Assembly: GCA_017427945.1 (NCBI GenBank)
Contig: JAFRRT010000007.1
Span: 1-64,000 of the forward strand
Reading direction: 5' to 3'
DNA: 64,000 nucleotides
Origin: Muribaculaceae bacterium
Lineage (GTDB): Bacteria; Bacteroidota; Bacteroidia; Bacteroidales; Muribaculaceae
A model generated the notes under the pieces. It was not told the DNA's origin. It did not search any database and was given only the letters and a program-made list of their open reading frames with translations. Both the position numbers and the translations under genes were made by a program. Every line of letters starts with the position of its first letter. The stretch's first letter is position 1. This document shows, piece after piece, positions 1 to 64,000 of this stretch.

Positions 1-2787
1 GGCCGCAAGTATGGTCTGTTTGACTACTACGGCGCCAAGGATGCCGACCGCGTCATCATCGCCATGGGCAGTGTGACCGAGGCCATCCGCGAGACCATCG
101 ACTACCTCATCGACAAGGGTGAGAAGGTCGGCCTCGTCGCTGTTCATCTGTATCGCCCCTTCAGCGCCAAGCACTTCCTCGCTGCCGTTCCCAGCACTGC
201 CAAGCGCATTGCTGTGCTCGACCGCACCAAGGAGCCCGGCGCCAACGGCGAGCCCCTGTATCTTGACGTGAAGGACTGCTTCTATGGCACCGAGAATGCT
301 CCCATCATCGTGGGTGGCCGCTACGGCCTCGGTTCCAAGGACACCACGCCCGCCCAGATTCTCGCCGTTTATGAGAACCTGGCGTTGCCGATGCCCAAGA
401 ACCAGTTCACCATCGGCATTGAGGACGACGTGACCTTCGCCTCGCTTCCCATGAAGGAAGAGGTTGCCATGGGTGGTGCCGGTATGTTCCAGGCCAAGTT
501 CTACGGTCTGGGTGCCGACGGTACCGTGGGTGCCAACAAGAACAGTGTGAAGATTATCGGTGACAACACCGACAAGCACTGCCAGGCCTACTTCTCCTAC
601 GACAGCAAGAAGTCGGGCGGTTTCACCTGCTCACACCTGCGCTTTGGTGACGAACCCATCCGCTCGACCTATCTGGTGACCACGCCTAACTTCGTGGCTT
701 GCCACGTTCAGGCTTATCTGCACATGTATGACGTGACCCGCGGTCTGCAGAAGGGTGGTACCTTCCTGCTCAATACCGTTTGGGACGCCGACAAGCTGGT
801 GGAGAACCTGCCCAACAACGTGAAGAAGTACTTCGCAGACAACAACATCAAGGTATACTACATCAACGCTACCAAGATTGCTCAGGAGATTGGTTTGGGC
901 AACCGCACCAATACTATCCTGCAGAGTGCCTTCTTCCGTATCACCGAGGTAATCCCCGTTGACCTGGCTATCGACCAGATGAAGAAGTTCATCGTTAAGT
1001 CTTACGGCCGCAAGGGTGAGGACGTGGTGAACAAGAACTACCAGGCTGTTGACCGTGGTGGTGAGTACACCGAGCTGACCGTTGATCCCGCTTGGAGCAA
1101 CCTCACTGTTGAGGGTGCTGCTGCCGACAACGCTCCCGAGTTTGTACACAATGTGGTACGTCCTATCAACGCTCAGGACGGCGACCTGCTCCCCGTGAGC
1201 GCCTTCAAGGGCCGCGAGGACGGTACTTGGGATGCCGGTACCGCTGCTTATGAGAAGCGCGGTGTGGGTGCCTTCGTTCCCGTTTGGAAGGCCGAGAACT
1301 GTATCCAGTGTAACAAGTGCGCGCTTGTCTGCCCGCACGCTGCCATCCGTCCCTTCGTTATGGACGAGGCCGAAGCTGCCGCTTCGCCCTTCAAGGAGAG
1401 TGACAAGCTCAAAGCCATCGGCAAGGGCTTCGAGGGCATGACCTTCGTACAGGTTGTTGACGTGATGGACTGCTTGGCTTGCGGCAACTGTGCCGACGTA
1501 TGCCCGGGCAAGAAGGGCGAGAAGGCTCTCGAGATGGTTCCCATGGAGGGCCACGAAGAGGACCAGAAACTCTGGGACTATGCCATTGCCAACGTCAAGA
1601 GCAAACAGCACCTTGTGGACACCAAGTCCAATGTCAAGAACTCGCAGTTCGCTCAGCCGCTGTTTGAGTTCTCGGGCGCTTGCTCGGGTTGCGGTGAGAC
1701 CCCCTATGTGAAGCTGATCAGCCAGTTGTTCGGAGACCGTCAGATTGTTGCCAACGCTACCGGTTGCTCCTCTATCTACAGTGCTTCGGTTCCCTCCACC
1801 CCCTATACCGTTAACGCCAAGGGTCACGGTCCCGCTTGGGCCAACTCATTGTTTGAGGACTTCTGCGAGTTCGGTCTGGGTATGACCATTGCCGACGAGA
1901 AGATGCGTGCCCGCGTTCAGGGCTTTGTCAAGGAGGCTATCGACGATGCTACCGTTGCTGCCGACGTCAAGGCGCTCTACCAGGAGTGGCTTGAGAACTT
2001 CAATGACGGTGACAAGACGCGCGAACTCAGCGACAAGATTCTCGAGGCTATCGAGCACAGCGACAATCCCGCCGACATCAAGGTGCGTGAGCTTGGTCAG
2101 TACCTGGTTAAGCGTTCACAGTGGATTATCGGTGGTGACGGCGCCAGCTACGATATCGGCTTCGGTGGTCTGGACCATGTGATTGCCAGTGGCAAGAACG
2201 TCAACATCCTCGTGCTCGACACCGAGGTTTACTCCAACACCGGTGGCCAGGCTTCTAAGGCAACCCCGATTGGTGCTATCGCTAAGTTTGCCGCTGCCGG
2301 CAAGCGCGTGCGCAAGAAAGACCTGGGTCTGATTGCCAGCACCTACGGCTACGTTTATGCTGCTCAGATTGCTATGGGCGCAAGCGACGCACAGTGCTTG
2401 AAGGCCATCCGCGAGGCCGAGGCCTATGACGGTCCTTCAATCATCATCGCCTACGCTCCCTGTATCAACCACGGTATCAAGGCCGGTATGGGTAAGGCAC
2501 AGGCCGAGGAGAAGGCTGCTGTGGCTTGCGGTTACTGGCACCTGTGGCGCTACAACCCGCAGCTCGAGGCCGAGGGCAAGAATCCCTTCACCCTCGACAG
2601 CCCCGAGCCCAACTGGGACGAGTTCGAGAACTTCCTGAAGGGTGAGGTGCGCTATGCATCGGTACTCAAGCAGTATCCTGATGAGGCTGCCGAGCTGTTC
2701 GCTGCCGCCAAGGAGAACGCCCAGTGGCGTTACAACAACTACCGCCGTCTGGCTCGCCAGCAGTGGGGTGTTGACCCTGAGGCATAA
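1..2787 (+). CDS. nifJ: pyruvate:ferredoxin (flavodoxin) oxidoreductase, 5' end missing
   Basis: The frame is open from base 1, so the gene begins before the window; about 928 residues of a protein normally near 1,180 are visible. It oxidises pyruvate and CoA to acetyl-CoA and CO2, passing electrons to ferredoxin or flavodoxin in the cytoplasm. Visible parts are the end of the domain II/III region, a two-cluster ferredoxin domain (CIQCNKCALVCP and CLACGNCADVCPG), and the thiamine pyrophosphate domain with CSGCGETPY, GDGASYDIGFGG and the cofactor-binding NTGGQASK segment. This is the single-chain anaerobe-type enzyme. It is followed by a strong terminator, so it ends its transcript. Assignment is secure; only the upstream part is unseen. 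Confidence 0.97.
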   Translation, partial: GRKYGLFDYYGAKDADRVIIAMGSVTEAIRETIDYLIDKGEKVGLVAVHLYRPFSAKHFLAAVPSTAKRIAVLDRTKEPGANGEPLYLDVKDCFYGTENAPIIVGGRYGLGSKDTTPAQILAVYENLALPMPKNQFTIGIEDDVTFASLPMKEEVAMGGAGMFQAKFYGLGADGTVGANKNSVKIIGDNTDKHCQAYFSYDSKKSGGFTCSHLRFGDEPIRSTYLVTTPNFVACHVQAYLHMYDVTRGLQKGGTFLLNTVWDADKLVENLPNNVKKYFADNNIKVYYINATKIAQEIGLGNRTNTILQSAFFRITEVIPVDLAIDQMKKFIVKSYGRKGEDVVNKNYQAVDRGGEYTELTVDPAWSNLTVEGAAADNAPEFVHNVVRPINAQDGDLLPVSAFKGREDGTWDAGTAAYEKRGVGAFVPVWKAENCIQCNKCALVCPHAAIRPFVMDEAEAAASPFKESDKLKAIGKGFEGMTFVQVVDVMDCLACGNCADVCPGKKGEKALEMVPMEGHEEDQKLWDYAIANVKSKQHLVDTKSNVKNSQFAQPLFEFSGACSGCGETPYVKLISQLFGDRQIVANATGCSSIYSASVPSTPYTVNAKGHGPAWANSLFEDFCEFGLGMTIADEKMRARVQGFVKEAIDDATVAADVKALYQEWLENFNDGDKTRELSDKILEAIEHSDNPADIKVRELGQYLVKRSQWIIGGDGASYDIGFGGLDHVIASGKNVNILVLDTEVYSNTGGQASKATPIGAIAKFAAAGKRVRKKDLGLIASTYGYVYAAQIAMGASDAQCLKAIREAEAYDGPSIIIAYAPCINHGIKAGMGKAQAEEKAAVACGYWHLWRYNPQLEAEGKNPFTLDSPEPNWDEFENFLKGEVRYASVLKQYPDEAAELFAAAKENAQWRYNNYRRLARQQWGVDPEA

Positions 2788-2808
2788 GCCCGTCAACCCT
2801 AACATTTC

Positions 2809-2849
2809 ACATGGGGCAGGGAGTAATTTTCCCTGCTCCATGTTTTTCT
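2809..2849 (+). terminator. intrinsic terminator of nifJ
   Basis: A 14-bp stem with one G-T wobble (2809-2822 with 2830-2843), a 7-nt loop and a T-rich tail begin 21 bases after the nifJ stop codon. Confidence 0.85.
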
Positions 2850-2911
2850 TCTCAGGCTATCACTCCCTTGATAAAGTTGGGCTGTCTTGCGGGATTATCA
2901 AAATATTGTTG

Positions 2912-2919
2912 TATATTTG
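2912..2919 (+). promoter_or_regulatory. Bacteroidetes -7 promoter box
   Basis: TATATTTG matches the TAnnTTTG box used by the Bacteroidetes primary sigma factor. It lies 66 bases before the ATG of the next gene and after the nifJ terminator. No clean -33 element was identified. Confidence 0.6.
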
Positions 2920-2985
2920 CAGAGGTTTTATATCACCACCTACCTATCGCAAATAACTCCATTAATAACCCTAAACCATTTCAAA

Positions 2986-3618
2986 ATGAATGCATTCGAC
3001 AATTTCCTGAAAAAGTACCTGAAACTTGTTGACAGCGGCAAGTTTTTCCGCAATGTGGTCAAGCCAGCTTACAAGGCCATCGGATGGCTCCACCTCTTGC
3101 TGCCGTTATTGATGCTCGTCTTCTTCTACAACGTTTTTGCCGACGAATACAACTACGATGATATGCATCGCGTGTTCGGTGCCCATAACGGCATTATTGC
3201 GGTTGTCCTGCTTCTCATTTTTGCGACGACGTGCCTGGTGGCCTATCTTGCCATCAAGTTCTGGAACGACCGTGCTAAACGCCTTGATGTGCTGCTCAAC
3301 AACCAGAGCGAATTTTGCGTATTGCCCATAATCGTGACGTTCACCCGCAACAAGGGCGAGGGCCAGGGCATGGTATTTGCCGTGCTGGGCATCGGGGTTA
3401 CCATCGCCATGGGGCTCGGGCTACTTTGCCTCTCCTTCGTTGAGCAAGACTACTTTGCCGATATTATCAAGGTTGCCCTGTTGACGCTCATCCTCGGTCC
3501 CATAGCAGCCATCGTGGGCGGCTACCTCATCGTACTCATCCACCGCTTTGTCTCCGAGTCCATCGGCCTGATGGTGTCGGTGGCAGCCAATGTCTCTAAA
3601 ATAGCCAACAAGAATTAA
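2986..3618 (+). CDS. predicted four-helix inner-membrane protein, function unknown
   Basis: 210 residues. I use the ATG at 2986 rather than the in-frame ATG at 2887, because 2887 lies upstream of the likely promoter box. An amphipathic N-terminus of about 35 residues precedes hydrophobic segments near residues 33-50, 65-88, 120-145 and 160-185. Charged loops separate the two hairpins. No catalytic motif is seen and I do not recognise the family. The zinc-ribbon/SH3 gene begins 23 bp downstream, so the two probably share a transcript from the box at 2912, which suggests an envelope role. Real-gene confidence is good; function is unknown. Confidence 0.75.
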   Translation: MNAFDNFLKKYLKLVDSGKFFRNVVKPAYKAIGWLHLLLPLLMLVFFYNVFADEYNYDDMHRVFGAHNGIIAVVLLLIFATTCLVAYLAIKFWNDRAKRLDVLLNNQSEFCVLPIIVTFTRNKGEGQGMVFAVLGIGVTIAMGLGLLCLSFVEQDYFADIIKVALLTLILGPIAAIVGGYLIVLIHRFVSESIGLMVSVAANVSKIANKN

Positions 3619-3641
3619 TCACCAATAAACTCTGTTTCATT

Positions 3642-4331
3642 ATGAAAAAATGTCCGCAATGTGACCGTATGCTGCCCGACGACGCGCAGCAATGCAGCTT
3701 CTGTGGCGAAGTGCTGGAGAACATCACTCCCGAGCCTGCCCGAAAGGAGCCCGTGACCGACATCGAAGAGGAAACGACACAGGTCGATCCGCCCGTACGC
3801 AAGACCCGCGAACAGGAGCCTGTGACCATCGTGCAACGCGAGAAGAGCAACAACGGCCTGCTCTATGGCATCATCGGAGCCCTGTCGGCACTCATCGCCC
3901 TGGGACTCATCTGGTTCTTCCTCCTCCGCCCCAACCAGGAGGCCAAGACCGCTGACCCTGCCGTGAACGAGGAGACGCCCGAGCTCATCGACAACACCGC
4001 TCAGGAGGAAGCCGCTCCCGCCACTGAAGAGCCCATAGTCAGCAACCAACAATCAGACGATGACTTCGAAAAGGCTGTTGCCGCCATGGATGATGAGACC
4101 AATTGTTATCTGGGCCAGGTACGCGTTACCGGCAACGACGTGAGACTGCGCAAGACCCCCGAGATCAACGACCGCAACATCATCAAGGACCGCAGGGGCA
4201 AAAACCTGCACCCCAAGAAAGGCGAAGTGCTGCCCTGCATCGATGCCGCTGGCGACTTCTTCTATGTCGATTTCCATGGCATGCCCTGTTACATTTCCAA
4301 TAAGTTTGCCATCCTCATCGAGGATGAGTAA
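3642..4331 (+). CDS. zinc-ribbon, single-pass membrane protein with extracytoplasmic SH3-like domain
   Basis: 229 residues. The N-terminus is a compact zinc ribbon with CPxC and CSFC pairs (C4, C7, C18, C21). An acidic, proline-containing linker follows, then one transmembrane helix (about residues 72-95), another acidic linker, and a C-terminal domain (about 155-229) with the VRLRKTPEI...KGEVLPCID...FFYVDFHGMPCYI pattern of bacterial SH3 domains. Such domains often bind cell-wall peptides. The likely topology is ribbon inside, SH3 outside. Neighbouring genes for a membrane protein and an L,D-transpeptidase fit an envelope role. The ligand and exact function are not shown by the sequence. Confidence 0.8.
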   Translation: MKKCPQCDRMLPDDAQQCSFCGEVLENITPEPARKEPVTDIEEETTQVDPPVRKTREQEPVTIVQREKSNNGLLYGIIGALSALIALGLIWFFLLRPNQEAKTADPAVNEETPELIDNTAQEEAAPATEEPIVSNQQSDDDFEKAVAAMDDETNCYLGQVRVTGNDVRLRKTPEINDRNIIKDRRGKNLHPKKGEVLPCIDAAGDFFYVDFHGMPCYISNKFAILIEDE

Positions 4332-4378
4332 TAACGGGCTTTTTTTTGTTGAACAATGTTATCTCAACCCGCAGAAAT

Positions 4379-5029
4379 ATGAAACGTACTTTTTTCCTTT
4401 TGACTGTACTCATGCTCATGGCCTCGTGCAGAGGTGACAAGACCAGCGACAAGGCCGGGAACAGCCCTGCCACAGGCGACACCGTTGCCGCCGAACAGCA
4501 GGCCGCCCCGCCCCAGATTGCCGTCAAGCCCGATGCCAAATACGACGATAACAGCTCGTTTATCGTCATCTCCAAGAAGGACCTGACGCTCACCGTCTAT
4601 GCCCGCAGCAACAACGATACCGTAGCCCTTGCCACCTTCCCCGTGTGCATGGGCAAGAACAAGGGCGACAAGCAGGGTAAGGGAGACATGCGCACGCCCG
4701 AGTCGCCCGCCGGCAAGCCGTTCTCCATCGCCAAGATACAGGACGCCTCGACCTGGACCCACGACTTCGGGGACGGGCGCGGCAGCATCCTGGCCTATGG
4801 CAACTGGTTCCTGCGCCTTGACACGCCCGGCCACAGCGGCATCGGCATCCACGGCAGCACCAACAACGAGAACACCGTTCCCGGCCGTGCCAGCGAGGGT
4901 TGCATCCGCCTGCTCGACAAGGATATCATCACCCTGAAGGAGAATTATGCCCGCGTCGGCATGCCCGTCATCATCAAGGGCGAGGACCAGGGCTTACTGC
5001 CCTTTGAGCAGAAGTGCCTCGCTCAATAA
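4379..5029 (+). CDS. YkuD-family L,D-transpeptidase, lipoprotein
   Basis: 216 residues from the ATG at 4379, chosen because it gives a signal peptide and lipobox (LMAS-C17); the longer frame from 4346 adds 11 residues that spoil the signal. The YkuD catalytic domain spans about residues 60-200. The conserved HGS and S-E-G-C-I-R motifs place H158 and the nucleophile C175 with R177. The family cross-links peptidoglycan stem peptides (3-3 bonds) or attaches proteins to the wall; here it would sit in the periplasm anchored by a lipid. It follows the SH3 protein by 47 bp with a T-run between them, so co-transcription is possible but not certain. Confidence 0.9.
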   Translation: MKRTFFLLTVLMLMASCRGDKTSDKAGNSPATGDTVAAEQQAAPPQIAVKPDAKYDDNSSFIVISKKDLTLTVYARSNNDTVALATFPVCMGKNKGDKQGKGDMRTPESPAGKPFSIAKIQDASTWTHDFGDGRGSILAYGNWFLRLDTPGHSGIGIHGSTNNENTVPGRASEGCIRLLDKDIITLKENYARVGMPVIIKGEDQGLLPFEQKCLAQ

Positions 5030-5133
5030 CTTTCGGCAAGACAGTTAAACAATGTTATAACATTTGCATTTTTCAAGAAAAATGCCGTAATTTGTAACCA
5101 ACATCAAATTATTAACTTTATAACTATTACATT

Positions 5134-5469
5134 ATGGGATTACTTGACGAACTTCAGAAAAAGTTGGAAGAGGCTGCACGCCAAGCTACGCAACAGCAGG
5201 GCGGCGGTGGATCCATGGGCGGTAACGAGATTCCCAACCCTTGGGATAACCAACAGCCCCAGCAGCAACAACAGCAGGCTCCTAACTTCCCGCCGGGATA
5301 CCAGCAGCAGACACCTCCTAACCAGCAGCAGTATCAGCAGCAGTATCAAGCCATCATGCAGCAGATGCAGCAGCTCGTTCAGCAGGCCTACCAGCTCGGC
5401 TACCAGTACGGTGTGCAGGTAGTGCAGTCCGGCGGCTATCGTGCCGGCCTCAAGGACGAGGAGAAATAA
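5134..5469 (+). CDS. small glutamine-rich protein, function unknown
   Basis: 111 residues. A short helical start (GLLDELQKKLEEAARQATQQQ) is followed by a glycine patch, a long low-complexity stretch rich in Q, P, N and Y (about residues 40-95), and a charged end (GLKDEEK). There is no signal peptide or membrane segment. I do not recognise the family; composition suggests a disordered or self-associating protein, which is inference. Codon use matches its neighbours. It is followed by a stem-loop and then a convergent operon. Confidence 0.65.
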   Translation: MGLLDELQKKLEEAARQATQQQGGGGSMGGNEIPNPWDNQQPQQQQQQAPNFPPGYQQQTPPNQQQYQQQYQAIMQQMQQLVQQAYQLGYQYGVQVVQSGGYRAGLKDEEK

Positions 5470-5502
5470 CTTTTAGCTGTTAACATTAACCTTATTATCG
5501 CG

Positions 5503-5538
5503 CCACTGCGTTGCCTTCGTCATGAGGCAGCGCAGTGG
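5503..5538. terminator. stem-loop between convergent genes
   Basis: 13-bp stem with one wobble (5503-5515 with 5526-5538) and a 10-nt loop, 33 bases after the Q-rich gene. There is no clear T-run, so terminator function is only likely. Confidence 0.5.
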
Positions 5539-5606
5539 TGTGGCACATTATAACACAATCACAAACACCTCATCAACAATTAATTAACCACCATTCGCAC
5601 CTCGAT

Positions 5607-5645
5607 TACACAAACTTGTGTATTAAAACTCACACAACCCTGTGT
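5607..5645 (-). terminator. two small hairpins after the DUF262 gene
   Basis: TACACAA/TTGTGTA (5607-5622) and ACACA/TGTGT (5632-5645) lie just past the stop codon of the minus-strand nuclease gene. On the minus strand the first hairpin is followed by a short T-run. Confidence 0.5.
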
Positions 5646-5655
5646 ATTGGTGTTG

Positions 5656-6816
5656 TCACTTGTTGCCCTTGGAGCGGTTGTGGTGCTTGCACAGCATCTG
5701 ACAGTTGCTCTCGTCTGTCGCGCCGCCCTTGCTCCAGGCGGTGACATGGTCAGCGTCCATTTCGCTAAGTTTATAAATGCGGGTACTGTTGCTGTCCCCC
5801 TTGAGGGCACAGTCGGGGCAGTTGCTCACACCTTTTTCTTTGGCGGCCTGGGTCTGCTTGGCATAGACATGGTTAATGGTCGCCTTGTCAAAGACGCGGA
5901 TGTTCAGCAGGCTCTTATCCTTTTCGCCGCCCAGGATGTATTCAAACACGCCCTTATGGTTTGTTACATAGGGGTCGGCATAAAGTTCATGCACTCGCTT
6001 GGAAACAGCATCCACGTTATAGGGCTTGTTGTGGTACTCCTCATAGAATCGTCCCCACTCCAAACCGCGCATTTCGGGCAACACGTCCTTGAACACGCCC
6101 GAAGCCCAATCAATCACTGCATTAAAATAGGTCTTGACGGGCGTGATGTCGCTCTCCTGACGGTGCTTGCTCATGTAGGCCTCAATATTGCCATCGCTCA
6201 CCCAGTCGAGCGCACGTTCCAGATAATCTTGACGGTTGGCGCTGCCGCTGACGTAGGCACTCCACTTTTGGATATTGGCATTCTGTGAGTTGCTGAATTC
6301 CTCCTTGAGGGCGGTCACAAAGGGCCCCGAGTAGATGGCATTGAGTTTCTCCTGATTATTCAGCGGCACGCCCACTATATTGATGGTCTGGAACCACTCC
6401 TTGATTTCGCTTTCGGTGCCCTTGCAGATGTAGATGAGCAAGCGGGTGTTCAGCACCTTGTTGCGGTCTTCCTCGTTCAAGCCGTCGATATACTGCTGCA
6501 TCCCGTTCTTGTCCTTGATGGCGAGTTTATGGGTAACAAAGCGTCCCAGACTCGTGATGCGCTGCTGCCCGTCAAGCACCTCGTAGCGGTCACCCACCTG
6601 ATTGAAATAGATGAGCCCCAGGGGATAGCCTTTCAGCACCGAATCAATGACAGCGACATCTTTCTTGCCGTCGGCATAGATGTAGTTGCGCTGGTATTCG
6701 GGCTGGATGGTCAGTTTGCCATTCATACCGAACAGGCCTTTACCCTCTAACTCATTATAGATAAAGCCCTCGCATATTTCACGAACAGTGATGTCAGTCC
6801 TTAATATCGTCTCCAT
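5656..6816 (-). CDS. DUF262-HNH nuclease (GmrSD-like), partner of the upstream methyltransferase
   Basis: 386 residues. The N-terminal DUF262 domain carries IQPEYQR near residue 40 and the hallmark DGQQR near residue 85, motifs of the GmrS/ParB-like fold that in known members binds and hydrolyses nucleotides. The C-terminal 60 residues are an HNH endonuclease: CPDC, then MDADHVTAWSKGG, an asparagine and CKHHNRSKG. The GmrSD type IV restriction family has DUF262 fused to a related nuclease domain. Its start lies 6 bp after the stop of an EcoRI-type adenine methyltransferase, so the two are co-transcribed. Inference: the pair acts in DNA restriction or phage defence. Whether it cuts modified or unmodified DNA cannot be told from sequence. 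Confidence 0.88.
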   Translation of the reverse strand: METILRTDITVREICEGFIYNELEGKGLFGMNGKLTIQPEYQRNYIYADGKKDVAVIDSVLKGYPLGLIYFNQVGDRYEVLDGQQRITSLGRFVTHKLAIKDKNGMQQYIDGLNEEDRNKVLNTRLLIYICKGTESEIKEWFQTINIVGVPLNNQEKLNAIYSGPFVTALKEEFSNSQNANIQKWSAYVSGSANRQDYLERALDWVSDGNIEAYMSKHRQESDITPVKTYFNAVIDWASGVFKDVLPEMRGLEWGRFYEEYHNKPYNVDAVSKRVHELYADPYVTNHKGVFEYILGGEKDKSLLNIRVFDKATINHVYAKQTQAAKEKGVSNCPDCALKGDSNSTRIYKLSEMDADHVTAWSKGGATDESNCQMLCKHHNRSKGNK

Positions 6817-6822
6817 ATCGTC

Positions 6823-8019
6823 TTATTGTTTTTTGCGGATTAGGATTCTTTTATATTCAGAATGTACTATACGCCCTTCTGAATTCATATAATAGGTTTT
6901 CTTCTCTCCTCTTCCTTGCAACACAGCATTTTCGTTGGTTTTAGCTCCAGATGAACCGGTTGCACTATTGTCTATACTTATGTATTCTTTGTAATCATTA
7001 TAACGTCTATTATCAGGAAAATCATCGTGACAACCAAATTGTGTTAGACCAAGAATCTCGAATTGTTCAGGACAATATTTATCGAGAAATGAGATTGGCA
7101 CTCCCATAGCACCTTCGTAATCACTTGGAATAGCATCAGTAAATGGAACTTCTATTGCATCGTAGTTATCATAATGCTCATAGCTTTCTTTGCCTCTTAT
7201 TTCTTTATGGCGGCTGAATTTCAAATTATCGGCCATCGTCATTAAAGCCAACTGTTGATGGCGACGACCGTGGTCAAGGTTAGTAAACCAACGAACACCC
7301 TTAACACGGATGTATTTTTTCCCATTTTCATCAATTCGCCAACCTGCTGCGGTAAGTGGGTATTCTTCGGGTACTCCAAATTCCCTGTCCCCACTGCTAA
7401 TTGAGCACCCATACCACATTTTGTTATCCTTAATTAATGGGAACACCTCTTTATAGGTCACGGCATTCATATTACCGATGATGACGAATTGTTTGTTGGC
7501 CTCGATAATCCAGGCAAGGAATTCACGGAAGAGCGAGAAAGGCGGGTTGGTGATGATAAAGTCGGCTTGGTCACGCAGGTTGCAAATTTCCTGGCTGCGG
7601 AAATCCCCGTCGCCCTCAAGGTACTGCCATTGCAGGTCCTCAACGTCAATTCGGCCGTCGCCTGTCACATCATGGTCGAGAACGAAGATTTTGCCGTGCG
7701 TCTTGCTCTTGTCGGCATCAAAGTGGGGTGCCTCGGTCTCGAACAGGGTGGGCACATAGCCGAATTTGTACCGCTTGCTCTCGGGGGCATAACTGGTAGA
7801 GATCAACCGCTTGAGACCGAAGGTTTCAAAGTTTTGAGCAAAATATTTGGTAAAGTTGCTCCACTCGGGGTCATCGCACGGCAAAAGCACCGTCTTGTCA
7901 CGGAACACATCGGGGTTATACTCAAGATAGGCCGAGATTTCCTTCTCAATATCATGGTATTGAGTGTAGAACTCGTCATTTTTGGCCTCCTTAGCCTTAG
8001 ATAGACTCTCGTTTGCCAT
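6823..8019 (-). CDS. EcoRI-family adenine-specific DNA methyltransferase
   Basis: 398 residues. It begins with KAKEAKNDEFYTQ, has a cofactor-region segment LLPCDDPEWSNFTKYF near residues 45-60, and the catalytic NPPF motif at 158-161. This order (an SAM-region D-D-P-x-x-S-N-F, then NPPF) is that of M.EcoRI, which makes N6-methyladenine. Length is somewhat above M.EcoRI (about 325 residues), with an extra C-terminal segment. It is first in a two-gene operon with the DUF262-HNH nuclease. The 3' third of the coding strand is visibly more AT-rich than the 5' part, which may mark a recombined or exchanged region. Its mRNA probably has an unusually long leader (about 275 nt), described separately. 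Confidence 0.9.
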   Translation of the reverse strand: MANESLSKAKEAKNDEFYTQYHDIEKEISAYLEYNPDVFRDKTVLLPCDDPEWSNFTKYFAQNFETFGLKRLISTSYAPESKRYKFGYVPTLFETEAPHFDADKSKTHGKIFVLDHDVTGDGRIDVEDLQWQYLEGDGDFRSQEICNLRDQADFIITNPPFSLFREFLAWIIEANKQFVIIGNMNAVTYKEVFPLIKDNKMWYGCSISSGDREFGVPEEYPLTAAGWRIDENGKKYIRVKGVRWFTNLDHGRRHQQLALMTMADNLKFSRHKEIRGKESYEHYDNYDAIEVPFTDAIPSDYEGAMGVPISFLDKYCPEQFEILGLTQFGCHDDFPDNRRYNDYKEYISIDNSATGSSGAKTNENAVLQGRGEKKTYYMNSEGRIVHSEYKRILIRKKQ

Positions 8020-8074
8020 AAAGCATTAATAATGTTGTCGTTATTATTAATGCGCTGGGCCAATAAACAAAGCG

Positions 8075-8236
8075 TTCCTGCAAGCACCTTGGGATACAGA
8101 AGGTGGACGAATCCCCATCCAACGTTCAAGGTACTTGCAGGAAACCTATGCTATCAGAACAGGAAAACGCCCACACAAGGTGAGCGCTACCATTATTCTG
8201 ATAACATGTTCTTCTACCTGCAAGTTTCTGAACGTT
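8075..8236 (-). other. structured leader with mutually exclusive pairings
   Basis: Three related units lie in the leader of the methyltransferase operon: 8075-8091, 8121-8143 and 8217-8236. The middle unit can pair with the first over 17 positions with one mismatch (8075-8091 with 8127-8143), or with the third over 17 pairs split by a small internal loop (8121-8128 with 8229-8236 and 8133-8141 with 8217-8225). The second fold encloses nested stems 8152-8159/8196-8203 and 8169-8174/8180-8185, making an imperfect palindrome of about 116 nt. The two folds cannot coexist. The pairing is seen directly; a regulatory or recombination role is inference. Confidence 0.65.
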
Positions 8237-8301
8237 TGAATAATAGCCAACGCTAATTTTTTCCACAATGTCAAGCAGCGGTTTTGCGCACTGCTCGAGG
8301 G

Positions 8302-8309
8302 CAAAGGTA
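8302..8309 (-). promoter_or_regulatory. -7 box for the methyltransferase/DUF262 operon
   Basis: On the minus strand this reads TACCTTTG, a perfect TAnnTTTG. Use of it would give a leader of about 275 nt before the methyltransferase ATG at 8019. Confidence 0.55.
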
Positions 8310-8347
8310 GCAACAAAAAACGAGAAAAACGAGAAAAGGTTTAAAAA

Positions 8348-8386
8348 AACAAACAAGGACAATCATTTGAGTTGTCCTTGTTTGTT
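8348..8386 (-). terminator. terminator of glnA
   Basis: A perfect 15-bp stem (8348-8362 with 8372-8386), 9-nt loop, and on the minus strand a run of seven T residues after the stem. It begins 28 bases past the glnA stop. Confidence 0.9.
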
Positions 8387-8413
8387 ATTGTGTTGATTAT
8401 GTAGTCTGAAATA

Positions 8414-9922
8414 TCAGCCGCACTGGAAGTACTCGTTGACGAGCTGGCTAGTGCGCTTGGGATCGTGCTCGATATCGTGGCGCAGGGTGCGGTCGTTGAA
8501 CGAGCGCAACTCGGCGATGATACCGTCAATCATGTGGGCGCTGAAGACGCCATGCTCCTCAAAGGCGGCGCGCAGCTGCTCCAGACAGTCGGCACTGGCC
8601 ACGCAGCTGTCGGGCAGGCAGTCGAGCTCGTTCAGACGGGCGGCGTTGGCGGCGTCGTGGATGTTCACGTCAACATAGGTCTTGGCAGCCAGTTCCAAGG
8701 CATTCTCCATCTCAAAGCCGTGGCGGCAGGCTACGCACAGTCCTGCCAGCAGCTGGTAGATGTCGGCCGAGCCGTCCGGCGAACGCATCTCTACGGTCTG
8801 CTTCTGCGTCGTGTCGAAGTTGCTGGCGGGTTCCAGCGGGTTGGCCGTGCGGCACATGTCGGCTCCGGCGGTCCATCCCAGCGGCACGCGCACGAGCACC
8901 GAGCGGTTGCGGTCGCCCCAGCATACGTTGGTGGGAGCCTCCTGATGGGGCACCAGGCGGAAGTAGGACATCGGGTTCTTGTTACCAAAGGCGGTGATGG
9001 CGGGTGCCAGGTCCATCATGCCGGCGATGGCCTTGCGGGCCTCGTCGCTCAGCACGCCCTTGTCGTTGATCATCATGTTGCGGCCGTCCTTCATCATGCG
9101 CATGTGCACGTGCAGTCCCGAGCCTGCTTTGCCCGTGGTAATCTTCGGGGCAAAGGTGACGTTCAGGTCCTCGCGGAAGGCCAGGTTGCGAATTACCCAC
9201 TTGGCGACCATCAGCTGGTCGGCGGCGTCGAGCACGGGCACGGGCAGGAACTCGATCTCGTTCTGCTCATACACTACGCCGTCCTGCTCAAAGTTGCCCA
9301 CCTCGCTGTGGCCGTACTTGATTTGGCCGCCTGCCTTGGCGATATAGTCCATGCAGCGCTGGCGGAAGCCGTTGGTCTTGGCATAGGGCATCGACTCGTG
9401 GTAGCCGTGCTGGTCGCGTGCGGGATAGTAGGCCACCGAGGGGCGGATGACGTAGTATTCCAACTCGCCCATGGCCTCATACTCCATGCCCGTCACCTCG
9501 CGGAAGGCCTGCGCAGCCTTTCTCAGCGTCTGCTCGGGAGAGCTCTCCAGCGGGTTGCCGTCCTTGTCAAAGAACGAGCACAGCAGGCACAGCGTCGGAA
9601 TCTCGGCAAACGGGTCAAGGAAGGCGGTGCTGAACCTGGGCAGCACATACAGGTCGCTCGAGCTGGCCTGGATAAAGCTGAACAGGCTGGAGCCGTCCAC
9701 GCGCTCACCACACGACAGGATGGTGCGCAGGTAGTCCTTGCTGCTGATGACAAAGTTCAGGGTTTTCAACTTGCCGTCGCCGCCGGGGTACATGAAGTTG
9801 ACCATGCGGATGTCGTTCTCCTCAATGTAGCGGATGATGTCGGCCTTGGTAAACTCTTGAGGCTGTTTCTGCAGGTAGGCCACTACCTGGTTGGCGTTAA
9901 GCGCCAGAATCTCGTTTTCCAA
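8414..9922 (-). CDS. glnA: glutamine synthetase
   Basis: 502 residues, the length usual for this Bacteroidales enzyme. It joins ammonia to glutamate using ATP. The beta-grasp N-terminal domain (about residues 15-110) has MVNFMYPGGDGKLK. The catalytic domain holds the metal and substrate motifs ELEYYVIR, NEIEFLPVP, GSGLHVHM, and the ATP/phosphate segment NRSVLVRVPLGW, ending with VEMRSPDGSADIY. It is monocistronic, with a -7 box at 10035 and a strong terminator. The opposite strand carries a long open frame through the whole gene, which I treat as a codon-bias artefact. Confidence 0.96.
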   Translation of the reverse strand: MENEILALNANQVVAYLQKQPQEFTKADIIRYIEENDIRMVNFMYPGGDGKLKTLNFVISSKDYLRTILSCGERVDGSSLFSFIQASSSDLYVLPRFSTAFLDPFAEIPTLCLLCSFFDKDGNPLESSPEQTLRKAAQAFREVTGMEYEAMGELEYYVIRPSVAYYPARDQHGYHESMPYAKTNGFRQRCMDYIAKAGGQIKYGHSEVGNFEQDGVVYEQNEIEFLPVPVLDAADQLMVAKWVIRNLAFREDLNVTFAPKITTGKAGSGLHVHMRMMKDGRNMMINDKGVLSDEARKAIAGMMDLAPAITAFGNKNPMSYFRLVPHQEAPTNVCWGDRNRSVLVRVPLGWTAGADMCRTANPLEPASNFDTTQKQTVEMRSPDGSADIYQLLAGLCVACRHGFEMENALELAAKTYVDVNIHDAANAARLNELDCLPDSCVASADCLEQLRAAFEEHGVFSAHMIDGIIAELRSFNDRTLRHDIEHDPKRTSQLVNEYFQCG

Positions 9923-10034
9923 TTTCTTTAGGTTTTAAAGGCGGGCTCGGCAACTCACGGCTTGGACTGTAACATCGCCCGTAACAGCCACCCACCCAAG
10001 GTTAATGTTATCGGTTAGTATTTTTCTGATACCG

Positions 10035-10042
10035 CAAAGGTA
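10035..10042 (-). promoter_or_regulatory. -7 box for glnA
   Basis: Minus strand TACCTTTG, with a GTTGT element about 20 bp upstream near 10061-10065 that fits a -33 box. The resulting leader is about 105 nt and contains short inverted repeats but no recognised riboswitch. Confidence 0.6.
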
Positions 10043-10149
10043 CTAACTTTTTTGTCCCCCACAACTCTTTTCGTTAAGTTTTTATGGACGCGACAACTCT
10101 TTAACAACCCTTTTTCGTCCATGATGGGCCCTGTTTGAGCAAAAACAAC

Positions 10150-10157
10150 TATCTTTG
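10150..10157 (+). promoter_or_regulatory. -7 box for dockerin gene
   Basis: TATCTTTG, a perfect match to TAnnTTTG, 36 bases before the ATG at 10193. Confidence 0.6.
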
Positions 10158-10192
10158 GGCTATCATTGCAAGAAAAATACAATCACGACGAT

Positions 10193-10894
10193 ATGAAAAC
10201 AATTCTCGCTTCACTCCTGGCACTCATCGCAACGGTGACCTTAACGGTCCAAGAGCTGCCGCAGTTTTCCGACACCCAGTTTGAGGGCTGGAGCTACAAC
10301 AACCCCAACGTGCCCCTCGACGGCGAACGCATCGCCAACGGCAAAATCGTCCTCTATAAAGACTCCCAGGGGCGGGTGCTCACGCTCACGTCCCCCGATT
10401 TCACCTGTCAGGACATCGACAGCATCAAGGCCACCGTCGATTGGTACACGCCCACGTTCAACTCCAGCTCGTTCGACATAAACAAGGCCACGCTCACCAT
10501 GACCATCGACGACGCAGATGGCACCCCCATCGACTCGGTGACTGTCACCACCCCCAAGAAGGCCAGCAAACACACCCTCAGGCTCGCACTGCCTATGCCG
10601 CAGGGCTTGACATCGGGCAGGCTGCGCTTCCTGTCGTGGACAGGCGATTACATCAGTAGCGGTGCGGTGCGCGGCATCATCCTCACGGCCGCAGGCGCAG
10701 TGCCTCAAGAAGTCATCTATGGCGATGCCGACGGTGACGGCCACATCAGCATCAGCGACGTCACCTGCCTCATCGACTACCTGCTGAGCGGCAACACACC
10801 AATAAACCTTGCCAATGCCGACGTGAACCGTGACGGCAGCATCACCATCGCCGACGTTACCGCCCTTATTGATAAACTATTAAGCGGAAATTAA
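10193..10894 (+). CDS. secreted protein with C-terminal type I dockerin
   Basis: 233 residues from the ATG at 10193, which gives a signal peptide (MKTILASLLALIATVTLT); the ATG at 10166 adds a charged leader that does not fit. The middle (about 25-165) looks like a beta-sandwich of the adhesion or carbohydrate-binding type, with no catalytic motif recognised. The last 60 residues are two calcium-binding dockerin repeats: DADGDGHISISDVTCLIDYLLSG and, after a spacer, DVNRDGSITIADVTALIDKLLSG-like sequence (D at positions 1, 3, 5 and 12 of each loop). Dockerins normally dock to cohesins; no cohesin is in the window. It converges on the permease gene with only 6 bp between stop codons. Confidence 0.85.
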   Translation: MKTILASLLALIATVTLTVQELPQFSDTQFEGWSYNNPNVPLDGERIANGKIVLYKDSQGRVLTLTSPDFTCQDIDSIKATVDWYTPTFNSSSFDINKATLTMTIDDADGTPIDSVTVTTPKKASKHTLRLALPMPQGLTSGRLRFLSWTGDYISSGAVRGIILTAAGAVPQEVIYGDADGDGHISISDVTCLIDYLLSGNTPINLANADVNRDGSITIADVTALIDKLLSGN

Positions 10895-10900
10895 CGCTTC

Positions 10901-12217
10901 TTACTGTCTTGCTTGTTGCAGTCCGTAAAGCATCACGACGACAAAGCAAATCACGGGCACGACAAACGAGAGGTTCACGGCAGGGATGACCTGAACGTGG
11001 CTGTCGATAATCATCGCCTGGAGCGCCGGCAGCAGACTGCCTCCCAAAATCGCCATGATCAGTCCCGCCGAGCCTACCTCGGTATCCTCGTGCACGCCCC
11101 CCAGGGCGATGCCGTAGATGGTGGGGAACATCAGACTCATGCAAGCCGACACCGCCACCAGGCAGCACATGCCCGTGCGTCCGCCCACAAAGATGACTCC
11201 CATGAGCAGCACAATGGCCAGCATCGAGAAGAAGGCCAACAGCCGTCCCGGCTTGAAGAACTTCATCAGATAGATGTTGACAAAGCGCATCAGGCAAAAG
11301 AGGACCATCGCCACGATGTTGTAGCGCTGGGACAGCACCTCGGCCGCCTGCTCGCTCATGCCCTCGAGCATAAACACGCGCGTGCCGTACTGGATGATAA
11401 AGGTCCAACAGGTAATCTGGGCACCCACATAAAAGAACTGCGCCACCACGCCGTTGCGGTAAGAGCCGTTGGCAAACAGACGCTTGACGGCAGGCCACAG
11501 GGGCTCGCGACGCTCACGCGCCGCCTGACGCACGGCAGGGATGGGCACAAAGAGCATCGCCAGCAACAGTAGCACAAGCACCACACCCAGCAGGGCATAG
11601 GGCTGGACGAGCACACTGAGGTCGCTCTGCTTCAACGCCTCGAAGCGGACATCGTCGAGGGTGGCACGCTGTGCCGTGTCGAGCGGAGAGAGGCGCGCCT
11701 GGATGAAGTTCATCGCCACAAACATGCCCGCCAGCGACCCGATGGGGTTGAAGGACTGGGCAAAGTTGAGGCGGCGCGTCGCGGTCTCGGGGTCACCCAT
11801 GAGCAGGATGTAGGGGTTGGCGGTCGTCTCGAGGAACGACAAGCCGCAGGTGAGGATGAAATAGGCCACGAGGAAGGGCCAGAAGCTGCCCATTGCACGC
11901 GCCGGCAGGAACAGCAGCACACCCAGGGCATACAGGGCCAAGCCCATCACGATGCCGCTCTTGAACGAGTGGCGACGAATGAACATTGCCGCCGGCAACG
12001 CCATGCAGAAGTAGCCGCCGTAAAAGGCCACCTGCACCAGGGCACCGTCGGTAACACTCATGCGGAAAATCTTGGAAAAAGCCTTCACCATGGGGTTGGT
12101 GATGTCGTTGGCAAAGCCCCACAGGGCAAAGCAGCACGTCACCACGATAAAGGGCAGCACATAGCTTACGCCCTCGCGCGTGACCAGCAATCGGGATTTA
12201 TTCTCGTTATCCATCAT
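10901..12217 (-). CDS. fucP: L-fucose permease-type MFS transporter
   Basis: 438 residues with about twelve transmembrane helices. The segment FALWGFANDITNPMVKAFSKIFRMS followed by GALVQVAFYGGYFCMALPAAMF is characteristic of the FHS family, whose best known member is the L-fucose:proton symporter FucP; ETTANPYILLMG and LNFAQSFNPIGSLAGM are further family signatures. It sits third in a minus-strand operon after a nucleotidyltransferase-kinase fusion and a mutarotase (13-bp gap). Substrate is inferred from family and neighbours; other FHS members carry glucose, galactose or other hexoses. The start at 12217 could also be the next Met codon. Confidence 0.85.
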   Translation of the reverse strand: MMDNENKSRLLVTREGVSYVLPFIVVTCCFALWGFANDITNPMVKAFSKIFRMSVTDGALVQVAFYGGYFCMALPAAMFIRRHSFKSGIVMGLALYALGVLLFLPARAMGSFWPFLVAYFILTCGLSFLETTANPYILLMGDPETATRRLNFAQSFNPIGSLAGMFVAMNFIQARLSPLDTAQRATLDDVRFEALKQSDLSVLVQPYALLGVVLVLLLLAMLFVPIPAVRQAARERREPLWPAVKRLFANGSYRNGVVAQFFYVGAQITCWTFIIQYGTRVFMLEGMSEQAAEVLSQRYNIVAMVLFCLMRFVNIYLMKFFKPGRLLAFFSMLAIVLLMGVIFVGGRTGMCCLVAVSACMSLMFPTIYGIALGGVHEDTEVGSAGLIMAILGGSLLPALQAMIIDSHVQVIPAVNLSFVVPVICFVVVMLYGLQQARQ

Positions 12218-12229
12218 ACAAACTAAGGA

Positions 12230-12562
12230 CTAATCCAGCTTAAATATCCTCTCCATCAATTGCCACTTGGCCGTCGAGGGGGCGTTGGGGTCACAGCCCT
12301 GGAATTGGGCCACATAGGCCTCCCACTCGGCCTGACGCGGCAGCGTGGCAAGGCGGGCGTTGTCGGCCTCCCAGTCAAAGTCATCGACCGTGTCGCATAT
12401 CATGAACAGGCGGTTGCCCAACAAGTAAATCTGCATATCCAGGATGCCCACACTGCGGATGCCCGCCTGAATCTCGGGCCACACATGGGCATGGGCCTCG
12501 ACGTATTTCTCAATCATTGCGCGGTCGTCGCGCAGCTCAAGGGTTTGGCAATATCGTTTCAT
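12230..12562 (-). CDS. L-rhamnose/L-fucose mutarotase family protein
   Basis: 110 residues, typical for the RhaM family (dimeric alpha-beta barrel). Motifs are RYCQTLELRDD at the start, EAHAHVWPEI with the conserved histidine near residue 25, and MQIYLLGNRLFMICD. The family interconverts the alpha and beta anomers of L-rhamnose; related proteins act on L-fucose. Being between a fucose-type permease and a fucokinase-like fusion suggests that the substrate is L-fucose or a similar deoxysugar. The start codon is embedded in the last unit of a 7-nt repeat array (12559-12586) and only 25 bp separate it from the upstream gene. Confidence 0.85.
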   Translation of the reverse strand: MKRYCQTLELRDDRAMIEKYVEAHAHVWPEIQAGIRSVGILDMQIYLLGNRLFMICDTVDDFDWEADNARLATLPRQAEWEAYVAQFQGCDPNAPSTAKWQLMERIFKLD

Positions 12563-12586
12563 AACTCCTAACTTCTAACTCCTAAC
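12559..12586 (-). repeat. four tandem heptads in an operon gap
   Basis: Read on the minus strand: GTTAGGA, GTTAGAA, GTTAGGA, GTTATGA. The array fills the gap between the kinase fusion and the mutarotase, and the last unit contains the mutarotase ATG. Confidence 0.8.
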
Positions 12587-12587
12587 T

Positions 12588-13757
12588 TTACAAGTCGCCG
12601 CGGCGTATGGTCAGCGCGATGGCACCCTCGGGGAAATGGTCGCGGTCACGGCAGACGAGCGCCAGATAACCGCCGCCACCGGCGCCGGGCATCTTCCACG
12701 CCAGCACACCGTCCATGGCGCTGTAGCGGTCGATGAAGTCCTGCACGCCGGGCTGAATCATCGCGGGGAACATCGCCACCTGGGCGTTGAACGAATCCCT
12801 GTAGGCGGCAGCAAAGGCATCGAGGTCACGGCGCTGGATGGCCTGCCAACAGGCATCGGCAGCCGCAGCAAGGGCCTTGACCTTGGCGGGGGTGATGTCC
12901 TTGCCCTCGACTACGCTGCAGCCCGGGCGGCGCGGAAACATGGGTATCATGCACAGATGCCCCTCGAGCCAGGCCAGCAGGTCGGGGTCCTGGGTGTATT
13001 CAATCTTCTCGGGCCAAAAGCTGCCGTTATAATAATGTCGCGCGAGGCCCGGCACACAGATGCCGATGGCGTCCTGGGCACCGCTAATGATGCCGTCGCT
13101 GCGCTCGGGGTCGTTCTCGAGGCAAAAGACCAGACGTGCCAGCATTTCGGGGTCCATCACGGGCAGCTGGTAGGGCCACACACGCTTGATGGTGTTGCGC
13201 GTGCTGGTTGACAGGCCGCAGCGCTCACGGACCTCGAACGTGGGCTCCAGCGAGATGGTCAGCGCCCAGCCCGGGGCATGGCAGGAGACATAGGGTTGGT
13301 CAATCCACGTTCCCGCCAGGTCCAGACGCGTGGGCAGCTGGCTGGGCATCTGCTTCAGGTCGGTGCTGCTGCGGGCATCAAGGCCCTCGCGCGGCACACG
13401 CTGCAACACGATATACTCCATGCCACGCTCACGGCACAGCTGGCGCTTGTCCTCGCGGTCACCGTCCTCGTTCACCACCAGGCAGTCGGGGTGAACAATG
13501 TCGAGGGTGGGCAGGAAGTCGAGATAGCCCTCGCCCTGATTGATGTAAGCATCCTTGACATAGCGGATGGCACGCACCATGAACAGGCGCTCCTGCTCGC
13601 TGTACATGGTCTTGTGGCCCTTCAAGGCCGCAATGGTCTTGTCGCTGCCGATGCCCACATACAGGTCGCCATACTGCGACGCCTGCTTGAAAAATTCCAC
13701 ATGGCCCGAGTGCAACAGGTCGTAGCACCCCGACACAAAAACTTTCTTATTAGCCAT
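12588..13757 (-). CDS. fusion of HxGH nucleotidyltransferase and fucokinase-like GHMP kinase
   Basis: 389 residues in two domains. Residues 1-135 are a cytidylyltransferase-like Rossmann domain with GCYDLLHSGHVEFFKQA (the HxGH motif of the TagD/RfaE type) and a later YSEQERLFMVRAIRYV motif. Residues 138-389 are a GHMP kinase: LPTRLDLAGTWIDQPYV resembles the sugar-binding start of L-fucokinases, CGLSTSTRNT fits the ATP loop, SDGIISGAQDA and PGAGGGGYLALV complete the fold. Inference: it phosphorylates a sugar and transfers a nucleotide to it, as Bacteroides Fkp does for fucose with an unrelated pyrophosphorylase domain. It is first in the operon with the mutarotase and permease. Substrate and nucleotide (CTP, ATP or GTP) are unknown. 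Confidence 0.8.
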   Translation of the reverse strand: MANKKVFVSGCYDLLHSGHVEFFKQASQYGDLYVGIGSDKTIAALKGHKTMYSEQERLFMVRAIRYVKDAYINQGEGYLDFLPTLDIVHPDCLVVNEDGDREDKRQLCRERGMEYIVLQRVPREGLDARSSTDLKQMPSQLPTRLDLAGTWIDQPYVSCHAPGWALTISLEPTFEVRERCGLSTSTRNTIKRVWPYQLPVMDPEMLARLVFCLENDPERSDGIISGAQDAIGICVPGLARHYYNGSFWPEKIEYTQDPDLLAWLEGHLCMIPMFPRRPGCSVVEGKDITPAKVKALAAAADACWQAIQRRDLDAFAAAYRDSFNAQVAMFPAMIQPGVQDFIDRYSAMDGVLAWKMPGAGGGGYLALVCRDRDHFPEGAIALTIRRGDL

Positions 13758-13781
13758 GTTCCTAATCAGGTTTTAGACCTA

Positions 13782-13813
13782 CAAAGGTAGTCACTCTGCC
13801 TCAAAAAAACAAA
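13782..13813 (-). promoter_or_regulatory. promoter of the kinase-mutarotase-permease operon
   Basis: Minus strand -7 box TACCTTTG (13782-13789) and -33 box TTTG (13810-13813) with a 20-bp spacer, an excellent Bacteroidetes promoter 25 bp before the fusion gene. Confidence 0.75.
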
Positions 13814-13815
13814 CC

Positions 13816-13869
13816 TGTCGCGACATCTTCACACATAAACAAAGCCGTTCATTGCCACCTATCGCGACA
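13816..13869. promoter_or_regulatory. two TRTCGCGACA palindromic boxes, putative operators
   Basis: TGTCGCGACA (13816-13825, perfect palindrome) touches the -33 box and TATCGCGACA (13860-13869) lies 44 bp upstream. Same-face spacing (about four helical turns) next to a sugar operon promoter suggests binding sites for a dimeric regulator. No regulator gene is adjacent. Confidence 0.5.
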
Positions 13870-13910
13870 ACGAACGACCTGTTATTCCAATTATATAAAC
13901 TCTGCTAAGG

Positions 13911-15269
13911 CTACTCGCCCGGCACCCCCTGGAGCGTCCGCTCGATGTCGGCATCGCTGATTTTATAGTTCATCAGGTCGCCGTTCAGGTACTGGTCATA
14001 GGCGCTCATGTCAATCAGGCCGTGACCCGAGAGGTTGAACAGGATGACCTTCTCTTCGCCCGTCTGCTTGCATTTCAAGGCCTCGCGGATGGTGGCGGCA
14101 ATGGCGTGGCTCGACTCGGGAGCGGGGATGATGCCCTCGGTGCGGGCAAAGAGCATGCCGGCATCAAACGACTCGAGCTGCGGGATATCAACGCCGCGCA
14201 TGAGCCCGTCCTTGAGCAACTGGGAAATAATCATGCCGGCACCGTGATAGCGCAGTCCGCCCGCATGGATATTGGCGGGCTTGAAGGTGTGGCCCAGCGT
14301 GAACATCGGCAGCAGGGGTGTGTAGCCCGCCTCGTCGCCGAAGTCGTAACGGAATTCGCCACGCGTGAGTTTCGGGCAGCTCTCGGGCTCGGCAGCGATG
14401 AACTCGGTGTGACGGCCGTCCTTCAGGTTGTGGCGCATGAAGGGGAAGGCGATGCCGCCAAAGTTGGAACCGCCGCCAAAGCAGGCAATCACCACATCGG
14501 GGTATTCGCCCGCCATGGCCATCTGCTTCTCGGCCTCCAGACCGATAATCGTCTGGTGCAGTCCCACGTGGTTGAGCACCGAGCCTAAGGTATATTTGCA
14601 GTTGGGCGTCGTGGTAGCCAGTTCCACCGCCTCAGAGATGGCGGTACCCAGCGAACCGGGGTGGTGCGGGTCACGCGTAATGATGTCCTTGCCGGCCCGG
14701 GTGGACATCGACGGAGAACCCGTCACGGCAGCCCCGAAGGTGCGCATGATGGACGAGCGGTAGGGCTTTTGCTGCATCGAGATTTTGACCTGATAGACTG
14801 CAGCCTCCAGGTCAAACACCCTCGCAGCATAAGCCAGGGCAGCACCCCACTGGCCAGCACCGGTCTCGGTAGTGACATTGGTAGTCCCTTCTTGCTTGGC
14901 ATAGTAGCACTGTGCCAGTGCCGAATTGATTTTGTGGGAGCCTAACGGATTTACCGACTCGTTCTTGAAATAGATGTGAGCGGGCGTCTGCAAAGCCTCT
15001 TCCAGGGCATAGGCGCGAACCAGCGGCGTGGAACGGTAGAAGCTGTATTTGTCCAGCACCTCCTCGGGGATGGGTATGAAATCATGTTCGGTATCAAGTT
15101 CCTGCACGCAACATTCACGTGGAAAGATATGGGCCAGATCGTCCACCCCCAGCGGCTGCCGTGTGGCAGGGTGGATGGGAGGCATCGGTTTGGTGGGCAT
15201 GTCGGCCTGAATGTTGTACCATGCTGTAGGCAACTCGTTCTCTTGAAGAATAAATCTTTTCTGTTTCAT
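13911..15269 (-). CDS. trpB: tryptophan synthase beta chain, TrpB2 type
   Basis: 452 residues, the longer TrpB2 class. It condenses indole with serine, using pyridoxal phosphate. The cofactor lysine is K113 in NPLGSHKINSALA; ETGAGQWG (about 135-142) and the phosphate-binding GGGSNFGG (265-272) are intact, and SGHGLIDM lies near the end. No trpA or other trp gene is in the window, so it stands alone here. TrpB2 enzymes often work without TrpA and their role has been debated; here the mRNA leader carries a Trp-codon attenuator, direct evidence that the cell controls this gene by tryptophan supply. Confidence 0.93.
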   Translation of the reverse strand: MKQKRFILQENELPTAWYNIQADMPTKPMPPIHPATRQPLGVDDLAHIFPRECCVQELDTEHDFIPIPEEVLDKYSFYRSTPLVRAYALEEALQTPAHIYFKNESVNPLGSHKINSALAQCYYAKQEGTTNVTTETGAGQWGAALAYAARVFDLEAAVYQVKISMQQKPYRSSIMRTFGAAVTGSPSMSTRAGKDIITRDPHHPGSLGTAISEAVELATTTPNCKYTLGSVLNHVGLHQTIIGLEAEKQMAMAGEYPDVVIACFGGGSNFGGIAFPFMRHNLKDGRHTEFIAAEPESCPKLTRGEFRYDFGDEAGYTPLLPMFTLGHTFKPANIHAGGLRYHGAGMIISQLLKDGLMRGVDIPQLESFDAGMLFARTEGIIPAPESSHAIAATIREALKCKQTGEEKVILFNLSGHGLIDMSAYDQYLNGDLMNYKISDADIERTLQGVPGE

Positions 15270-15298
15270 TGTTGATTGATGTGATTGATGAATATTTT

Positions 15299-15330
15299 AA
15301 AAGGCCTGTCGCAAGTACGACAGACCTTTT
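15299..15330 (-). terminator. trp attenuator terminator hairpin
   Basis: On the minus-strand RNA, a 13-bp stem with one G-U wobble (15318-15330 with 15299-15311) and a 6-nt loop is followed by UUUUAAAA. It lies between the leader peptide and trpB, 30 nt before the trpB ATG, so it must be conditionally read through. Confidence 0.85.
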
Positions 15331-15361
15331 GTTTCTATATTGTAATCTTATGATTTCACAC

Positions 15362-15401
15362 GGCCAGGCGACTCACGACTATTTCAATCTTGAGCTACGC
15401 C
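15362..15401 (-). promoter_or_regulatory. trp attenuator 1:2 and 2:3 pairing segments
   Basis: Stem 1:2 pairs GGCG (15398-15401, overlapping the last Trp codon) with CGCC (15367-15370), and CTCA (15391-15394) with TGAG (15372-15375), all on the minus strand. Segment 2 (15362-15370) can instead pair with the 5' arm of the terminator (15318-15326) at 7 of 9 positions. A ribosome stalled at the Trp codons would block 1:2 and favour 2:3. The antiterminator is my weaker inference. Confidence 0.55.
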
Positions 15402-15423
15402 ACCACCAATATGCTGAAATCAT
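15379..15423 (-). CDS. trpL: trp leader peptide MISAYWWWRSSRLK
   Basis: A 14-residue open frame with three consecutive tryptophan codons (TGG TGG TGG, codons 6-8) starts about 30 nt after the predicted transcription start and ends 49 nt before the terminator hairpin in front of trpB. Runs of the regulated amino acid's codon in a short leader, followed by alternative hairpins and a terminator, are the definition of ribosome-mediated attenuation as in the enterobacterial trp operon. With scarce charged tRNA-Trp the ribosome stalls and trpB is transcribed. There is no Shine-Dalgarno site, normal for this phylum. It is too short for routine ORF calling. Confidence 0.88.
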   Translation of the reverse strand: MISAYWWWRSSRLK

Positions 15424-15456
15424 TGTCATAATAACATAATATTTATGTTGACGCTG

Positions 15457-15464
15457 CAAATATA
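15457..15464 (-). promoter_or_regulatory. -7 box for the trpL-trpB transcript
   Basis: Minus strand TATATTTG, a perfect box, placed so that the leader RNA begins near 15450, about 27 nt before the leader peptide ATG. A weak CAA-type -33 (minus TTG) lies near 15485. Confidence 0.7.
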
Positions 15465-15601
15465 TATTCATTTATTGACACGAACAAGAATATTTGTGAA
15501 AAAATTGCACATCAACGGCCACAACTACGGGAATCGGTCAAGCCGGACCCATTTATCCACGGAAAACGAGTCAATGAAAAATAATGTATTTGCACTTTTA
15601 A

Positions 15602-15633
15602 TTTGGTTTTATTCAGGAAAAAGCCTAACTTTG
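15602..15633 (+). promoter_or_regulatory. promoter of the HerA-like ATPase gene
   Basis: -33 TTTG (15602-15605) and -7 TAACTTTG (15626-15633) with a 20-bp spacer, 51 bp before the ATG. Confidence 0.75.
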
Positions 15634-15683
15634 TACCGACTATGTTCGGAACATAACAATAACCAATAAAATACTACATCACT

Positions 15684-17264
15684 ATGTACACTCAAGAAAA
15701 CGGATTCTACATCGCGCACGGGCCCAACGGCCCCATCAGCATTCTGGGCAACATGGCCAACCGCCACGGCTTGATTGCCGGAGCCACGGGAACAGGTAAA
15801 ACGGTGACCCTGCAAGTGATTGCCGAGAGTTTCTGCAAGGCGGGAGTGCCCTGTTTCATGGCTGACATGAAGGGTGACCTGTCGGGCGTGAGCCAGCCGG
15901 GCAAGCTGTCGGGATTCATCGAGAAACGCCTGCCTGAGTTCGGCATGAACCAGGAAGACCTGACCTTTGAGGGCTGCCCGGTGAGGTTCTATGACGTCTA
16001 TGGTGAGCAGGGCATTTCCATGCGTGCCACCATCGGCGAGATGGGACCCGACCTGATGGGCCGCATCCTGGGGCTGAACGAGACGCAGACCGGCGTGCTC
16101 AACATCCTGTACCGCATCCTCGACGAGAAGGGCATCCTGCTCGATGATATCAAGGATCTGCGCAGCGCCCTCGACTGGCTGTCAAAACATGCCAAGGAAT
16201 ATACCACCCAATACGGTAACGTGGCAAGCGCCAGCATCGGAGCCATCCAGCGTGCCATACTTCATCTTGAAAACCAGGGCGCTGACAAGTTTTTCGGCAT
16301 CCCCTCGTTTGACATCATGGACCTGTTTGCCACGCGCGACGGCAAGGGTGTGCTCAGCGTGCTCGCTGCCGACAAGCTGATGTTGCAGCCCAAGCTGTAC
16401 TCCACTTTCCTGCTGTGGCTGCTGAGTGAGCTTTACAGCACACTGCCCGAGGTGGGCGACCTGGAGAAACCCAAACTGGTGTTCTTCTTCGACGAGGCTC
16501 ACATGCTGTTCGAGGACACGAGCAAGGCCTTGACCGACAAGATTGAGCAGGTTATTCGCCTTATCCGCAGTAAGGGGGTGGGCATCTTCTTCATTTCGCA
16601 GCTGCCCACCGATATTCCCGACATTATCCTGGGACAGTTGGGTAACCGTGTTCAGCATGCCCTGCGAGCCTACACGCCGCGGGACCAGAAGGCCATCCGC
16701 GCTGCCGCCGAGACCTTCCGCACCAATCCCGAATTCAAAACCGAGGACGCCATCCTGGGGCTCGAGACGGGCGAGGCGCTGGTATCGTTCCTTGACGAGA
16801 AGGGCGCCCCGAGCGTTGTCGAGCGTGCCAAGATCCTGTTCCCGCTGAGCCAGATAGGCGCCATCACCGAGGGACAGCGCCTCGACATCATGAATGCTGC
16901 AAGCGACATCAATCGTAAGTACAAGGAGGTGCAGGAGCGCGAGAGCGTCTTTGAGGTATTTGCCCGCGAGGCCGAAGCCGAGGCCAAGGCCGCCGAGGAA
17001 GCAGCTGCCGCCAAAGAGGCCGAGAAAGAGGAGAAAAACAAGAAAAAAGAGAAGACCATCTGGTCCAAGGTGTGGAAAGCCGTCGTGACCGCTGTGACCG
17101 GCACGCTGGCAACCATTCTGGGTAAGACCGTATCAGATGCCGTTACGGGCAAGAAGAGCAAGAACACGAGTGTCAAGGATGCCGCAGGGCGGGCCGTGAA
17201 GAACGCCACAAGCGCCGCTGGACGCCAAATTCTTCGCGACATCCTGGGCAATGCCGTCAAGTAA
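15684..17264 (+). CDS. HerA/DUF853-family ATPase (YjgR-like)
   Basis: 526 residues. Walker A GATGTGKT at 33-40, a MADMKGDLSG segment near 59-68 typical of the family, Walker B LVFFFDEAH at 265-273, then ISQLPTDIPDIILGQLGNRVQHALRA with sensor and arginine-finger residues. This is the HerA/FtsK-like helicase superfamily; DUF853 proteins are widespread, and their function is not established. After about residue 420 comes a highly charged K/E/A coiled-coil region and a basic, alanine-rich C-terminal tail, which may contact nucleic acid or partners. It is monocistronic with its own promoter and terminator. Confidence 0.9.
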   Translation: MYTQENGFYIAHGPNGPISILGNMANRHGLIAGATGTGKTVTLQVIAESFCKAGVPCFMADMKGDLSGVSQPGKLSGFIEKRLPEFGMNQEDLTFEGCPVRFYDVYGEQGISMRATIGEMGPDLMGRILGLNETQTGVLNILYRILDEKGILLDDIKDLRSALDWLSKHAKEYTTQYGNVASASIGAIQRAILHLENQGADKFFGIPSFDIMDLFATRDGKGVLSVLAADKLMLQPKLYSTFLLWLLSELYSTLPEVGDLEKPKLVFFFDEAHMLFEDTSKALTDKIEQVIRLIRSKGVGIFFISQLPTDIPDIILGQLGNRVQHALRAYTPRDQKAIRAAAETFRTNPEFKTEDAILGLETGEALVSFLDEKGAPSVVERAKILFPLSQIGAITEGQRLDIMNAASDINRKYKEVQERESVFEVFAREAEAEAKAAEEAAAAKEAEKEEKNKKKEKTIWSKVWKAVVTAVTGTLATILGKTVSDAVTGKKSKNTSVKDAAGRAVKNATSAAGRQILRDILGNAVK

Positions 17265-17290
17265 CAGCGACATTGCACATAATGAACGTC

Positions 17291-17320
17291 AAACGGCCTG
17301 GGGGTTTCCCAGGCCGTTTT
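17291..17320 (+). terminator. terminator after the HerA-like gene
   Basis: A perfect 12-bp stem (17291-17302 with 17308-17319), 5-nt loop, ending in TTTT, 26 bases past the stop codon. Confidence 0.85.
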
Positions 17321-17549
17321 GCGTGCTTCAAAATGGTTTTGATTGATGGTGCTTTGTAATGGTTGCTTTTAATTCTTCCTGTCACTCACTGGCTTGCCGG
17401 CCAACCTTACGATAGCAATGGTTTGTATTTTCCAGGTATCGGTCTGTTTTATTATTAATGTGCGGCAAAAGTCGTTGTTTAAGTGTTGTGTCGACCGGCA
17501 AAACCAAGTGAATGAAATATCAACATTATTACATTATTATTCAAATTTT

Positions 17550-18083
17550 TCAATGTGCGGGTTCGAAGCGTTCGAAGCGTCCGTCGCTGTAGAAGACGAA
17601 AATATTGACCACATGGCGCTCACCATTTGATGAACCTCGTCGGGTATTTCGTCCAGCAGCGGCACTCTGCATCATGCTCTGGAGTGTCTCACTCATCATC
17701 GAGGGAGAGGTGGCACGCTGCATCGGCTTGGAAGACGAGGCGGGATATCCCACCTGGTCATCACCGTCAAACGAGATGGCGCGTTGACCTTTTTCCTCGA
17801 ACCGGGAATTCCCGTCACGATCAGGAGTTGATGCCGAATCGGCAGGACGAATTGAATCGGCTCCCGAGCTCAACATCTCTCCGTCGCCAAACATGAGCCA
17901 CATAACGTTCAGGGAAGGATAGGCGCGATGGATCTTGCCAATCACTTCATCACTCACTTTCTTGTTGCGACCATTGAGCAACTGAGAGAGTGTGGGACGA
18001 GGTATCTCACAGGTATCGGCAAACTGGGAATTTGAAATCCCGGCTTGCTCAAGAAACTTTTTCAACCTCGATACAATATCCAT
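17550..18083 (-). CDS. XRE-type helix-turn-helix regulator
   Basis: 177 residues. The first 70 form a Cro/CI-type DNA-binding domain (SRLKKFLEQAGISNSQFADTCEIP, with the recognition helix RPTLSQLLNGRNKKVSDEV) and the typical Bacteroidetes ending LNVMWLMFGDGEM. The rest is low-complexity, rich in S, D, P and M, ending in a beta-like VVNIFVFYSDGRFERF segment. There is no LexA-type peptidase motif. It is alone, reading away from a 1.4 kb AT-rich desert that could hold its targets. Regulated genes are unknown; no phage genes are nearby. Confidence 0.8.
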   Translation of the reverse strand: MDIVSRLKKFLEQAGISNSQFADTCEIPRPTLSQLLNGRNKKVSDEVIGKIHRAYPSLNVMWLMFGDGEMLSSGADSIRPADSASTPDRDGNSRFEEKGQRAISFDGDDQVGYPASSSKPMQRATSPSMMSETLQSMMQSAAAGRNTRRGSSNGERHVVNIFVFYSDGRFERFEPAH

Positions 18084-19507
18084 TTAAGAACAATTTTTTT
18101 GTGACGCTCAAGTGAGCGAGAAAGCCATATTTACGGGCAGAAAATTTTCTGACACCAAACTGAGGTCTTGAAAACACCCCAAAATCGCCCCAAAGCTCAA
18201 AAATCGGCTGTTTGCGATTTTTAATTTTGGGATTGCAAATTTAAAACGTTTTTTTGAATTGACCAAATTTATAAACGAAAATTTTAAAATTTGCAATTAT
18301 ATTTTCCAAAAATTGACAATTTTCGGCAGATTTCAAAAGTAAATAAAATCATTTAAAGTAGTACTTCACTATTTACTGATTATTTTTCTAATTTATAATG
18401 TTTTAAACTTAAACAACTTGGTCAAATTTTGCTGTTTTCGCCGGCAAACCCATTTCTTAAAGCCATACTGATAGTTTTTCTCGTATTTTATTGTTTTTCA
18501 GTTAATTGTAGCATATTTAAAAAAATGTTAACGGCTGTTTTTAGTGAATTTGTAAACTTTGCGGTCGCAAATTCTCATTTTTTAGCGTTTGGGTACAAAC
18601 GCAAACTCCTGTCTGGATCCGGAAACAGCCAATTTTCATCCCCTACCCCTGATTTTGGAACGCAAACCATGGGCCGTTCTCAAAGCCGAATAAGCCGTTG
18701 GTAAATTACCATTTTTGATTTTCTGAGTGCTCAACTCGATTTCCTTGCGATTTTCTCCAGCACACCCTACTCTGGCATGAAATCGGCGAATTTGAGCGAT
18801 TCTAAGGAAGTAACCAATTTGTCAAAATATTACAAGAATACCGATAAATAAAGGTCCTAAAGATGATTTTATAGTCATTTTATATGCCATTTCGCGCGTC
18901 TTCAAAAAAGTGAAAATCGGGCAAAAATGCCCGATTTTTCCGGTTTTCCTGATTTTTGAGCCAAAAATGGCAAAAAAGCGACTTTTTGACCAATTTTCCA
19001 TCCTCTCGGACATGATGCCTCTGCACCTGTTCTAACCCACCCTACAAGCGGTTAAGGGCGATTTTCCACCCCATTTAAGGGGTAGAATTTTCTGATATTT
19101 TTTGAGGCTAATTTTGGTCACCCACCCCGTTTTTGAGTTCCAGGGCTTAAATTTTCTGACCCAAAATCCGTGCAATTTTCAAAAAATCTGATTTTCACCC
19201 CACTTTTAGGCTCAAAAAATCAGCTTAAAAAATCCAGAAAATTTGACTGAAAAGCACGCAGGTTTTTGATGAGAGGTCAAATGCATCTCTGAAAAGAATG
19301 ATCCACGACGTTTCAATTTTTCTCTTCGACAGAACCTATAACTGTCACAAAAAATTTCTAACCTTCCTAAACCGCTCATCGTGATGATGAATTTTTCCAA
19401 GTCAAAAAAACACCCTCCCCTTTTAGTCACGGTAAGATTTTTTTTGATTGTATTTTTCATCTGTTGTCATGACGATCGAGATGACCATGAAAAGAGATGA
19501 AAAATAT
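18084..19507. other. AT-rich gene desert with recurring short words
   Basis: About 1.4 kb without a believable gene. It is far richer in A and T than the flanks and reuses words: AATTTTCTGA three times (near 18140, 19085 and 19152), GATTTTC followed by CCC runs several times. Two poor -7 boxes for the XRE gene (minus strand, 18236-18243 and 18264-18271) lie in it. The short open frames in it look random in composition. Confidence 0.6.
18913..18938. terminator. terminator-like hairpin inside the gene desert
   Basis: A perfect 11-bp stem (18913-18923 with 18928-18938) with an AAAA loop and T-run. No gene ends here, so it may terminate an unannotated RNA or be a relic. Confidence 0.5.
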
Positions 19508-19543
19508 CAAGGGGGTGTCACAACCGATGGTGACACCCCCTTG
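19508..19543 (-). terminator. terminator of uvrA
   Basis: A perfect 13-bp stem (19508-19520 with 19531-19543) and 10-nt loop, with an AT-rich T-containing tail on the minus strand, 26 bases past the uvrA stop. Confidence 0.85.
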
Positions 19544-19568
19544 TAATGAGTTAATCCGAAATGAATAA

Positions 19569-22403
19569 TTATTGCATGAGTTCCTGCTTGAGGAATCGGC
19601 CCGTAACCGAGTCGGGCGACTGCGCCACCTCCTCGGGCGTTCCTGAGGCGACAACCATTCCGCCATCACGTCCACCCTCGGGTCCCATGTCGATGATATG
19701 GTCAGCACACTTGATGATGTCCATGTTGTGCTCAATCACAATAACGGTGTTTCCTTTATCGACAAGACGGTTGAGGACACCCAGCAAAACCTTGATGTCC
19801 TCGAAGTGAAGACCAGTCGTAGGTTCGTCAAGGATATAGACCGTTTTGCCCGTGTCTTTCTTGGCGAGTTCGCAGGCCAGTTTCACGCGCTGGCATTCCC
19901 CACCCGACAGGGTGCTGGAAGGCTGTCCCAGCTTGATATAGCCCAATCCTACGTCCTGCAGCACCTTGATTTTTCGCAAAATCGACGGCACGGCCTCAAA
20001 GAACTCCACAGCCTGGTTGATGGTCATGTCGAGCACATCAGCGATGGATTTGCCCTTGAACTTGACTTCGAGCGTCTCGCGGTTATAGCGCTTGCCACCA
20101 CATTCCTCGCAGGGGACGAGCACATCGGGCAGGAAATTCATCTCCACGGTCTTGTAGCCGTTACCGTTGCACTTCTCGCATCTGCCGCCGCTCGTATTGA
20201 ACGAGAAACGACCGGGTTTGTAGGCTCGTATCTTGGACTCAGGAAGGTTGACGAACAGGTTGCGGATGTCGGTGAACACGCCCGTGTAGGTCGCTGCATT
20301 GGAGCGTGGCGTGCGTCCCAGCGGAGCCTGATCGACCGAAATCACCTTGTCCACCAATTCCAGACCGCTCACCTTGTCATAGGGCATCGGAGCGGTATGC
20401 GAACGGTAAAGGCGCTGACTGAGGATGGGCTGCAGGGTGGCATTGACCAGGGTGGACTTGCCGCTGCCGCTCACGCCCGTAACGCAGATGAAAGTGCCCA
20501 AGGGGAACTCCACGTCAACCCCCTTGAGGTTGTTGCCACGGCATCCCGTCAGGCTCAGGCTCTTACCGCTGCCCTTGCGTCGGCGCGCCGGCAACTCTAT
20601 GGAGCGCGTGCCGTTCAGGTAATCGGCCGTGAGCGTGTGCTGCTTCAGCAGCTGCTCGGGCGTTCCTGCAAACACGACGTTACCGCCCTTGCGGCCCGCC
20701 AACGGCCCTATGTCGATTACATAGTCGGCCTGCAGCATCATCTCCTTGTCGTGCTCGACAACGAGTATCGTATTGCCGTCGTCACGCAGCGTCTTGAGCG
20801 AGTCAATCAGCCGTTGGTTATCGCGTTGGTGCAGCCCGATAGAGGGCTCATCGAGGATATACAGCACATTGACCAGACGTGAACCGATTTGGGTGGCGAG
20901 CCTAATGCGCTGACTCTCACCGCCCGACAGCGATGCCGAGTTGCGGTTAAGCGAAATATAATTCAAGCCCACTTCAAGCAGGAAGTTGAGCCTTGAGCTG
21001 ATTTCCTTGACGATTTCGCGAGCGATTTCCCATTGGGTGGGCGTTACGTGATTCTGAAGGTCTTCAATCCAGTCACGCAGCTCAACGATGTCCATCTCGG
21101 CCAGTTGAGCGATGTTCTTGCCATTCAGCTTAAAATGTAACGCCTCACGGTTCAGCCTTGCCCCCTGACATTCGGGGCAGACGGCGCGAGAGAAGAACTG
21201 TCCGGCCCACTTCTGCGCTGCACTCGTCGCCAAGTCGTCCTGCTGCATCTCGATGTACTTAACAAGTCCGTCAAACGTGAGGAAATAGTTGCTGGTCGAG
21301 AGCGTTTCGGTATGCAAGTTCAGCCGTTCATTGGTGCCGTTGAGGATTTCCTCAAGGGCCTCCTCGGGCAGCTCATTCAACGGCATGTCGAGTGTGCTGC
21401 CGTATTTCTCGCAGATAGCCTGGATTTGCCAGAAAATCTGTGAATTTTTGTATTTGCCCAACGGCAGGATGCCGCCATTCTTGATGCTCAACGTCATGTC
21501 GGGCATGATCTTGTCGCGGTCGATAATGTTCACATATCCCAAGCCCTTGCAATGCGGGCAAGCGCCTAATGGGGAGTTGAACGAGAAATTGTGCGGAGCG
21601 GGCTCCAGATAGGAAAGGCCTGTCACGGGGTCCATCAGTGAGCGGCTGTAGTAGCCCACCTCCCCCGTTTCGTCATCGAGCACCATCAGCTGACCGTTGC
21701 CCTGCTTGAAGGCAAGATCGGCCGTGTCGGCAAGGCGTTTCATGTCCTTGTCGGCCACCTTGAGGCGGTCCACCACCAGTTCCACGTTGTGGTTCACATA
21801 GCGGTCGAGCTTCATGCCGAAGGTGATTTCACGCAGGGTGCCGTCAACACGCACGTTGATATAACCCTTCTTACGCAGGTTCTCGAACAAATCCTTGTAA
21901 TGTCCCTTACGGTTCTTGACCAGCGGGGCAAGGATGTATATCTTGCGGCCCTGATAGCGTTCAAGAATCAGGCTCAGGATTTTATCGATGGTGTATTTGA
22001 CCATCTTCTCGCCCGACAAATAGGAATAGGCGTCGGCAGCGCGGGCATACAGCAGGCGCAGGTAGTCATAGACCTCGGTGGTGGTGCCCACCGTGCTACG
22101 CGGGTTACGGTTGACGGTCTTCTGCCCGATGGAGATGACGGGGCACAGCCCGGATATCTTGTCCACGTTGGGGCGCTCAAGCACACCCAGCATGTTGCGG
22201 GCATAGGAGGAGAATGTCTCGAGGTAGCGTCGCTGGCCCTCGGCAAACACCGTGTCGAACGCCAACGAAGACTTACCGCTGCCACTCAACCCGGTGATGA
22301 CCGTGAGCTTGTAGTGCGGTATTTCCACGTCGATATTCTTGAGGTTGTGGACCCTTGCGCCCAACACCTCGACACTGTCTATATCCTGCCCGTTAAATTT
22401 CAT
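19569..22403 (-). CDS. uvrA: UvrABC excinuclease subunit A
   Basis: 944 residues, full length. UvrA recognises bulky DNA lesions and loads UvrB in nucleotide excision repair. The first ATPase begins with GLSGSGKSSLAFDT (about 38-51); CPHCKGLGY and CPECQGARLN form one zinc site; the signature LSGGESQRIRLA is present. The second half has GVSGSGKST, the zinc hook CEKCNGNG...CEECGGKRYN, and LSGGECQRVKLA with ILDEPTTGLH. It is last of three minus-strand genes, 17 bp after the lytic transglycosylase stop, so it is probably co-transcribed with envelope genes. Confidence 0.97.
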   Translation of the reverse strand: MKFNGQDIDSVEVLGARVHNLKNIDVEIPHYKLTVITGLSGSGKSSLAFDTVFAEGQRRYLETFSSYARNMLGVLERPNVDKISGLCPVISIGQKTVNRNPRSTVGTTTEVYDYLRLLYARAADAYSYLSGEKMVKYTIDKILSLILERYQGRKIYILAPLVKNRKGHYKDLFENLRKKGYINVRVDGTLREITFGMKLDRYVNHNVELVVDRLKVADKDMKRLADTADLAFKQGNGQLMVLDDETGEVGYYSRSLMDPVTGLSYLEPAPHNFSFNSPLGACPHCKGLGYVNIIDRDKIMPDMTLSIKNGGILPLGKYKNSQIFWQIQAICEKYGSTLDMPLNELPEEALEEILNGTNERLNLHTETLSTSNYFLTFDGLVKYIEMQQDDLATSAAQKWAGQFFSRAVCPECQGARLNREALHFKLNGKNIAQLAEMDIVELRDWIEDLQNHVTPTQWEIAREIVKEISSRLNFLLEVGLNYISLNRNSASLSGGESQRIRLATQIGSRLVNVLYILDEPSIGLHQRDNQRLIDSLKTLRDDGNTILVVEHDKEMMLQADYVIDIGPLAGRKGGNVVFAGTPEQLLKQHTLTADYLNGTRSIELPARRRKGSGKSLSLTGCRGNNLKGVDVEFPLGTFICVTGVSGSGKSTLVNATLQPILSQRLYRSHTAPMPYDKVSGLELVDKVISVDQAPLGRTPRSNAATYTGVFTDIRNLFVNLPESKIRAYKPGRFSFNTSGGRCEKCNGNGYKTVEMNFLPDVLVPCEECGGKRYNRETLEVKFKGKSIADVLDMTINQAVEFFEAVPSILRKIKVLQDVGLGYIKLGQPSSTLSGGECQRVKLACELAKKDTGKTVYILDEPTTGLHFEDIKVLLGVLNRLVDKGNTVIVIEHNMDIIKCADHIIDMGPEGGRDGGMVVASGTPEEVAQSPDSVTGRFLKQELMQ

Positions 22404-22420
22404 GTTTCTTACGTTAGACG

Positions 22421-23389
22421 TTAATCGACTACCCAGTCTTTATTATAGGCGGTGAACGTGCGTTTGCTGCGGTAGAGTTCGCTCTGCTTGGGCACCCTCA
22501 CCTTGTAGGTCTTGCCACTGGCATTGGTCAGCCTGGTAGAGCGTATCCACGGGTTCGCCTCACGCAGCTGGGCATAGGTGATGCCTTTACTCTTGGCCCA
22601 ATCCACCCAGCTGGCAACAGACCCTGTGACATCAACCGTTGTATAGTCCACCGGCTGGTACAGGTTCTTGCGCGAGAAGCGGTAACCGTAGCGCTTGGGC
22701 GACTCCATCACCAGCTTGTAGGCGATGATGCGGAAGACATACCGTGACGTCTCCTGCACGAGATAGAGGTCAAACGAATTATCGACCTGCTGCTTGGACA
22801 ATTCATTGGACAAACGCTGCATACCGGCATTGTAACTTGCGGCAACAGTGGGCCAATGGCCGTATTTCTTGTATGCCGCCTTCAGGTACTTGCAGGCAGC
22901 AACGGTCGATTTCTCGGGGTCGAAGCGCTCGTCCACGTCATCGCCCACCTCAAGGCCATAGTCCCTCGCCGTACCTGCCAGCAGTTGCCATATTCCGGCT
23001 GCCTTGGCACTGGAATAGGCATTGTAGTCCATCGAACTCTCGGTGACAGCAAGATAAAGGAAATCCTGCGGCACACCCTGATCTTTGAGGATTTTAGCCA
23101 GCGCCGGGAAATAGCGGTTGGCACGCTTGAAGCACAGTTCAGTAGTCGTCTGGCCATAGATGATGCCCGTGAGTTCACGGTCCAGCCTCTCGGCCATATC
23201 CAGGCGGTCAAAGCTCACTTTCTCGCCCGCAAACGTGACACTCATGGGAATATCAGGACTGGCTGTAACGCCAAACACGGGGGACGATGCTCCCGTGCTT
23301 GACTGCTTACTATACTCTTTCTTGAGCTGCGCATGCATCACGACAGTGGTTGCCATGAGCGCTGCAACAAGCAATATGATTCGTTTCAT
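22421..23389 (-). CDS. secreted lytic transglycosylase (SLT/MltD-like)
   Basis: 322 residues with a signal peptide (IILLVAALMATTVVMHA). The SLT goose-lysozyme-like domain covers about 90-235, with the catalytic glutamate E117 in LAVTESSMDYNA and the following AAGIWQLLAGTARDYGL and ASYNAGMQRLS motifs. It cleaves peptidoglycan glycan strands to 1,6-anhydro ends in the periplasm. The C-terminal part (about 255-322) is not a clear LysM, though TYAQLREANPWI and YKVRVPKQSE resemble a degenerate one. It lies 30 bp after the T9SS cargo gene and 17 bp before uvrA. Confidence 0.9.
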   Translation of the reverse strand: MKRIILLVAALMATTVVMHAQLKKEYSKQSSTGASSPVFGVTASPDIPMSVTFAGEKVSFDRLDMAERLDRELTGIIYGQTTTELCFKRANRYFPALAKILKDQGVPQDFLYLAVTESSMDYNAYSSAKAAGIWQLLAGTARDYGLEVGDDVDERFDPEKSTVAACKYLKAAYKKYGHWPTVAASYNAGMQRLSNELSKQQVDNSFDLYLVQETSRYVFRIIAYKLVMESPKRYGYRFSRKNLYQPVDYTTVDVTGSVASWVDWAKSKGITYAQLREANPWIRSTRLTNASGKTYKVRVPKQSELYRSKRTFTAYNKDWVVD

Positions 23390-23419
23390 TGGTTTGTCAG
23401 GTCATTTCTTTTAGGTTGA

Positions 23420-24775
23420 TTAAAATCCACCTGTGTCGACTCCACCCGAGCCGTCACCCGAGGTGCCTTCGCCGCCACGCTTGTAACGCAGGATGGAGAT
23501 GTCGCCACGCTTTTTGTACTTCACACCGTCGCTGCCCAATGCGGTCACCACATAGTAGTACACGCCGGTGTCCACCAGTTTGCCTCGGTATGTGCCGTCC
23601 CAGCCGCTGCCGGGATCGGTGAACTCGCACACGAGGTTACCCCAGCGGTTGTAAATCCAGCAGTGGAACTCCACAAGCGACTTGTAAGAGACTTTCCATA
23701 CATCGTTAACACCCTCGGTGGAACCGGGCGAGAAGATGTTGGGGCATACCAGCTCGCTCTCGCTCACCGTGATGGTATATACGTCACTGTAGGCTTCGCA
23801 GGTACCCTCCGCATTGGCTACCATGTAGCGCATGTAATAGGTACCCCAGTCATTGAACGTATAATCAACCTCGTCTTGATTATATTGCAGGACAATATTC
23901 ATAAAGTCAGGATCGGTCGACATTTCCCACACTCGGTAAACAACAGCGTCGGTGGGATAGCCCGTGAACACGATGTGAACAGGAGCCGAGCCGCCCAGTC
24001 CGCTGTCCAGTCCTCTCTCGTTACTGTTGCCGCGGTCCTCCTGCACGACGTTGGCGCCGCACCCCACAGCATGGGTGTAGAAATACTCGCCCTCGATGGT
24101 CTCACCTATGCCCCATTGCTCCAGGAAGCGGTCACCCGAGAGCGTGAACTCGGTATTGCACAGCGGCGGGGTAATATCGACACCCTGGTCCAGGGAGGCA
24201 AAGGTCTCAATAACCTCCTTCTCCTGCCAGTGGGTGCTGTCGTCCCACACAAGCGTGTTGTACTGCAGCTTGATCTCACGGTCGAGCACCAGTCGATGGC
24301 CATTGATGTCATAATAGAGAATGGAACTGGCATGACCGTCGATGTTGAACGAGAGCAGACTACACGGCGACTCATTGTTATAGAACATGTCATTCAACTC
24401 CAAGTAGTAGTCGGCATAGTTCACCACCCAGCAATAATAGCGGTCAGTGCCCTCCTCGATGATGTAGCCTGTGTTGGGCAACACCTGCGACAGCGTCGTG
24501 ACCGCTCCCGCATGAGTGATACCTGAAATGGGCTCGGCATAACCACCGCCACGGGTGTCGTAGCTGTACCATGTCACCTCTTCATTACTGGTGGCAGTAT
24601 AGTTCATCTTCACCCCCTGGGTGTTATAGACTACAAATATCTTGTTTAATCCTGTACTCATTTCGGGCGTCACCTCAATCACGCTGTATTGACCCTCATC
24701 GGTAAACGACACCTGACCGCGTACCGACAACAAAGCCAGCGCGGCCGCCATGAGCATTATTATTCTTTTGTTCAT
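23420..24775 (-). CDS. secreted protein with gliding-motility-type (T9SS type B) C-terminal domain
   Basis: 451 residues from 24775, the Met that starts a signal peptide (MNKRIIMLMAAALALLSVRG); the frame is open a further 24 codons upstream but that part is untranslated leader. The middle contains Ig-like beta domains. The C-terminal ~90 residues match the CHU_C/T9SS type B sorting domain: CPNIFSPGSTEGVNDVWKV, IYNRWGNLV, GWDGTYRGKLVDTGVYYYVV and YKKRGDISILR. Such domains direct export by the type IX system and anchoring at the outer surface. Unusually, about 21 residues of Gly/Ser/Asp-rich tail follow the point where the domain normally ends. Confidence 0.85.
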   Translation of the reverse strand: MNKRIIMLMAAALALLSVRGQVSFTDEGQYSVIEVTPEMSTGLNKIFVVYNTQGVKMNYTATSNEEVTWYSYDTRGGGYAEPISGITHAGAVTTLSQVLPNTGYIIEEGTDRYYCWVVNYADYYLELNDMFYNNESPCSLLSFNIDGHASSILYYDINGHRLVLDREIKLQYNTLVWDDSTHWQEKEVIETFASLDQGVDITPPLCNTEFTLSGDRFLEQWGIGETIEGEYFYTHAVGCGANVVQEDRGNSNERGLDSGLGGSAPVHIVFTGYPTDAVVYRVWEMSTDPDFMNIVLQYNQDEVDYTFNDWGTYYMRYMVANAEGTCEAYSDVYTITVSESELVCPNIFSPGSTEGVNDVWKVSYKSLVEFHCWIYNRWGNLVCEFTDPGSGWDGTYRGKLVDTGVYYYVVTALGSDGVKYKKRGDISILRYKRGGEGTSGDGSGGVDTGGF

Positions 24776-24988
24776 AGTGCGCACTTGATATTTCTTTTCA
24801 TTATAAATATATAACGTGAACCCTCCCCCGTTATTGCCACACAGCACAAGATTATGATTTCAATAGTGCGTAAAAACAATTCCCACACCGCAAGTTTGAA
24901 ACGAGCACTCCTTGTGGTGTGGGAATAGGAGAATAGATTATTGACGCTCGGAAAGCTTACCGTGTTTGTATTCGTCGGAGCAAATCTT

Positions 24989-25019
24989 TTTGTTATGTCG
25001 AGGGAATGCGCTACCTTTG
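24989..25019 (+). promoter_or_regulatory. promoter of the C_GCAxxG_C_C gene
   Basis: -33 TTTG (24989-24992), 19-bp spacer, -7 TACCTTTG (25012-25019), 34 bp before the ATG. Confidence 0.8.
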
Positions 25020-25053
25020 CACTGGATTGTAATACATTATATATAATAGTAAG

Positions 25054-25455
25054 ATGGAACAAAATGAGATGATGAACGGGATGCCGCGACGCGAGCGTGC
25101 GGTACTGTACAAGCGCGATTACAACTGTTGCCAGGCGGTGCTGCTGGCGTTCGCCCCCGAGCTGGGACTGCCCGAGGAGCGGCTGCTGGCGATGGGCGCA
25201 TGCTTTGGCAGCGGCATGGGCAGTATGGATGAGACCTGCGGCGCCTTGTGCGGTGCACAGATGGCGCAGGGAATGCTGCGCTATGACGGCCACCGCCTAA
25301 ACCCGCTGGCGAGCCGGTTGCGTGCCGAGTTTGAACAGCGTTGCGGCGCCACACGATGCAAGGACCTGAAGGGCGTGGGCACCGACCACGGCGTGCTGTG
25401 CTCGTGCGAGGACTGCGTGCGCCACGCGGTCGAGGCGCTGGAACTATTGCTCTGA
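25054..25455 (+). CDS. C_GCAxxG_C_C family putative redox protein
   Basis: 133 residues with the family's spaced cysteines: NCCQAVLLAF, GACFGSGMGSMDETCGALCGA, then RCGATRCKDL and LCSCEDCV. The family (TIGR01909-type) is small, cysteine-rich, common in anaerobes and thought to bind metal or act in redox chemistry; no function is established. It has its own promoter and stands between divergent and downstream genes. The coding part is unusually GC-rich compared with the flanking intergenic DNA. Confidence 0.85.
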   Translation: MEQNEMMNGMPRRERAVLYKRDYNCCQAVLLAFAPELGLPEERLLAMGACFGSGMGSMDETCGALCGAQMAQGMLRYDGHRLNPLASRLRAEFEQRCGATRCKDLKGVGTDHGVLCSCEDCVRHAVEALELLL

Positions 25456-25553
25456 GAATTCTGACAGCTTTGAATACTCTTAATTACCCTACCAAGAGAG
25501 ATATTTTTCTTTTTTAATTGGAATTTTTTAGCAAGTTATTGACAAATTTGGAG

Positions 25554-25561
25554 TATCTTTG
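25554..25561 (+). promoter_or_regulatory. -7 box for the mre-rod operon
   Basis: TATCTTTG, perfect, 63 bp before the mreB ATG. No -33 element at the usual distance was found. Confidence 0.65.
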
Positions 25562-25624
25562 CAGTCCATTTATCGAGAGTTTTCAACAAGATTTCATAAC
25601 TAACAATTATACAGACTTTTCATC

Positions 25625-26647
25625 ATGGGATGGTTTTCATTCACTCAAGAGATTGCTGTCGATTTAGGTACAGCCAACACCATTATCATCCATAACGACC
25701 GCATCGTCATCGATGAGCCTTCGGTAGTCGCCCTCGACTCCAAGACCAACAAGCCCATTGCTGTGGGTGAGCGTGCCCGCGAGATGCACGGCAAGGTCCA
25801 TGAGGGCATCCGCACCGTCAGGCCGTTGAGCGACGGCGTCATCGCCGACTTCAACGCTGCCGAGCACATGATTCGCGGCATGATCAAGAAGGTGAGCGCC
25901 AAGAACCACTGGTTCTCGCCCTCGCTGCGCATGGTCATCTGCGTTCCCTCGGGTTCTACCGAGGTCGAGATCCGCGCCGTGCGTGACTCCAGTGAGCATG
26001 CCGGAGGTCGCGACGTCTATATGATTTACGAGCCCATGGCAGCCGCCCTGGGTATCGGTCTTGACGTCCTCGCCCCCGAGGGCAACATGATTGTTGACAT
26101 CGGCGGTGGTACCACCGAGATTGCCGTGATTTCGCTGGGTGGTATCGTGAGCAACAAGAGCATCCGCACTGCAGGTGACGACCTGACCGAGGACATCCAG
26201 GAGCACATGCGCCGCGCCCATAACGTGCGTGTGGGTGAGCGCACCGCCGAGGCAATCAAGATCAACGTCGGCTCAGCTCTGACCGACCTAGGCCCCGATG
26301 CTCCCGAGGACTTCATCATCCATGGTCCCAACCAGGTGAACTCCCTGCCTCTGGAGGTACCCGTGACCTATCAGGAGGTGTGCCACTGCATTGAGAAATC
26401 CATCTCCAAGATTGAGGCTGCCGTGCTGAGCGCACTGGAGCAGACGCCCCCCGAGCTGTATCAGGACATCGTCCACAACGGTATCTTCCTGACCGGTGGC
26501 GGCGCCCTGCTGCGTGGCCTTGACAAGCGCTTGACCGACAAGATCGGCATCGAGTTCCATGTCGCCGAGGATCCCCTGCACGCTGTTGCAAAGGGTACCG
26601 GTATCGCTCTGAAGAACATCAAGCACTTCAAGTTCCTCATGCGCTAA
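25625..26647 (+). CDS. mreB: rod-shape determining actin homologue MreB
   Basis: 340 residues, full length. Actin-fold ATP-binding motifs are present: DLGTANTIIIHNDRIV (phosphate 1), a VICVPSGSTEVEIRAVRDSSEHAG stretch, VDIGGGTTEIAVISLGG (phosphate 2) and FLTGGGALLRGLD (adenosine). MreB forms membrane-associated filaments that guide side-wall peptidoglycan synthesis. It heads the cluster mreB-mreC-mreD-mrdA-rodA, all on the same strand with overlaps or short gaps, so the cell is expected to be rod-shaped or ovoid. Confidence 0.97.
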   Translation: MGWFSFTQEIAVDLGTANTIIIHNDRIVIDEPSVVALDSKTNKPIAVGERAREMHGKVHEGIRTVRPLSDGVIADFNAAEHMIRGMIKKVSAKNHWFSPSLRMVICVPSGSTEVEIRAVRDSSEHAGGRDVYMIYEPMAAALGIGLDVLAPEGNMIVDIGGGTTEIAVISLGGIVSNKSIRTAGDDLTEDIQEHMRRAHNVRVGERTAEAIKINVGSALTDLGPDAPEDFIIHGPNQVNSLPLEVPVTYQEVCHCIEKSISKIEAAVLSALEQTPPELYQDIVHNGIFLTGGGALLRGLDKRLTDKIGIEFHVAEDPLHAVAKGTGIALKNIKHFKFLMR

Positions 26648-26652
26648 ACTGA

Positions 26653-26732
26653 GGCATTAGGCATTAGGTGTCAGGCTTTAGGCAACCACCCTAAAACCTA
26701 AAGCCTAAAGCCTATGAGCCTAAAGCCTACAA
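26653..26732 (+). repeat. two facing heptad arrays between mreB and mreC
   Basis: First GGCATTA, GGCATTA, GGTGTCA, GGCTTTA (26653-26680), then CCTAAAA, CCTAAAG, CCTAAAG, CCTATGA (26690-26717) and CCTAAAG, CCTACAA (26719-26732). The two blocks are complementary (GGCTTTAGG with CCTAAAGCC) and could fold into a hairpin just before the mreC start. Confidence 0.8.
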
Positions 26733-26734
26733 GC

Positions 26735-27775
26735 ATGAACAATCTGCTCAACTTTTTCGTCAGACACAGTGCGTGGTTCATTTTCGCAATCTATGTGATT
26801 TTGAGCCTCGTGCTGTTGTTTAAGGATAACCCTTATCAGCAAAGCGTTTATTTGACCTCGGCCAACTCGGTGAGCGCCGCGGTCTATAAGGCATTCAACG
26901 AAGTCACGTCCTACTTCCACCTGCGTGGCATCAACGAGAGCCTTCAAGAGCGCAACGCCATGCTGGAGATGGAACTGATTGAGCTGAGGGAGCAACTTTC
27001 CGACCAGGACCTCAAGCATTCCGACACACTGCGTCAGCCCGCGTTGCGGCAGTACAACTTTGTGATGGCCCACGTCATCAGCAACAGCATTGCCCAGCCT
27101 AACAACTTCATCACCATCGACCGTGGACACATCGACGGCGTGTTGCCCGAGATGGGTGTCATTGACCAGAACGGCGTGGTGGGCATCGTCAACGTGGTGG
27201 GGCCTCACGCCTCACGCGTGATTTCGTTGCTGAACCCTCACGTGCGTCTGTCGTGCAAGCTGCGTGACAGCGGCTTCTTCGGCAGCCTGGTGTGGGACGG
27301 CAAGAGTCCGCGGCATGCCGTGCTCGAGGAGTTGCCCAAGCACATTACTTGGCACAAGGGTGACACCATCGTCACCAGCGGCTACTCGGCGGTTTTCCCC
27401 GAGGGTATCATCGTGGGTGTTGTCGAAGGTCTGGCACGCGGCATGAGCGACAGTTTCATCTCGCTTCGCATCAGGCTGACGACCAACTTCAGCCAGCTGA
27501 GCAGTGTGCGCGTCATCACCAACAACATGAAGCCTCAAATCGAGGCACTGCGACGTGCCGAGGAAGGTGTCGATACGGCAGCGAACATCGAGACGCGTCC
27601 CGAAATCAAGCCTGAAATCATCGACGTGCTCCCCGATGACAAGCCGCGGGAGAAGCAGAAATCAGCCAAACAGGAACCTGCCCAACCGGTTCAGCCCAGC
27701 CAGCCCGCACAACCCGTCCAAACTGCTCCCGTAGAGCCCCAAGAGCCTGAAGGAGGAGGCATTGACCAGCCATGA
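26735..27775 (+). CDS. mreC: rod-shape determining protein MreC
   Basis: 346 residues from the ATG at 26735; an in-frame ATG at 26714 lies inside a 7-nt repeat array and would add MSLKPTS. An N-terminal transmembrane helix (about 10-32), a coiled-coil (about 60-95, NESLQERNAMLEMELIELREQLS) and the beta-barrel periplasmic domain with TIDRGHIDGVLPEMGVI and GDTIVTSGYSAVFPEG are all present. The last 60 residues are a proline/glutamine-rich tail absent from many homologues. MreC is the periplasmic scaffold of the elongasome. It overlaps mreD by 4 bp. Confidence 0.93.
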   Translation: MNNLLNFFVRHSAWFIFAIYVILSLVLLFKDNPYQQSVYLTSANSVSAAVYKAFNEVTSYFHLRGINESLQERNAMLEMELIELREQLSDQDLKHSDTLRQPALRQYNFVMAHVISNSIAQPNNFITIDRGHIDGVLPEMGVIDQNGVVGIVNVVGPHASRVISLLNPHVRLSCKLRDSGFFGSLVWDGKSPRHAVLEELPKHITWHKGDTIVTSGYSAVFPEGIIVGVVEGLARGMSDSFISLRIRLTTNFSQLSSVRVITNNMKPQIEALRRAEEGVDTAANIETRPEIKPEIIDVLPDDKPREKQKSAKQEPAQPVQPSQPAQPVQTAPVEPQEPEGGGIDQP

Positions 27776-28290
27776 CCAAGACCGTGATACAATTCATCGT
27801 GCTGTTCCTTGCACTGGTGGTGCTGCAGCTGGTGTGCAACAAGATTGTGTTGTTCAACGTCGCCATGCCTGTGGTGTTCATCTACCTCATCCTCAGGTTG
27901 CCGGTCAACCTGCACGGTGGTTGGGTGTTGACCATCGCCTTCTTCTCGGGCCTGCTCATGGACATCTTCAGCAACACGCCCGGCATGAATTCCCTGGCTT
28001 GCACCATCATGGCTGCTGTGCGTCGCCCCGTGTTCAACATGTTTGTCTCCCGCGAGAATGACATGAACATCCCTATCCCGTCGGTTGACTCGATGGGAAT
28101 TGGTGACTATTTCAAGTACATGGCGACGCTGGTGACCATCTACTGCACACTCATCTTCCTGATTCAAGCCTTTTCCCTGCACAACTTCGTGCTCACGCTT
28201 GCCCGCATTGCCGCCAGCAGCGTCTTGTCGATTATCATCATTTTTGGGTTGGACAGTTTAGTGAGCACACGCCGTGAGAAAAGATTATAA
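27772..28290 (+). CDS. mreD: rod-shape determining protein MreD
   Basis: 172 residues with about five transmembrane helices and little outside the membrane, as expected for MreD. Its ATG overlaps the mreC stop (ATGA). The segment PVVFIYLILRLPVN...LLMDIFSNTPGMNSLACTI matches the family's conserved core. Together with MreC it links MreB to the wall-synthesis enzymes encoded next. The 3' end overlaps mrdA by 17 bp. Confidence 0.9.
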   Translation: MTKTVIQFIVLFLALVVLQLVCNKIVLFNVAMPVVFIYLILRLPVNLHGGWVLTIAFFSGLLMDIFSNTPGMNSLACTIMAAVRRPVFNMFVSRENDMNIPIPSVDSMGIGDYFKYMATLVTIYCTLIFLIQAFSLHNFVLTLARIAASSVLSIIIIFGLDSLVSTRREKRL

Positions 28291-30196
28291 CCTCGAGAAA
28301 CGCAAGTTTGTCATCAGCGGCTTTATTGTGGCGATAGTCCTCATCTACATTGCCCGCCTGGTGCAGTTGCAGGTATTGGACAACACCTACAAGGCCAATG
28401 CCGACAACAACGCCTTCATGGAGAAGGTCATCTACCCCTCACGCGGACTCATCTATGACCGCAACGGCAAGCTCGTGGTGTACAACACGCCCGAGTATGA
28501 CCTGGTGATGATTCCCAAAGACGTACAACCGTTCGACACCGTCGACTTCTGCAGTACGCTGATGATCAGCCGCGAGGAGTTTGACCATCGGTGGCAGGAG
28601 ATGAAAGAGAGCCGCAGCTACTCGGCTTTCACCCAGCAAGTGTTCATGCACCACCTCACCCCCGAGGACTACGGTCGCCTGCAGGAAAAGCTGTACAGGT
28701 TCCCAGGCTTCTATGTGGTGCAGCGCATCCTCAGGCAGTACAATTATGCGGTGGCCGCCAACGTGCTGGGCGACATTCGCGAGGTGAACGCCAAAGACAT
28801 TGAGAATGACGATTACTACCGTCCCGGCGACTACACGGGCGACCTGGGCATTGAGAAGAGCTACGAAACTTGGCTGCGCGGCATTAAGGGCAAGGAAATC
28901 CTGATACGTGACGCCACGGGCAAAATCAAGGGCCACTACAATGACGGAGCCGACGACGTGAATCCCGTTGCGGGCAACAACCTGAAGCTGAGCATCGACA
29001 TTGAGCTGCAGGCCTATGGCGAGATGCTCATGCAGGGCAAGGTTGGCGCCATCGTGTGCATCGAGCCCAAGACCGGCGAAATTCTCGCACTGGTTTCCAG
29101 CCCCAGCTATGACCCCGCCCTGCTCATGGGTAAGGAGCGCGGCAAGAACTACCGCGACCTGGTCAACAACAGGCTCAAACCCCTGTATGACCGCTCCATC
29201 ATGGCGGCTTACCCACCCGGCTCGACCTTCAAGCCCAGCCAGGGCCTGATTTTCCTGCAGGAAGGCATCATCAGCACAAGCACCGCATTCCCTTGCCACC
29301 GTGGCTACGTCAATGCGGGCCTGCGTGTGGGCTGCCACGGACACGGCTCTCCCATCGCCTTGAAGCCCGCCCTGCAGACCTCATGCAACGCCTACTTCTG
29401 CTGGGGATTCAAGTACATGATGGACAAGCGCAGCAAGTATGGCTCGACGGGCAAGGCGTTTGAGGTGTGGAAGAACCACATGGTGTCGATGGGCTATGGC
29501 TACAAGTTGGGCGTGGACATGCCGGGTGAGAGCCGAGGCTTCATCCCCAACACTGCATTTTATGACAAAATCTATGGTGAAGGCAAATGGGTGGGACAGA
29601 CCATCATCAGCGACGCCATCGGCCAGGGCGAAATACTCGCTACCCCGCTGCAAATCGCTAACCTGAGCGCCACCATCGCCAACCGCGGCTACTACATCAC
29701 GCCCCATGTGGTGAAGCAAATCGAGGGCGTGGGCGTCCTCAAGAAAAACCTGGAACGTCACGACACCGACATCGACAAGAAATATTACAACGACATTGTC
29801 GAGGGCATGCGCATGGCAGTGCTGGGTGGCACCTGTACGCGTGCCAACATCCCCGGCCTTGACGTGTGCGGCAAGACCGGTACCGCCCAGAACCCCCACG
29901 GCCGTGACCACTCGGTATTTATGGGCTTCGCCCCGATGAACGACCCCAAAATCGCAGTGTGCGTGTATGTCGAGAATGCAGGTTTCGGTGCCGCCTTCGG
30001 TGTGCCCATCGGCGCCCTGATGATTCAGCGTTACCTGCGCGGCAACTCCGCTGGCCTGCAGGCCCAAGGTCGCGCGATGGCCAGCCGTCACACCATCTCG
30101 GTTCCTAAAGTCAAGAAAACCAGTAACTCCGGCAGTCAGGCCGACAAGAATAAACAACCATCAAAACCCGTGAAAAACGATGGAAACAAGGAATGA
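28274..30196 (+). CDS. mrdA: penicillin-binding protein 2, elongation transpeptidase
   Basis: 640 residues; the GTG at 28274 is chosen because it immediately precedes RKDYNLEKRKFVISGF and the membrane anchor (about 11-31). The dimerisation domain contains YPSRGLIYDRNG (about 54-66). The transpeptidase motifs are intact: STFK with nucleophile S317 and K320, SCN in TSCNAYF, and KTGT in CGKTGTAQNP. It cross-links side-wall peptidoglycan and is the beta-lactam target of the rod complex. The gene overlaps both mreD and rodA, showing tight translational coupling. The tail after about residue 600 is basic and disordered. Confidence 0.95.
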   Translation: MRKDYNLEKRKFVISGFIVAIVLIYIARLVQLQVLDNTYKANADNNAFMEKVIYPSRGLIYDRNGKLVVYNTPEYDLVMIPKDVQPFDTVDFCSTLMISREEFDHRWQEMKESRSYSAFTQQVFMHHLTPEDYGRLQEKLYRFPGFYVVQRILRQYNYAVAANVLGDIREVNAKDIENDDYYRPGDYTGDLGIEKSYETWLRGIKGKEILIRDATGKIKGHYNDGADDVNPVAGNNLKLSIDIELQAYGEMLMQGKVGAIVCIEPKTGEILALVSSPSYDPALLMGKERGKNYRDLVNNRLKPLYDRSIMAAYPPGSTFKPSQGLIFLQEGIISTSTAFPCHRGYVNAGLRVGCHGHGSPIALKPALQTSCNAYFCWGFKYMMDKRSKYGSTGKAFEVWKNHMVSMGYGYKLGVDMPGESRGFIPNTAFYDKIYGEGKWVGQTIISDAIGQGEILATPLQIANLSATIANRGYYITPHVVKQIEGVGVLKKNLERHDTDIDKKYYNDIVEGMRMAVLGGTCTRANIPGLDVCGKTGTAQNPHGRDHSVFMGFAPMNDPKIAVCVYVENAGFGAAFGVPIGALMIQRYLRGNSAGLQAQGRAMASRHTISVPKVKKTSNSGSQADKNKQPSKPVKNDGNKE

Positions 30197-31652
30197 AGAT
30201 GAGAATACCAACCTATTGAGGTCGGTGGACTGGTTCACGATTGTCCTGTACCTCATCATGGTCATTGCGGGAGCGGTGAGCATTTATGCCGCTACCTATG
30301 ACTATGACAAGGCGAGCATGTTTGACCTGAGCGAGTACTCGGGCAAGCAGTTCCTGTGGGCTGCCCTGTCGTTCCTCATCGGTTTCTCCTTGCTGCTGAT
30401 TGACAGGCGCATCTATGAGGCCTATGCCTACCCCATCTACGGGTTCATGATATTGCTGCTGATAGCCACCATCTTTGTCGCGCCCGACATCAAGGGCTCG
30501 CGCTCATGGCTCGTGTTCGGGCCTGTGAGCCTGCAACCTGCCGAGTTTGCCAAGGCGGCGACGGCGCTGGCATTGGCGAAACTATTCAGCACCTATGGTT
30601 TTACGCTAAACGGCTGGCGCAACTACGCCATTGCCATAGGCATTATCGTGCTGCCCATCCTGTGCATCATTCTGGAGCGCGAGACGGGCTCTGCATTGGT
30701 TTACACGGCACTCATCTTTGTGCTCTACCGCGAGGGCATGTCGGGCTTCGTCCTGTTTGCCGCATTGATGGCAGTGGTTTATTTTGTAGTGGTACTCAAG
30801 TTTGCAGCTGTCACCTTCATGGGCATCCCGCTGGGTATGGTCATAGCCTTTATCCTGGTGATGGTGCTTATCGTGGCCATGCTGCTGGTGTATTGCCGCT
30901 CATGGATTTTGGGGCGCAACGTGATGTTGGGCTATCTGGCGGCAGGTGCCATTGCTGGCGGACTGGCGCTGGCAGGTATCCACGTCAACGGCTATGCCTT
31001 CTTCCTGCTGGTCATCATCCTGTCACTGCTCTATCTGTTGTGGGGCATGCTGCATGACATCAACCTCAAGAAGGTGCTCATGACGGTCTGCTTTGCCGCC
31101 GTGTCGGTACTGTTCATGTTCATGGTGAACATCGCCTTCAACAACGTGCTTGAACCGCATCAACAACAACGCATCAAGGTCACCCTGGGCATCGAGGAGG
31201 ATCTGCGTGGCGCGGGCTACAACGTCAACCAGAGCAAAATCGCCATTGGCAGCGGCGGCATCACGGGCAAGGGCTTCCTGCAAGGCACCCAAACCAAACT
31301 CAAATATGTGCCCGAGCAGCACACCGACTTCATCTATTGCACCATCGGCGAGGAGCAGGGCTTCATCGGCAGCGTGGCAGTGCTTCTGCTCTTCCTGGCA
31401 TTGATACTGCGTATCATCACACTTGCCGAACGCAACCACTCGACCTTCGCGCGAGTGTATGCCTATAGTGTCGCGTCCTACCTCATCTTCCACCTCGCCA
31501 TCAACATCGGCATGGTCATCGGATTGTGTCCCGTTATCGGCATCCCGCTACCTTTCTTCAGCTACGGTGGCTCCTCGCTGTGGGGATTTACGATTCTGCT
31601 GTTCATCCTCCTGCGCCTTGATGCCGACCGCGGCAACTACGGCACCTGGTAA
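30180..31652 (+). CDS. rodA: SEDS peptidoglycan glycosyltransferase RodA
   Basis: 490 residues with about ten transmembrane helices. SEDS signatures include KGSRSWLVFGPVSLQPAEFAK, ILERETGSALVY, EQHTDFIYCTIGEEQGFIGS and the end motif GIPLPFFSYGGSS. It polymerises lipid II into glycan strands, working with PBP2. It is longer than many RodA proteins (about 370-420) because of an insert of roughly 70 residues with extra hydrophobic segments in the middle, before the ITLGIEEDLRGAGYNVNQSK-like loop. It overlaps mrdA by 17 bp and ends the cluster. Confidence 0.94.
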   Translation: METRNEDENTNLLRSVDWFTIVLYLIMVIAGAVSIYAATYDYDKASMFDLSEYSGKQFLWAALSFLIGFSLLLIDRRIYEAYAYPIYGFMILLLIATIFVAPDIKGSRSWLVFGPVSLQPAEFAKAATALALAKLFSTYGFTLNGWRNYAIAIGIIVLPILCIILERETGSALVYTALIFVLYREGMSGFVLFAALMAVVYFVVVLKFAAVTFMGIPLGMVIAFILVMVLIVAMLLVYCRSWILGRNVMLGYLAAGAIAGGLALAGIHVNGYAFFLLVIILSLLYLLWGMLHDINLKKVLMTVCFAAVSVLFMFMVNIAFNNVLEPHQQQRIKVTLGIEEDLRGAGYNVNQSKIAIGSGGITGKGFLQGTQTKLKYVPEQHTDFIYCTIGEEQGFIGSVAVLLLFLALILRIITLAERNHSTFARVYAYSVASYLIFHLAINIGMVIGLCPVIGIPLPFFSYGGSSLWGFTILLFILLRLDADRGNYGTW

Positions 31653-31668
31653 ATATTTCTTATAGATT

Positions 31669-31926
31669 ATGAAAATGACATTGGATATTCCCGACTATTC
31701 TCCCGAAACCGGAGTTGTGCTGAAGTGGGAGAATGACGCCGAAATAAAGGTCTCAAACGTGGATGGAGAAGTCTTGATCGAGGCAAATGCAGACGGTCTC
31801 ACCTCTTTGGCGAATCACTTGCTGAATTTAGCTCAGACCGCTGTCCCGTCAGGCGCCCATATTCATCTTGACGAACATAACTCTCTTGAGGACGGCTCAT
31901 CAGATCTAATCATCACAAAACAATAA
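31669..31926 (+). CDS. Imm32-like immunity protein, orphan
   Basis: 85 residues. The pattern ANADGLTSLANHLLNLAQTAVP, SGAHIHLDEHNSLEDGSSDLII is, from memory, that of the Imm32 family, predicted immunity proteins of contact-dependent or polymorphic toxin systems. No toxin gene is next to it, so it would be an orphan antidote against neighbours' toxins, or may have another job. It starts 16 bp after rodA, so it could ride on that transcript. Base composition is more AT-rich than the mre genes, suggesting a separate origin. Confidence 0.7.
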   Translation: MKMTLDIPDYSPETGVVLKWENDAEIKVSNVDGEVLIEANADGLTSLANHLLNLAQTAVPSGAHIHLDEHNSLEDGSSDLIITKQ

Positions 31927-31980
31927 AACACATCAAAGAGACTTTTTTTGACAAACGTCCCTCTTGTGCAAGAAATGTTG

Positions 31981-31988
31981 TAACTTTG
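31981..31988 (+). promoter_or_regulatory. -7 box for the small lipoprotein gene
   Basis: TAACTTTG, perfect, 40 bp before the ATG at 32029. No well-placed -33 element is evident. Confidence 0.6.
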
Positions 31989-32028
31989 TAGAATAACTCA
32001 AGGTAATGAAGCAATAAAGATAACAATC

Positions 32029-32418
32029 ATGGGAAAAAAGGCAATAATAACAGCATTAGTTTTTATAACACTAATCATTTGCAGTTGTTCTTCAAAGTTT
32101 AACAAATCTGATCTGGCTAATAGAAAGTGGCACTCAACTGATGGAACCGTTATCTGTTTATATGCCAATGACTCATGCAAAATAGAGTATGCATCTTCAA
32201 CTGTGTATTATGGTAAATGGTTCTTTGATAAAAATAAACAAAGGATTAGATTTGAAATCAACAGAAGTTTAGACAACGGAGGAGGTTTTGTATTTCATCT
32301 TGAGTTAATGAGCAAATTTGCTACAACTTCCACAAATATAGATGAATTATCACTAGGAGAGTCTATAGGTGATCCAGATGATTTAAGTTTTAGAATTTTT
32401 ACGCAGGTTGCTCAATAA
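32029..32418 (+). CDS. small AT-rich lipoprotein, function unknown
   Basis: 129 residues. The signal peptide ends in a lipobox (LIICSC), so it should be lipid-anchored. The rest has a lipocalin-like run of short beta strands (KWHSTDGTVICLYANDSCKIEY, YYGKWFFDKNKQRIRFEI), as in many small Bacteroidetes lipoproteins. Codon use is clearly AT-rich compared with secA and the mre genes, hinting at transfer together with the preceding Imm32-like gene. I do not recognise a family. Confidence 0.75.
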   Translation: MGKKAIITALVFITLIICSCSSKFNKSDLANRKWHSTDGTVICLYANDSCKIEYASSTVYYGKWFFDKNKQRIRFEINRSLDNGGGFVFHLELMSKFATTSTNIDELSLGESIGDPDDLSFRIFTQVAQ

Positions 32419-32429
32419 TCTTGACGCTT

Positions 32430-32466
32430 CCATTGCGAAAGTTTCGTAACGAAAATCTCGCAATGG
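32430..32466 (+). terminator. hairpin after the lipoprotein gene
   Basis: Outer stem CCATTGCGA/TCGCAATGG (32430-32438 with 32458-32466) and inner stem TTTCGT/ACGAAA. No strong T-run, so termination is only probable. Confidence 0.5.
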
Positions 32467-32594
32467 ATGATAGCTCTTTCTATTATTCCACTTGGGGAGG
32501 AAAATGTGTTTTTGGGTGAAGTTATACTATCAGAAGAGGAGTGCACGTTAGTAATATAAATGATTGGCATTATTCTTGCCACATGAATAGATAG

Positions 32595-33887
32595 ATGCAA
32601 CGACTGCGGAAATACTACCTGACAACGGTTTTGTGTGCCCTGTGTGCAACGGGTACACTCGACGCTGCGCCCGAACTTGTCCTGCCCAACGCCGCCGAGG
32701 CACAGGAGCAAGAGGACTCGGTGCGCGTGAGCCTCGTCACGTTCTATCCCGGCAGCGAGCCCCACAACATCTGGGGACACAGCGAAATCAGGGTGCAGCA
32801 GGGACCCATTGACCTGTATTTCAATTATGGCGTGTTCGACTTCCAGGCCCCTGCGTTCATGTGGCGCTTCATGCTGGGGCAGACCGACTACCTGTGCATA
32901 CCTGTGCCGCGCGCCTATGCCACGATGGGCATGGAAGAGCGACGCATGGTAGAGCAGGAGCTGAATCTGCCGCAAGACAGAGCGCTGGCAGTGAGGGACT
33001 TCCTGTGGAATAACGCAAAGCCCGAGAACCGCACTTACCGCTACAAATTCCTGAGTGACAACTGCTCTACCCGCCCCCGCGACATCATCGAGATGGCAGC
33101 GGGCGAAAGTCTGCAATATCCCGCCTTCTCCCCCTCCTCCGCCCTAACGGGCATCTCCCCCCAGGCGGGAGAGGAAAGCGACACCTCTGTCACCTATCGT
33201 GACATTTTGGCACACTACTGCCGCAACTACGCGTGGGAACGCTTCGGCATCGACCTGGTACTGGGATGGGACATCGACACCGTCATTGACCAGCGTGCCA
33301 CCATGTTCATCCCCATGCTGCTGATGGATGCCGTGGCGGGAGCCACCATTACCGTCGATGGCGTGACGATGCCGCTGGTCAAAGCCACCACGGTTCCCAT
33401 CGACAAGAGCACCCAGGGCAACGTGAGGCCGCCCACGCCCTGGTATCTGCACCCCTTGACCGTGGCAGTGCTCATGCTGGCGCTGACGCTGCTCGTGAGC
33501 GGCCGTGACTGGCGCCGCCATGACGTGTCCCGCTGGTTTGACACCGTTCTTTTCACCATAGGCGGCATGGCAGGGTGCCTCCTGTTTTTCCTCGTGTTCT
33601 TCTCGACCCACGAGGCCACCTCTCCCAACATCAATATAGCCTGGTTGCACCCGCTGCTGCTCTTGCTGGCGGTGCTGCCATGGTTCAAGAAAACTCAACC
33701 TGCCGCACGCTGGCTCCATGCCCTCAACGCCCTTGTTGTGGCATTGCTCATGCTGGCATGGCCCTGGCAACCCCAGGTGGGCAATATCGCCTTCTTCCCG
33801 CTGATGGCCGCACTGGTGACGCGATCGCTCACCAACGTGTGGCTCCTGGGCAAGACCACCCGCGGCCCCACCCCCGCCAAGGGCTGA
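32595..33887 (+). CDS. DUF4105 membrane protein
   Basis: 430 residues. A signal peptide (about 1-25) precedes the DUF4105 domain (about 45-235) with TFYPGSEPHNIWGHSEIRV, a YNYGVFDF-like motif, and FLSDNCSTRPRDIIE; the H and C-containing motifs recall a papain-like/NlpC-type active site, which is inference. The C-terminal 170 residues hold about five transmembrane helices ending at RGPTPAKG. The family is common in Bacteroidetes and uncharacterised. It precedes secA but is separated by a promoter. Confidence 0.85.
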   Translation: MQRLRKYYLTTVLCALCATGTLDAAPELVLPNAAEAQEQEDSVRVSLVTFYPGSEPHNIWGHSEIRVQQGPIDLYFNYGVFDFQAPAFMWRFMLGQTDYLCIPVPRAYATMGMEERRMVEQELNLPQDRALAVRDFLWNNAKPENRTYRYKFLSDNCSTRPRDIIEMAAGESLQYPAFSPSSALTGISPQAGEESDTSVTYRDILAHYCRNYAWERFGIDLVLGWDIDTVIDQRATMFIPMLLMDAVAGATITVDGVTMPLVKATTVPIDKSTQGNVRPPTPWYLHPLTVAVLMLALTLLVSGRDWRRHDVSRWFDTVLFTIGGMAGCLLFFLVFFSTHEATSPNINIAWLHPLLLLLAVLPWFKKTQPAARWLHALNALVVALLMLAWPWQPQVGNIAFFPLMAALVTRSLTNVWLLGKTTRGPTPAKG

Positions 33888-33979
33888 CCATCCTCTTTCA
33901 TCGGTCATAAAAACACGCCATTTTACCCACAGATGGCGATTTATCGCTTTATCTTAGCTGCTAATCGGCTAAAAAAGTG

Positions 33980-33987
33980 TACCTTTG
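33980..33987 (+). promoter_or_regulatory. -7 box for secA
   Basis: TACCTTTG, perfect, 51 bp before the secA ATG. Confidence 0.7.
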
Positions 33988-34038
33988 CCGTTTAGATTAA
34001 AACAACATAACATAAATACATACAACAAGAAACCAAAA

Positions 34039-37371
<3,333 letters not shown>

Positions 37372-37391
37372 AACCACAGTTAAAAATAAAG

Positions 37392-37434
37392 TTCACGCCA
37401 GCCCCCAATATGAGGGTTGGCGTGAATTCTTTTA
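37392..37434. terminator. bidirectional terminator between secA and DUF3843
   Basis: 9-bp outer stem TTCACGCCA/TGGCGTGAA (37392-37400 with 37418-37426) extended by a CCC/GGG helix, then TTCTTTTA. It sits between convergent genes. Confidence 0.8.
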
Positions 37435-37448
37435 ATCGACTATCACCA

Positions 37449-38195
37449 CTACGGCAACTGGTCGTCGATGATAAGACGGAGCCACTGGGCTGTAGTCAAG
37501 GGTATAGGACCGGCAGGCTCGCCGAACATCAACCGCTCGTTGAGGTCTTGCAGCAGCGGACGGGCATCGCTTTCCCCGGCACGGGCGATGATGGCATGCG
37601 CCTCGGGCATCGCCTTGCTCATCACTGCCAGAGATGATGGCCGCAGCAGGAAACTGCGCCAGTAGAGCCAATAAGCGTAGTCATAGATGCGGCGGGCATC
37701 CTGCGGATCGTCCAGGTCCACCTCACTCGCGATGCAGAACTGGCGAGGTACAGGTGCCTTCTCATATTCCTCGTCGAGCAGCATGTGGAATGCCATGGCC
37801 AATGCCTCCAGTTCGCTATCATGTGGGTCAAGGGCTTCTACCCCAGCCTCTCCCGCAATGGTCCACCAGATGACATAGCGCACATCGTCGCGGTTGAGTT
37901 CATAGTCGATGTAATCCTCTCCCCTGTCGTAGTGAGGCAGCGGAGCCCCGTGCCTGATGGTATGCAATCGTGAAAACGCGCGCCACACGCCGCCGTCGGC
38001 CACCACATCCTGGTAATAGCCTGTCACGGCAAGCACCACATCGCGCCGCACATCGTCGTCCAGTCCACGCAGCCACGGCGACTCGTCCCACAGCTTGGCA
38101 AGCCGAAGCGCAATCCACAGATAGAACTGGTCGGTCTCAGCCACCTTGGGGTTGTTGGGCTGACGCTCCATAAAATCCTTAACCTTGATTTCCAT
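37449..38195 (-). CDS. DUF3843 family protein
   Basis: 248 residues from the ATG at 38195, preceded at a short distance by AGGAG; the frame is open for 11 more codons upstream through a terminator hairpin. The start MEIKVKDFMERQPNNPKVAETDQFYLWIA and the W-rich body are typical of DUF3843, a Bacteroidetes family of unknown function with no signal peptide or membrane helix. It lies just downstream of tRNA-Thr on the same strand. No catalytic motif is apparent. Confidence 0.85.
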   Translation of the reverse strand: MEIKVKDFMERQPNNPKVAETDQFYLWIALRLAKLWDESPWLRGLDDDVRRDVVLAVTGYYQDVVADGGVWRAFSRLHTIRHGAPLPHYDRGEDYIDYELNRDDVRYVIWWTIAGEAGVEALDPHDSELEALAMAFHMLLDEEYEKAPVPRQFCIASEVDLDDPQDARRIYDYAYWLYWRSFLLRPSSLAVMSKAMPEAHAIIARAGESDARPLLQDLNERLMFGEPAGPIPLTTAQWLRLIIDDQLP

Positions 38196-38214
38196 GCTCC
38201 TTAAAAATTTGAAA

Positions 38215-38240
38215 GACGGGAAACCCACTTGTTTCCCGTC
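38215..38240 (-). terminator. terminator after tRNA-Thr
   Basis: A perfect 10-bp stem (38215-38224 with 38231-38240), 6-nt loop, and on the minus strand a T-rich tail. It lies 10 bases past the tRNA and before DUF3843. Confidence 0.8.
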
Positions 38241-38249
38241 CCTTGATTG

Positions 38250-38322
38250 AGCCGCGAGCGGGACTCGAACCCGCGACCTTTTCGTTACGAATGAAATGCT
38301 CTACCGACTGAGCTATTGCGGC
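38250..38322 (-). tRNA. tRNA-Thr (anticodon CGU)
   Basis: A 73-nt cloverleaf on the minus strand: acceptor GCCGCAA/TCGCGGC, D arm GCTC/GAGC, anticodon loop TTCGTAA (CGU, reading ACG), T arm GCGGG/CCCGC with TTCGAGT. CCA is not encoded. Two stem positions are A-C mismatches (position 6 of the acceptor stem and the pair closing the anticodon loop), which is unusual. Followed by its own terminator. Confidence 0.9.
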
Positions 38323-38387
38323 TTGGTGCACTGCGATTATTTGCAATGCGGGTGCAAAGGTAGCACAATTTTCTTACTCTGCAAACA

Positions 38388-39809
38388 TTAATTGACAATT
38401 TGTTTGCTGTAGGTAATTTTTATCTTGGCCTGGTCCAGCAGCAATCTGACGATGGCCGGACGCGATACCATGGGCGAGATTTTGGTCACCGTCGATGTTG
38501 ACGACGAGCCATAGTAATAAGAATAAGATGACGAGTAAGTGTAGGTGGTCACGTCAACCGGAGTAATCGTGAAGTTGAAGTCATCCTCGGTGGCGATGCC
38601 TCCCTGGTTGTTGATGATGTTGATGACGTAATCACGCAACCCCTTGAACTCATACTTCTTGTTCAAGGCATCATACACGGCATAGAACGAATCCTTGTTG
38701 TTGACAAGGCTGTCGCCGTTAATGAACGTCTCCTTCTTGGATGTCTTGACCATGAGCAGATAGGTGGGCGGCTGGATGTTGTACTGGGTCAACGGTACGC
38801 TCACAGGCAGCTCCAGACTGAGCGTGTTGATGATAGACTGATTATTGCCCACATTAGCCTGGTAATTGTCGATGATATCCTGAATGGGGAAACGCACCTG
38901 CACCTCATAGCCCGCAGGAGCCACAATCAAGGGTTCACCGCTGTTCACCATCGAGGTGATGGCATCGTCGATGTTGAAGTCGATGATGTTGTTCGACACC
39001 ACTTCGGGGGTCGATGCCAGATATGACTGGCACTGTGCAGGATAAATGGTATCGGTTGTGTCGGTCAGATGAGCATACTTGCGGTAATAGACATCCAGCT
39101 CCATTCCCCTGATGTTCACAACATGGCCGCTGCCATAACTGTTGGTGATATAGATGCCCGGGAAGATATCGGCAAACGCCTTGGGGCTGGCGAATGTCTC
39201 GGGGTTGTTCTTGTAGGTGGTGAACAACTCTCGGCCCAGCTCAACAGGCAAGGGCACCGAGATAACCCTCACTGTGTCATACTCACCGGTTCCCGTCACA
39301 TAGGAGGTGGACACCTCCATCCATCCTGACAGGGGTGAATAGGACTCTGAAGCCAGCAAATCGCTGCTGTCGTAATAACCCGTCGGGTCAAAGTCGCTAT
39401 AGATGGGGCTGGGGAGGGATTTGTTCAGCCTATACACATCCAGGCGCATGGGAGCCAACGAGTCGCCGGTAAAGCCGTCGCGGTACGGCAGACGCAACTT
39501 GAGACGGCACGAATCAATCCACTCGGCACGAGTGCCTGCGGTATCTATAGTAATAGCGGGCATCCACGAGGTCACAGCCTCGGCACTCAGGTCACCGAAG
39601 CCGTCAACATGTATCATTCCCAACATCTTGGTGCTGGTGCGCATCTGCACCCGGTCATTGCGCACGGAGTGACCCGTAATGACGAATGAAGAATCCTCGA
39701 TAATCGACGACACACTGTCGGTAATGGACACACCGATTGTTTCATCGTTACATGCGTACAAGGCGAGCAGCGTAGCCGCTGCCAGTATCACATAGAAGAA
39801 GTGTTTCAT
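38388..39809 (-). CDS. DUF4270 family lipoprotein
   Basis: 473 residues. The signal peptide ends with a lipobox (ALYAC20), followed by NDETIGVSITDSVSSI. DUF4270 proteins are large Bacteroidetes lipoproteins of unknown function, mostly beta-strand, presumed to be on the outer membrane. It is downstream of the half-length glycogen-synthase-like gene (61-bp gap), an order I recall from other Bacteroidales, so the two may be co-transcribed. The C-terminus includes a low-complexity Y/S stretch (YSSSYSYYYGSSSTST). Confidence 0.88.
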   Translation of the reverse strand: MKHFFYVILAAATLLALYACNDETIGVSITDSVSSIIEDSSFVITGHSVRNDRVQMRTSTKMLGMIHVDGFGDLSAEAVTSWMPAITIDTAGTRAEWIDSCRLKLRLPYRDGFTGDSLAPMRLDVYRLNKSLPSPIYSDFDPTGYYDSSDLLASESYSPLSGWMEVSTSYVTGTGEYDTVRVISVPLPVELGRELFTTYKNNPETFASPKAFADIFPGIYITNSYGSGHVVNIRGMELDVYYRKYAHLTDTTDTIYPAQCQSYLASTPEVVSNNIIDFNIDDAITSMVNSGEPLIVAPAGYEVQVRFPIQDIIDNYQANVGNNQSIINTLSLELPVSVPLTQYNIQPPTYLLMVKTSKKETFINGDSLVNNKDSFYAVYDALNKKYEFKGLRDYVINIINNQGGIATEDDFNFTITPVDVTTYTYSSSYSYYYGSSSTSTVTKISPMVSRPAIVRLLLDQAKIKITYSKQIVN

Positions 39810-39870
39810 ATTTCCGGAATGAAAATAACGATTGATTTAAGAATACAGAAAAACCTGATGAGAAAACGGC

Positions 39871-40674
39871 TTAATCTACCAGTGAGTCATAGAATGCTTT
39901 CACCTTCACGACATCATCATCCTCGATGAAGCGCAAGTGGGGCAACTCGGCTGCAGCGTCAAGCACCGACTGGCTCACGCCTTCCTCACATTCGATGACA
40001 GCATCGGAATACTGCAGCGAATAGGCCATCAGTTCCTCATAGGTCAACTCCTTGCCGTTGATGGGCTTGAGCGCACTCTTGGGCACACCGTCCTGACGCA
40101 TCTTATCGGCCAATCGGGCACTGAGCGGAGCGGGTATTGACTCATTGAACAAGGCCGTGACAATCTTGGCATCGCGGAAGGAAGGATCATCGCCATAGAG
40201 CGTGCGGATGTAAACCGGCGCCAACGCCGAAATCCACCCCGTGCATTGGATGATGTCGGGAACCCACCGCATCTTGCGTATCGACTCGATGATGGCACGC
40301 ACAAAGAACATGCTGCGCTCATCATTGTCATCGGGAGAACAATTCATCTCCAACTCGTCGATACGGCTACTTGCGAAATAATCCTCATTATAAATGAAAT
40401 AGACCTGGAAATGAGCCTGAATCAGGGTCGCAACCTTGATGATGAGGGGATGGTCGGTATCGTCGATAATCACGTTCATGCCCGACAATCTGATCATCTC
40501 GTGCAACTGGTTGCTTCGCTCGGCGATCATGCCATACTTGGGCATAAAGGTGCGTTCCTCAACACCCTGCTCCTTGATGCCTTGCGGCAATAGCCTTCCC
40601 ACAACCGACAGACGGCGTTCAGGAACATATGGCTCAATCTCCTGCGATATAAATAGGACTTTCTTTACATCCAT
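39871..40674 (-). CDS. half-length GT5 glycogen/starch-synthase-like protein
   Basis: 267 residues. The start VKKVLFISQEIEPYVPERRLSVVGRLLPQGI and the PDIIQCTGWISALAP motif belong to the N-terminal Rossmann domain of glycogen synthase (GT5). The C-terminal ADP-binding domain is wholly absent, yet the gene has a clean stop, good codon use and a promoter, so this is a fixed short family rather than a broken gene. The usual K-x-G-G-L loop that contacts ADP-glucose is replaced here by RRLSVVGRLLP, so it is unlikely to be a normal synthase. Function is unknown. Confidence 0.82.
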   Translation of the reverse strand: MDVKKVLFISQEIEPYVPERRLSVVGRLLPQGIKEQGVEERTFMPKYGMIAERSNQLHEMIRLSGMNVIIDDTDHPLIIKVATLIQAHFQVYFIYNEDYFASSRIDELEMNCSPDDNDERSMFFVRAIIESIRKMRWVPDIIQCTGWISALAPVYIRTLYGDDPSFRDAKIVTALFNESIPAPLSARLADKMRQDGVPKSALKPINGKELTYEELMAYSLQYSDAVIECEEGVSQSVLDAAAELPHLRFIEDDDVVKVKAFYDSLVD

Positions 40675-40700
40675 GATTGCTTTCTTTGATAATTTAAATG

Positions 40701-40708
40701 CAAAGATA
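40701..40708 (-). promoter_or_regulatory. -7 box for the GT5/DUF4270 genes
   Basis: Minus strand TATCTTTG, perfect, 27 bp before the ATG at 40674. Confidence 0.65.
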
Positions 40709-40820
40709 GTAATTTTTTTTCATTTTCGCCACATAACATGACCCTTAATAGGGTATTTTTAAGCAAAAAAGGCCCAATTTTAACATCTTTTCTAATCTTT
40801 TTCGGGGCTTACAATGACCG

Positions 40821-41915
40821 CTATTGCTTGAAGCGGGACATCTCATAAAGGGCCGGCAAGGCACATCCCGTTGAGCTGTTGAACAGACCGCGGTTCAGCC
40901 CGAAACGTCCCTGCCAGGGCGTGCCGTAGCTGTTCTCCTCGGGGAACCACCAGAACAGGCCCGTCACGTTATCGTGGCGGTTCAACTCATTGACCAGCTG
41001 GGCGGTAAACTCACGCTGCCCCTCGATGGTGCCGGGCAGACAATGGGTAAAATCCTCCTCGCCGCGGTTCACGCCGTCGTGCTGGTAGTAGTAGGCTGCC
41101 TCTACAATCATAACGGGTTTGTCGGGATAACGCTCCGCCAGTGAGTTGAGCGTCACACCCAGGTTGGGAATCGTGCCGTGCCACATGGGATAATAACTCA
41201 GCCCAATGATGTCATAGTCCACACCAGCAGCCGCCAAGCGGTCATAGTAGTTGCGGGTCATAGGCCACACACCAGCCTTCTCGGTATGGATGATGATGCC
41301 TGCTGCGGGGCAGACCTCACGGCACGCGCGACAACCCGCCTTGAGCAAGCCAGTAAATGCATCCCAATTGTCATCGTTCATGGGGTCAACACGGCCCACT
41401 GGCCAGTCCATGCCAAAGGTCACCTCATTGCCAACCTGAATGGTGGCGGGCTCCACGCCAGCCGCCTTCAAAGCCTTGAGGCAATGGCGGGTATAACGGT
41501 AGATGCTGTCGGCCAGCGTCTGGGCATTAAGTCCTTCCCAGCGCTTGGGCGTGAACTGCTTGGCAGGGTCGGCCCACGTGTCACTATAGTGGAAATCGAG
41601 CATCACCTCAAAGCCCCTCGCCCTGATGGTCCTGCACAGGTCAATCACATAGTCCAGGTCCTGGCACACCCCCTGGTCATGATGTGCCCCGGGAGCATTG
41701 CCTGGATCGACAAACAGGCGCACACGCATCATGTTCCAGCCCTGCTGCTTGAACAGGTCATAAGGGTCCACCGTCACGCCGCAGGAATCCTTGTAAATCA
41801 CGCCACTGCGGGCATTGGAGGTCATCATCGAGATGTCTCCACCCAGCCACGCTTGAGCTGCCAGCGACATCATTGCCGCCAGTGCCAGCATCATCAAAAT
41901 CACTCGTCTAGCCAT
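40821..41915 (-). CDS. GH53 endo-beta-1,4-galactanase
   Basis: 364 residues from the ATG at 41915, which starts a signal peptide (RRVILMMLALAAMMSLAAQA); the much longer open frame runs back through tRNA-Pro and is not real. GH53 enzymes cut beta-1,4-galactan in type I arabinogalactan. The acid/base E164 is in VGNEVTFGMDWP and the nucleophile E272 in PVMIVEAAYYYQ; GWNMMRVRLFVDP and FHYSDTWADPAKQ are further family motifs. No SusC/SusD pair is beside it, so it is not in a classical polysaccharide utilisation locus here. It is probably periplasmic or exported. Confidence 0.92.
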   Translation of the reverse strand: MARRVILMMLALAAMMSLAAQAWLGGDISMMTSNARSGVIYKDSCGVTVDPYDLFKQQGWNMMRVRLFVDPGNAPGAHHDQGVCQDLDYVIDLCRTIRARGFEVMLDFHYSDTWADPAKQFTPKRWEGLNAQTLADSIYRYTRHCLKALKAAGVEPATIQVGNEVTFGMDWPVGRVDPMNDDNWDAFTGLLKAGCRACREVCPAAGIIIHTEKAGVWPMTRNYYDRLAAAGVDYDIIGLSYYPMWHGTIPNLGVTLNSLAERYPDKPVMIVEAAYYYQHDGVNRGEEDFTHCLPGTIEGQREFTAQLVNELNRHDNVTGLFWWFPEENSYGTPWQGRFGLNRGLFNSSTGCALPALYEMSRFKQ

Positions 41916-41944
41916 GATAGCTTGAATTTTGTTACGTTTATAAT

Positions 41945-41979
41945 TAAAAAAGCGCCGATAATCAATGACTATCAGCACT
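41945..41979 (-). terminator. terminator of tRNA-Pro
   Basis: Stem AGTGCTGATA/TATCGGCGCT on the minus strand (41970-41979 with 41951-41960, with wobble pairs) followed by TTTTTT. It separates the tRNA from the galactanase gene. Confidence 0.7.
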
Positions 41980-41992
41980 TTCTTTTGCGATG

Positions 41993-42067
41993 TCGGGGTG
42001 ACTAGATTCGAACTAGCGACCCCACGCCCCCCAGACGCGTACTCTAACCGGACTGAGCTACACCCCG
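41993..42067 (-). tRNA. tRNA-Pro (anticodon GGG)
   Basis: A 75-nt cloverleaf on the minus strand: acceptor CGGGGTG/CACCCCG fully paired, D arm GCTC/GAGT, anticodon loop CTGGGGG (GGG, reading CCC/CCU), T arm GCTAG/CTAGT with TTCGAAT, discriminator A. CCA is not encoded. Confidence 0.93.
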
Positions 42068-42206
42068 ATCGCACTCACAAAACAGCATTAGTTTCGTAAA
42101 GCGGTGCAAAGGTAATACCGATTTATATACTGACCAAATTTTTTTTGCGTTTTTTTGCTATCAAAACCACAGAAATTATCATAAAGTATTGATAACGAGC
42201 AAAATA

Positions 42207-42234
42207 GTAGAGACGCAAAATTTTGCGTCTCTAC
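42207..42234. repeat. perfect 28-bp palindrome, likely terminator of fbaA
   Basis: GTAGAGACGCAAAA followed directly by its reverse complement, with no loop. It lies 29 bases past the fbaA stop. Palindromes of this GTAGAGACGC type are, from memory, scattered through Bacteroidetes genomes. Confidence 0.75.
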
Positions 42235-42263
42235 ATCATTCTTTAAAGGATTACTGAATTCGA

Positions 42264-43265
42264 TTACTCGGCCTTGCCGTCGCTACCCAGCACTTCGATG
42301 ATTTTGTGCTTGTAGAGCTTCACCATCTCGTCACGGGCGGGACCGCAGTACTTGCGGGGATCAAACTCACCAGGCTTCTCGGCAAGAACCTTGCGCACGG
42401 CAGCGGTGAAGGCCAGACGGCTATCGCTGTCGATGTTGATCTTGCACACTGCACTCTTGGCAGCCTGACGCAGCTGCTCCTCGGGGATACCAACGGCATC
42501 GGGCAGGTTGCCGCCGTGGCTGTTGATGATGTCAACATACTCCTGGGGAACGCTCGACGAACCGTGCAGCACGATGGGGAAGCCGGGGAGCTTCTTCTCT
42601 ACCTCGGCGAGCACGTCAAATGCCAGGGGAGGAGGAACGAGCTTACCCGTCTGCGGGTCACGTTCGCACTGTTCGGGTTTGAACTTGTAAGCGCCATGGC
42701 TGGTACCGATGCTGATGGCCAGCGAGTCACAACCGGTGCGGGTGGCAAAGTCAATCACCTCCTCGGGCTTGGTGTAGTGCGACTCCTCGGCAACAACGTC
42801 ATCCTCAACGCCGGCAAGAACGCCAAGCTCGGCCTCGACGGTAACATCAAACTGGTGGGCATACTCCACTACCCTCTTGGTCAGGGCGATGTTTTCCTCA
42901 TAGGGGAGCGACGAGCCGTCGATCATCACCGACGAGAAACCGAAGTCCACACAGGACTTGCACAGCTCAAAAGTGTCACCATGGTCAAGATGGAGGCAAA
43001 TCTGGGGATGCTCCCAGCCCAACTCCTTGGCATACTCCACGGCACCCTCGGCCATGTAGCGCAACAGCGTCTGGTTGGCATACTTGCGGGCACCGCTTGA
43101 CACCTGCAGAATAACCGGCGATTTTGTCTCGGCGCAAGCCTTGATAATAGCCTGTAACTGCTCCATGTTGTTGAAGTTGAATGCGGGGATGGCATAGCCG
43201 CCATCAACTGCCTTAGCAAACATCTCGCGCGTGTTCACGAGACCTAAATCCTTGTAATTTACCAT
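42264..43265 (-). CDS. fbaA: class II fructose-1,6-bisphosphate aldolase
   Basis: 333 residues from the ATG at 43265 (MVNYKDLGLVNTREM); the longer frame from 43379 overlaps the promoter. It interconverts fructose bisphosphate with dihydroxyacetone phosphate and glyceraldehyde 3-phosphate, using zinc. Motifs are PAFNFNNMEQLQ, LHLDHGDTFELC with the catalytic D and zinc H, EAELGVLAG with the zinc E, SIGTSHGAYKF, and LHGSSSVPQEY with the second zinc H. It has its own good promoter and a palindromic terminator. Confidence 0.96.
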   Translation of the reverse strand: MVNYKDLGLVNTREMFAKAVDGGYAIPAFNFNNMEQLQAIIKACAETKSPVILQVSSGARKYANQTLLRYMAEGAVEYAKELGWEHPQICLHLDHGDTFELCKSCVDFGFSSVMIDGSSLPYEENIALTKRVVEYAHQFDVTVEAELGVLAGVEDDVVAEESHYTKPEEVIDFATRTGCDSLAISIGTSHGAYKFKPEQCERDPQTGKLVPPPLAFDVLAEVEKKLPGFPIVLHGSSSVPQEYVDIINSHGGNLPDAVGIPEEQLRQAAKSAVCKINIDSDSRLAFTAAVRKVLAEKPGEFDPRKYCGPARDEMVKLYKHKIIEVLGSDGKAE

Positions 43266-43316
43266 AAGTTTTGTAAAAAGATAATATTGGATTAAACCAT
43301 GTTTCTTATTATGCGG

Positions 43317-43348
43317 CAAAGGTATAAATTTTTGGCTATAGTACCAAA
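43317..43348 (-). promoter_or_regulatory. promoter of fbaA
   Basis: Minus strand -7 TACCTTTG (43317-43324), 20-bp spacer, -33 TTTG (43345-43348). Confidence 0.8.
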
Positions 43349-43446
43349 GTCCGCACGTTAATTTTTGAAAGCAGAGCAAAGTATTTTAAAAATAATTAAA
43401 CAATTCATAATGATTGTTAATTCTTTTTGATGTCACATTTTTTTTG

Positions 43447-43454
43447 TATATTTG
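43447..43454 (+). promoter_or_regulatory. -7 box and long leader of the second dockerin gene
   Basis: TATATTTG with a TTTG 17 bp upstream (43426-43429). The leader to the ATG at 43642 is about 180 nt and contains complementary segments (CGTTAGT 43459-43465 with ACTAACG 43548-43554, and GTAGG 43464-43468 with CCTAC 43533-43537), so it may be structured. Confidence 0.6.
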
Positions 43455-43641
43455 CAATCGTTAGTAGGCACCTCGGTACCACATTCCTTGCTCTGCAACG
43501 CTCAAGGCTGATTAATAACAGGTTACAGGTTCCCTACGCAACAAACGACTAACGCTAAAGTAGCTGATTGTAAAACATGTTTAATCAAATTAACTGACTA
43601 TAAATTCCTATTTTATTTTAACCGTTTAATTTTATTGCATT

Positions 43642-45174
43642 ATGAAGAAATTATTACTGATCGCTGCTATGGCAGCAGTAGCTTTTGGCGCAAATGCCGG
43701 CTACTCGTTAGAAAAAGTATGGGAGGTCAACGACCTCTCGAGCATCGTTCCAGGCGATTGCCGTCAAGGATTAGGTATGAACGGAAAGTTCTACATCAAC
43801 GACAAGGCGGCACAAACCATTTACATTTATGACCAGACTGGCATGATTGGTACGATGCCCGGTAGTCCCAACTGTACTATCGGTCGTGACGAGGCCGGCA
43901 ACATCATTTTGAGCGAAGTGACTTTCCCGGGCAACTGGGGAATTGGAGCTCTCGTTAAGGTTGTTAATCCCGTGACAGGAGACTTTAAAGAATATCAGAT
44001 TCCTGAAGAATGTGGCGATTTAGGCCGATGCGACTTGCTGGGTCTTGCCAAAGGCAACCTGATGGAGGAAGGTGAACTCTACCTTACCACCAATACCAGC
44101 GGCACCACAATCGTTAAATTAGTCATTTCTGATGGAAAGGTCGTAATCGATGATAGCTATGCACCTGATTGCGGCAATGTCACCACATCGACCACAACAC
44201 CCATCTACTACTACAAGGACGTAGAGGGTAACGACGCTCTTCTGTACTACACCCGCACTAGCAATCCCGTCAAGTTGGTGCCCGATGGTGACAACTTCTC
44301 AGCAACAGCTTTCATGCTTCCCCGCAGGGGTACTACCATGGGTATGTTCCCATTCGTTTGGGATGGCAAGGAACTCTTCCTCTATAACACTCAAGGTGCA
44401 GCCAATTATTTGGATGGATTCGCTGTAGCCGAGGCCTATACTACCGCAGGCAATATTACCGAGCCTATTGTGGAAGTGGAGCCCACTGTCACCGTAGCTG
44501 CCAACTCGAACCAAATCAACTGGCTTTGGGCCGAGGTTGATGCCGATGGCGTTACCATCTATCAGTATTATCCCAATGCCCACTTGACCGTTTACCGTCT
44601 GACCAAGGAGGCTGACATTCCCAATGTTTACATGCTGGGTGGCGACGACCAGCCTTGGGATCCCACTAGTGGTACCATGTTTGAATATGACGCAGAGAAC
44701 AAGGTTTACACCGCTACCGTTAACTTCCCTGCTGAATTCAACTACTTCGGCTTCACCACTGAGCTCGCCGAGAACAATGACGATGGTGGCTGGGCATACA
44801 TTGAGCCCTTCCGCTTCGGTGCTATTGCTGAAGAGGGTACCGACTACTGGTACACTGGCGAAGAGGAATTTATCTCACTGACTTGGGATGAGTATCATGC
44901 TGTCCGCATCGCTGGTGGTGAGTACAAGATGACCGTTAATCTCGAGGACATGAAGCTTATCATCGAGAAAATCAACAACGGTCTGCGTGGTGATGTCAAC
45001 CTGGACAACAACGTAAGCATCGCTGACGTTACTGCACTCATCGACTACCTGTTGAGCCACGATGCAACCAACATCAGTGTTGAAAACGCTGACTGCAACC
45101 TCGACGAGAACGTTAGCATCGCCGACGTTACTGCGCTCATCGACTACCTGTTGAGCCATCAGTGGAGCAACTAA
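43642..45174 (+). CDS. secreted protein with SusE/F-like domain and C-terminal dockerin
   Basis: 510 residues. Signal peptide MKKLLLIAAMAAVAFGANA. About residues 25-320 form a repetitive beta structure with TIYIYDQTG and NIILSEVTFPG repeats suggestive of a propeller or sheet domain. About 330-440 (IPNVYMLGGDDQPWDP, YTATVNFPAEFNYFGFTT, EEFISLTW) resembles the starch-binding domains of SusE/SusF-like proteins. The last 60 residues are two dockerin repeats (DVNLDNNVSIADVTALIDYLLS and DCNLDENVSIADVTALIDYLLS). It is therefore likely an exported glycan-associated protein. It is monocistronic with a strong terminator. Confidence 0.85.
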   Translation: MKKLLLIAAMAAVAFGANAGYSLEKVWEVNDLSSIVPGDCRQGLGMNGKFYINDKAAQTIYIYDQTGMIGTMPGSPNCTIGRDEAGNIILSEVTFPGNWGIGALVKVVNPVTGDFKEYQIPEECGDLGRCDLLGLAKGNLMEEGELYLTTNTSGTTIVKLVISDGKVVIDDSYAPDCGNVTTSTTTPIYYYKDVEGNDALLYYTRTSNPVKLVPDGDNFSATAFMLPRRGTTMGMFPFVWDGKELFLYNTQGAANYLDGFAVAEAYTTAGNITEPIVEVEPTVTVAANSNQINWLWAEVDADGVTIYQYYPNAHLTVYRLTKEADIPNVYMLGGDDQPWDPTSGTMFEYDAENKVYTATVNFPAEFNYFGFTTELAENNDDGGWAYIEPFRFGAIAEEGTDYWYTGEEEFISLTWDEYHAVRIAGGEYKMTVNLEDMKLIIEKINNGLRGDVNLDNNVSIADVTALIDYLLSHDATNISVENADCNLDENVSIADVTALIDYLLSHQWSN

Positions 45175-45202
45175 TACGACTTTATTGTCAAACCCTTACA
45201 TG

Positions 45203-45242
45203 GCAGGGGGCTCACTGATTGAGCCTCCTGCTTTGTTTTTTT
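45203..45242 (+). terminator. terminator after the dockerin gene
   Basis: 12-bp stem with one wobble (45203-45214 with 45220-45231), 5-nt loop, tail TTTGTTTTTTT. Confidence 0.9.
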
Positions 45243-45287
45243 GCCCTGTTTTTGAATCGCCAAAGGGTGAAAAACAGTCCCCAGTTG

Positions 45288-45317
45288 TTGCCATAACCAA
45301 AAATATGTCTAACTTTG
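45288..45317 (+). promoter_or_regulatory. promoter of speA-truA
   Basis: -33 TTG (45288-45290), 19-bp spacer, -7 TAACTTTG (45310-45317), 40 bp before the GTG start of speA. Confidence 0.75.
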
Positions 45318-45357
45318 CGCTCACAAAACTATTAACGACTAAAACAAACCTAACGCC

Positions 45358-47274
45358 GTGTCAGCAATCAACAAATGGCGCATCGAGGATAGCGCCGAAC
45401 TCTACAACATCGGAGGCTGGGGCCTCAAGTACTTCTCCATCAATGAGAACGGCCACGTTACCGTCACTCCAAAGAGCAGCTGTGTGCCCGTGGACCTGGC
45501 TGACGTGATGGACGAGTTGCACTCACGCAAAGTGACAGCACCCGTGCTCTTGCGTTTCCCCGACATCCTCGACAACCGTATCGACAAGATTTCAAGCTGC
45601 TTCAAGAAGGCAGCCAAGGAATATGAATACCAGGCAGCCAACTTCATCGTTTATCCCATCAAGGTGAACCAGATGAGGCAGGTGGTCGAGGAGATCATCT
45701 GTCACGGCAAGAAGTTCAACATTGGTCTGGAGGCTGGCAGCAAGCCCGAGCTGCATGCCGTGCTCGCCAGCAATATGACCGACCTGAACGCCAACCCCGT
45801 CATCATCTGCAACGGCTACAAGGACGAGGGCTATGTCGAGCTCGCCCTGCTGGCACAGAAGATGGGACGCCGCATCTTTGTCGTGGTCGAGAAACTCAGC
45901 GAGTTGGAGCTCATCGAGAAGGTGGCACAACGACTGCACATCCGCCCCAACATCGGTTTCCGTATCAAGCTGTCGAGCAGCGGTAGCGGCAAGTGGGAAG
46001 AGAGCGGCGGCGACAGCAGCAAGTTCGGTCTGAACACCAGCGAACTGTTCAGCGCCATCGACTATATGCACGAACACAAGCTGGAAGACTGCCTCAAACT
46101 CATCCACTTCCATATCGGCAGCCAGATCACCAAAATCCGCCGCATCAAGAACGCTTTGCGTGAGGCGGCGCAATTCTATGTCCAACTGGCCAAGTTGGGC
46201 TTTGAGGTCGAGTATGTCGACATCGGCGGCGGTCTGGGCGTAGACTATGACGGCACACGCTCAAGCGCAAGCAGCCACTCGATGAACTACAGCATCCAGG
46301 AGTATGTCAACGATGCTGTCTATGCCCTTGTGGATGCGAGCAACAAGAACGGGCTCAAGCACCCCAATATCATCACCGAGAGCGGCCGTTCACTCACCGC
46401 CCACCACTCGGTGCTCGTGGTTGACGTGCTCGAGACCACATCTTTGCCCGAGTGGGACGACAAGGTTGACACCGTGAGCGACCAAGACAACGAGCTGGTG
46501 CGCGACATGTACGAGATTTGGGACAAAATCAACCAGGCCCGCCTGCTCGAGGACTGGCACGACGCGCTGCAGATACGTGACGAAGCGCTGGATCGCTTCT
46601 CGTTGGGACTCATCGACCTGCGCACTCGCGCTATGGTCGAGAAACTGTTCTGGTCTATCGCCCGCGACGTCGACGGCCTCGTACGCAACATGAAGCATGC
46701 CCCCGACGAACTGCGCTCGGTAAGCCGCATGTTGCCCGACAAATACTTCTGCAACTTCTCTCTGTTCCAGTCGTTGCCCGACGCATGGGCCATCGACCAG
46801 GTGTTCCCCGTTATGCCCATCGACAGGCTGAACGAGCGTCCCACCCATTTCGCGACGCTGCAGGACATGACCTGTGACAGCGACGGCAAACTCAATAACT
46901 TCATCTCGGCCCAGGGCATTGCCCACTCGCTGCCCGTCCACAAACTGAAAGTCGGTCAGCACTATTATCTGGGCATTTTCCTGGTGGGTGCTTATCAAGA
47001 GATTTTGGGTGATATGCACAACCTCTTTGGCGACACCAACGCTGTGCACATCAACGTCTTCAAGGACCATTACGAGATTGACCAGGTGATTGACGGCGAG
47101 ACGGTTGCCGAGGTGCTCGACTATGTCGAGTTCAATCCCAAACAGCTGGTCCGTAATGTCGAGACCTGGGTGAGCGAGTCCATCCGCTCAGGCAAAATCA
47201 CCGGCGAGGAAGGCAACGAGTTTGTCCGCAACTTCCGCAGCGGCCTTTATGGCTACACCTATCTCGAGAAATAA
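45358..47274 (+). CDS. speA: biosynthetic arginine decarboxylase
   Basis: 638 residues starting at a GTG (MSAINKWRIEDSAELYNIGGWG is the conserved family start). It makes agmatine from arginine, the first step of polyamine synthesis, with pyridoxal phosphate bound at K102 in VYPIKVNQMRQVVEEI. GLEAGSKPEL, FHIGSQIT, YVDIGGGLGVDYDGT and ITESGRSLTAHH complete the fold-III decarboxylase motifs. Length is normal. Its stop codon overlaps the truA start (TAATG), so the two are translationally coupled. Confidence 0.96.
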   Translation: MSAINKWRIEDSAELYNIGGWGLKYFSINENGHVTVTPKSSCVPVDLADVMDELHSRKVTAPVLLRFPDILDNRIDKISSCFKKAAKEYEYQAANFIVYPIKVNQMRQVVEEIICHGKKFNIGLEAGSKPELHAVLASNMTDLNANPVIICNGYKDEGYVELALLAQKMGRRIFVVVEKLSELELIEKVAQRLHIRPNIGFRIKLSSSGSGKWEESGGDSSKFGLNTSELFSAIDYMHEHKLEDCLKLIHFHIGSQITKIRRIKNALREAAQFYVQLAKLGFEVEYVDIGGGLGVDYDGTRSSASSHSMNYSIQEYVNDAVYALVDASNKNGLKHPNIITESGRSLTAHHSVLVVDVLETTSLPEWDDKVDTVSDQDNELVRDMYEIWDKINQARLLEDWHDALQIRDEALDRFSLGLIDLRTRAMVEKLFWSIARDVDGLVRNMKHAPDELRSVSRMLPDKYFCNFSLFQSLPDAWAIDQVFPVMPIDRLNERPTHFATLQDMTCDSDGKLNNFISAQGIAHSLPVHKLKVGQHYYLGIFLVGAYQEILGDMHNLFGDTNAVHINVFKDHYEIDQVIDGETVAEVLDYVEFNPKQLVRNVETWVSESIRSGKITGEEGNEFVRNFRSGLYGYTYLEK

Positions 47275-48008
47275 TGCGCTATTTCATGCGGCTTGGTTAT
47301 CGGGGCGCAACCTTCCACGGCTGGCAGGTGCAGCCCCATGACTCCTCGGTGCAACAGACGCTCGAAGAGGCTTTGGCGACGCTGTTGCGGGTGCCTACGC
47401 CCGTGACGGGTGCAGGCCGCACCGATGCCGGTGTCAACGCCCGACTGATGGTAGCCCACTTCGACGTGGAGCAACCCATTGATGACATTCCCCGCCTCAT
47501 CCACAGCTTGAACGCCCTGCTACCGCCCGACATCGCCATCTACAGCATCACGCCCGTTCATGACGATGCCCACGCCCGCTTCGACGCCAACAGCCGCACC
47601 TACAAATACTTTGCCGTAACCTGCAAAGACCCGTTCCGCTATCTCTTGAGTTGGAAATGTCCGCCCGACCTCGACTTTGACCTGATGAACCAGGCAGCCG
47701 CGCGATTGCTGGACTATACCGACTTCACCTCGTTCTCCAAGCTGCACACCGACGTCAAGACCAACAACTGCCGCATCACCCATGCCCAGTGGACACAGGA
47801 AGATGGCCAGTGGGTGTTCACCATCACTGCCGACCGTTTCCTGCGCAACATGGTGCGTGCCATCGTCGGCACCCTCGTTGAGGTGGGGCGACACAAGATG
47901 ACCATCGAAGAATTCTGTCAGGTCATTGAGCGCAAGAACCGCTGTGCTGCAGGCACTTCGATGCCCGGCAATGCCCTTTTCCTGTGGGACATCACCTATC
48001 CATATTAA
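47274..48008 (+). CDS. truA: tRNA pseudouridine(38-40) synthase
   Basis: 244 residues, normal length. It isomerises uridines 38-40 in the anticodon stem of many tRNAs. The catalytic D51 is in TGAGRTDAGVNA, and RTYKYF and FLRNMVRAIVGTLVEVG are the conserved RNA-binding and C-terminal motifs. It is coupled to speA by a TAATG overlap, an operon order without obvious functional link. Confidence 0.96.
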   Translation: MRYFMRLGYRGATFHGWQVQPHDSSVQQTLEEALATLLRVPTPVTGAGRTDAGVNARLMVAHFDVEQPIDDIPRLIHSLNALLPPDIAIYSITPVHDDAHARFDANSRTYKYFAVTCKDPFRYLLSWKCPPDLDFDLMNQAAARLLDYTDFTSFSKLHTDVKTNNCRITHAQWTQEDGQWVFTITADRFLRNMVRAIVGTLVEVGRHKMTIEEFCQVIERKNRCAAGTSMPGNALFLWDITYPY

Positions 48009-48075
48009 GTCATTGGCCAACACTCGACAGAGTTGACAGGGGAAAGAAAAAAGCCGAAAAAAATTTGCTACGCGC

Positions 48076-48105
48076 TTGTCGGTTCAGGAAAAAGCATTAC
48101 CTTTG
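48076..48105 (+). promoter_or_regulatory. promoter of rplU-rpmA
   Basis: -33 TTG (48076-48078), 19-bp spacer, -7 TACCTTTG (48098-48105), 93 bp before the rplU ATG. Confidence 0.75.
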
Positions 48106-48124
48106 CACCCGCATTAGTGCCCGC

Positions 48125-48165
48125 GAGGCTCAGCAAAGTGCTGGAAAATGATATCCAGACGCCTC
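48125..48165 (+). promoter_or_regulatory. possible structured leader of rplU
   Basis: GAGGC (48125-48129) can pair with GCCTC (48161-48165), enclosing CAGC/GCTG (48131-48134 with 48140-48143) or, alternatively, CTGGA/TCCAG (48141-48145 with 48154-48158). Ribosomal protein leaders of this kind are often bound by the encoded protein; that role is only suggested here. Confidence 0.35.
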
Positions 48166-48198
48166 AGGGACAAACATTTAAATACTACAAACTAACAA

Positions 48199-48519
48199 AT
48201 GTACGCAATTGTAGAAATTCAGGGACAGCAGTTCCGTGCCGAGGCCGGCAAGAAGTTGTATGTCCACTACCTCGGCGACGAGCGCAAGGAAGGTGACTCT
48301 GTTGAGTTCGACCGCGTCCTGCTCGTGGATGCCGACGGTGCCATTAAGGTTGGCGCGCCTACCGTCGAAGGCGCAAAGGTTGTTTGCGAGGTAAAGGCTC
48401 CCCTCGTAAAAGGTGAACACATCATCGTTTTCAAGAAGAAACGTCGCAAAGGCTATCGTCGTCTCAACGGCCATCGCCAGCAGTTCACACAACTTGAGAT
48501 TAAGGATGTCATTGCTTAA
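48199..48519 (+). CDS. rplU: 50S ribosomal protein L21
   Basis: 106 residues, full length. The start [25 protein letters not shown] and [27 protein letters not shown] are the L21 signatures, the latter contacting 23S rRNA. It is the first gene of the usual rplU-rpmA pair, with rpmA 30 bp downstream. Confidence 0.98.
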
Positions 48520-48549
48520 TTAACCATTTAAAAATCAAAACTCTAGATT

Positions 48550-48819
48550 ATGGCACATAAAAAAGGTGTCGGCAGTTCAAAGAACGGCCGCGAGAGCGAA
48601 AGCAAACGCCTCGGCGTGAAGATTTTTGGTGGTCAGTTTGCCAAGGCCGGTAACATCATCCGCCGTCAGCGCGGTACCCAGCACCGTCCGGGCAAGAACG
48701 TAGGAATGGGCAAGGACCACACCCTCTATGCTCTGGTTGACGGTACCGTAGAGTTCCAGCACCGCGCTGGTCACATCTACATCAACGTGAACGAGACTCC
48801 CAAGGAGGAACAGAACTAA
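48550..48819 (+). CDS. rpmA: 50S ribosomal protein L27
   Basis: 89 residues. [24 protein letters not shown] is the conserved N-terminus that reaches the peptidyl-transferase centre; [27 protein letters not shown] follows. The Met-Ala start has no cleavable N-terminal extension such as that of Firmicutes L27. A strong terminator ends the operon. Confidence 0.98.
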
Positions 48820-48843
48820 GGAAATTAATCCCAACCCTAAGGG

Positions 48844-48884
48844 ACGAGGGTGAGCGCCGCAAGGCACTCACCCTCGTTATTTTT
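48844..48884 (+). terminator. terminator of rplU-rpmA
   Basis: 11-bp stem ACGAGGGTGAG/CTCACCCTCGT (48844-48854 with 48867-48877), inner GCC/GGC, GCAA loop, tail TATTTTTA. Confidence 0.92.
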
Positions 48885-48919
48885 AGTAGTGTTTTTTTGC
48901 TACTTCAAGAAAAAAAGCT

Positions 48920-48927
48920 TATTTTTG
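48920..48927 (+). promoter_or_regulatory. -7 box for the secreted-protein gene
   Basis: TATTTTTG, perfect, 91 bp before the ATG at 49018. Confidence 0.6.
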
Positions 48928-49017
48928 CCCTGTACTTCCATCCTGAGCAGGGAACACCCCCGGATGGACTCCTATACAGAATTAAATCATATTAATAACC
49001 TTTAATAACTTTACGCT

Positions 49018-50196
49018 ATGAAGAATTCTATTAAAACCCTGATGGTAGCCGCCATCACATTGGCTGCGATGAGCGTGCCCTCGACGGCAAACGCCCAGTT
49101 GGGCGGCTTGATGAAGAAAGCCAAGGACAAAGCCAAAGAAAAAGTTGAGCAAGTCGTTGACAAGAAAAAGAATGAAGTCGTGGAAAAGGGCAAAGAAAAG
49201 GCCAAAGATGCAAAAAACGATGCCAAGATGAAGGCCCTCGAGACCCAGCGCCCAACCCTGCCCTGGGTTATGGCCCAGGACGGCACGTACAACGGCTTCG
49301 GAATCGAGGAGTTTGTTGATCGCATGGCCGAGATGGACATTACCGAGGATGGGTTGAGAGAACTCAGAAACCAATTGGATGCCCGCTTCAAGCACAACCA
49401 CATTCTTGAAAAGATGAACTCCGGACCTGACATTGATACAAAACTCCAGGAGAACATCATGAAAGAGAATGAACGCTATTGGCAATTCTATGATAAAATC
49501 AGTTCCTGGACCCTCGTCTTGATCAACAGCACGAAAGTTACCGAAGATGCTGATGGCGCTGTGAGCGTTTCAACCAAAGGGAGCATGATGACGGCGAACA
49601 AGTACCGTGCAAAAGGTTCTGCTCAAGGCATCACCCTAGTGAGTCGTAACGGCAAATATGTTTTCGCTACCCTCGGCGGACAAGGTTCCTTCCTGAACGC
49701 TGAGGACCTGGAGGGTGCAAAAAAATGTGCTAAGCAGATGCACTTGTTCCAGATTTTCACCAAGGACACCCCTCTGTTGTGGGACGAAGTCGGCGAGCAG
49801 TACAGTAATACAAAAAAATACATGTACTACAATCAGAATGTGTATGCCAGTGCCGCAGATCAAGCCATCGCGAACAACACGCCCGAGAATATTGACTACA
49901 AGCCCATGCCCAAGGCAGGCTCCATGCAAGCCAAGTTCAAATCCGAGGCACTCGCTATCGCTAAAGCTGATGACCCCAAGGTCATCGATGTAGTTATCAC
50001 CAGCAACGACTGGGATGTTGTGATGAAAGGTTTGGTACCTGAGCGCCGCAACATCTATGGCTACTATATCACCCAGGACAAGCTCGGCAAGAAGTGCACA
50101 GAGCGCGTCTGGACCCAGAAATATCAGGGCAACGGCAACTACGGCAAGCTGAAAGCCGGCGGCGTGGGTGTGTCGGCCGACTTCTATGTGAAGTAA
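49018..50196 (+). CDS. secreted protein with lysine-rich helical start, function unknown
   Basis: 392 residues. The signal peptide ends near ANA25 in MSVPSTANA. A strongly basic and acidic helix follows (about 30-75, KKAKDKAKEKVEQVVDKKKN and similar), then a mixed alpha/beta region. Recurring features are GIEEFVDRMAEMDITEDGL, ENERYWQFYDKISSWTLVLI and TSNDWDVVMKGLVPERRNIYGYYI. I do not recognise a family. The end GGVGVSADFYVK is not a T9SS or dockerin tail. It is monocistronic with promoter and terminator. Confidence 0.8.
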   Translation: MKNSIKTLMVAAITLAAMSVPSTANAQLGGLMKKAKDKAKEKVEQVVDKKKNEVVEKGKEKAKDAKNDAKMKALETQRPTLPWVMAQDGTYNGFGIEEFVDRMAEMDITEDGLRELRNQLDARFKHNHILEKMNSGPDIDTKLQENIMKENERYWQFYDKISSWTLVLINSTKVTEDADGAVSVSTKGSMMTANKYRAKGSAQGITLVSRNGKYVFATLGGQGSFLNAEDLEGAKKCAKQMHLFQIFTKDTPLLWDEVGEQYSNTKKYMYYNQNVYASAADQAIANNTPENIDYKPMPKAGSMQAKFKSEALAIAKADDPKVIDVVITSNDWDVVMKGLVPERRNIYGYYITQDKLGKKCTERVWTQKYQGNGNYGKLKAGGVGVSADFYVK

Positions 50197-50215
50197 CCGA
50201 CTTAACGGATATTAC

Positions 50216-50250
50216 GAAGGGCGGCCACGCATGGTGACCGCCCTTCTTCT
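50216..50250. terminator. bidirectional terminator
   Basis: 9-bp stem GAAGGGCGG/CCGCCCTTC (50216-50224 with 50238-50246) with an inner CCA/TGG helix, between convergent genes. Confidence 0.8.
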
Positions 50251-50270
50251 ATTATAGTGTTAAATGTTTA

Positions 50271-50714
50271 TTAGTATTCCTCGGCCTCAACATCAATGAC
50301 GCGCGGGTCATTGGGGTTGTAATGCGGAATCACGAAATCGCTTTCCTCACCTTCCTCGGGACCGAACCAAGCCCGCAGCCGCTCGCGCGCCTTGCTTTCA
50401 ATCTCGGGCGTAATGTACTTCTTGATTGTGAACAAGGCCCAAGCCAGCGCAGCGAGGTCGTCGGTAAAGCCTAACCCCAGGATGGCGTCAGGAATGAAGT
50501 CCAACGGCAGGATGAAGTAACCCAAAGCCCCAAGCACCTTGATTTTCAACTTGGTGGGCACGGCAGGATCCCGCGAGACATAATAGAGCACGAGCACATA
50601 ATAGACTGCCTTGCGGCCCGCTTTCTGCGCCACCTTCTTGAGTTTCTTCCACAACTTGTTGTCGTTGAAGTAACGTGCGTAATCATCAAGGTTGATATTT
50701 CTGTTCCCTGTCAT
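50271..50714 (-). CDS. DUF1232 (YkvA-type) membrane protein
   Basis: 147 residues. The DUF1232 core ALGYFILPLDFIPDAILGLGFTDDLAALAWAL is present at about 70-105, within two hydrophobic segments; the family is widespread and uncharacterised. The N-terminus (NLDDYARYFNDNKLWKKLKKVAQKAGRK) is charged and amphipathic, and the C-terminus is acidic. It has no close operon partner and converges with the preceding gene. Confidence 0.88.
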   Translation of the reverse strand: MTGNRNINLDDYARYFNDNKLWKKLKKVAQKAGRKAVYYVLVLYYVSRDPAVPTKLKIKVLGALGYFILPLDFIPDAILGLGFTDDLAALAWALFTIKKYITPEIESKARERLRAWFGPEEGEESDFVIPHYNPNDPRVIDVEAEEY

Positions 50715-50872
50715 TGTTTTCAGTTAAATTGGTTCAGTCAACACACCTATCACAGCAAATCCCGTGCCAAGCTCAGGAAGGCAGGCTGGCAGCGGCTGTC
50801 ATGGGCAATGCATACTCACTACAAAAATAGTAAACTGATTTGTCGAGGAGATAGGGAGTTTTGTCGAATATA

Positions 50873-50904
50873 TTTGCATAATTACTGTCCGAGCCGTATT
50901 TTTG
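50873..50904 (+). promoter_or_regulatory. promoter of the efflux operon
   Basis: -33 TTTG (50873-50876), 20-bp spacer, -7 TATTTTTG (50897-50904), 33 bp before the ATG. The -33 TTTG is itself the end of another perfect box TATATTTG (50869-50876). Confidence 0.75.
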
Positions 50905-50937
50905 CAAAACAAATATCATTTATGATACATTAATATT

Positions 50938-52308
50938 ATGAATTCAATCAAAAAATACATCTTGACAGGATGCATCGGACTATTGTGCGCCGGCGGAGCC
51001 ATCGCTCAAGACAGCACGGCAGTAGCCGTCGAGAAGCCCTATGCCTGGACGTTGCAGGACTGCATCGACTGGGCAAAGAAGCAGAACATCACCATCCAGC
51101 GCAACAAAGTGAACGTGCGCAGTTCGGCGCTTGATTTGGAGAACGCCAAAAACAACCGTCTTCCCACCGTGAATTTTTCCAGTAATCAGCAGGTGGGTTA
51201 CAGGCCGTTCCAGGAGAGCCACAGCGCTGTCATCGGGAGCGAAATCATCAGTTCCAACAACAGGGCAAGCTATAGCGGCAGCTATGGCGTGAACGCCTCG
51301 ATGAGCCTCTATGACGGCGGCCAAATCAAGAACAACATCAAATTGGCCGAAATCAACTCGCAGATTGCCGAGTTGAACGTACTCGCCAGCGAGTTGTCTA
51401 TCGAGGAGCAAATCACACAACTCTATATCCAAATCCTCTATTCACAGGACGCCCTGAGGCAAGACGACGAACTCATTGCCCTGGGACAGACACAGCTGGA
51501 CCGCGCCGTAGCGCTCAAGAAAGCCGGCTTGCTGAACAAGGCCGACGTCTCGCAACTGGAGTCGCAACTTGCCCAGGACAAATACCAGAAGGTGGCCGAC
51601 GAGACCACCCTCGACAATTATCGCCTGCAGCTCAAGCAGATTATGGAGCTCGACGGTGACGAGAACCTGACGCTTGCCGACCCCAATCTCGAGGCCGACG
51701 TGCTTGCCGAATTGCCCAGCAAGCAGCTGGTTTATCAGCATGCCGTAGAGACGCGTCCCGAGCTCAAGGTCCAGCAACTTGCCATGGACCGCACCTATAT
51801 TGACGAGAAAATCGCCGAGGCATCGGGCAAACCCAACGTGAGCGCCAGTGCAGGCATCAACACGAGCAACAGTACAGGCAACGGCAACATGTTCACCCAG
51901 CTCAAGAACCAGTGGAACAACGGCGTGGGCGTGTCGGTGAGCATCCCCATCTGGGACCACGGAAAGACCAAGAACGCCGTCGCCAAGGCACGTCTCGAGC
52001 GCGAAACGACCTATCTGGACATGATTGATACCCAGAAGTCGTTGTGGAAGACCATCGAGAACTACTGGCTGCAGGCCCGCAGCAACCAGCAGCGCTACGT
52101 GGCTGCCAAGGAAAACGTGGACTACTGCCGCGAGAGCTACAACCTCACCAGTGAGCAGTTCAGGCTCGGCATGAAGAACATCGTCGAGCTCACCCAGGAC
52201 AAGACCAACCTGAGCAGTGCCATACAGCAGATGCTCCAAGCCAAGTATTTGGCTCTGCTCAACATGGCCATGCTCAAGTATTACAATGGCGAGAATATTC
52301 CGTTTTAA
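50938..52308 (+). CDS. TolC-family outer-membrane efflux protein
   Basis: 456 residues with a signal peptide (about 1-23). The long helical repeats of TolC are clear: WTLQDCIDWAKKQNITIQRNK at the start of repeat one, and a second repeat with AVETRPELKVQQLAMDRTYID and the SVSIPIWDHGKTKNAVAKARL segment. It forms the outer-membrane tunnel of the tripartite exporter whose adaptor, ATPase and permease are encoded next. It ends with YNGENIPF. Confidence 0.94.
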   Translation: MNSIKKYILTGCIGLLCAGGAIAQDSTAVAVEKPYAWTLQDCIDWAKKQNITIQRNKVNVRSSALDLENAKNNRLPTVNFSSNQQVGYRPFQESHSAVIGSEIISSNNRASYSGSYGVNASMSLYDGGQIKNNIKLAEINSQIAELNVLASELSIEEQITQLYIQILYSQDALRQDDELIALGQTQLDRAVALKKAGLLNKADVSQLESQLAQDKYQKVADETTLDNYRLQLKQIMELDGDENLTLADPNLEADVLAELPSKQLVYQHAVETRPELKVQQLAMDRTYIDEKIAEASGKPNVSASAGINTSNSTGNGNMFTQLKNQWNNGVGVSVSIPIWDHGKTKNAVAKARLERETTYLDMIDTQKSLWKTIENYWLQARSNQQRYVAAKENVDYCRESYNLTSEQFRLGMKNIVELTQDKTNLSSAIQQMLQAKYLALLNMAMLKYYNGENIPF

Positions 52309-52322
52309 TGACTCAAACTGAA

Positions 52323-52350
52323 GTTTAAAGTTTAGAGTTTAGGGTTTAGA
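52323..52350 (+). repeat. four tandem heptads between tolC-like and macA-like genes
   Basis: GTTTAAA, GTTTAGA, GTTTAGG, GTTTAGA without interruption, 35 bp before the adaptor ATG. Confidence 0.8.
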
Positions 52351-52385
52351 GAAGAGAGAGAACAACATCAATAAAGAATACAATA

Positions 52386-53597
52386 ATGAAAAAGAAAACC
52401 ATCATCATTCTGGTACTGGCAGCCTTGCTGCTGGCGCTGTGCGCTTTCTTCATGCTGGGCAAGAAGAAAGCCGAGAGCAAAATCAGTTTCCAGACCACCG
52501 AAGTGACCACCGCCGACATTTCAACCAGCATCACCGCCACCGGCACCATCGAGGCAGTGACGACCGTCGAAGTGGGTACTCAGGTGTCGGGTATTGTCAA
52601 CAAGCTGTATGTGGACTACAACAGCGTGGTCAAGAAAGGGCAGGTCATCGCTGTGCTTGACCGCACCAACCTTACCAGCGAGCTGACATCGGCCCAGGCC
52701 AACCTGCGCAGTGCGCAGACCGAGCTGGACTACCAGAAGAAGAATTATGCCCGCTATGCCGAACTGAAACAAAAGGACTTGGTAAGCGCCGCCGAGTATG
52801 ACGTGGCGCTGCAGAGCTACCGCAAGGCGCAGGAGAGCGTCAAGGTTGCCCAGCAGAGCGTGTCACGCGCCAAGACCAACCTGGGTTATGCCACCATCTA
52901 TTCGCCCATCGACGGCATCGTCATCAGCAAGTCGGTGGAGGAAGGACAGACCGTGGCTGCATCCTTCAGCACCCCCACCCTGTTCACCATCGCCAAGGAC
53001 TTGACCGACATGCAGTGCATCGCCAACGTGGACGAGGCTGACATCGGCGGTGTGAAGGAAGGACAGCGCGTGACGTTTACTGTTGACGCCTTCCCCGACG
53101 ACGTTTTCTCGGGCACCGTTAAGCAGGTGCGCCAAAATGCCACCACAACAAACAACGTGGTGACCTATGAGGTAGTCATCTCGGCTCCCAATGCCGACCT
53201 GAAGCTCAAGCCCGGTCTCACCGCCAACGTGACCATCTTCACGTTGGAGCGCAACGGCGTGGTGTGTGTCCCCAGTGCAGCCCTGCGCTTCACCCCCGAG
53301 CCCAGCATCATCGGCAAGAAATATATCATCAAGGACACTCCCGGTGAAAAGAAACTGTGGACCCTTGAGGGCAACGTCTTCACTGCCCACAAGGTGGAAA
53401 CCGGCATCACCGACGGCGTGCACACCGAGATCAAGAGCGGCCTTGATGAGGGCACCAAGGTTGTGCTTGACCTCATCGTGGGACGCCCCGAGGGCGAGAT
53501 GATGCCTCCCGGCGGCGACAATGAAGAGAACTCACCCTTTATGCCTGGTCCTCCGGGACGTAACAAGAACAAGGGTGGCAGCGGCCCCAAGAAATAA
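52386..53597 (+). CDS. MacA-type periplasmic adaptor (HlyD/RND family)
   Basis: 403 residues. One N-terminal transmembrane helix (about 5-25). The lipoyl half-motifs flank an alpha-hairpin (TSAQANLRSAQTELDYQKKNYARYAELKQKDLVS, about 95-150), followed by GYATIYSPIDGIVISKSVEEGQTV and the beta-barrel domain LKPGLTANVTIFTLERNGV. The C-terminus is a short P/G/N-rich tail. It bridges the inner-membrane MacB-like transporter and the TolC-like channel. It is second in the operon, after a 77-bp gap containing heptad repeats. Confidence 0.93.
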   Translation: MKKKTIIILVLAALLLALCAFFMLGKKKAESKISFQTTEVTTADISTSITATGTIEAVTTVEVGTQVSGIVNKLYVDYNSVVKKGQVIAVLDRTNLTSELTSAQANLRSAQTELDYQKKNYARYAELKQKDLVSAAEYDVALQSYRKAQESVKVAQQSVSRAKTNLGYATIYSPIDGIVISKSVEEGQTVAASFSTPTLFTIAKDLTDMQCIANVDEADIGGVKEGQRVTFTVDAFPDDVFSGTVKQVRQNATTTNNVVTYEVVISAPNADLKLKPGLTANVTIFTLERNGVVCVPSAALRFTPEPSIIGKKYIIKDTPGEKKLWTLEGNVFTAHKVETGITDGVHTEIKSGLDEGTKVVLDLIVGRPEGEMMPPGGDNEENSPFMPGPPGRNKNKGGSGPKK

Positions 53598-53618
53598 ACC
53601 GCCACAAGCAATCACGAC

Positions 53619-54365
53619 ATGGCACAAAAACCAATCATTGAACTGGAGAACATCCGCCGCGACTTTGTGGTGGGCGAGGAAGTGGTGCATGCCCTCAGGG
53701 GCGTCTCCTTCACCATCAACGAGGGCGAGTTTGTCACCATCATGGGTACCTCGGGCTCCGGCAAATCCACGTTGCTTAACATCCTGGGTTGCCTTGACAC
53801 CCCCACAAGCGGTGAGTATAAGCTTGACGGCACCCCCGTGCGCAAGATGAGCAAACCCCAACGCGCAATCCTCAGGAACCGCAAAATCGGCTTCGTCTTC
53901 CAGAACTATAACCTGCTGGCCAAGACCACCGCTGTCGAAAACGTGGAACTGCCGCTCATGTATAACGGCAGCGTGAGCGCCCGCGAACGCCGCGAACGGG
54001 CCGTCACCGCCTTGCAGCGCGTGGGACTGGGTGACCGCCTCAACCACAAGAGTAACCAGATGTCGGGCGGACAGATGCAGCGCGTCGCCATTGCACGCGC
54101 ACTGGTCAACGACCCCGCCGTCATCCTTGCCGACGAGGCCACGGGTAACCTGGACACCCGCACGTCGTTTGAAATCCTGGTGCTGTTCCAGCAGCTGCAT
54201 GCCGAGGGGCGCACCATCATCTTTGTGACGCACAACCCCGAGATTGCCGAATATTCCACGCGCACCATCAACCTGCGCGACGGCAAAGTGCGTGAGGACG
54301 TGGTGAACCACAACATCCTCAACGCCGCCGAGAAACTCGCCACTCTCCCCGTCAACGAAGATTAA
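53619..54365 (+). CDS. MacB-type ABC transporter ATP-binding protein
   Basis: 248 residues. Walker A GTSGSGKST near 45-53, Q-loop FVFQNYNLL, signature MSGGQMQRVAIARALV and Walker B VILADEATGNLDT with the following H in VTHNPEIAEYS. This is the LolD/MacB class of ATPases that power mechanotransmission exporters. The permease is a separate gene 41 bp downstream rather than fused as in Escherichia MacB. Confidence 0.95.
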   Translation: MAQKPIIELENIRRDFVVGEEVVHALRGVSFTINEGEFVTIMGTSGSGKSTLLNILGCLDTPTSGEYKLDGTPVRKMSKPQRAILRNRKIGFVFQNYNLLAKTTAVENVELPLMYNGSVSARERRERAVTALQRVGLGDRLNHKSNQMSGGQMQRVAIARALVNDPAVILADEATGNLDTRTSFEILVLFQQLHAEGRTIIFVTHNPEIAEYSTRTINLRDGKVREDVVNHNILNAAEKLATLPVNED

Positions 54366-54406
54366 AGTACAGTTACTATAGATTGTCACTATAAAAACTG
54401 AAAGAA

Positions 54407-55630
54407 ATGAACGGTACCAACCTATTCAAGATAGCGCTCAAGGCCATCAGCAACAACAAGATGCGCAGTTTCCTCACGATGCTGGGTATCATTATCGGTG
54501 TGGCGTCGGTCATCACCATGCTCGCCATCGGCCAAGGCTCCAAGCAGAGCATCAAGCAGAATATCAGCGAGATGGGCTCCAACATGATCATGATCAACCC
54601 CGGTGCCGACCGTGGTCCCGGTGGAGCGCGCCAGAGCGCCGACGAGATGCAGACATTGACACTCAAAGACTATCAGGACATCGTTGACCAGGCAAAATAC
54701 CTGGCTGCGGTGAGCCCCAACGTGTCGAGCGGCGGTCAGTTCATCTTTGGCAACAACAACTACCAGAGCAGCGTCACCGGCGTGAGCGAGGGTTACCTGA
54801 CTATCCGCCAGTTGACGGTCGAGAGCGGCACCATGTTCTCCGAAGCCGACATCAAGTCGGCTGCCAAGGTATGCGTCCTGGGCAAGACACTCGTCGATAA
54901 CCTCTTCCCCAGCGGAGCCGACCCCATCGGGCAGGTCATCCGTTTCAACGCCATCCCCATGAAGGTGGTCGGCGTGCTCAAGAGCAAGGGTTACAACTCC
55001 ATGGGCATGGACCAGGATGACATCGTGCTGGCACCCTACACCACCGTCATGAAGCGCGTGCTGGCACAAAATTACCTGCAGGGCATCTATGCCAGTGCCT
55101 TGACCGAGGAGATGACCGACATCGCCATTAAGGACGTGACCAGCATCCTGCGCATCAACCATAAGCTCCGTGAGGACGAGGAGGACAACTTCTCTATCCG
55201 CTCCCAGGAGGAAATCAGCTCAATGATGACCAGCACCATGGACATGTTGACCATCCTGCTGGCTTGCATCGCCGGCATCTCGCTCGTCGTGGGTGGTATC
55301 GGCATCATGAACATCATGTATGTGAGCGTCACCGAGCGCACCAAGGAAATCGGCCTGCGCATGAGTGTCGGCGCCCGTGGCATCGACATCCTGAGCCAGT
55401 TCCTCATCGAGGCAGTCCTCATCAGTGTGACGGGCGGTATCATCGGCGTGCTCATAGGCATCGGCTTATCGATGCTGATGAAGTCACTGCTGCACTGGCC
55501 CGTCAGCATCCAGGCATGGACTGTGCTGCTCTCCTTCCTCGTCTGCACCGTCACGGGCGTGTTCTTCGGCTGGTATCCTGCCAAGAAGGCCGCCAACCTC
55601 GACCCCATCGAGGCCATCCGTTACGAGTGA
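54407..55630 (+). CDS. MacB-type ABC permease (MacB_PCD/FtsX)
   Basis: 407 residues with four transmembrane helices: one at about 18-40, then a large periplasmic MacB_PCD domain (about 50-270), and three helices in the C-terminal FtsX domain (GISLVVGGIGIMNIMYVSVTERTKEIGLRMSVGA and following). The start ALKAISNNKMRSFLTMLGIIIGVASVI is typical. With the adaptor and the TolC-like channel it should export a drug, peptide or lipid across both membranes; the cargo is unknown. Confidence 0.95.
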   Translation: MNGTNLFKIALKAISNNKMRSFLTMLGIIIGVASVITMLAIGQGSKQSIKQNISEMGSNMIMINPGADRGPGGARQSADEMQTLTLKDYQDIVDQAKYLAAVSPNVSSGGQFIFGNNNYQSSVTGVSEGYLTIRQLTVESGTMFSEADIKSAAKVCVLGKTLVDNLFPSGADPIGQVIRFNAIPMKVVGVLKSKGYNSMGMDQDDIVLAPYTTVMKRVLAQNYLQGIYASALTEEMTDIAIKDVTSILRINHKLREDEEDNFSIRSQEEISSMMTSTMDMLTILLACIAGISLVVGGIGIMNIMYVSVTERTKEIGLRMSVGARGIDILSQFLIEAVLISVTGGIIGVLIGIGLSMLMKSLLHWPVSIQAWTVLLSFLVCTVTGVFFGWYPAKKAANLDPIEAIRYE

Positions 55631-55677
55631 TGTTATCATGGATTTTGTCTACGAGAAATCATTTTTTGTCGATATTA

Positions 55678-55709
55678 TTTGTAATGGTGAAAAGAGTTGA
55701 CTATCTTTG
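55678..55709 (+). promoter_or_regulatory. promoter of the two-component pair
   Basis: -33 TTTG (55678-55681), 20-bp spacer, -7 TATCTTTG (55702-55709), 25 bp before the kinase start. Confidence 0.8.
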
Positions 55710-55734
55710 CGATACGTAATTAAAAGATGTGAAG

Positions 55735-56820
55735 ATGACCAAAACTCTTGTCGAAACTAAACCCAAATACCGCTATTTAGTCCTGCACGTGTTGTGTTGG
55801 GCGGTAGTTATTATTGCGCCACTGTTTTTCCACAGTTCCGAGGACTCCTGGCCCATGGTTTGGAACCGCTATGCACGTTCCCTTGGCGGAACGCTGTCGT
55901 GCATGCTGGTGTTCTATTTGAACTACATGTGGATTGTGCCGCGCTACATGCTCAAGAAGAAGGACTGGAAACGGTTCGTCCTCATCAACTTGTTTGTGCT
56001 GGTGCTGGCTGTGTTCTTTGTGGACTTGTGGCGCTGGATGTGTCATCAGCTGTTGCCCGATCTCATTAACGTGACACAAAATACGTTCAGGAAGAAGCCG
56101 CCCCGTGCTTCGGGCTATTTCTATCTGGTGGTGTGGAATATTCTGTGCATCGCGTTGGCGGTGGCAGTGCGCATGTACCAGCGGTGGCAACATCTCGAGG
56201 AGGCACGCAAGGAGGCCGAGACTGCACGCGCCGAGGCCGAGTTGAGCAACCTGCGCAACCAGCTCAACCCCCACTTCCTGCTGAACACGCTCAACAACAT
56301 CTATGCCCTCATCGCCTTTGACCAGGACAAGGCACAGACGGCAGTGGGTGAACTGAGCAAACTGCTGCGTCACGTGCTTTACGAGAACCAGCAGGACTAT
56401 GTGCCGCTGTTCAAGGAAGCCGACTTCATGCGCAACTACATCGAGCTGATGAAAATCCGCGTGACCGATAATGTGAAAATCGAGGACAACATCAATGTCC
56501 AGCCCAACGACTCGACTCCCGTGGCACCGCTCATCTTCATATCCCTCATCGAGAACGCCTTCAAACACGGCATCTCACCCCAGGGAAAAGGCGATATCAA
56601 AATCAACCTGTCGCAGACTAACGGCGACATCATCTGCGAGATCCACAACTCCTACTACCCCAAGCGCGAGAACGACAAGAGCGGCTCGGGCATTGGGCTG
56701 GAGCAGGTGAGCCGGCGCCTGGAGCTGATGTACCCCGGACGCTACACGTGGGAAAAGGGCATCACTGAGGACGGGACTGAATACTTCTCCAAAATAACCC
56801 TTAACACCAAGGAATCATGA
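55735..56820 (+). CDS. LytS/YpdA-type sensor histidine kinase
   Basis: 361 residues from the ATG at 55735 (a GTG at 55729 is in frame two codons earlier). Four transmembrane helices (about 15-35, 45-70, 80-105 and 125-150) with no large extracytoplasmic sensor are followed by a coiled-coil and the His_kinase domain: NQLNPHFLLNTLNNIYAL holds the phosphorylated H. The ATP-binding lid has FISLIENAFKHGISPQGKG and GSGIGLEQVSRRLELMYPG. It overlaps the response regulator by 4 bp (ATGA) and lies just after the exporter operon. Confidence 0.93.
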   Translation: MTKTLVETKPKYRYLVLHVLCWAVVIIAPLFFHSSEDSWPMVWNRYARSLGGTLSCMLVFYLNYMWIVPRYMLKKKDWKRFVLINLFVLVLAVFFVDLWRWMCHQLLPDLINVTQNTFRKKPPRASGYFYLVVWNILCIALAVAVRMYQRWQHLEEARKEAETARAEAELSNLRNQLNPHFLLNTLNNIYALIAFDQDKAQTAVGELSKLLRHVLYENQQDYVPLFKEADFMRNYIELMKIRVTDNVKIEDNINVQPNDSTPVAPLIFISLIENAFKHGISPQGKGDIKINLSQTNGDIICEIHNSYYPKRENDKSGSGIGLEQVSRRLELMYPGRYTWEKGITEDGTEYFSKITLNTKES

Positions 56821-57545
56821 TCATCAAGTGCGCCATCGTTGACGACGAGCCGCTGGCAGTGGAACTGCTGGCAAGCTACGTGAAAAAAATACCGTTTCTG
56901 GAACTCTGCGGCAAGTACAGCAATGCCACCGATGCCCTGCACGGCATCACCGAGCAGCCCGTGGACTTACTGTTCCTCGACATCCAGATGCCCGAACTCA
57001 ATGGACTGGAGCTGAGCAAAATGCTGCCCGAGAACACCCGCATCGTGTTCACCACGGCATTCGACCAGTATGCCGTCGACGGGTTCCGCGTCAACGCCCT
57101 GGACTACCTGTTGAAGCCCATCAGCTATGCCGACTTCCTGGAGGCGTGTAACAAGGCGATGCAGTGGTTCCAGCTCGTACAACAGCAAAATGAGCAGCCT
57201 GCCGCTACGGCGGCTCCTGCCGAGGAAATCAAGAGCATCTTCGTCAAGAGCGAGTACAAGCTGCTGCAAATCAACCTTGACGACATCCGCTACATCGAGG
57301 GCCTGAAAGATTACGTGAAAATCTATACCGAGCAGTCTCCCCATCCCATCCTGTCATTGATGAACATGAAGGCCATCGAGCAGATGCTGCCCGCCTCACG
57401 CTTCATCAGGGTACACCGCTCCTTCATCGTGCAAAAGAGCAAAATACGCGAAATCGAGCGCAACCGCATCGTCTTTGGCGACGTGTACATCCCCATCGGC
57501 GACAGCTACAAGCAGGCCTTCCAAGACTTCATCAACGCCCGCTAA
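56817..57545 (+). CDS. LytTR-type response regulator
   Basis: 242 residues. The receiver domain has the acidic pair DD in IVDDEPLA, the phospho-acceptor D55 in LLFLDIQMPE, T in TTAFDQYAVDGF and K in DYLLKPISY. The C-terminal half (about 138-242) is a LytTR DNA-binding domain: IFVKSEYKLLQINLDDIRYIEGLKDYVKIY and RFIRVHRSFIV. It probably controls its own locus or the neighbouring exporter, to be read from 9-10 bp direct repeats near promoters, which I could not identify with confidence. Confidence 0.94.
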   Translation: MIIKCAIVDDEPLAVELLASYVKKIPFLELCGKYSNATDALHGITEQPVDLLFLDIQMPELNGLELSKMLPENTRIVFTTAFDQYAVDGFRVNALDYLLKPISYADFLEACNKAMQWFQLVQQQNEQPAATAAPAEEIKSIFVKSEYKLLQINLDDIRYIEGLKDYVKIYTEQSPHPILSLMNMKAIEQMLPASRFIRVHRSFIVQKSKIREIERNRIVFGDVYIPIGDSYKQAFQDFINAR

Positions 57546-57580
57546 GCTGCTCGCTATGCTCGCAGTTTAAAGTTTAGGGA

Positions 57581-57613
57581 GCATCCGCGTTCGTTTTTTC
57601 TTGTCCGCGAATT
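57581..57613 (+). repeat. 33-bp direct repeat, copy 1
   Basis: Identical over 33 bases to 57895-57927. Core words: GCATCCGCGTTCG, a T-run, TTGTCCGCGAATT. Heptads GTTTAAA and GTTTAGG (57565-57578) lie just upstream. Confidence 0.8.
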
Positions 57614-57768
57614 TCGCGAATTTATCTAATTACTTTTGACCGTGCTGCACACGGAAAAACTTGTGCAAGTAGAAGGCCATGAAGTTTACTTCAATGGCTG
57701 AAGCGCCGCCAAGTTTATCAAAATTAAGCAAATTTAGAATAATCAACGTGAAGTGCTGATACTCAACT

Positions 57769-57889
57769 CCTCCCCTAAGATAGGGGAGGTGCCCGTTAGG
57801 GCGGAGGAGTATGACAGTACCGTTGAGAAATCATCTTGTAGCATCAACGCCCCCCGCCTTTCAGGCTCCCCCTCTAATCTTAGAGGGGG
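57769..57889. repeat. hairpin-forming MITE-like DNA between the direct repeats
   Basis: Stems CCTCCCCTA/TAGGGGAGG (57769-57777 with 57781-57789), GCCC/GGGC (57791-57802) and CCCCCTCTAA/TTAGAGGGGG (57868-57877 with 57880-57889). The rest of the 550-bp gap holds no gene; a 20-codon open frame ending near 57702 is too short to call. Confidence 0.65.
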
Positions 57890-57894
57890 AATTG

Positions 57895-57927
57895 GCATCC
57901 GCGTTCGTTTTTTCTTGTCCGCGAATT
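57895..57927 (+). repeat. 33-bp direct repeat, copy 2
   Basis: Exact copy of 57581-57613. The two copies bracket about 280 bp of hairpin-rich DNA, which suggests one mobile or recombined unit. Confidence 0.8.
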
Positions 57928-58095
57928 AGACGAATTATGCGAAAATATATTGTTAATTAGTTTAATTAGCCGACTATAAAATAATGGGCTGACGCGCTTC
58001 TTTTAGAAAAATCGATTATTTTTCTTGCGTAATCAAAAAAATATTACGTCCTTTGCATTATCAAATTTTAATAATGATTTTTTCATAATCAAGAT

Positions 58096-59241
58096 ATGGC
58101 CAAGGACAAGAAGACGAAACTCAAAAACCCCTTTGTAAGTCAGGGATATATCGGGCCGGAATACTTTTGCGACCGTCAACTCGAAACCGAGCAGATGCTT
58201 AACCACTTCGAAAATGGCCGCAATATTACCCTTGTTGCGCCTCGACGAATTGGTAAAACTGGGCTGATTAAGCATCTTTTCTATCAAATTGAGCAGCAGA
58301 ACAAGAATGCTGTTTGCCTTTATATCGACATTTTCGCCACCAAGAACCTGCGCGATTTCACCGAAATGTTCGGTTCTGCCGTCTTTAACGGCTTTGCCAA
58401 GCGGGAGAAGACCTTTCTTCAAAAGGCAGCTAACCTGGTGGGAAGCCTGCGACCGGTGTTTACCACCGACCCCTTGACCGGCATGCCCAAGATGGCCATC
58501 ACCGTCGAGCCGTCGCACGCCCAGATCACCATTCAGCAGATCTTTGAATGGCTCAACAAGAGCCGCCGCGAGATTTATATCGCTATCGACGAGTTCCAGC
58601 AGATTGCCAACTACCCCGAAGAGGGCACCGAGGCCCTGCTGCGTTCCCACATCCAGTTTGCCGGCGGCATCCACTTCATCTTCGCCGGCAGCAAGTTCCA
58701 CTTGATGGCCGAGATGTTCGGCTCGCCCAAGCGCCCCTTCTTCCAGAGCACCGAGATGATGGACCTCAAGCCCCTTGACAAGGAAGTCTATTACCGCTTC
58801 GCCAACGCCTTCTTCGAGAAAAAGCGCGGCAGCCTGGACCATGACACGTTCATCAACCTGTATGACCGTTTTGAGGGACACACCTGGTATATCCAAAACG
58901 TGCTGAACAGGCTCTATGAGAACTGCCAGCACGTTAAAACCATGAATGAGGTGAACAGTGAGACCGTGCGCCTCGTCGAGAGCAAATCGCCGCAATACGA
59001 GAGCCTGGCGCAGTTCCTCTCCTCCAACCAGTTCAACCTATTGAAAGCCATCGCCAGTGAGGGCATCGTCGCCGAGCCCATGGGCGGCAAGTTCATCCGC
59101 CAGCACAACCTGCTATCGCCCAGCATCGTGCAGTCATCGCTGCGCGGCCTGCTCGACAAAGAAATCGTCTATCGCACCCCCAAGGGCTATATCATCTATG
59201 ACCGCTTCATGAGCATCTGGCTCAAACGCACCTTCGGCTAA
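58096..59241 (+). CDS. archaeal-type AAA ATPase (ATPase_2 family)
   Basis: 381 residues. After GPEYFCDRQLETEQM comes Walker A APRRIGKT (about 48-55) and Walker B REIYIAIDEFQQI near 165-178, with FIFAGSKFHLM as sensor region. The C-terminal part is a winged-helix-like domain (SNQFNLLKAIASEGI, SPSIVQSSLRGLLDKEIVYRT). Such STAND-like ATPases are common in Bacteroidetes, often several per genome, and have no established role. It stands alone after a repeat-rich spacer. The preceding box (CGTCCTTTG region) is a poor promoter match. Confidence 0.88.
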   Translation: MAKDKKTKLKNPFVSQGYIGPEYFCDRQLETEQMLNHFENGRNITLVAPRRIGKTGLIKHLFYQIEQQNKNAVCLYIDIFATKNLRDFTEMFGSAVFNGFAKREKTFLQKAANLVGSLRPVFTTDPLTGMPKMAITVEPSHAQITIQQIFEWLNKSRREIYIAIDEFQQIANYPEEGTEALLRSHIQFAGGIHFIFAGSKFHLMAEMFGSPKRPFFQSTEMMDLKPLDKEVYYRFANAFFEKKRGSLDHDTFINLYDRFEGHTWYIQNVLNRLYENCQHVKTMNEVNSETVRLVESKSPQYESLAQFLSSNQFNLLKAIASEGIVAEPMGGKFIRQHNLLSPSIVQSSLRGLLDKEIVYRTPKGYIIYDRFMSIWLKRTFG

Positions 59242-59306
59242 AAGCCGTTTTTAATAAATAACTATCAAAGCATTAGTATTTCTATTATAATTTTACATAA
59301 AATTTC

Positions 59307-59321
59307 CCGCCCGCAGGGCGG
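59307..59321 (-). terminator. terminator at the end of the membrane-paralog operon
   Basis: CCGCCC/GGGCGG stem with a GCA loop, and on the minus strand a GAAATTTTA tail, 30 bases past the last stop codon of the operon. Confidence 0.6.
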
Positions 59322-59351
59322 TTAATAATCGTGTGTGGATGTGCCGGCGGC

Positions 59352-59918
59352 CTATTTGTTGATGACCGAGGCGCAGATGTAAGCCAATACTGCTACCACG
59401 ATAAACGCAATGATGACAGCCTTATCAACGCCCGGAATTACCGACAGCATAGCAAACAATGACGTCTCCACTGCCACGATGCGGTTCAGCCGTGCGTTAA
59501 TCAGGCATTGTTTCATACTGTCAACCCGCCCTCGGCCGTAAACCCAGCCCATGGTACTATAGGCTAAAGTAAGCGTTACAATCACGGCAAGCGTGATGAG
59601 CGCCAACACATGAAGTTCTCCGTTGCGGGAAGTCAAGGCGATGATCCAGGCAATGATGAGAATGAATGCCGCAGCGGCTTCAAACGCCGTGGACTCCTTG
59701 GTGCGCGGCAACCAGTTGGGGACCACAGTGCCCTTCCAAATCTCTTCCTTCTCGTGGGGGATAAAGAGCAACAAGAACGGTATAAATGAGATAAGTGCCA
59801 AGATATCTAATGCCGTCCCGCTGATGACTCTCTTAACATAGAGCATGATGAGGGCAATCAAGACAATTGAACTGAAGCCAACCATCATGAAGAGGGCTTT
59901 TTTGCTTATCCGTTTCAT
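59352..59918 (-). CDS. membrane paralog 4, last gene of the SPFH operon
   Basis: 188 residues with about five hydrophobic helices. It belongs to a family of four tandem genes here: the shared segment is T-K-E-S-T-A-F-E-A followed by AWIIALTSR, matching TREGTVFEV/AWTIALVSR and TKEGNIIEA/AWVIALATR in the next two. The later MKQCLINARLNRIVAVETSLF aligns with KQVGLAVRMDRIMALI in the neighbours. It ends IVVAVLAYICASVINK, like the others. It is the shortest member, with no added domain. No known family is recognised. Confidence 0.8.
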   Translation of the reverse strand: MKRISKKALFMMVGFSSIVLIALIMLYVKRVISGTALDILALISFIPFLLLFIPHEKEEIWKGTVVPNWLPRTKESTAFEAAAAFILIIAWIIALTSRNGELHVLALITLAVIVTLTLAYSTMGWVYGRGRVDSMKQCLINARLNRIVAVETSLFAMLSVIPGVDKAVIIAFIVVAVLAYICASVINK

Positions 59919-59969
59919 CGTTTCCTGATTCTTGAGTTATAATTCAGTTTTTACCATTTGTTATCGCTC

Positions 59970-60599
59970 CTATTTTGCCTTGTTAATCAAGATGCGGAAA
60001 ACGATAACGGTGACAATCAACAAGGCAAATATGCAAACGGCCAACCAGTTGTAATGCAAAGCCGGAGTGACGTACAAGACGAGAAACACCGCAATAATCA
60101 AAGCCATGATGCGGTCCATGCGCACAGCAAGACCCACCTGCTTGGCATTGGTCAGTTTCCCCGCCAAGAAAAGAAAGCTTGGCGTGTACACATCAATCAG
60201 TAAAAATGCGATGCACGAGGTTAGCATGACCATATCGAAGATTTCCCGATAGAGGATTTCACCGCTGTCACCGATGAAATGACGAGAGACAAGCGCGATG
60301 GTCCATGCTGCAGCAACAAGGATGCCAGTTATGACCTCAAAGACGGTCCCCTCGCGGGTGCGGTCCACATTCACCGAATCGGGGTCGAATCCATCGTTCG
60401 ACATGAACGTCGTCACCGGGTATTTGTACAGGATAAACACCACCGCAGCAAGCGACAGGAACAGTATCGCAAACAAGGCCAGGACAAAAGTCAGACCACT
60501 CATATTGCCCATTCCCTGGAGCACACACAGGGGAATAATAACGATGGCCTCTAAAATAGCCAAAGCCCACAAGGCGTGTTTTCTGTCAAAAGGTTTCAT
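59970..60599 (-). CDS. membrane paralog 3 of the SPFH operon
   Basis: 209 residues with about six hydrophobic helices. Motifs shared with its neighbours are TREGTVFEVITG, AWTIALVSRHFI and TNAKQVGLAVRMDRIMALI, plus the end VIVFRILINKAK. A short soluble loop (FMSNDGFDPDSVNVDRTREG) lies between helices two and three and recurs in paralog 2. It starts 2 bp after the stop of paralog 2, so translation is coupled. Function unknown. Confidence 0.8.
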   Translation of the reverse strand: MKPFDRKHALWALAILEAIVIIPLCVLQGMGNMSGLTFVLALFAILFLSLAAVVFILYKYPVTTFMSNDGFDPDSVNVDRTREGTVFEVITGILVAAAWTIALVSRHFIGDSGEILYREIFDMVMLTSCIAFLLIDVYTPSFLFLAGKLTNAKQVGLAVRMDRIMALIIAVFLVLYVTPALHYNWLAVCIFALLIVTVIVFRILINKAK

Positions 60600-60601
60600 A
60601 A

Positions 60602-61240
60602 CTATTTCAGTTTATTAGTTAGGATATGGGCTATAATCGTGAAGAGTAATAGCATGTAGAGAGCCATTTTTTCAAGGAAGAAATGGGATATTGCCTGACC
60701 AAAGATGGCAGAGCATATGCATACCAAGGCAAGAATTAGAGCCATAATGCGGCTTAATTTTATGGCAAGGTTAACTTGCTTCATGTTTGTCAATTCTCCC
60801 ATTCCGATAATAGCACCAGGCTTATAGACTTGGACGAGAGACAGCACTACGCAAAAGGTTAATATGACCCAAGTGAAAATCTGGAAGTAGTTAACCCCTC
60901 CCTCGGCGTTGATGAATCGTCGGGTCGCGAGCGCAATCACCCAAGCAATAATGACCATTAGGCCTGAGACGGCTTCAATGATGTTCCCTTCCTTTGTGCG
61001 GGCTACATGGACTTTCTCTATATCAAAGCCGTCATGGACCTTGGATTCATGGGCCGGGTATTTAAGAATGATGAAAATAGAAGCGATGAAATAGAGGCTT
61101 ATCAAGACCGTACCAGAAACAAACATGGCAGCTTCGTTTACCTTGTCGCCATCCGTAGCGAGGAAGGCAGAAAGGACGATAAGCAGGAATGTGATCACTC
61201 CCATGATGCCCATGATCGTCGTTCGTTTAATCGGTTTCAT
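60602..61240 (-). CDS. membrane paralog 2 of the SPFH operon
   Basis: 212 residues from the ATG at 61240 (MKPIKRTTIMGIMGVITF). The shared motifs are KVHDGFDIEKVHVARTKEGNIIEAVSG, AWVIALATRRFI and TNMKQVNLAIKLSRIMALILA; the end is HILTNKLK. Its first 20 nt around the ATG are identical to those of paralog 1 (61235-61254 and 61971-61990), a direct sign of recent duplication. About six hydrophobic helices. Function unknown. Confidence 0.82.
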   Translation of the reverse strand: MKPIKRTTIMGIMGVITFLLIVLSAFLATDGDKVNEAAMFVSGTVLISLYFIASIFIILKYPAHESKVHDGFDIEKVHVARTKEGNIIEAVSGLMVIIAWVIALATRRFINAEGGVNYFQIFTWVILTFCVVLSLVQVYKPGAIIGMGELTNMKQVNLAIKLSRIMALILALVCICSAIFGQAISHFFLEKMALYMLLLFTIIAHILTNKLK

Positions 61241-61274
61241 AATCCTATGATTTTTTTGTGAATAATTTACATTG

Positions 61275-61976
61275 TTATTGTTGGTCGGTGGATTGATCAT
61301 TTTCAAGCGGTTTTTCCAAGTCTTCCAGGCTAGGATTAACATTCTTGATAGCCATATCCCAAATGAAAAGACCTATCAGGGCAGCAATCAATATGATTGG
61401 CAGAATTTTAACCATGGCATTTGACGGTAGCAGGTATCTGAGAGCATCGGACAGAACCACCAAAGCACTGACTAGCCCCATCACATGAATGCGGATGGTG
61501 TGCTGCTTGACCTGTTTAATTCCCAAGGGCTCCCACATGCCGCCATATCTCTTGGGCAGATAGTTGTCAACAAGACATAGGATGGCAGTAATCGTGCAAA
61601 TCACGACATTATAGGATCCGTGACCAATACCCAAGCCGAGCAGGCCTTTCCTGATAATGAGCACCCATGCGATGAACAGGATGACGAGTGTCATCGAGTC
61701 ACAACACATTCCCGCAAGGGTGGGTCTCAATTGGATGGTCCGGCTCACGTGATCGTCTATTGCATTGTCATTACCACCAGCCTTGCCTGATTGCTCCTGG
61801 CCATGTTTGCGCGATTTCCAGATTTTTAAGACATTGACAATGACTCCAACTACACAGATAGTGGCCAGCGTGTTGAAAAGAAAACTATCGATGAAGCCAT
61901 TGTGGCGCAAATAGTATAGCCCCGACGCAAGAAGCAACGAGAGGCAAATCATTACTATTGGTTTGGAATCTTTCAT
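61275..61976 (-). CDS. membrane paralog 1 of the SPFH operon, most divergent
   Basis: 233 residues from the ATG at 61976. It keeps the family plan of about six helices, the IKQVKQHTIRIHVMGLVSAL segment matching the KQVxxAxxxxRI motif, and a charged C-terminal tail (SLEDLEKPLENDQSTDQ) lacking in the others. The T-R-E-x motif is replaced by QLRPTLAGMCCDSM, and AWVLIIRKG stands for AWxIALxSR. It is separated from the ribbon-helix-helix gene by 69 bp. Confidence 0.8.
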   Translation of the reverse strand: MKDSKPIVMICLSLLLASGLYYLRHNGFIDSFLFNTLATICVVGVIVNVLKIWKSRKHGQEQSGKAGGNDNAIDDHVSRTIQLRPTLAGMCCDSMTLVILFIAWVLIIRKGLLGLGIGHGSYNVVICTITAILCLVDNYLPKRYGGMWEPLGIKQVKQHTIRIHVMGLVSALVVLSDALRYLLPSNAMVKILPIILIAALIGLFIWDMAIKNVNPSLEDLEKPLENDQSTDQQ

Positions 61977-62045
61977 AATCCTATGATTTTCTGGTTGATA
62001 ATGCATTGCTGGCGCTCATGAAATCGCACATCTTGCATGGCTTTG

Positions 62046-62255
62046 TCAATCATTGCTGCCATTGTCGTCGGTTTGGCTATCGGGATTGGTTTTCTTCTTT
62101 TTGGGCAGACGGCGGGCCTTGCGCAGCGCCTCGGTGATGATCCACTGCAACTGGCCGTTGGTGGAACGGAACTCGTCGGCTGCCCATTTTTCAATGGCAT
62201 CCATCGTGTCGCTGTCGACACGCAGGATGAAACTCTTTGTGGCTTTCTTTGCCAT
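62046..62255 (-). CDS. Arc-like ribbon-helix-helix DNA-binding protein
   Basis: 69 residues. MAKKATKSFILRVDSDTMDAIEKWAADEFRSTNGQLQWIITEALRKA is a ribbon-helix-helix domain of the Arc/MetJ type: a beta strand (SFILRV) and two helices; the G-Q-L-Q start of the second helix is typical. A short basic, then acidic tail follows. Such proteins usually repress their own operon. From memory, a pair of an SPFH protein and an Arc-like protein is conserved in Bacteroidetes; here four membrane genes follow. Heptad repeats lie in its 5' leader. Confidence 0.88.
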   Translation of the reverse strand: MAKKATKSFILRVDSDTMDAIEKWAADEFRSTNGQLQWIITEALRKARRLPKKKKTNPDSQTDDNGSND

Positions 62256-62316
62256 AGTCTGCAGGTTGTTTGATTGGTTTGTTCTTTTGGTTTAGAGTCT
62301 AGAAGGTGAAATCACC

Positions 62317-62344
62317 TCTAAACCCTAAACCTTAAACTCTAAAC
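62317..62344 (-). repeat. four tandem heptads before the ribbon-helix-helix gene
   Basis: On the minus strand GTTTAGA, GTTTAAG, GTTTAGG, GTTTAGA without interruption, in the gap between the SPFH gene and the RHH gene. A flanking copy of the motif in opposite orientation (62289-62297) would let it fold. Confidence 0.8.
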
Positions 62345-62368
62345 CTTCTGTTTCGGCGAAACAGGAAT

Positions 62369-63337
62369 TTACTGATTCAGCGTGCCGGTGTTGACCACGG
62401 GCTGAGCCTGTTCGTCGGCGCACAGGACAACAAGCAGGTTGCTCACCATGGCGGCTTTCTTGTCGTCGTCGAGTTCAACAATCTCCTCGCTCGATAGCTT
62501 GTCAAGGGCCATCTTGACCATGCTCACGGCGCCCTCGACGATCTTCTCGCGGGCCGTGATGATGGCGCTGGCCTGCTGGCGGCGCAACATCACGGCAGCA
62601 ATCTCGGGAGCATAGGCCAGATAGTTGATGCGGGCCTCAACGACCTCGATACCGGCGAGCGACAGGCGCTCGTTGAGCTTGGCCTCGAGCTGCTCGGTGA
62701 TCTCGTCACCACCCGAGCGCAAGGTCAGTTCCTTGGTATTCTCGTCGTTGTCGTCATAGGCATACTGTCCGGCAACCTGCCTCAAGGCGGCATAGCTCTG
62801 GACGCTCACGAAGTTCTCCAGGGCGTGCATCAGACCCTTGGTGTCGCCACCGATGCTGCCCGTAGTCGAAGCCATCGTCTGGGAATCCACTTCAAACAGG
62901 GCCTTATAGGTATCCTTCAATCTCCAAACCAGTACCAGACCTATCATCACGGGGTTACCCACCTTGTCGTTGACCTTGATGGGCTCGGCGTCGAGGTTGC
63001 GGGCACGCAGCGATACCTTCTTGGTGCTATAGAAAGGATTAATCCAATAGAATCCCGTGCGCGTGAATGTACCGCTGTATTTACCGAACCAGGTGGTCAC
63101 CCTGGCGGTATTGGGTTCCAGCATCAGGAATCCACCCAAAATCAGAATTTCGCAGATTGCCAAAATAATGCTAATTGCCATCAGCACACCGGCAAGCCAG
63201 CCGTGGTTAGGCATTTCAAACAAGACGATGCTCTTATAGACTCCCCACACGGCAAGAACCGGCAACAGCAAAGCGACGAACAGCATGAAGAAGCCATTCA
63301 TGGTTACACCCTTGAAATTAAATTCCTTTGTTTCCAT
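62369..63337 (-). CDS. SPFH/Band 7 domain protein
   Basis: 322 residues from the ATG at 63337; the longer frame reaches into the promoter. Two hydrophobic helices at the start (about 14-37 and 45-70) anchor it. The SPFH domain runs from about 75 to 255: [40 protein letters not shown], then [41 protein letters not shown]. Such proteins form membrane-associated oligomers that organise microdomains and partner proteins. It is the first gene of the six-gene minus-strand operon and could scaffold the four membrane proteins encoded after it, which is inference. Confidence 0.9.
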
Positions 63338-63388
63338 AATCGTAAAAGTTGAAAAGGTTATTATTAAATTGATATCATTTTGATATCG

Positions 63389-63396
63389 CAAAGATA
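63389..63396 (-). promoter_or_regulatory. -7 box for the SPFH operon
   Basis: Minus strand TATCTTTG, perfect, 52 bp before the SPFH ATG. A GATATCA-containing palindromic stretch lies just downstream of it (63370-63386). Confidence 0.65.
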
Positions 63397-63510
63397 TATA
63401 CAAATCTTGTTCCCTTGTATATACTTTTTCCGCTTTTAACAATAATTTAACACAAATAGTTAAAGAATATAAAAATTTGACTTAAAGTGGTGAGATTGTG
63501 GCAAAAACTG

Positions 63511-63518
63511 TATTTTTG
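63511..63518 (+). promoter_or_regulatory. -7 box for the last complete gene
   Basis: TATTTTTG, perfect, 45 bp before the ATG at 63563. Confidence 0.6.
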
Positions 63519-63562
63519 TCACATTACAAACTGTCCCCAGTGGACGCAAAACTCGTGTAGTT

Positions 63563-63919
63563 ATGAAAAAGTTTCTGACATTCTTGATTATTTTGGCTGT
63601 GATCATGTACTTCACACGCCCCGGTGCCGAGAAGCACAAAGAAGCCATCGCCGACAAAATCGTCAAGGCGACCGCCGACGGCGGACTGGACAGCACTGCC
63701 ATTGTGTGCTGGGACTTTGAAGGAAAGAACGAGGAATTACTCAAGCAGGCTAAAGAAAAGCCCGAAGAAGCCCGTAAAGCCATTGCCGAGGAAATCGGTA
63801 AGACACTGACGCTAAAAAACTTCTGGCTGTGCAACGTGGGCACCGTCAACTACAACGGCAAGCAGCAGAACGTATCACTCGGTATGTTCGGGCACGTTTT
63901 TTGCACAGGGGTGAAATGA
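63563..63919 (+). CDS. small secreted or membrane protein, DUF4359-like
   Basis: 118 residues. A hydrophobic start (KKFLTFLIILAVIMYFT) and the following RPGAEKHKEAIADKI resemble the N-P-x-x-x-x-Y region of DUF4359, and the end SLGMFGHVFCTG matches that family's G-x-F-G-x-F motif. This assignment is from memory of the family pattern and is tentative. The middle is a helical, charged stretch. No operon partner is evident upstream. Confidence 0.6.
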   Translation: MKKFLTFLIILAVIMYFTRPGAEKHKEAIADKIVKATADGGLDSTAIVCWDFEGKNEELLKQAKEKPEEARKAIAEEIGKTLTLKNFWLCNVGTVNYNGKQQNVSLGMFGHVFCTGVK

Positions 63920-63977
63920 GCTTTTAGCTTTTAACTATCTAGACAGGAATTTACATTAAAACAAGAGTAAAGAGATT

Positions 63978-64000
63978 ATGGAATTTCACATGATTAAAAA
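63978..64000 (+). CDS. possible start of the next gene, cut by the window end
   Basis: An ATG followed by EFHMIK, seven codons before the window ends. There is no other support. Confidence 0.25.

Follow-up and report, generated by a model that had tools for sequence, protein, structure and literature searches.

A tryptophan-codon leader divergent from Bacteroid-trp upstream of a lone trpB2 gene: a probable attenuator in a Muribaculaceae genome

TrpB2 is a TrpB-like PLP enzyme, and in the stretch of DNA analysed here (64,000 nt of contig JAFRRT010000007.1 from a Muribaculaceae bacterium, hereafter the window) its gene stands alone behind a short frame with three adjacent tryptophan codons. The locus raises two connected questions, namely whether this leader is an attenuator that reads the supply of charged tRNA-Trp, and what a lone TrpB2 under such control would be making. 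We confirmed that the arrangement is real, on the minus strand, with all its parts at the coordinates given below. It is highly probable, judging from these parts, that the leader is a ribosome-mediated tryptophan attenuator homologous to Bacteroid-trp (RF01692), which would control a one-gene trpB2 unit. The mechanism is very likely of a known kind; what is new, within the literature searched, is its target, a lone trpB2, and its genomic setting.

Organization of the leader

The promoter that the first-pass annotation had placed upstream of the leader was recovered: the -7 element TATATTTG (15457..15464, minus strand) is separated by a 20-nt spacer from a CTTG (15488-15485, minus strand), a combination of the Bacteroidetes promoter type, and a consensus scan gave no sigma-70 match at the leader. 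By eye, the pattern TAnnTTTG could be located within the alignment for 14 of 15 leaders and lies farther upstream in L007. The leader peptide frame, MTMISAYWWWRSSRLK* (15379..15429, minus strand), has 16 codons from the ATG at 15429 to the TAG stop codon at 15381-15379, the 14-codon frame described earlier being the one read from a second ATG at 15423; relatives with a single ATG (L016, L067 and L081) start 7 or 8 codons ahead of the first Trp codon, and the window's first ATG, 7 codons ahead, resembles them. The three Trp codons, TGG TGG TGG (15408-15400, minus strand), are adjacent as had been claimed, and the 1:2 stem proposed to overlap the last of them was found in the minimum free energy (MFE) fold as a protector hairpin (15350..15423, minus strand), inside which lie all three Trp codons as well as the stop codon. 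Its inner part (GCUCA/UGAGU and GAUUG/UAGUC) is kept in the remoter aligned leaders, where the outer pairs are often broken.

Downstream, an intrinsic-terminator-like hairpin (15299..15330, minus strand; -20.0 kcal/mol) has 14 pairs, rather than the 13 noted earlier, and the U tail assigned to it is a short tract (TTTTAAAA, 4 T in 8); tracts with fewer than 5 T occur in 8 of 28 unique trpB2 leaders. This hairpin was absent from the minus-strand output of a consensus terminator scan. Both the protector hairpin and the terminator are present in the MFE fold of the window leader (-51.5 kcal/mol, z -5.9), and none of 200 shuffled sequences was equally stable. Chance co-occurrence of the parts was ruled out by scanning with a strict definition (two TGG codons that are neighbours or separated by a single codon, within an ATG-started frame no longer than 45 codons, plus a terminator with 9 pairs or more): on both strands of the 64-kb window the present site was the only one, and none was found on either strand of 342,230 nt of background taken downstream of trpB2 in 80 relatives.

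The trpB2 gene (13911..15269, minus strand; 452 aa) starts at 15269, after the terminator, and its product matches TIGR01415 with 586 bits (cut-off 519) and NF009057 with 685 bits (cut-off 366). Because a terminator-like hairpin lies behind the gene (13842..13880, minus strand, from the consensus scan alone), a one-gene transcription unit is suggested. Cytidylyltransferase-like, mutarotase-like and sugar-permease-like genes, recognized by eye, follow 3' of trpB2 on the minus strand (10901-13757), the first of them without an NCBIfam match at E 1e-20.

Distribution among relatives and kinship with Bacteroid-trp

Aligning the leader across related Bacteroidales genomes had been proposed as a check on the annotation, and the homologous leaders found carry at least two Trp codons together with the terminator. 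Out of 585 trpB2 relatives from named genomes the best 80 were taken, of which 79 remained once L003, with 119 nt upstream of its gene, had been left out. An RNA motif search without any Trp-codon requirement recovered the leader in 14 of these 79, and WWW, WCW or WW stands at the same place in all 14; the search returned 25 rows, among them 10 uncounted loose matches (three errors, at other places). L004 was counted through the motif and not through the strict parser, which missed it, the longest frame there running past 45 codons. Frames containing WW at L076 and L080 were rejected as leaders, both overlapping the end of the upstream ORF.

We then searched 217 genomes of the family with R1, a covariance model built from the 14 relatives and the window, that is, from trpB2 leaders only. 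Scores above 100 bits were obtained in 17 genomes, all of the window's genus, the next best score being 42 bits; at E 0.01 there was some match in 35 of the 217, the 18 beyond the 17 being weak, and these whole-genome RNA searches ran under stricter filters by which weak matches are lost. The named and whole-genome sets overlap, some of the 17 genomes being the same assemblies as model rows, and 13 of the 28 unique trpB2 leaders that could be parsed lie outside the model. In every homologous leader found, including those of all 17 genomes, at least two Trp codons are adjacent or one codon apart. TrpB2 is encoded directly 3' of the leader in 16 of the 17; in the remaining one, G131, the contig stops 113 nt past the leader and TrpB2 opens another contig. 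The stand-alone trpB2 with a tryptophan attenuator, as first proposed, is sustained in that the homologous leaders found combine Trp codons, terminator and alternative pairing.

The distribution of the leader is patchy within the genus, where it was detected in 17 and undetected in 17 of the 34 sampled genomes that are TrpB2-only. In a TrpB2 tree, the window's clade has 12 rows, ten of them with the leader, the others being L003, with its cut contig, and L075, a long-branch row without a leader; five more leaders are scattered outside this clade. The leader label requires 7 changes on the tree against 14.1 when shuffled (0 of 500 shuffles as low), with a bootstrap that had not converged. Repeated loss seems the simpler reading, with repeated gain as a possible alternative. 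Terminator-like remnants lie directly upstream of trpB2 in L037 (2323-2474), L053 (2306-2451) and L064 (2343-2453), none with a Trp-codon frame, and suggest decay of the leader. Such remnants, the leader going undetected in half of the TrpB2-only congeners, and the short U tract of the window would all suit a relic that was inherited with trpB2 and no longer works. We consider this very improbable, given that the window and its relatives retain the Trp codons, the inner protector hairpin, the antiterminator and the terminator as a set, and that the leader is present in 10 of the 11 rows of the window's TrpB2 clade with usable upstream DNA.

Attenuation in a Bacteroidales, to which the first-pass annotation had drawn attention, is supported here for trpB2 and is not new in itself, as it is preceded by Bacteroid-trp and by trpB1 leaders of the family and order. 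Bacteroid-trp appears in Table 1 of Weinberg 2010 (PMC2864571). At the Rfam gathering score there was no match in the leader region; in a permissive search, RF01692 aligned with the window leader over its full length (model positions 1-131) at 40.4 bits against a cut-off of 49 (E 0.0018 in 361 nt), and the cut-off was reached by none of the 17 whole-genome and none of the 10 named leader loci. Across 295 genomes of the window's order, 47 were matched by RF01692 at E 0.01, 15 of them above the cut-off. Among the best 30 of these 47 loci, 23 adjoin a TrpB that is 27-31% identical to TrpB2 and is read as TrpB1 by that identity (for loci in plus orientation also by eye), five have no assigned gene, and two have a TrpE-like gene. 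The latter, L181 and L184, carry the leader before the TrpE-like gene, identified by eye, and not before trpB1. Conversely, R1 matched all 30 fetched loci (the best 30 of 47) with at least 42.0 bits and up to 95.8 bits; since terminators on the wrong strand were matched with up to 40.7 bits, a score close to 42 proves little alone. The leader peptides are also alike, as seen in YWWWRSVQLKSS (L156) and AWWWQNSRLKSRE (L162).

Because of the full-length alignment, the R1 matches and the agreeing peptides, the trpB2 leader can be considered a divergent homologue of Bacteroid-trp outside Rfam's cut-off. Both occur in the same phylum and have a WW/WWW peptide with a similar tail, a strand resembling GUCGUGAG and, often, a CUGUCG..CGACAGG terminator; unlike Bacteroid-trp, the present leader scores below gathering and precedes a lone trpB2 instead of, mostly, a canonical trpB1. 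As to its origin, R1 gave 95.8 bits for L162, before a TrpB1 of another family, versus 23.4 (L153) and 18.1 (L152, partial) for trpB1 leaders of the window's own genus, both being candidate sources.

By the strict scan, a leader precedes 29 of 39 canonical trpB1 genes of the family (upstream regions drawn from 56 genomes above cut-off) versus 0 of 20 trpB2 genes, among the matches listed, in family genomes bearing trpB1, a control confounded by kinship since these 20 trpB2 lie outside the window's genus. By eye, roughly 20 of the 29 trpB1 leaders that could be parsed (within L115-L153) have a different-looking Trp attenuator with a WWRIGNNYRW(R/Q)-like peptide and a CCGAUGGC strand facing a GCCAUCGG terminator arm. 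An Rfam scan at E 0.5 over 20 of the 39 trpB1 loci in L115-L153 gave no RF01692 match.

No report of a trpB2 leader in Bacteroidetes was found in the literature searched, most subscription journals being outside its reach. A related case is known from Corynebacterium diphtheriae, in which trpB2A is preceded by a candidate attenuator (Seliverstov 2005, PMC1262725). The two have in common a predicted attenuator ahead of a second trpB gene; unlike the window's genome, C. diphtheriae is an actinobacterium with two trp operons, its trpB2A lies beside trpA, and we liken that gene to trpB2 by name and not by TIGR01415 type.

Antiterminator pairing and proposed mechanism

The antiterminator pairing had been called weak in the first-pass annotation, a view that the window and its relatives contradict, since the pairing is strong, conserved and co-varying over the wider family. 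GACC:GGUC alone had also seemed weak to us, an assessment that was reversed once the GUCGUGAG:CUUGCGAC pairs were included. In the window, the 5' strand GUCGUGAGUCGCCUGGCC (15362..15379, minus strand) pairs with GGUCUGUCGUACUUGCGAC (15326-15308, minus strand), which comprises the terminator 5' arm, the loop and the upper 3' arm. The duplex 5'-GUCGUGAGUCGCCUGGCC-3' / 5'-GGUCUGUCGUACUUGCGAC-3' has -21.3 kcal/mol versus -20.0 for the terminator hairpin, and none of 100 shuffles was equally stable. The conserved strand GUCGUGAG...GACC is the partner of the same three terminator segments, and when leaders were folded without the 3' terminator arm, GAG.CG..GACC paired with the terminator 5' side in many of the 15. 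Over the 28 unique trpB2 leaders, the pairing of region 2 with the terminator averaged -20.0 kcal/mol; when region 2 was shuffled the mean was -10.8, and segments next to it gave about -7.

Co-variation was assessed by exchanging partners among 83 unique leaders, which remained after removal of three duplicates from 86 parsed ones (trpB2, 31 of 32; trpB1, 29 of 39; RF01692 loci, 26 of 30). In 2000 permutations, none equalled the true pairs for RF01692-type leaders, for trpB1-type leaders, or for trpB2 and RF01692-type leaders pooled; for trpB2 leaders alone 48 of 2000 did, a slight co-variation, as those leaders are nearly alike. Individual cases include L184 and L174, with matched changes in the antiterminator pairing, and L183, in which the terminator stem is quite different, yet the loop CUUGCGA is kept and pairs with UCGUGAG. 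In trpB1-type leaders of the family (e.g., L117 and L126), by contrast, it is the 5' arm that serves as partner.

The leader therefore combines clustered Trp codons in a short ORF, a terminator-like hairpin and an antiterminator mutually exclusive with it, from which we infer the following course of events. With charged tRNA-Trp at hand, the ribosome would clear the three Trp codons, reach the TAG at 15381-15379 and cover the GUCGUGAG strand, so that the terminator at 15330-15299 could form and transcription would stop short of trpB2. Under Trp shortage it would stall at TGG TGG TGG and mask the protector hairpin on its 5' side; GUCGUGAGUCGCCUGGCC would then be free to capture the nascent GGUCUGUCGUACUUGCGAC, the terminator would stay open and trpB2 would be transcribed. 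With the ribosome side masked and the 3' arm present, the terminator persisted in the MFE fold of all 15 leaders, and antitermination thus needs capture during transcription, as in known attenuators.

Adjacent Trp codons, a protector hairpin, a terminator and a competing antiterminator also make up the enterobacterial trp leader (RF00513), and this four-part layout is shared by the window. Unlike in RF00513, the window's antiterminator strand pairs with the loop and upper 3' arm besides the 5' arm, and no trp operon lies downstream in the window; RF00513 itself gave no match in the window leader in Rfam searches at gathering or permissive settings.

The similarity of the peptide end, WWWRxSRLK, across distant families could also point to an arrest peptide of the TnaC kind, in which the nascent chain senses free Trp instead of the ribosome being slowed at Trp codons. 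Leaders of the TnaC type have a conserved Pro after the Trp, end in a Rho-dependent manner and lie upstream of tryptophanase. Here no conserved proline was seen by eye, a terminator hairpin is present and the gene is trpB2, not tryptophanase. Moreover, the peptide is variable behind WWW (R/C followed by S/C/N/D/R, with R/G and L/F/S/C farther on), and conservation at the nucleotide level falls on the bases that pair within the inner protector hairpin. Arrest by the peptide is, in our judgement, highly unlikely, and slow decoding of the Trp codons is the reading retained.

TrpB2 and the supply of tryptophan

What a lone TrpB2 might make was approached through the other tryptophan genes, the search covering trpA, trpB1, trpC and trpE. 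In the L156 alignment, GGLRYHG of TrpB2 faces AGLDYPG of TrpB1, an Arg replacing the Asp that we presume to be catalytic in TrpB1. TrpB1 (TIGR00263), TrpA (PF00290), IGPS/TrpC (PF00218) and full-length TrpE (TIGR00564) were found in none of the 17 leader genomes, TIGR00564 matching just a short C-terminal part in seven of them, at 50-62 bits, which we read as PabB-like. Two congeners, G126 and G200, carry all four genes, so the searches work in the window's genus; they alone have full-length TIGR00564 matches, of about 409 bits and still under the model cut-off. As the 17 genomes are 90-98% complete, assembly gaps are an unlikely cause of four absences in all of them. With TrpB1 not found, TrpB2 is the sole detected TrpB in these genomes, and the window genome, a relative of rumen Prevotella, appears to be without the rest of the tryptophan pathway.

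Since TrpA, TrpB1, TrpC and TrpE were not found, TrpB2 would most likely use indole from elsewhere, and a role in indole salvage, switched on in Trp starvation, is likely on this gene content. PMC11917138 and PMC11085991 cite Hiyama 2014 for indole salvage and Busch 2014 for the use of O-phosphoserine by TrpB2; further literature comprises PMC9026213, PMC2395257 and PMC4833913. A Trp-codon leader before trpB2 in 17 of the 34 TrpB2-only genomes constitutes regulatory evidence for tryptophan as the product, and so the leader would indicate that TrpB2 makes tryptophan, probably by indole salvage.

To the alternative that attenuation is real and TrpB2 serves something other than Trp synthesis, for example as a serine deaminase or another PLP enzyme tracking Trp starvation, we give little credence. 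Xie 2002 is said to be Merkl's source for the deaminase idea. According to Merkl 2007 (PMC1854888), that role had been hypothesised for TrpB2, and the lone TrpB2 of Pyrococcus horikoshii, like a lone TrpB2 without other trp genes, had been taken as a sign of another, unidentified function; the tested enzymes, however, were poor deaminases, and gene neighbourhoods pointed to no second function. Against a role outside Trp synthesis also speak the Trp codons of the present leader, its homology to trp operon leaders, and TrpB2 as the only TrpB detected in each of the 17 leader genomes. The same paper states that no bacterium surveyed at that time was trpB2-only, with which the 34 TrpB2-only genomes of a single genus contrast, and the function of a lone TrpB2 thereby becomes directly testable.

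The window genome also encodes a tryptophanase, TnaA, with 905 bits against the cut-off of 750 of a curated model. Its gene (L205 1498-2874, C5 of the same genome) lies in a genome where the tested Trp-pathway genes were not found. TIGR02617 matched in 16 of the 17 leader genomes, four of the matches being partial or split and none above cut-off; at these scores tryptophanase and tyrosine phenol-lyase are inseparable, and the window genome's protein is the one that was checked further. The attenuator may keep TrpB2 off when tryptophanase would otherwise oppose it. Tentatively, then, these relatives of rumen Prevotella could have cut Trp synthesis to one Trp-attenuated step, TrpB2 acting on scavenged indole under an attenuator taken from a lost trp operon, the two enzymes forming a Trp/indole switch whose codon-reading leader determines at what point indole becomes Trp and keeps TrpB2 from opposing the cell's own tryptophanase. 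The leader before trpB2 also suggests that, upon pathway loss, an attenuator was transferred to a non-orthologous enzyme or retained on one, and attenuated TrpB2 may bear on which organisms consume rumen indole.

Lastly, three consecutive genes elsewhere in the window genome (L206 1203-4740, C7) encode a homologue of the indolepyruvate oxidoreductase alpha subunit (529 bits against a cut-off of 651), a likely beta subunit and an aminotransferase-like protein without an NCBIfam match at E 1e-20, the last two assigned by our own reading. Together they could make up a reductive pathway for aromatic amino acids, and the oxidoreductase together with the aminotransferase-like gene might supply Trp in a way that bypasses TrpB2.
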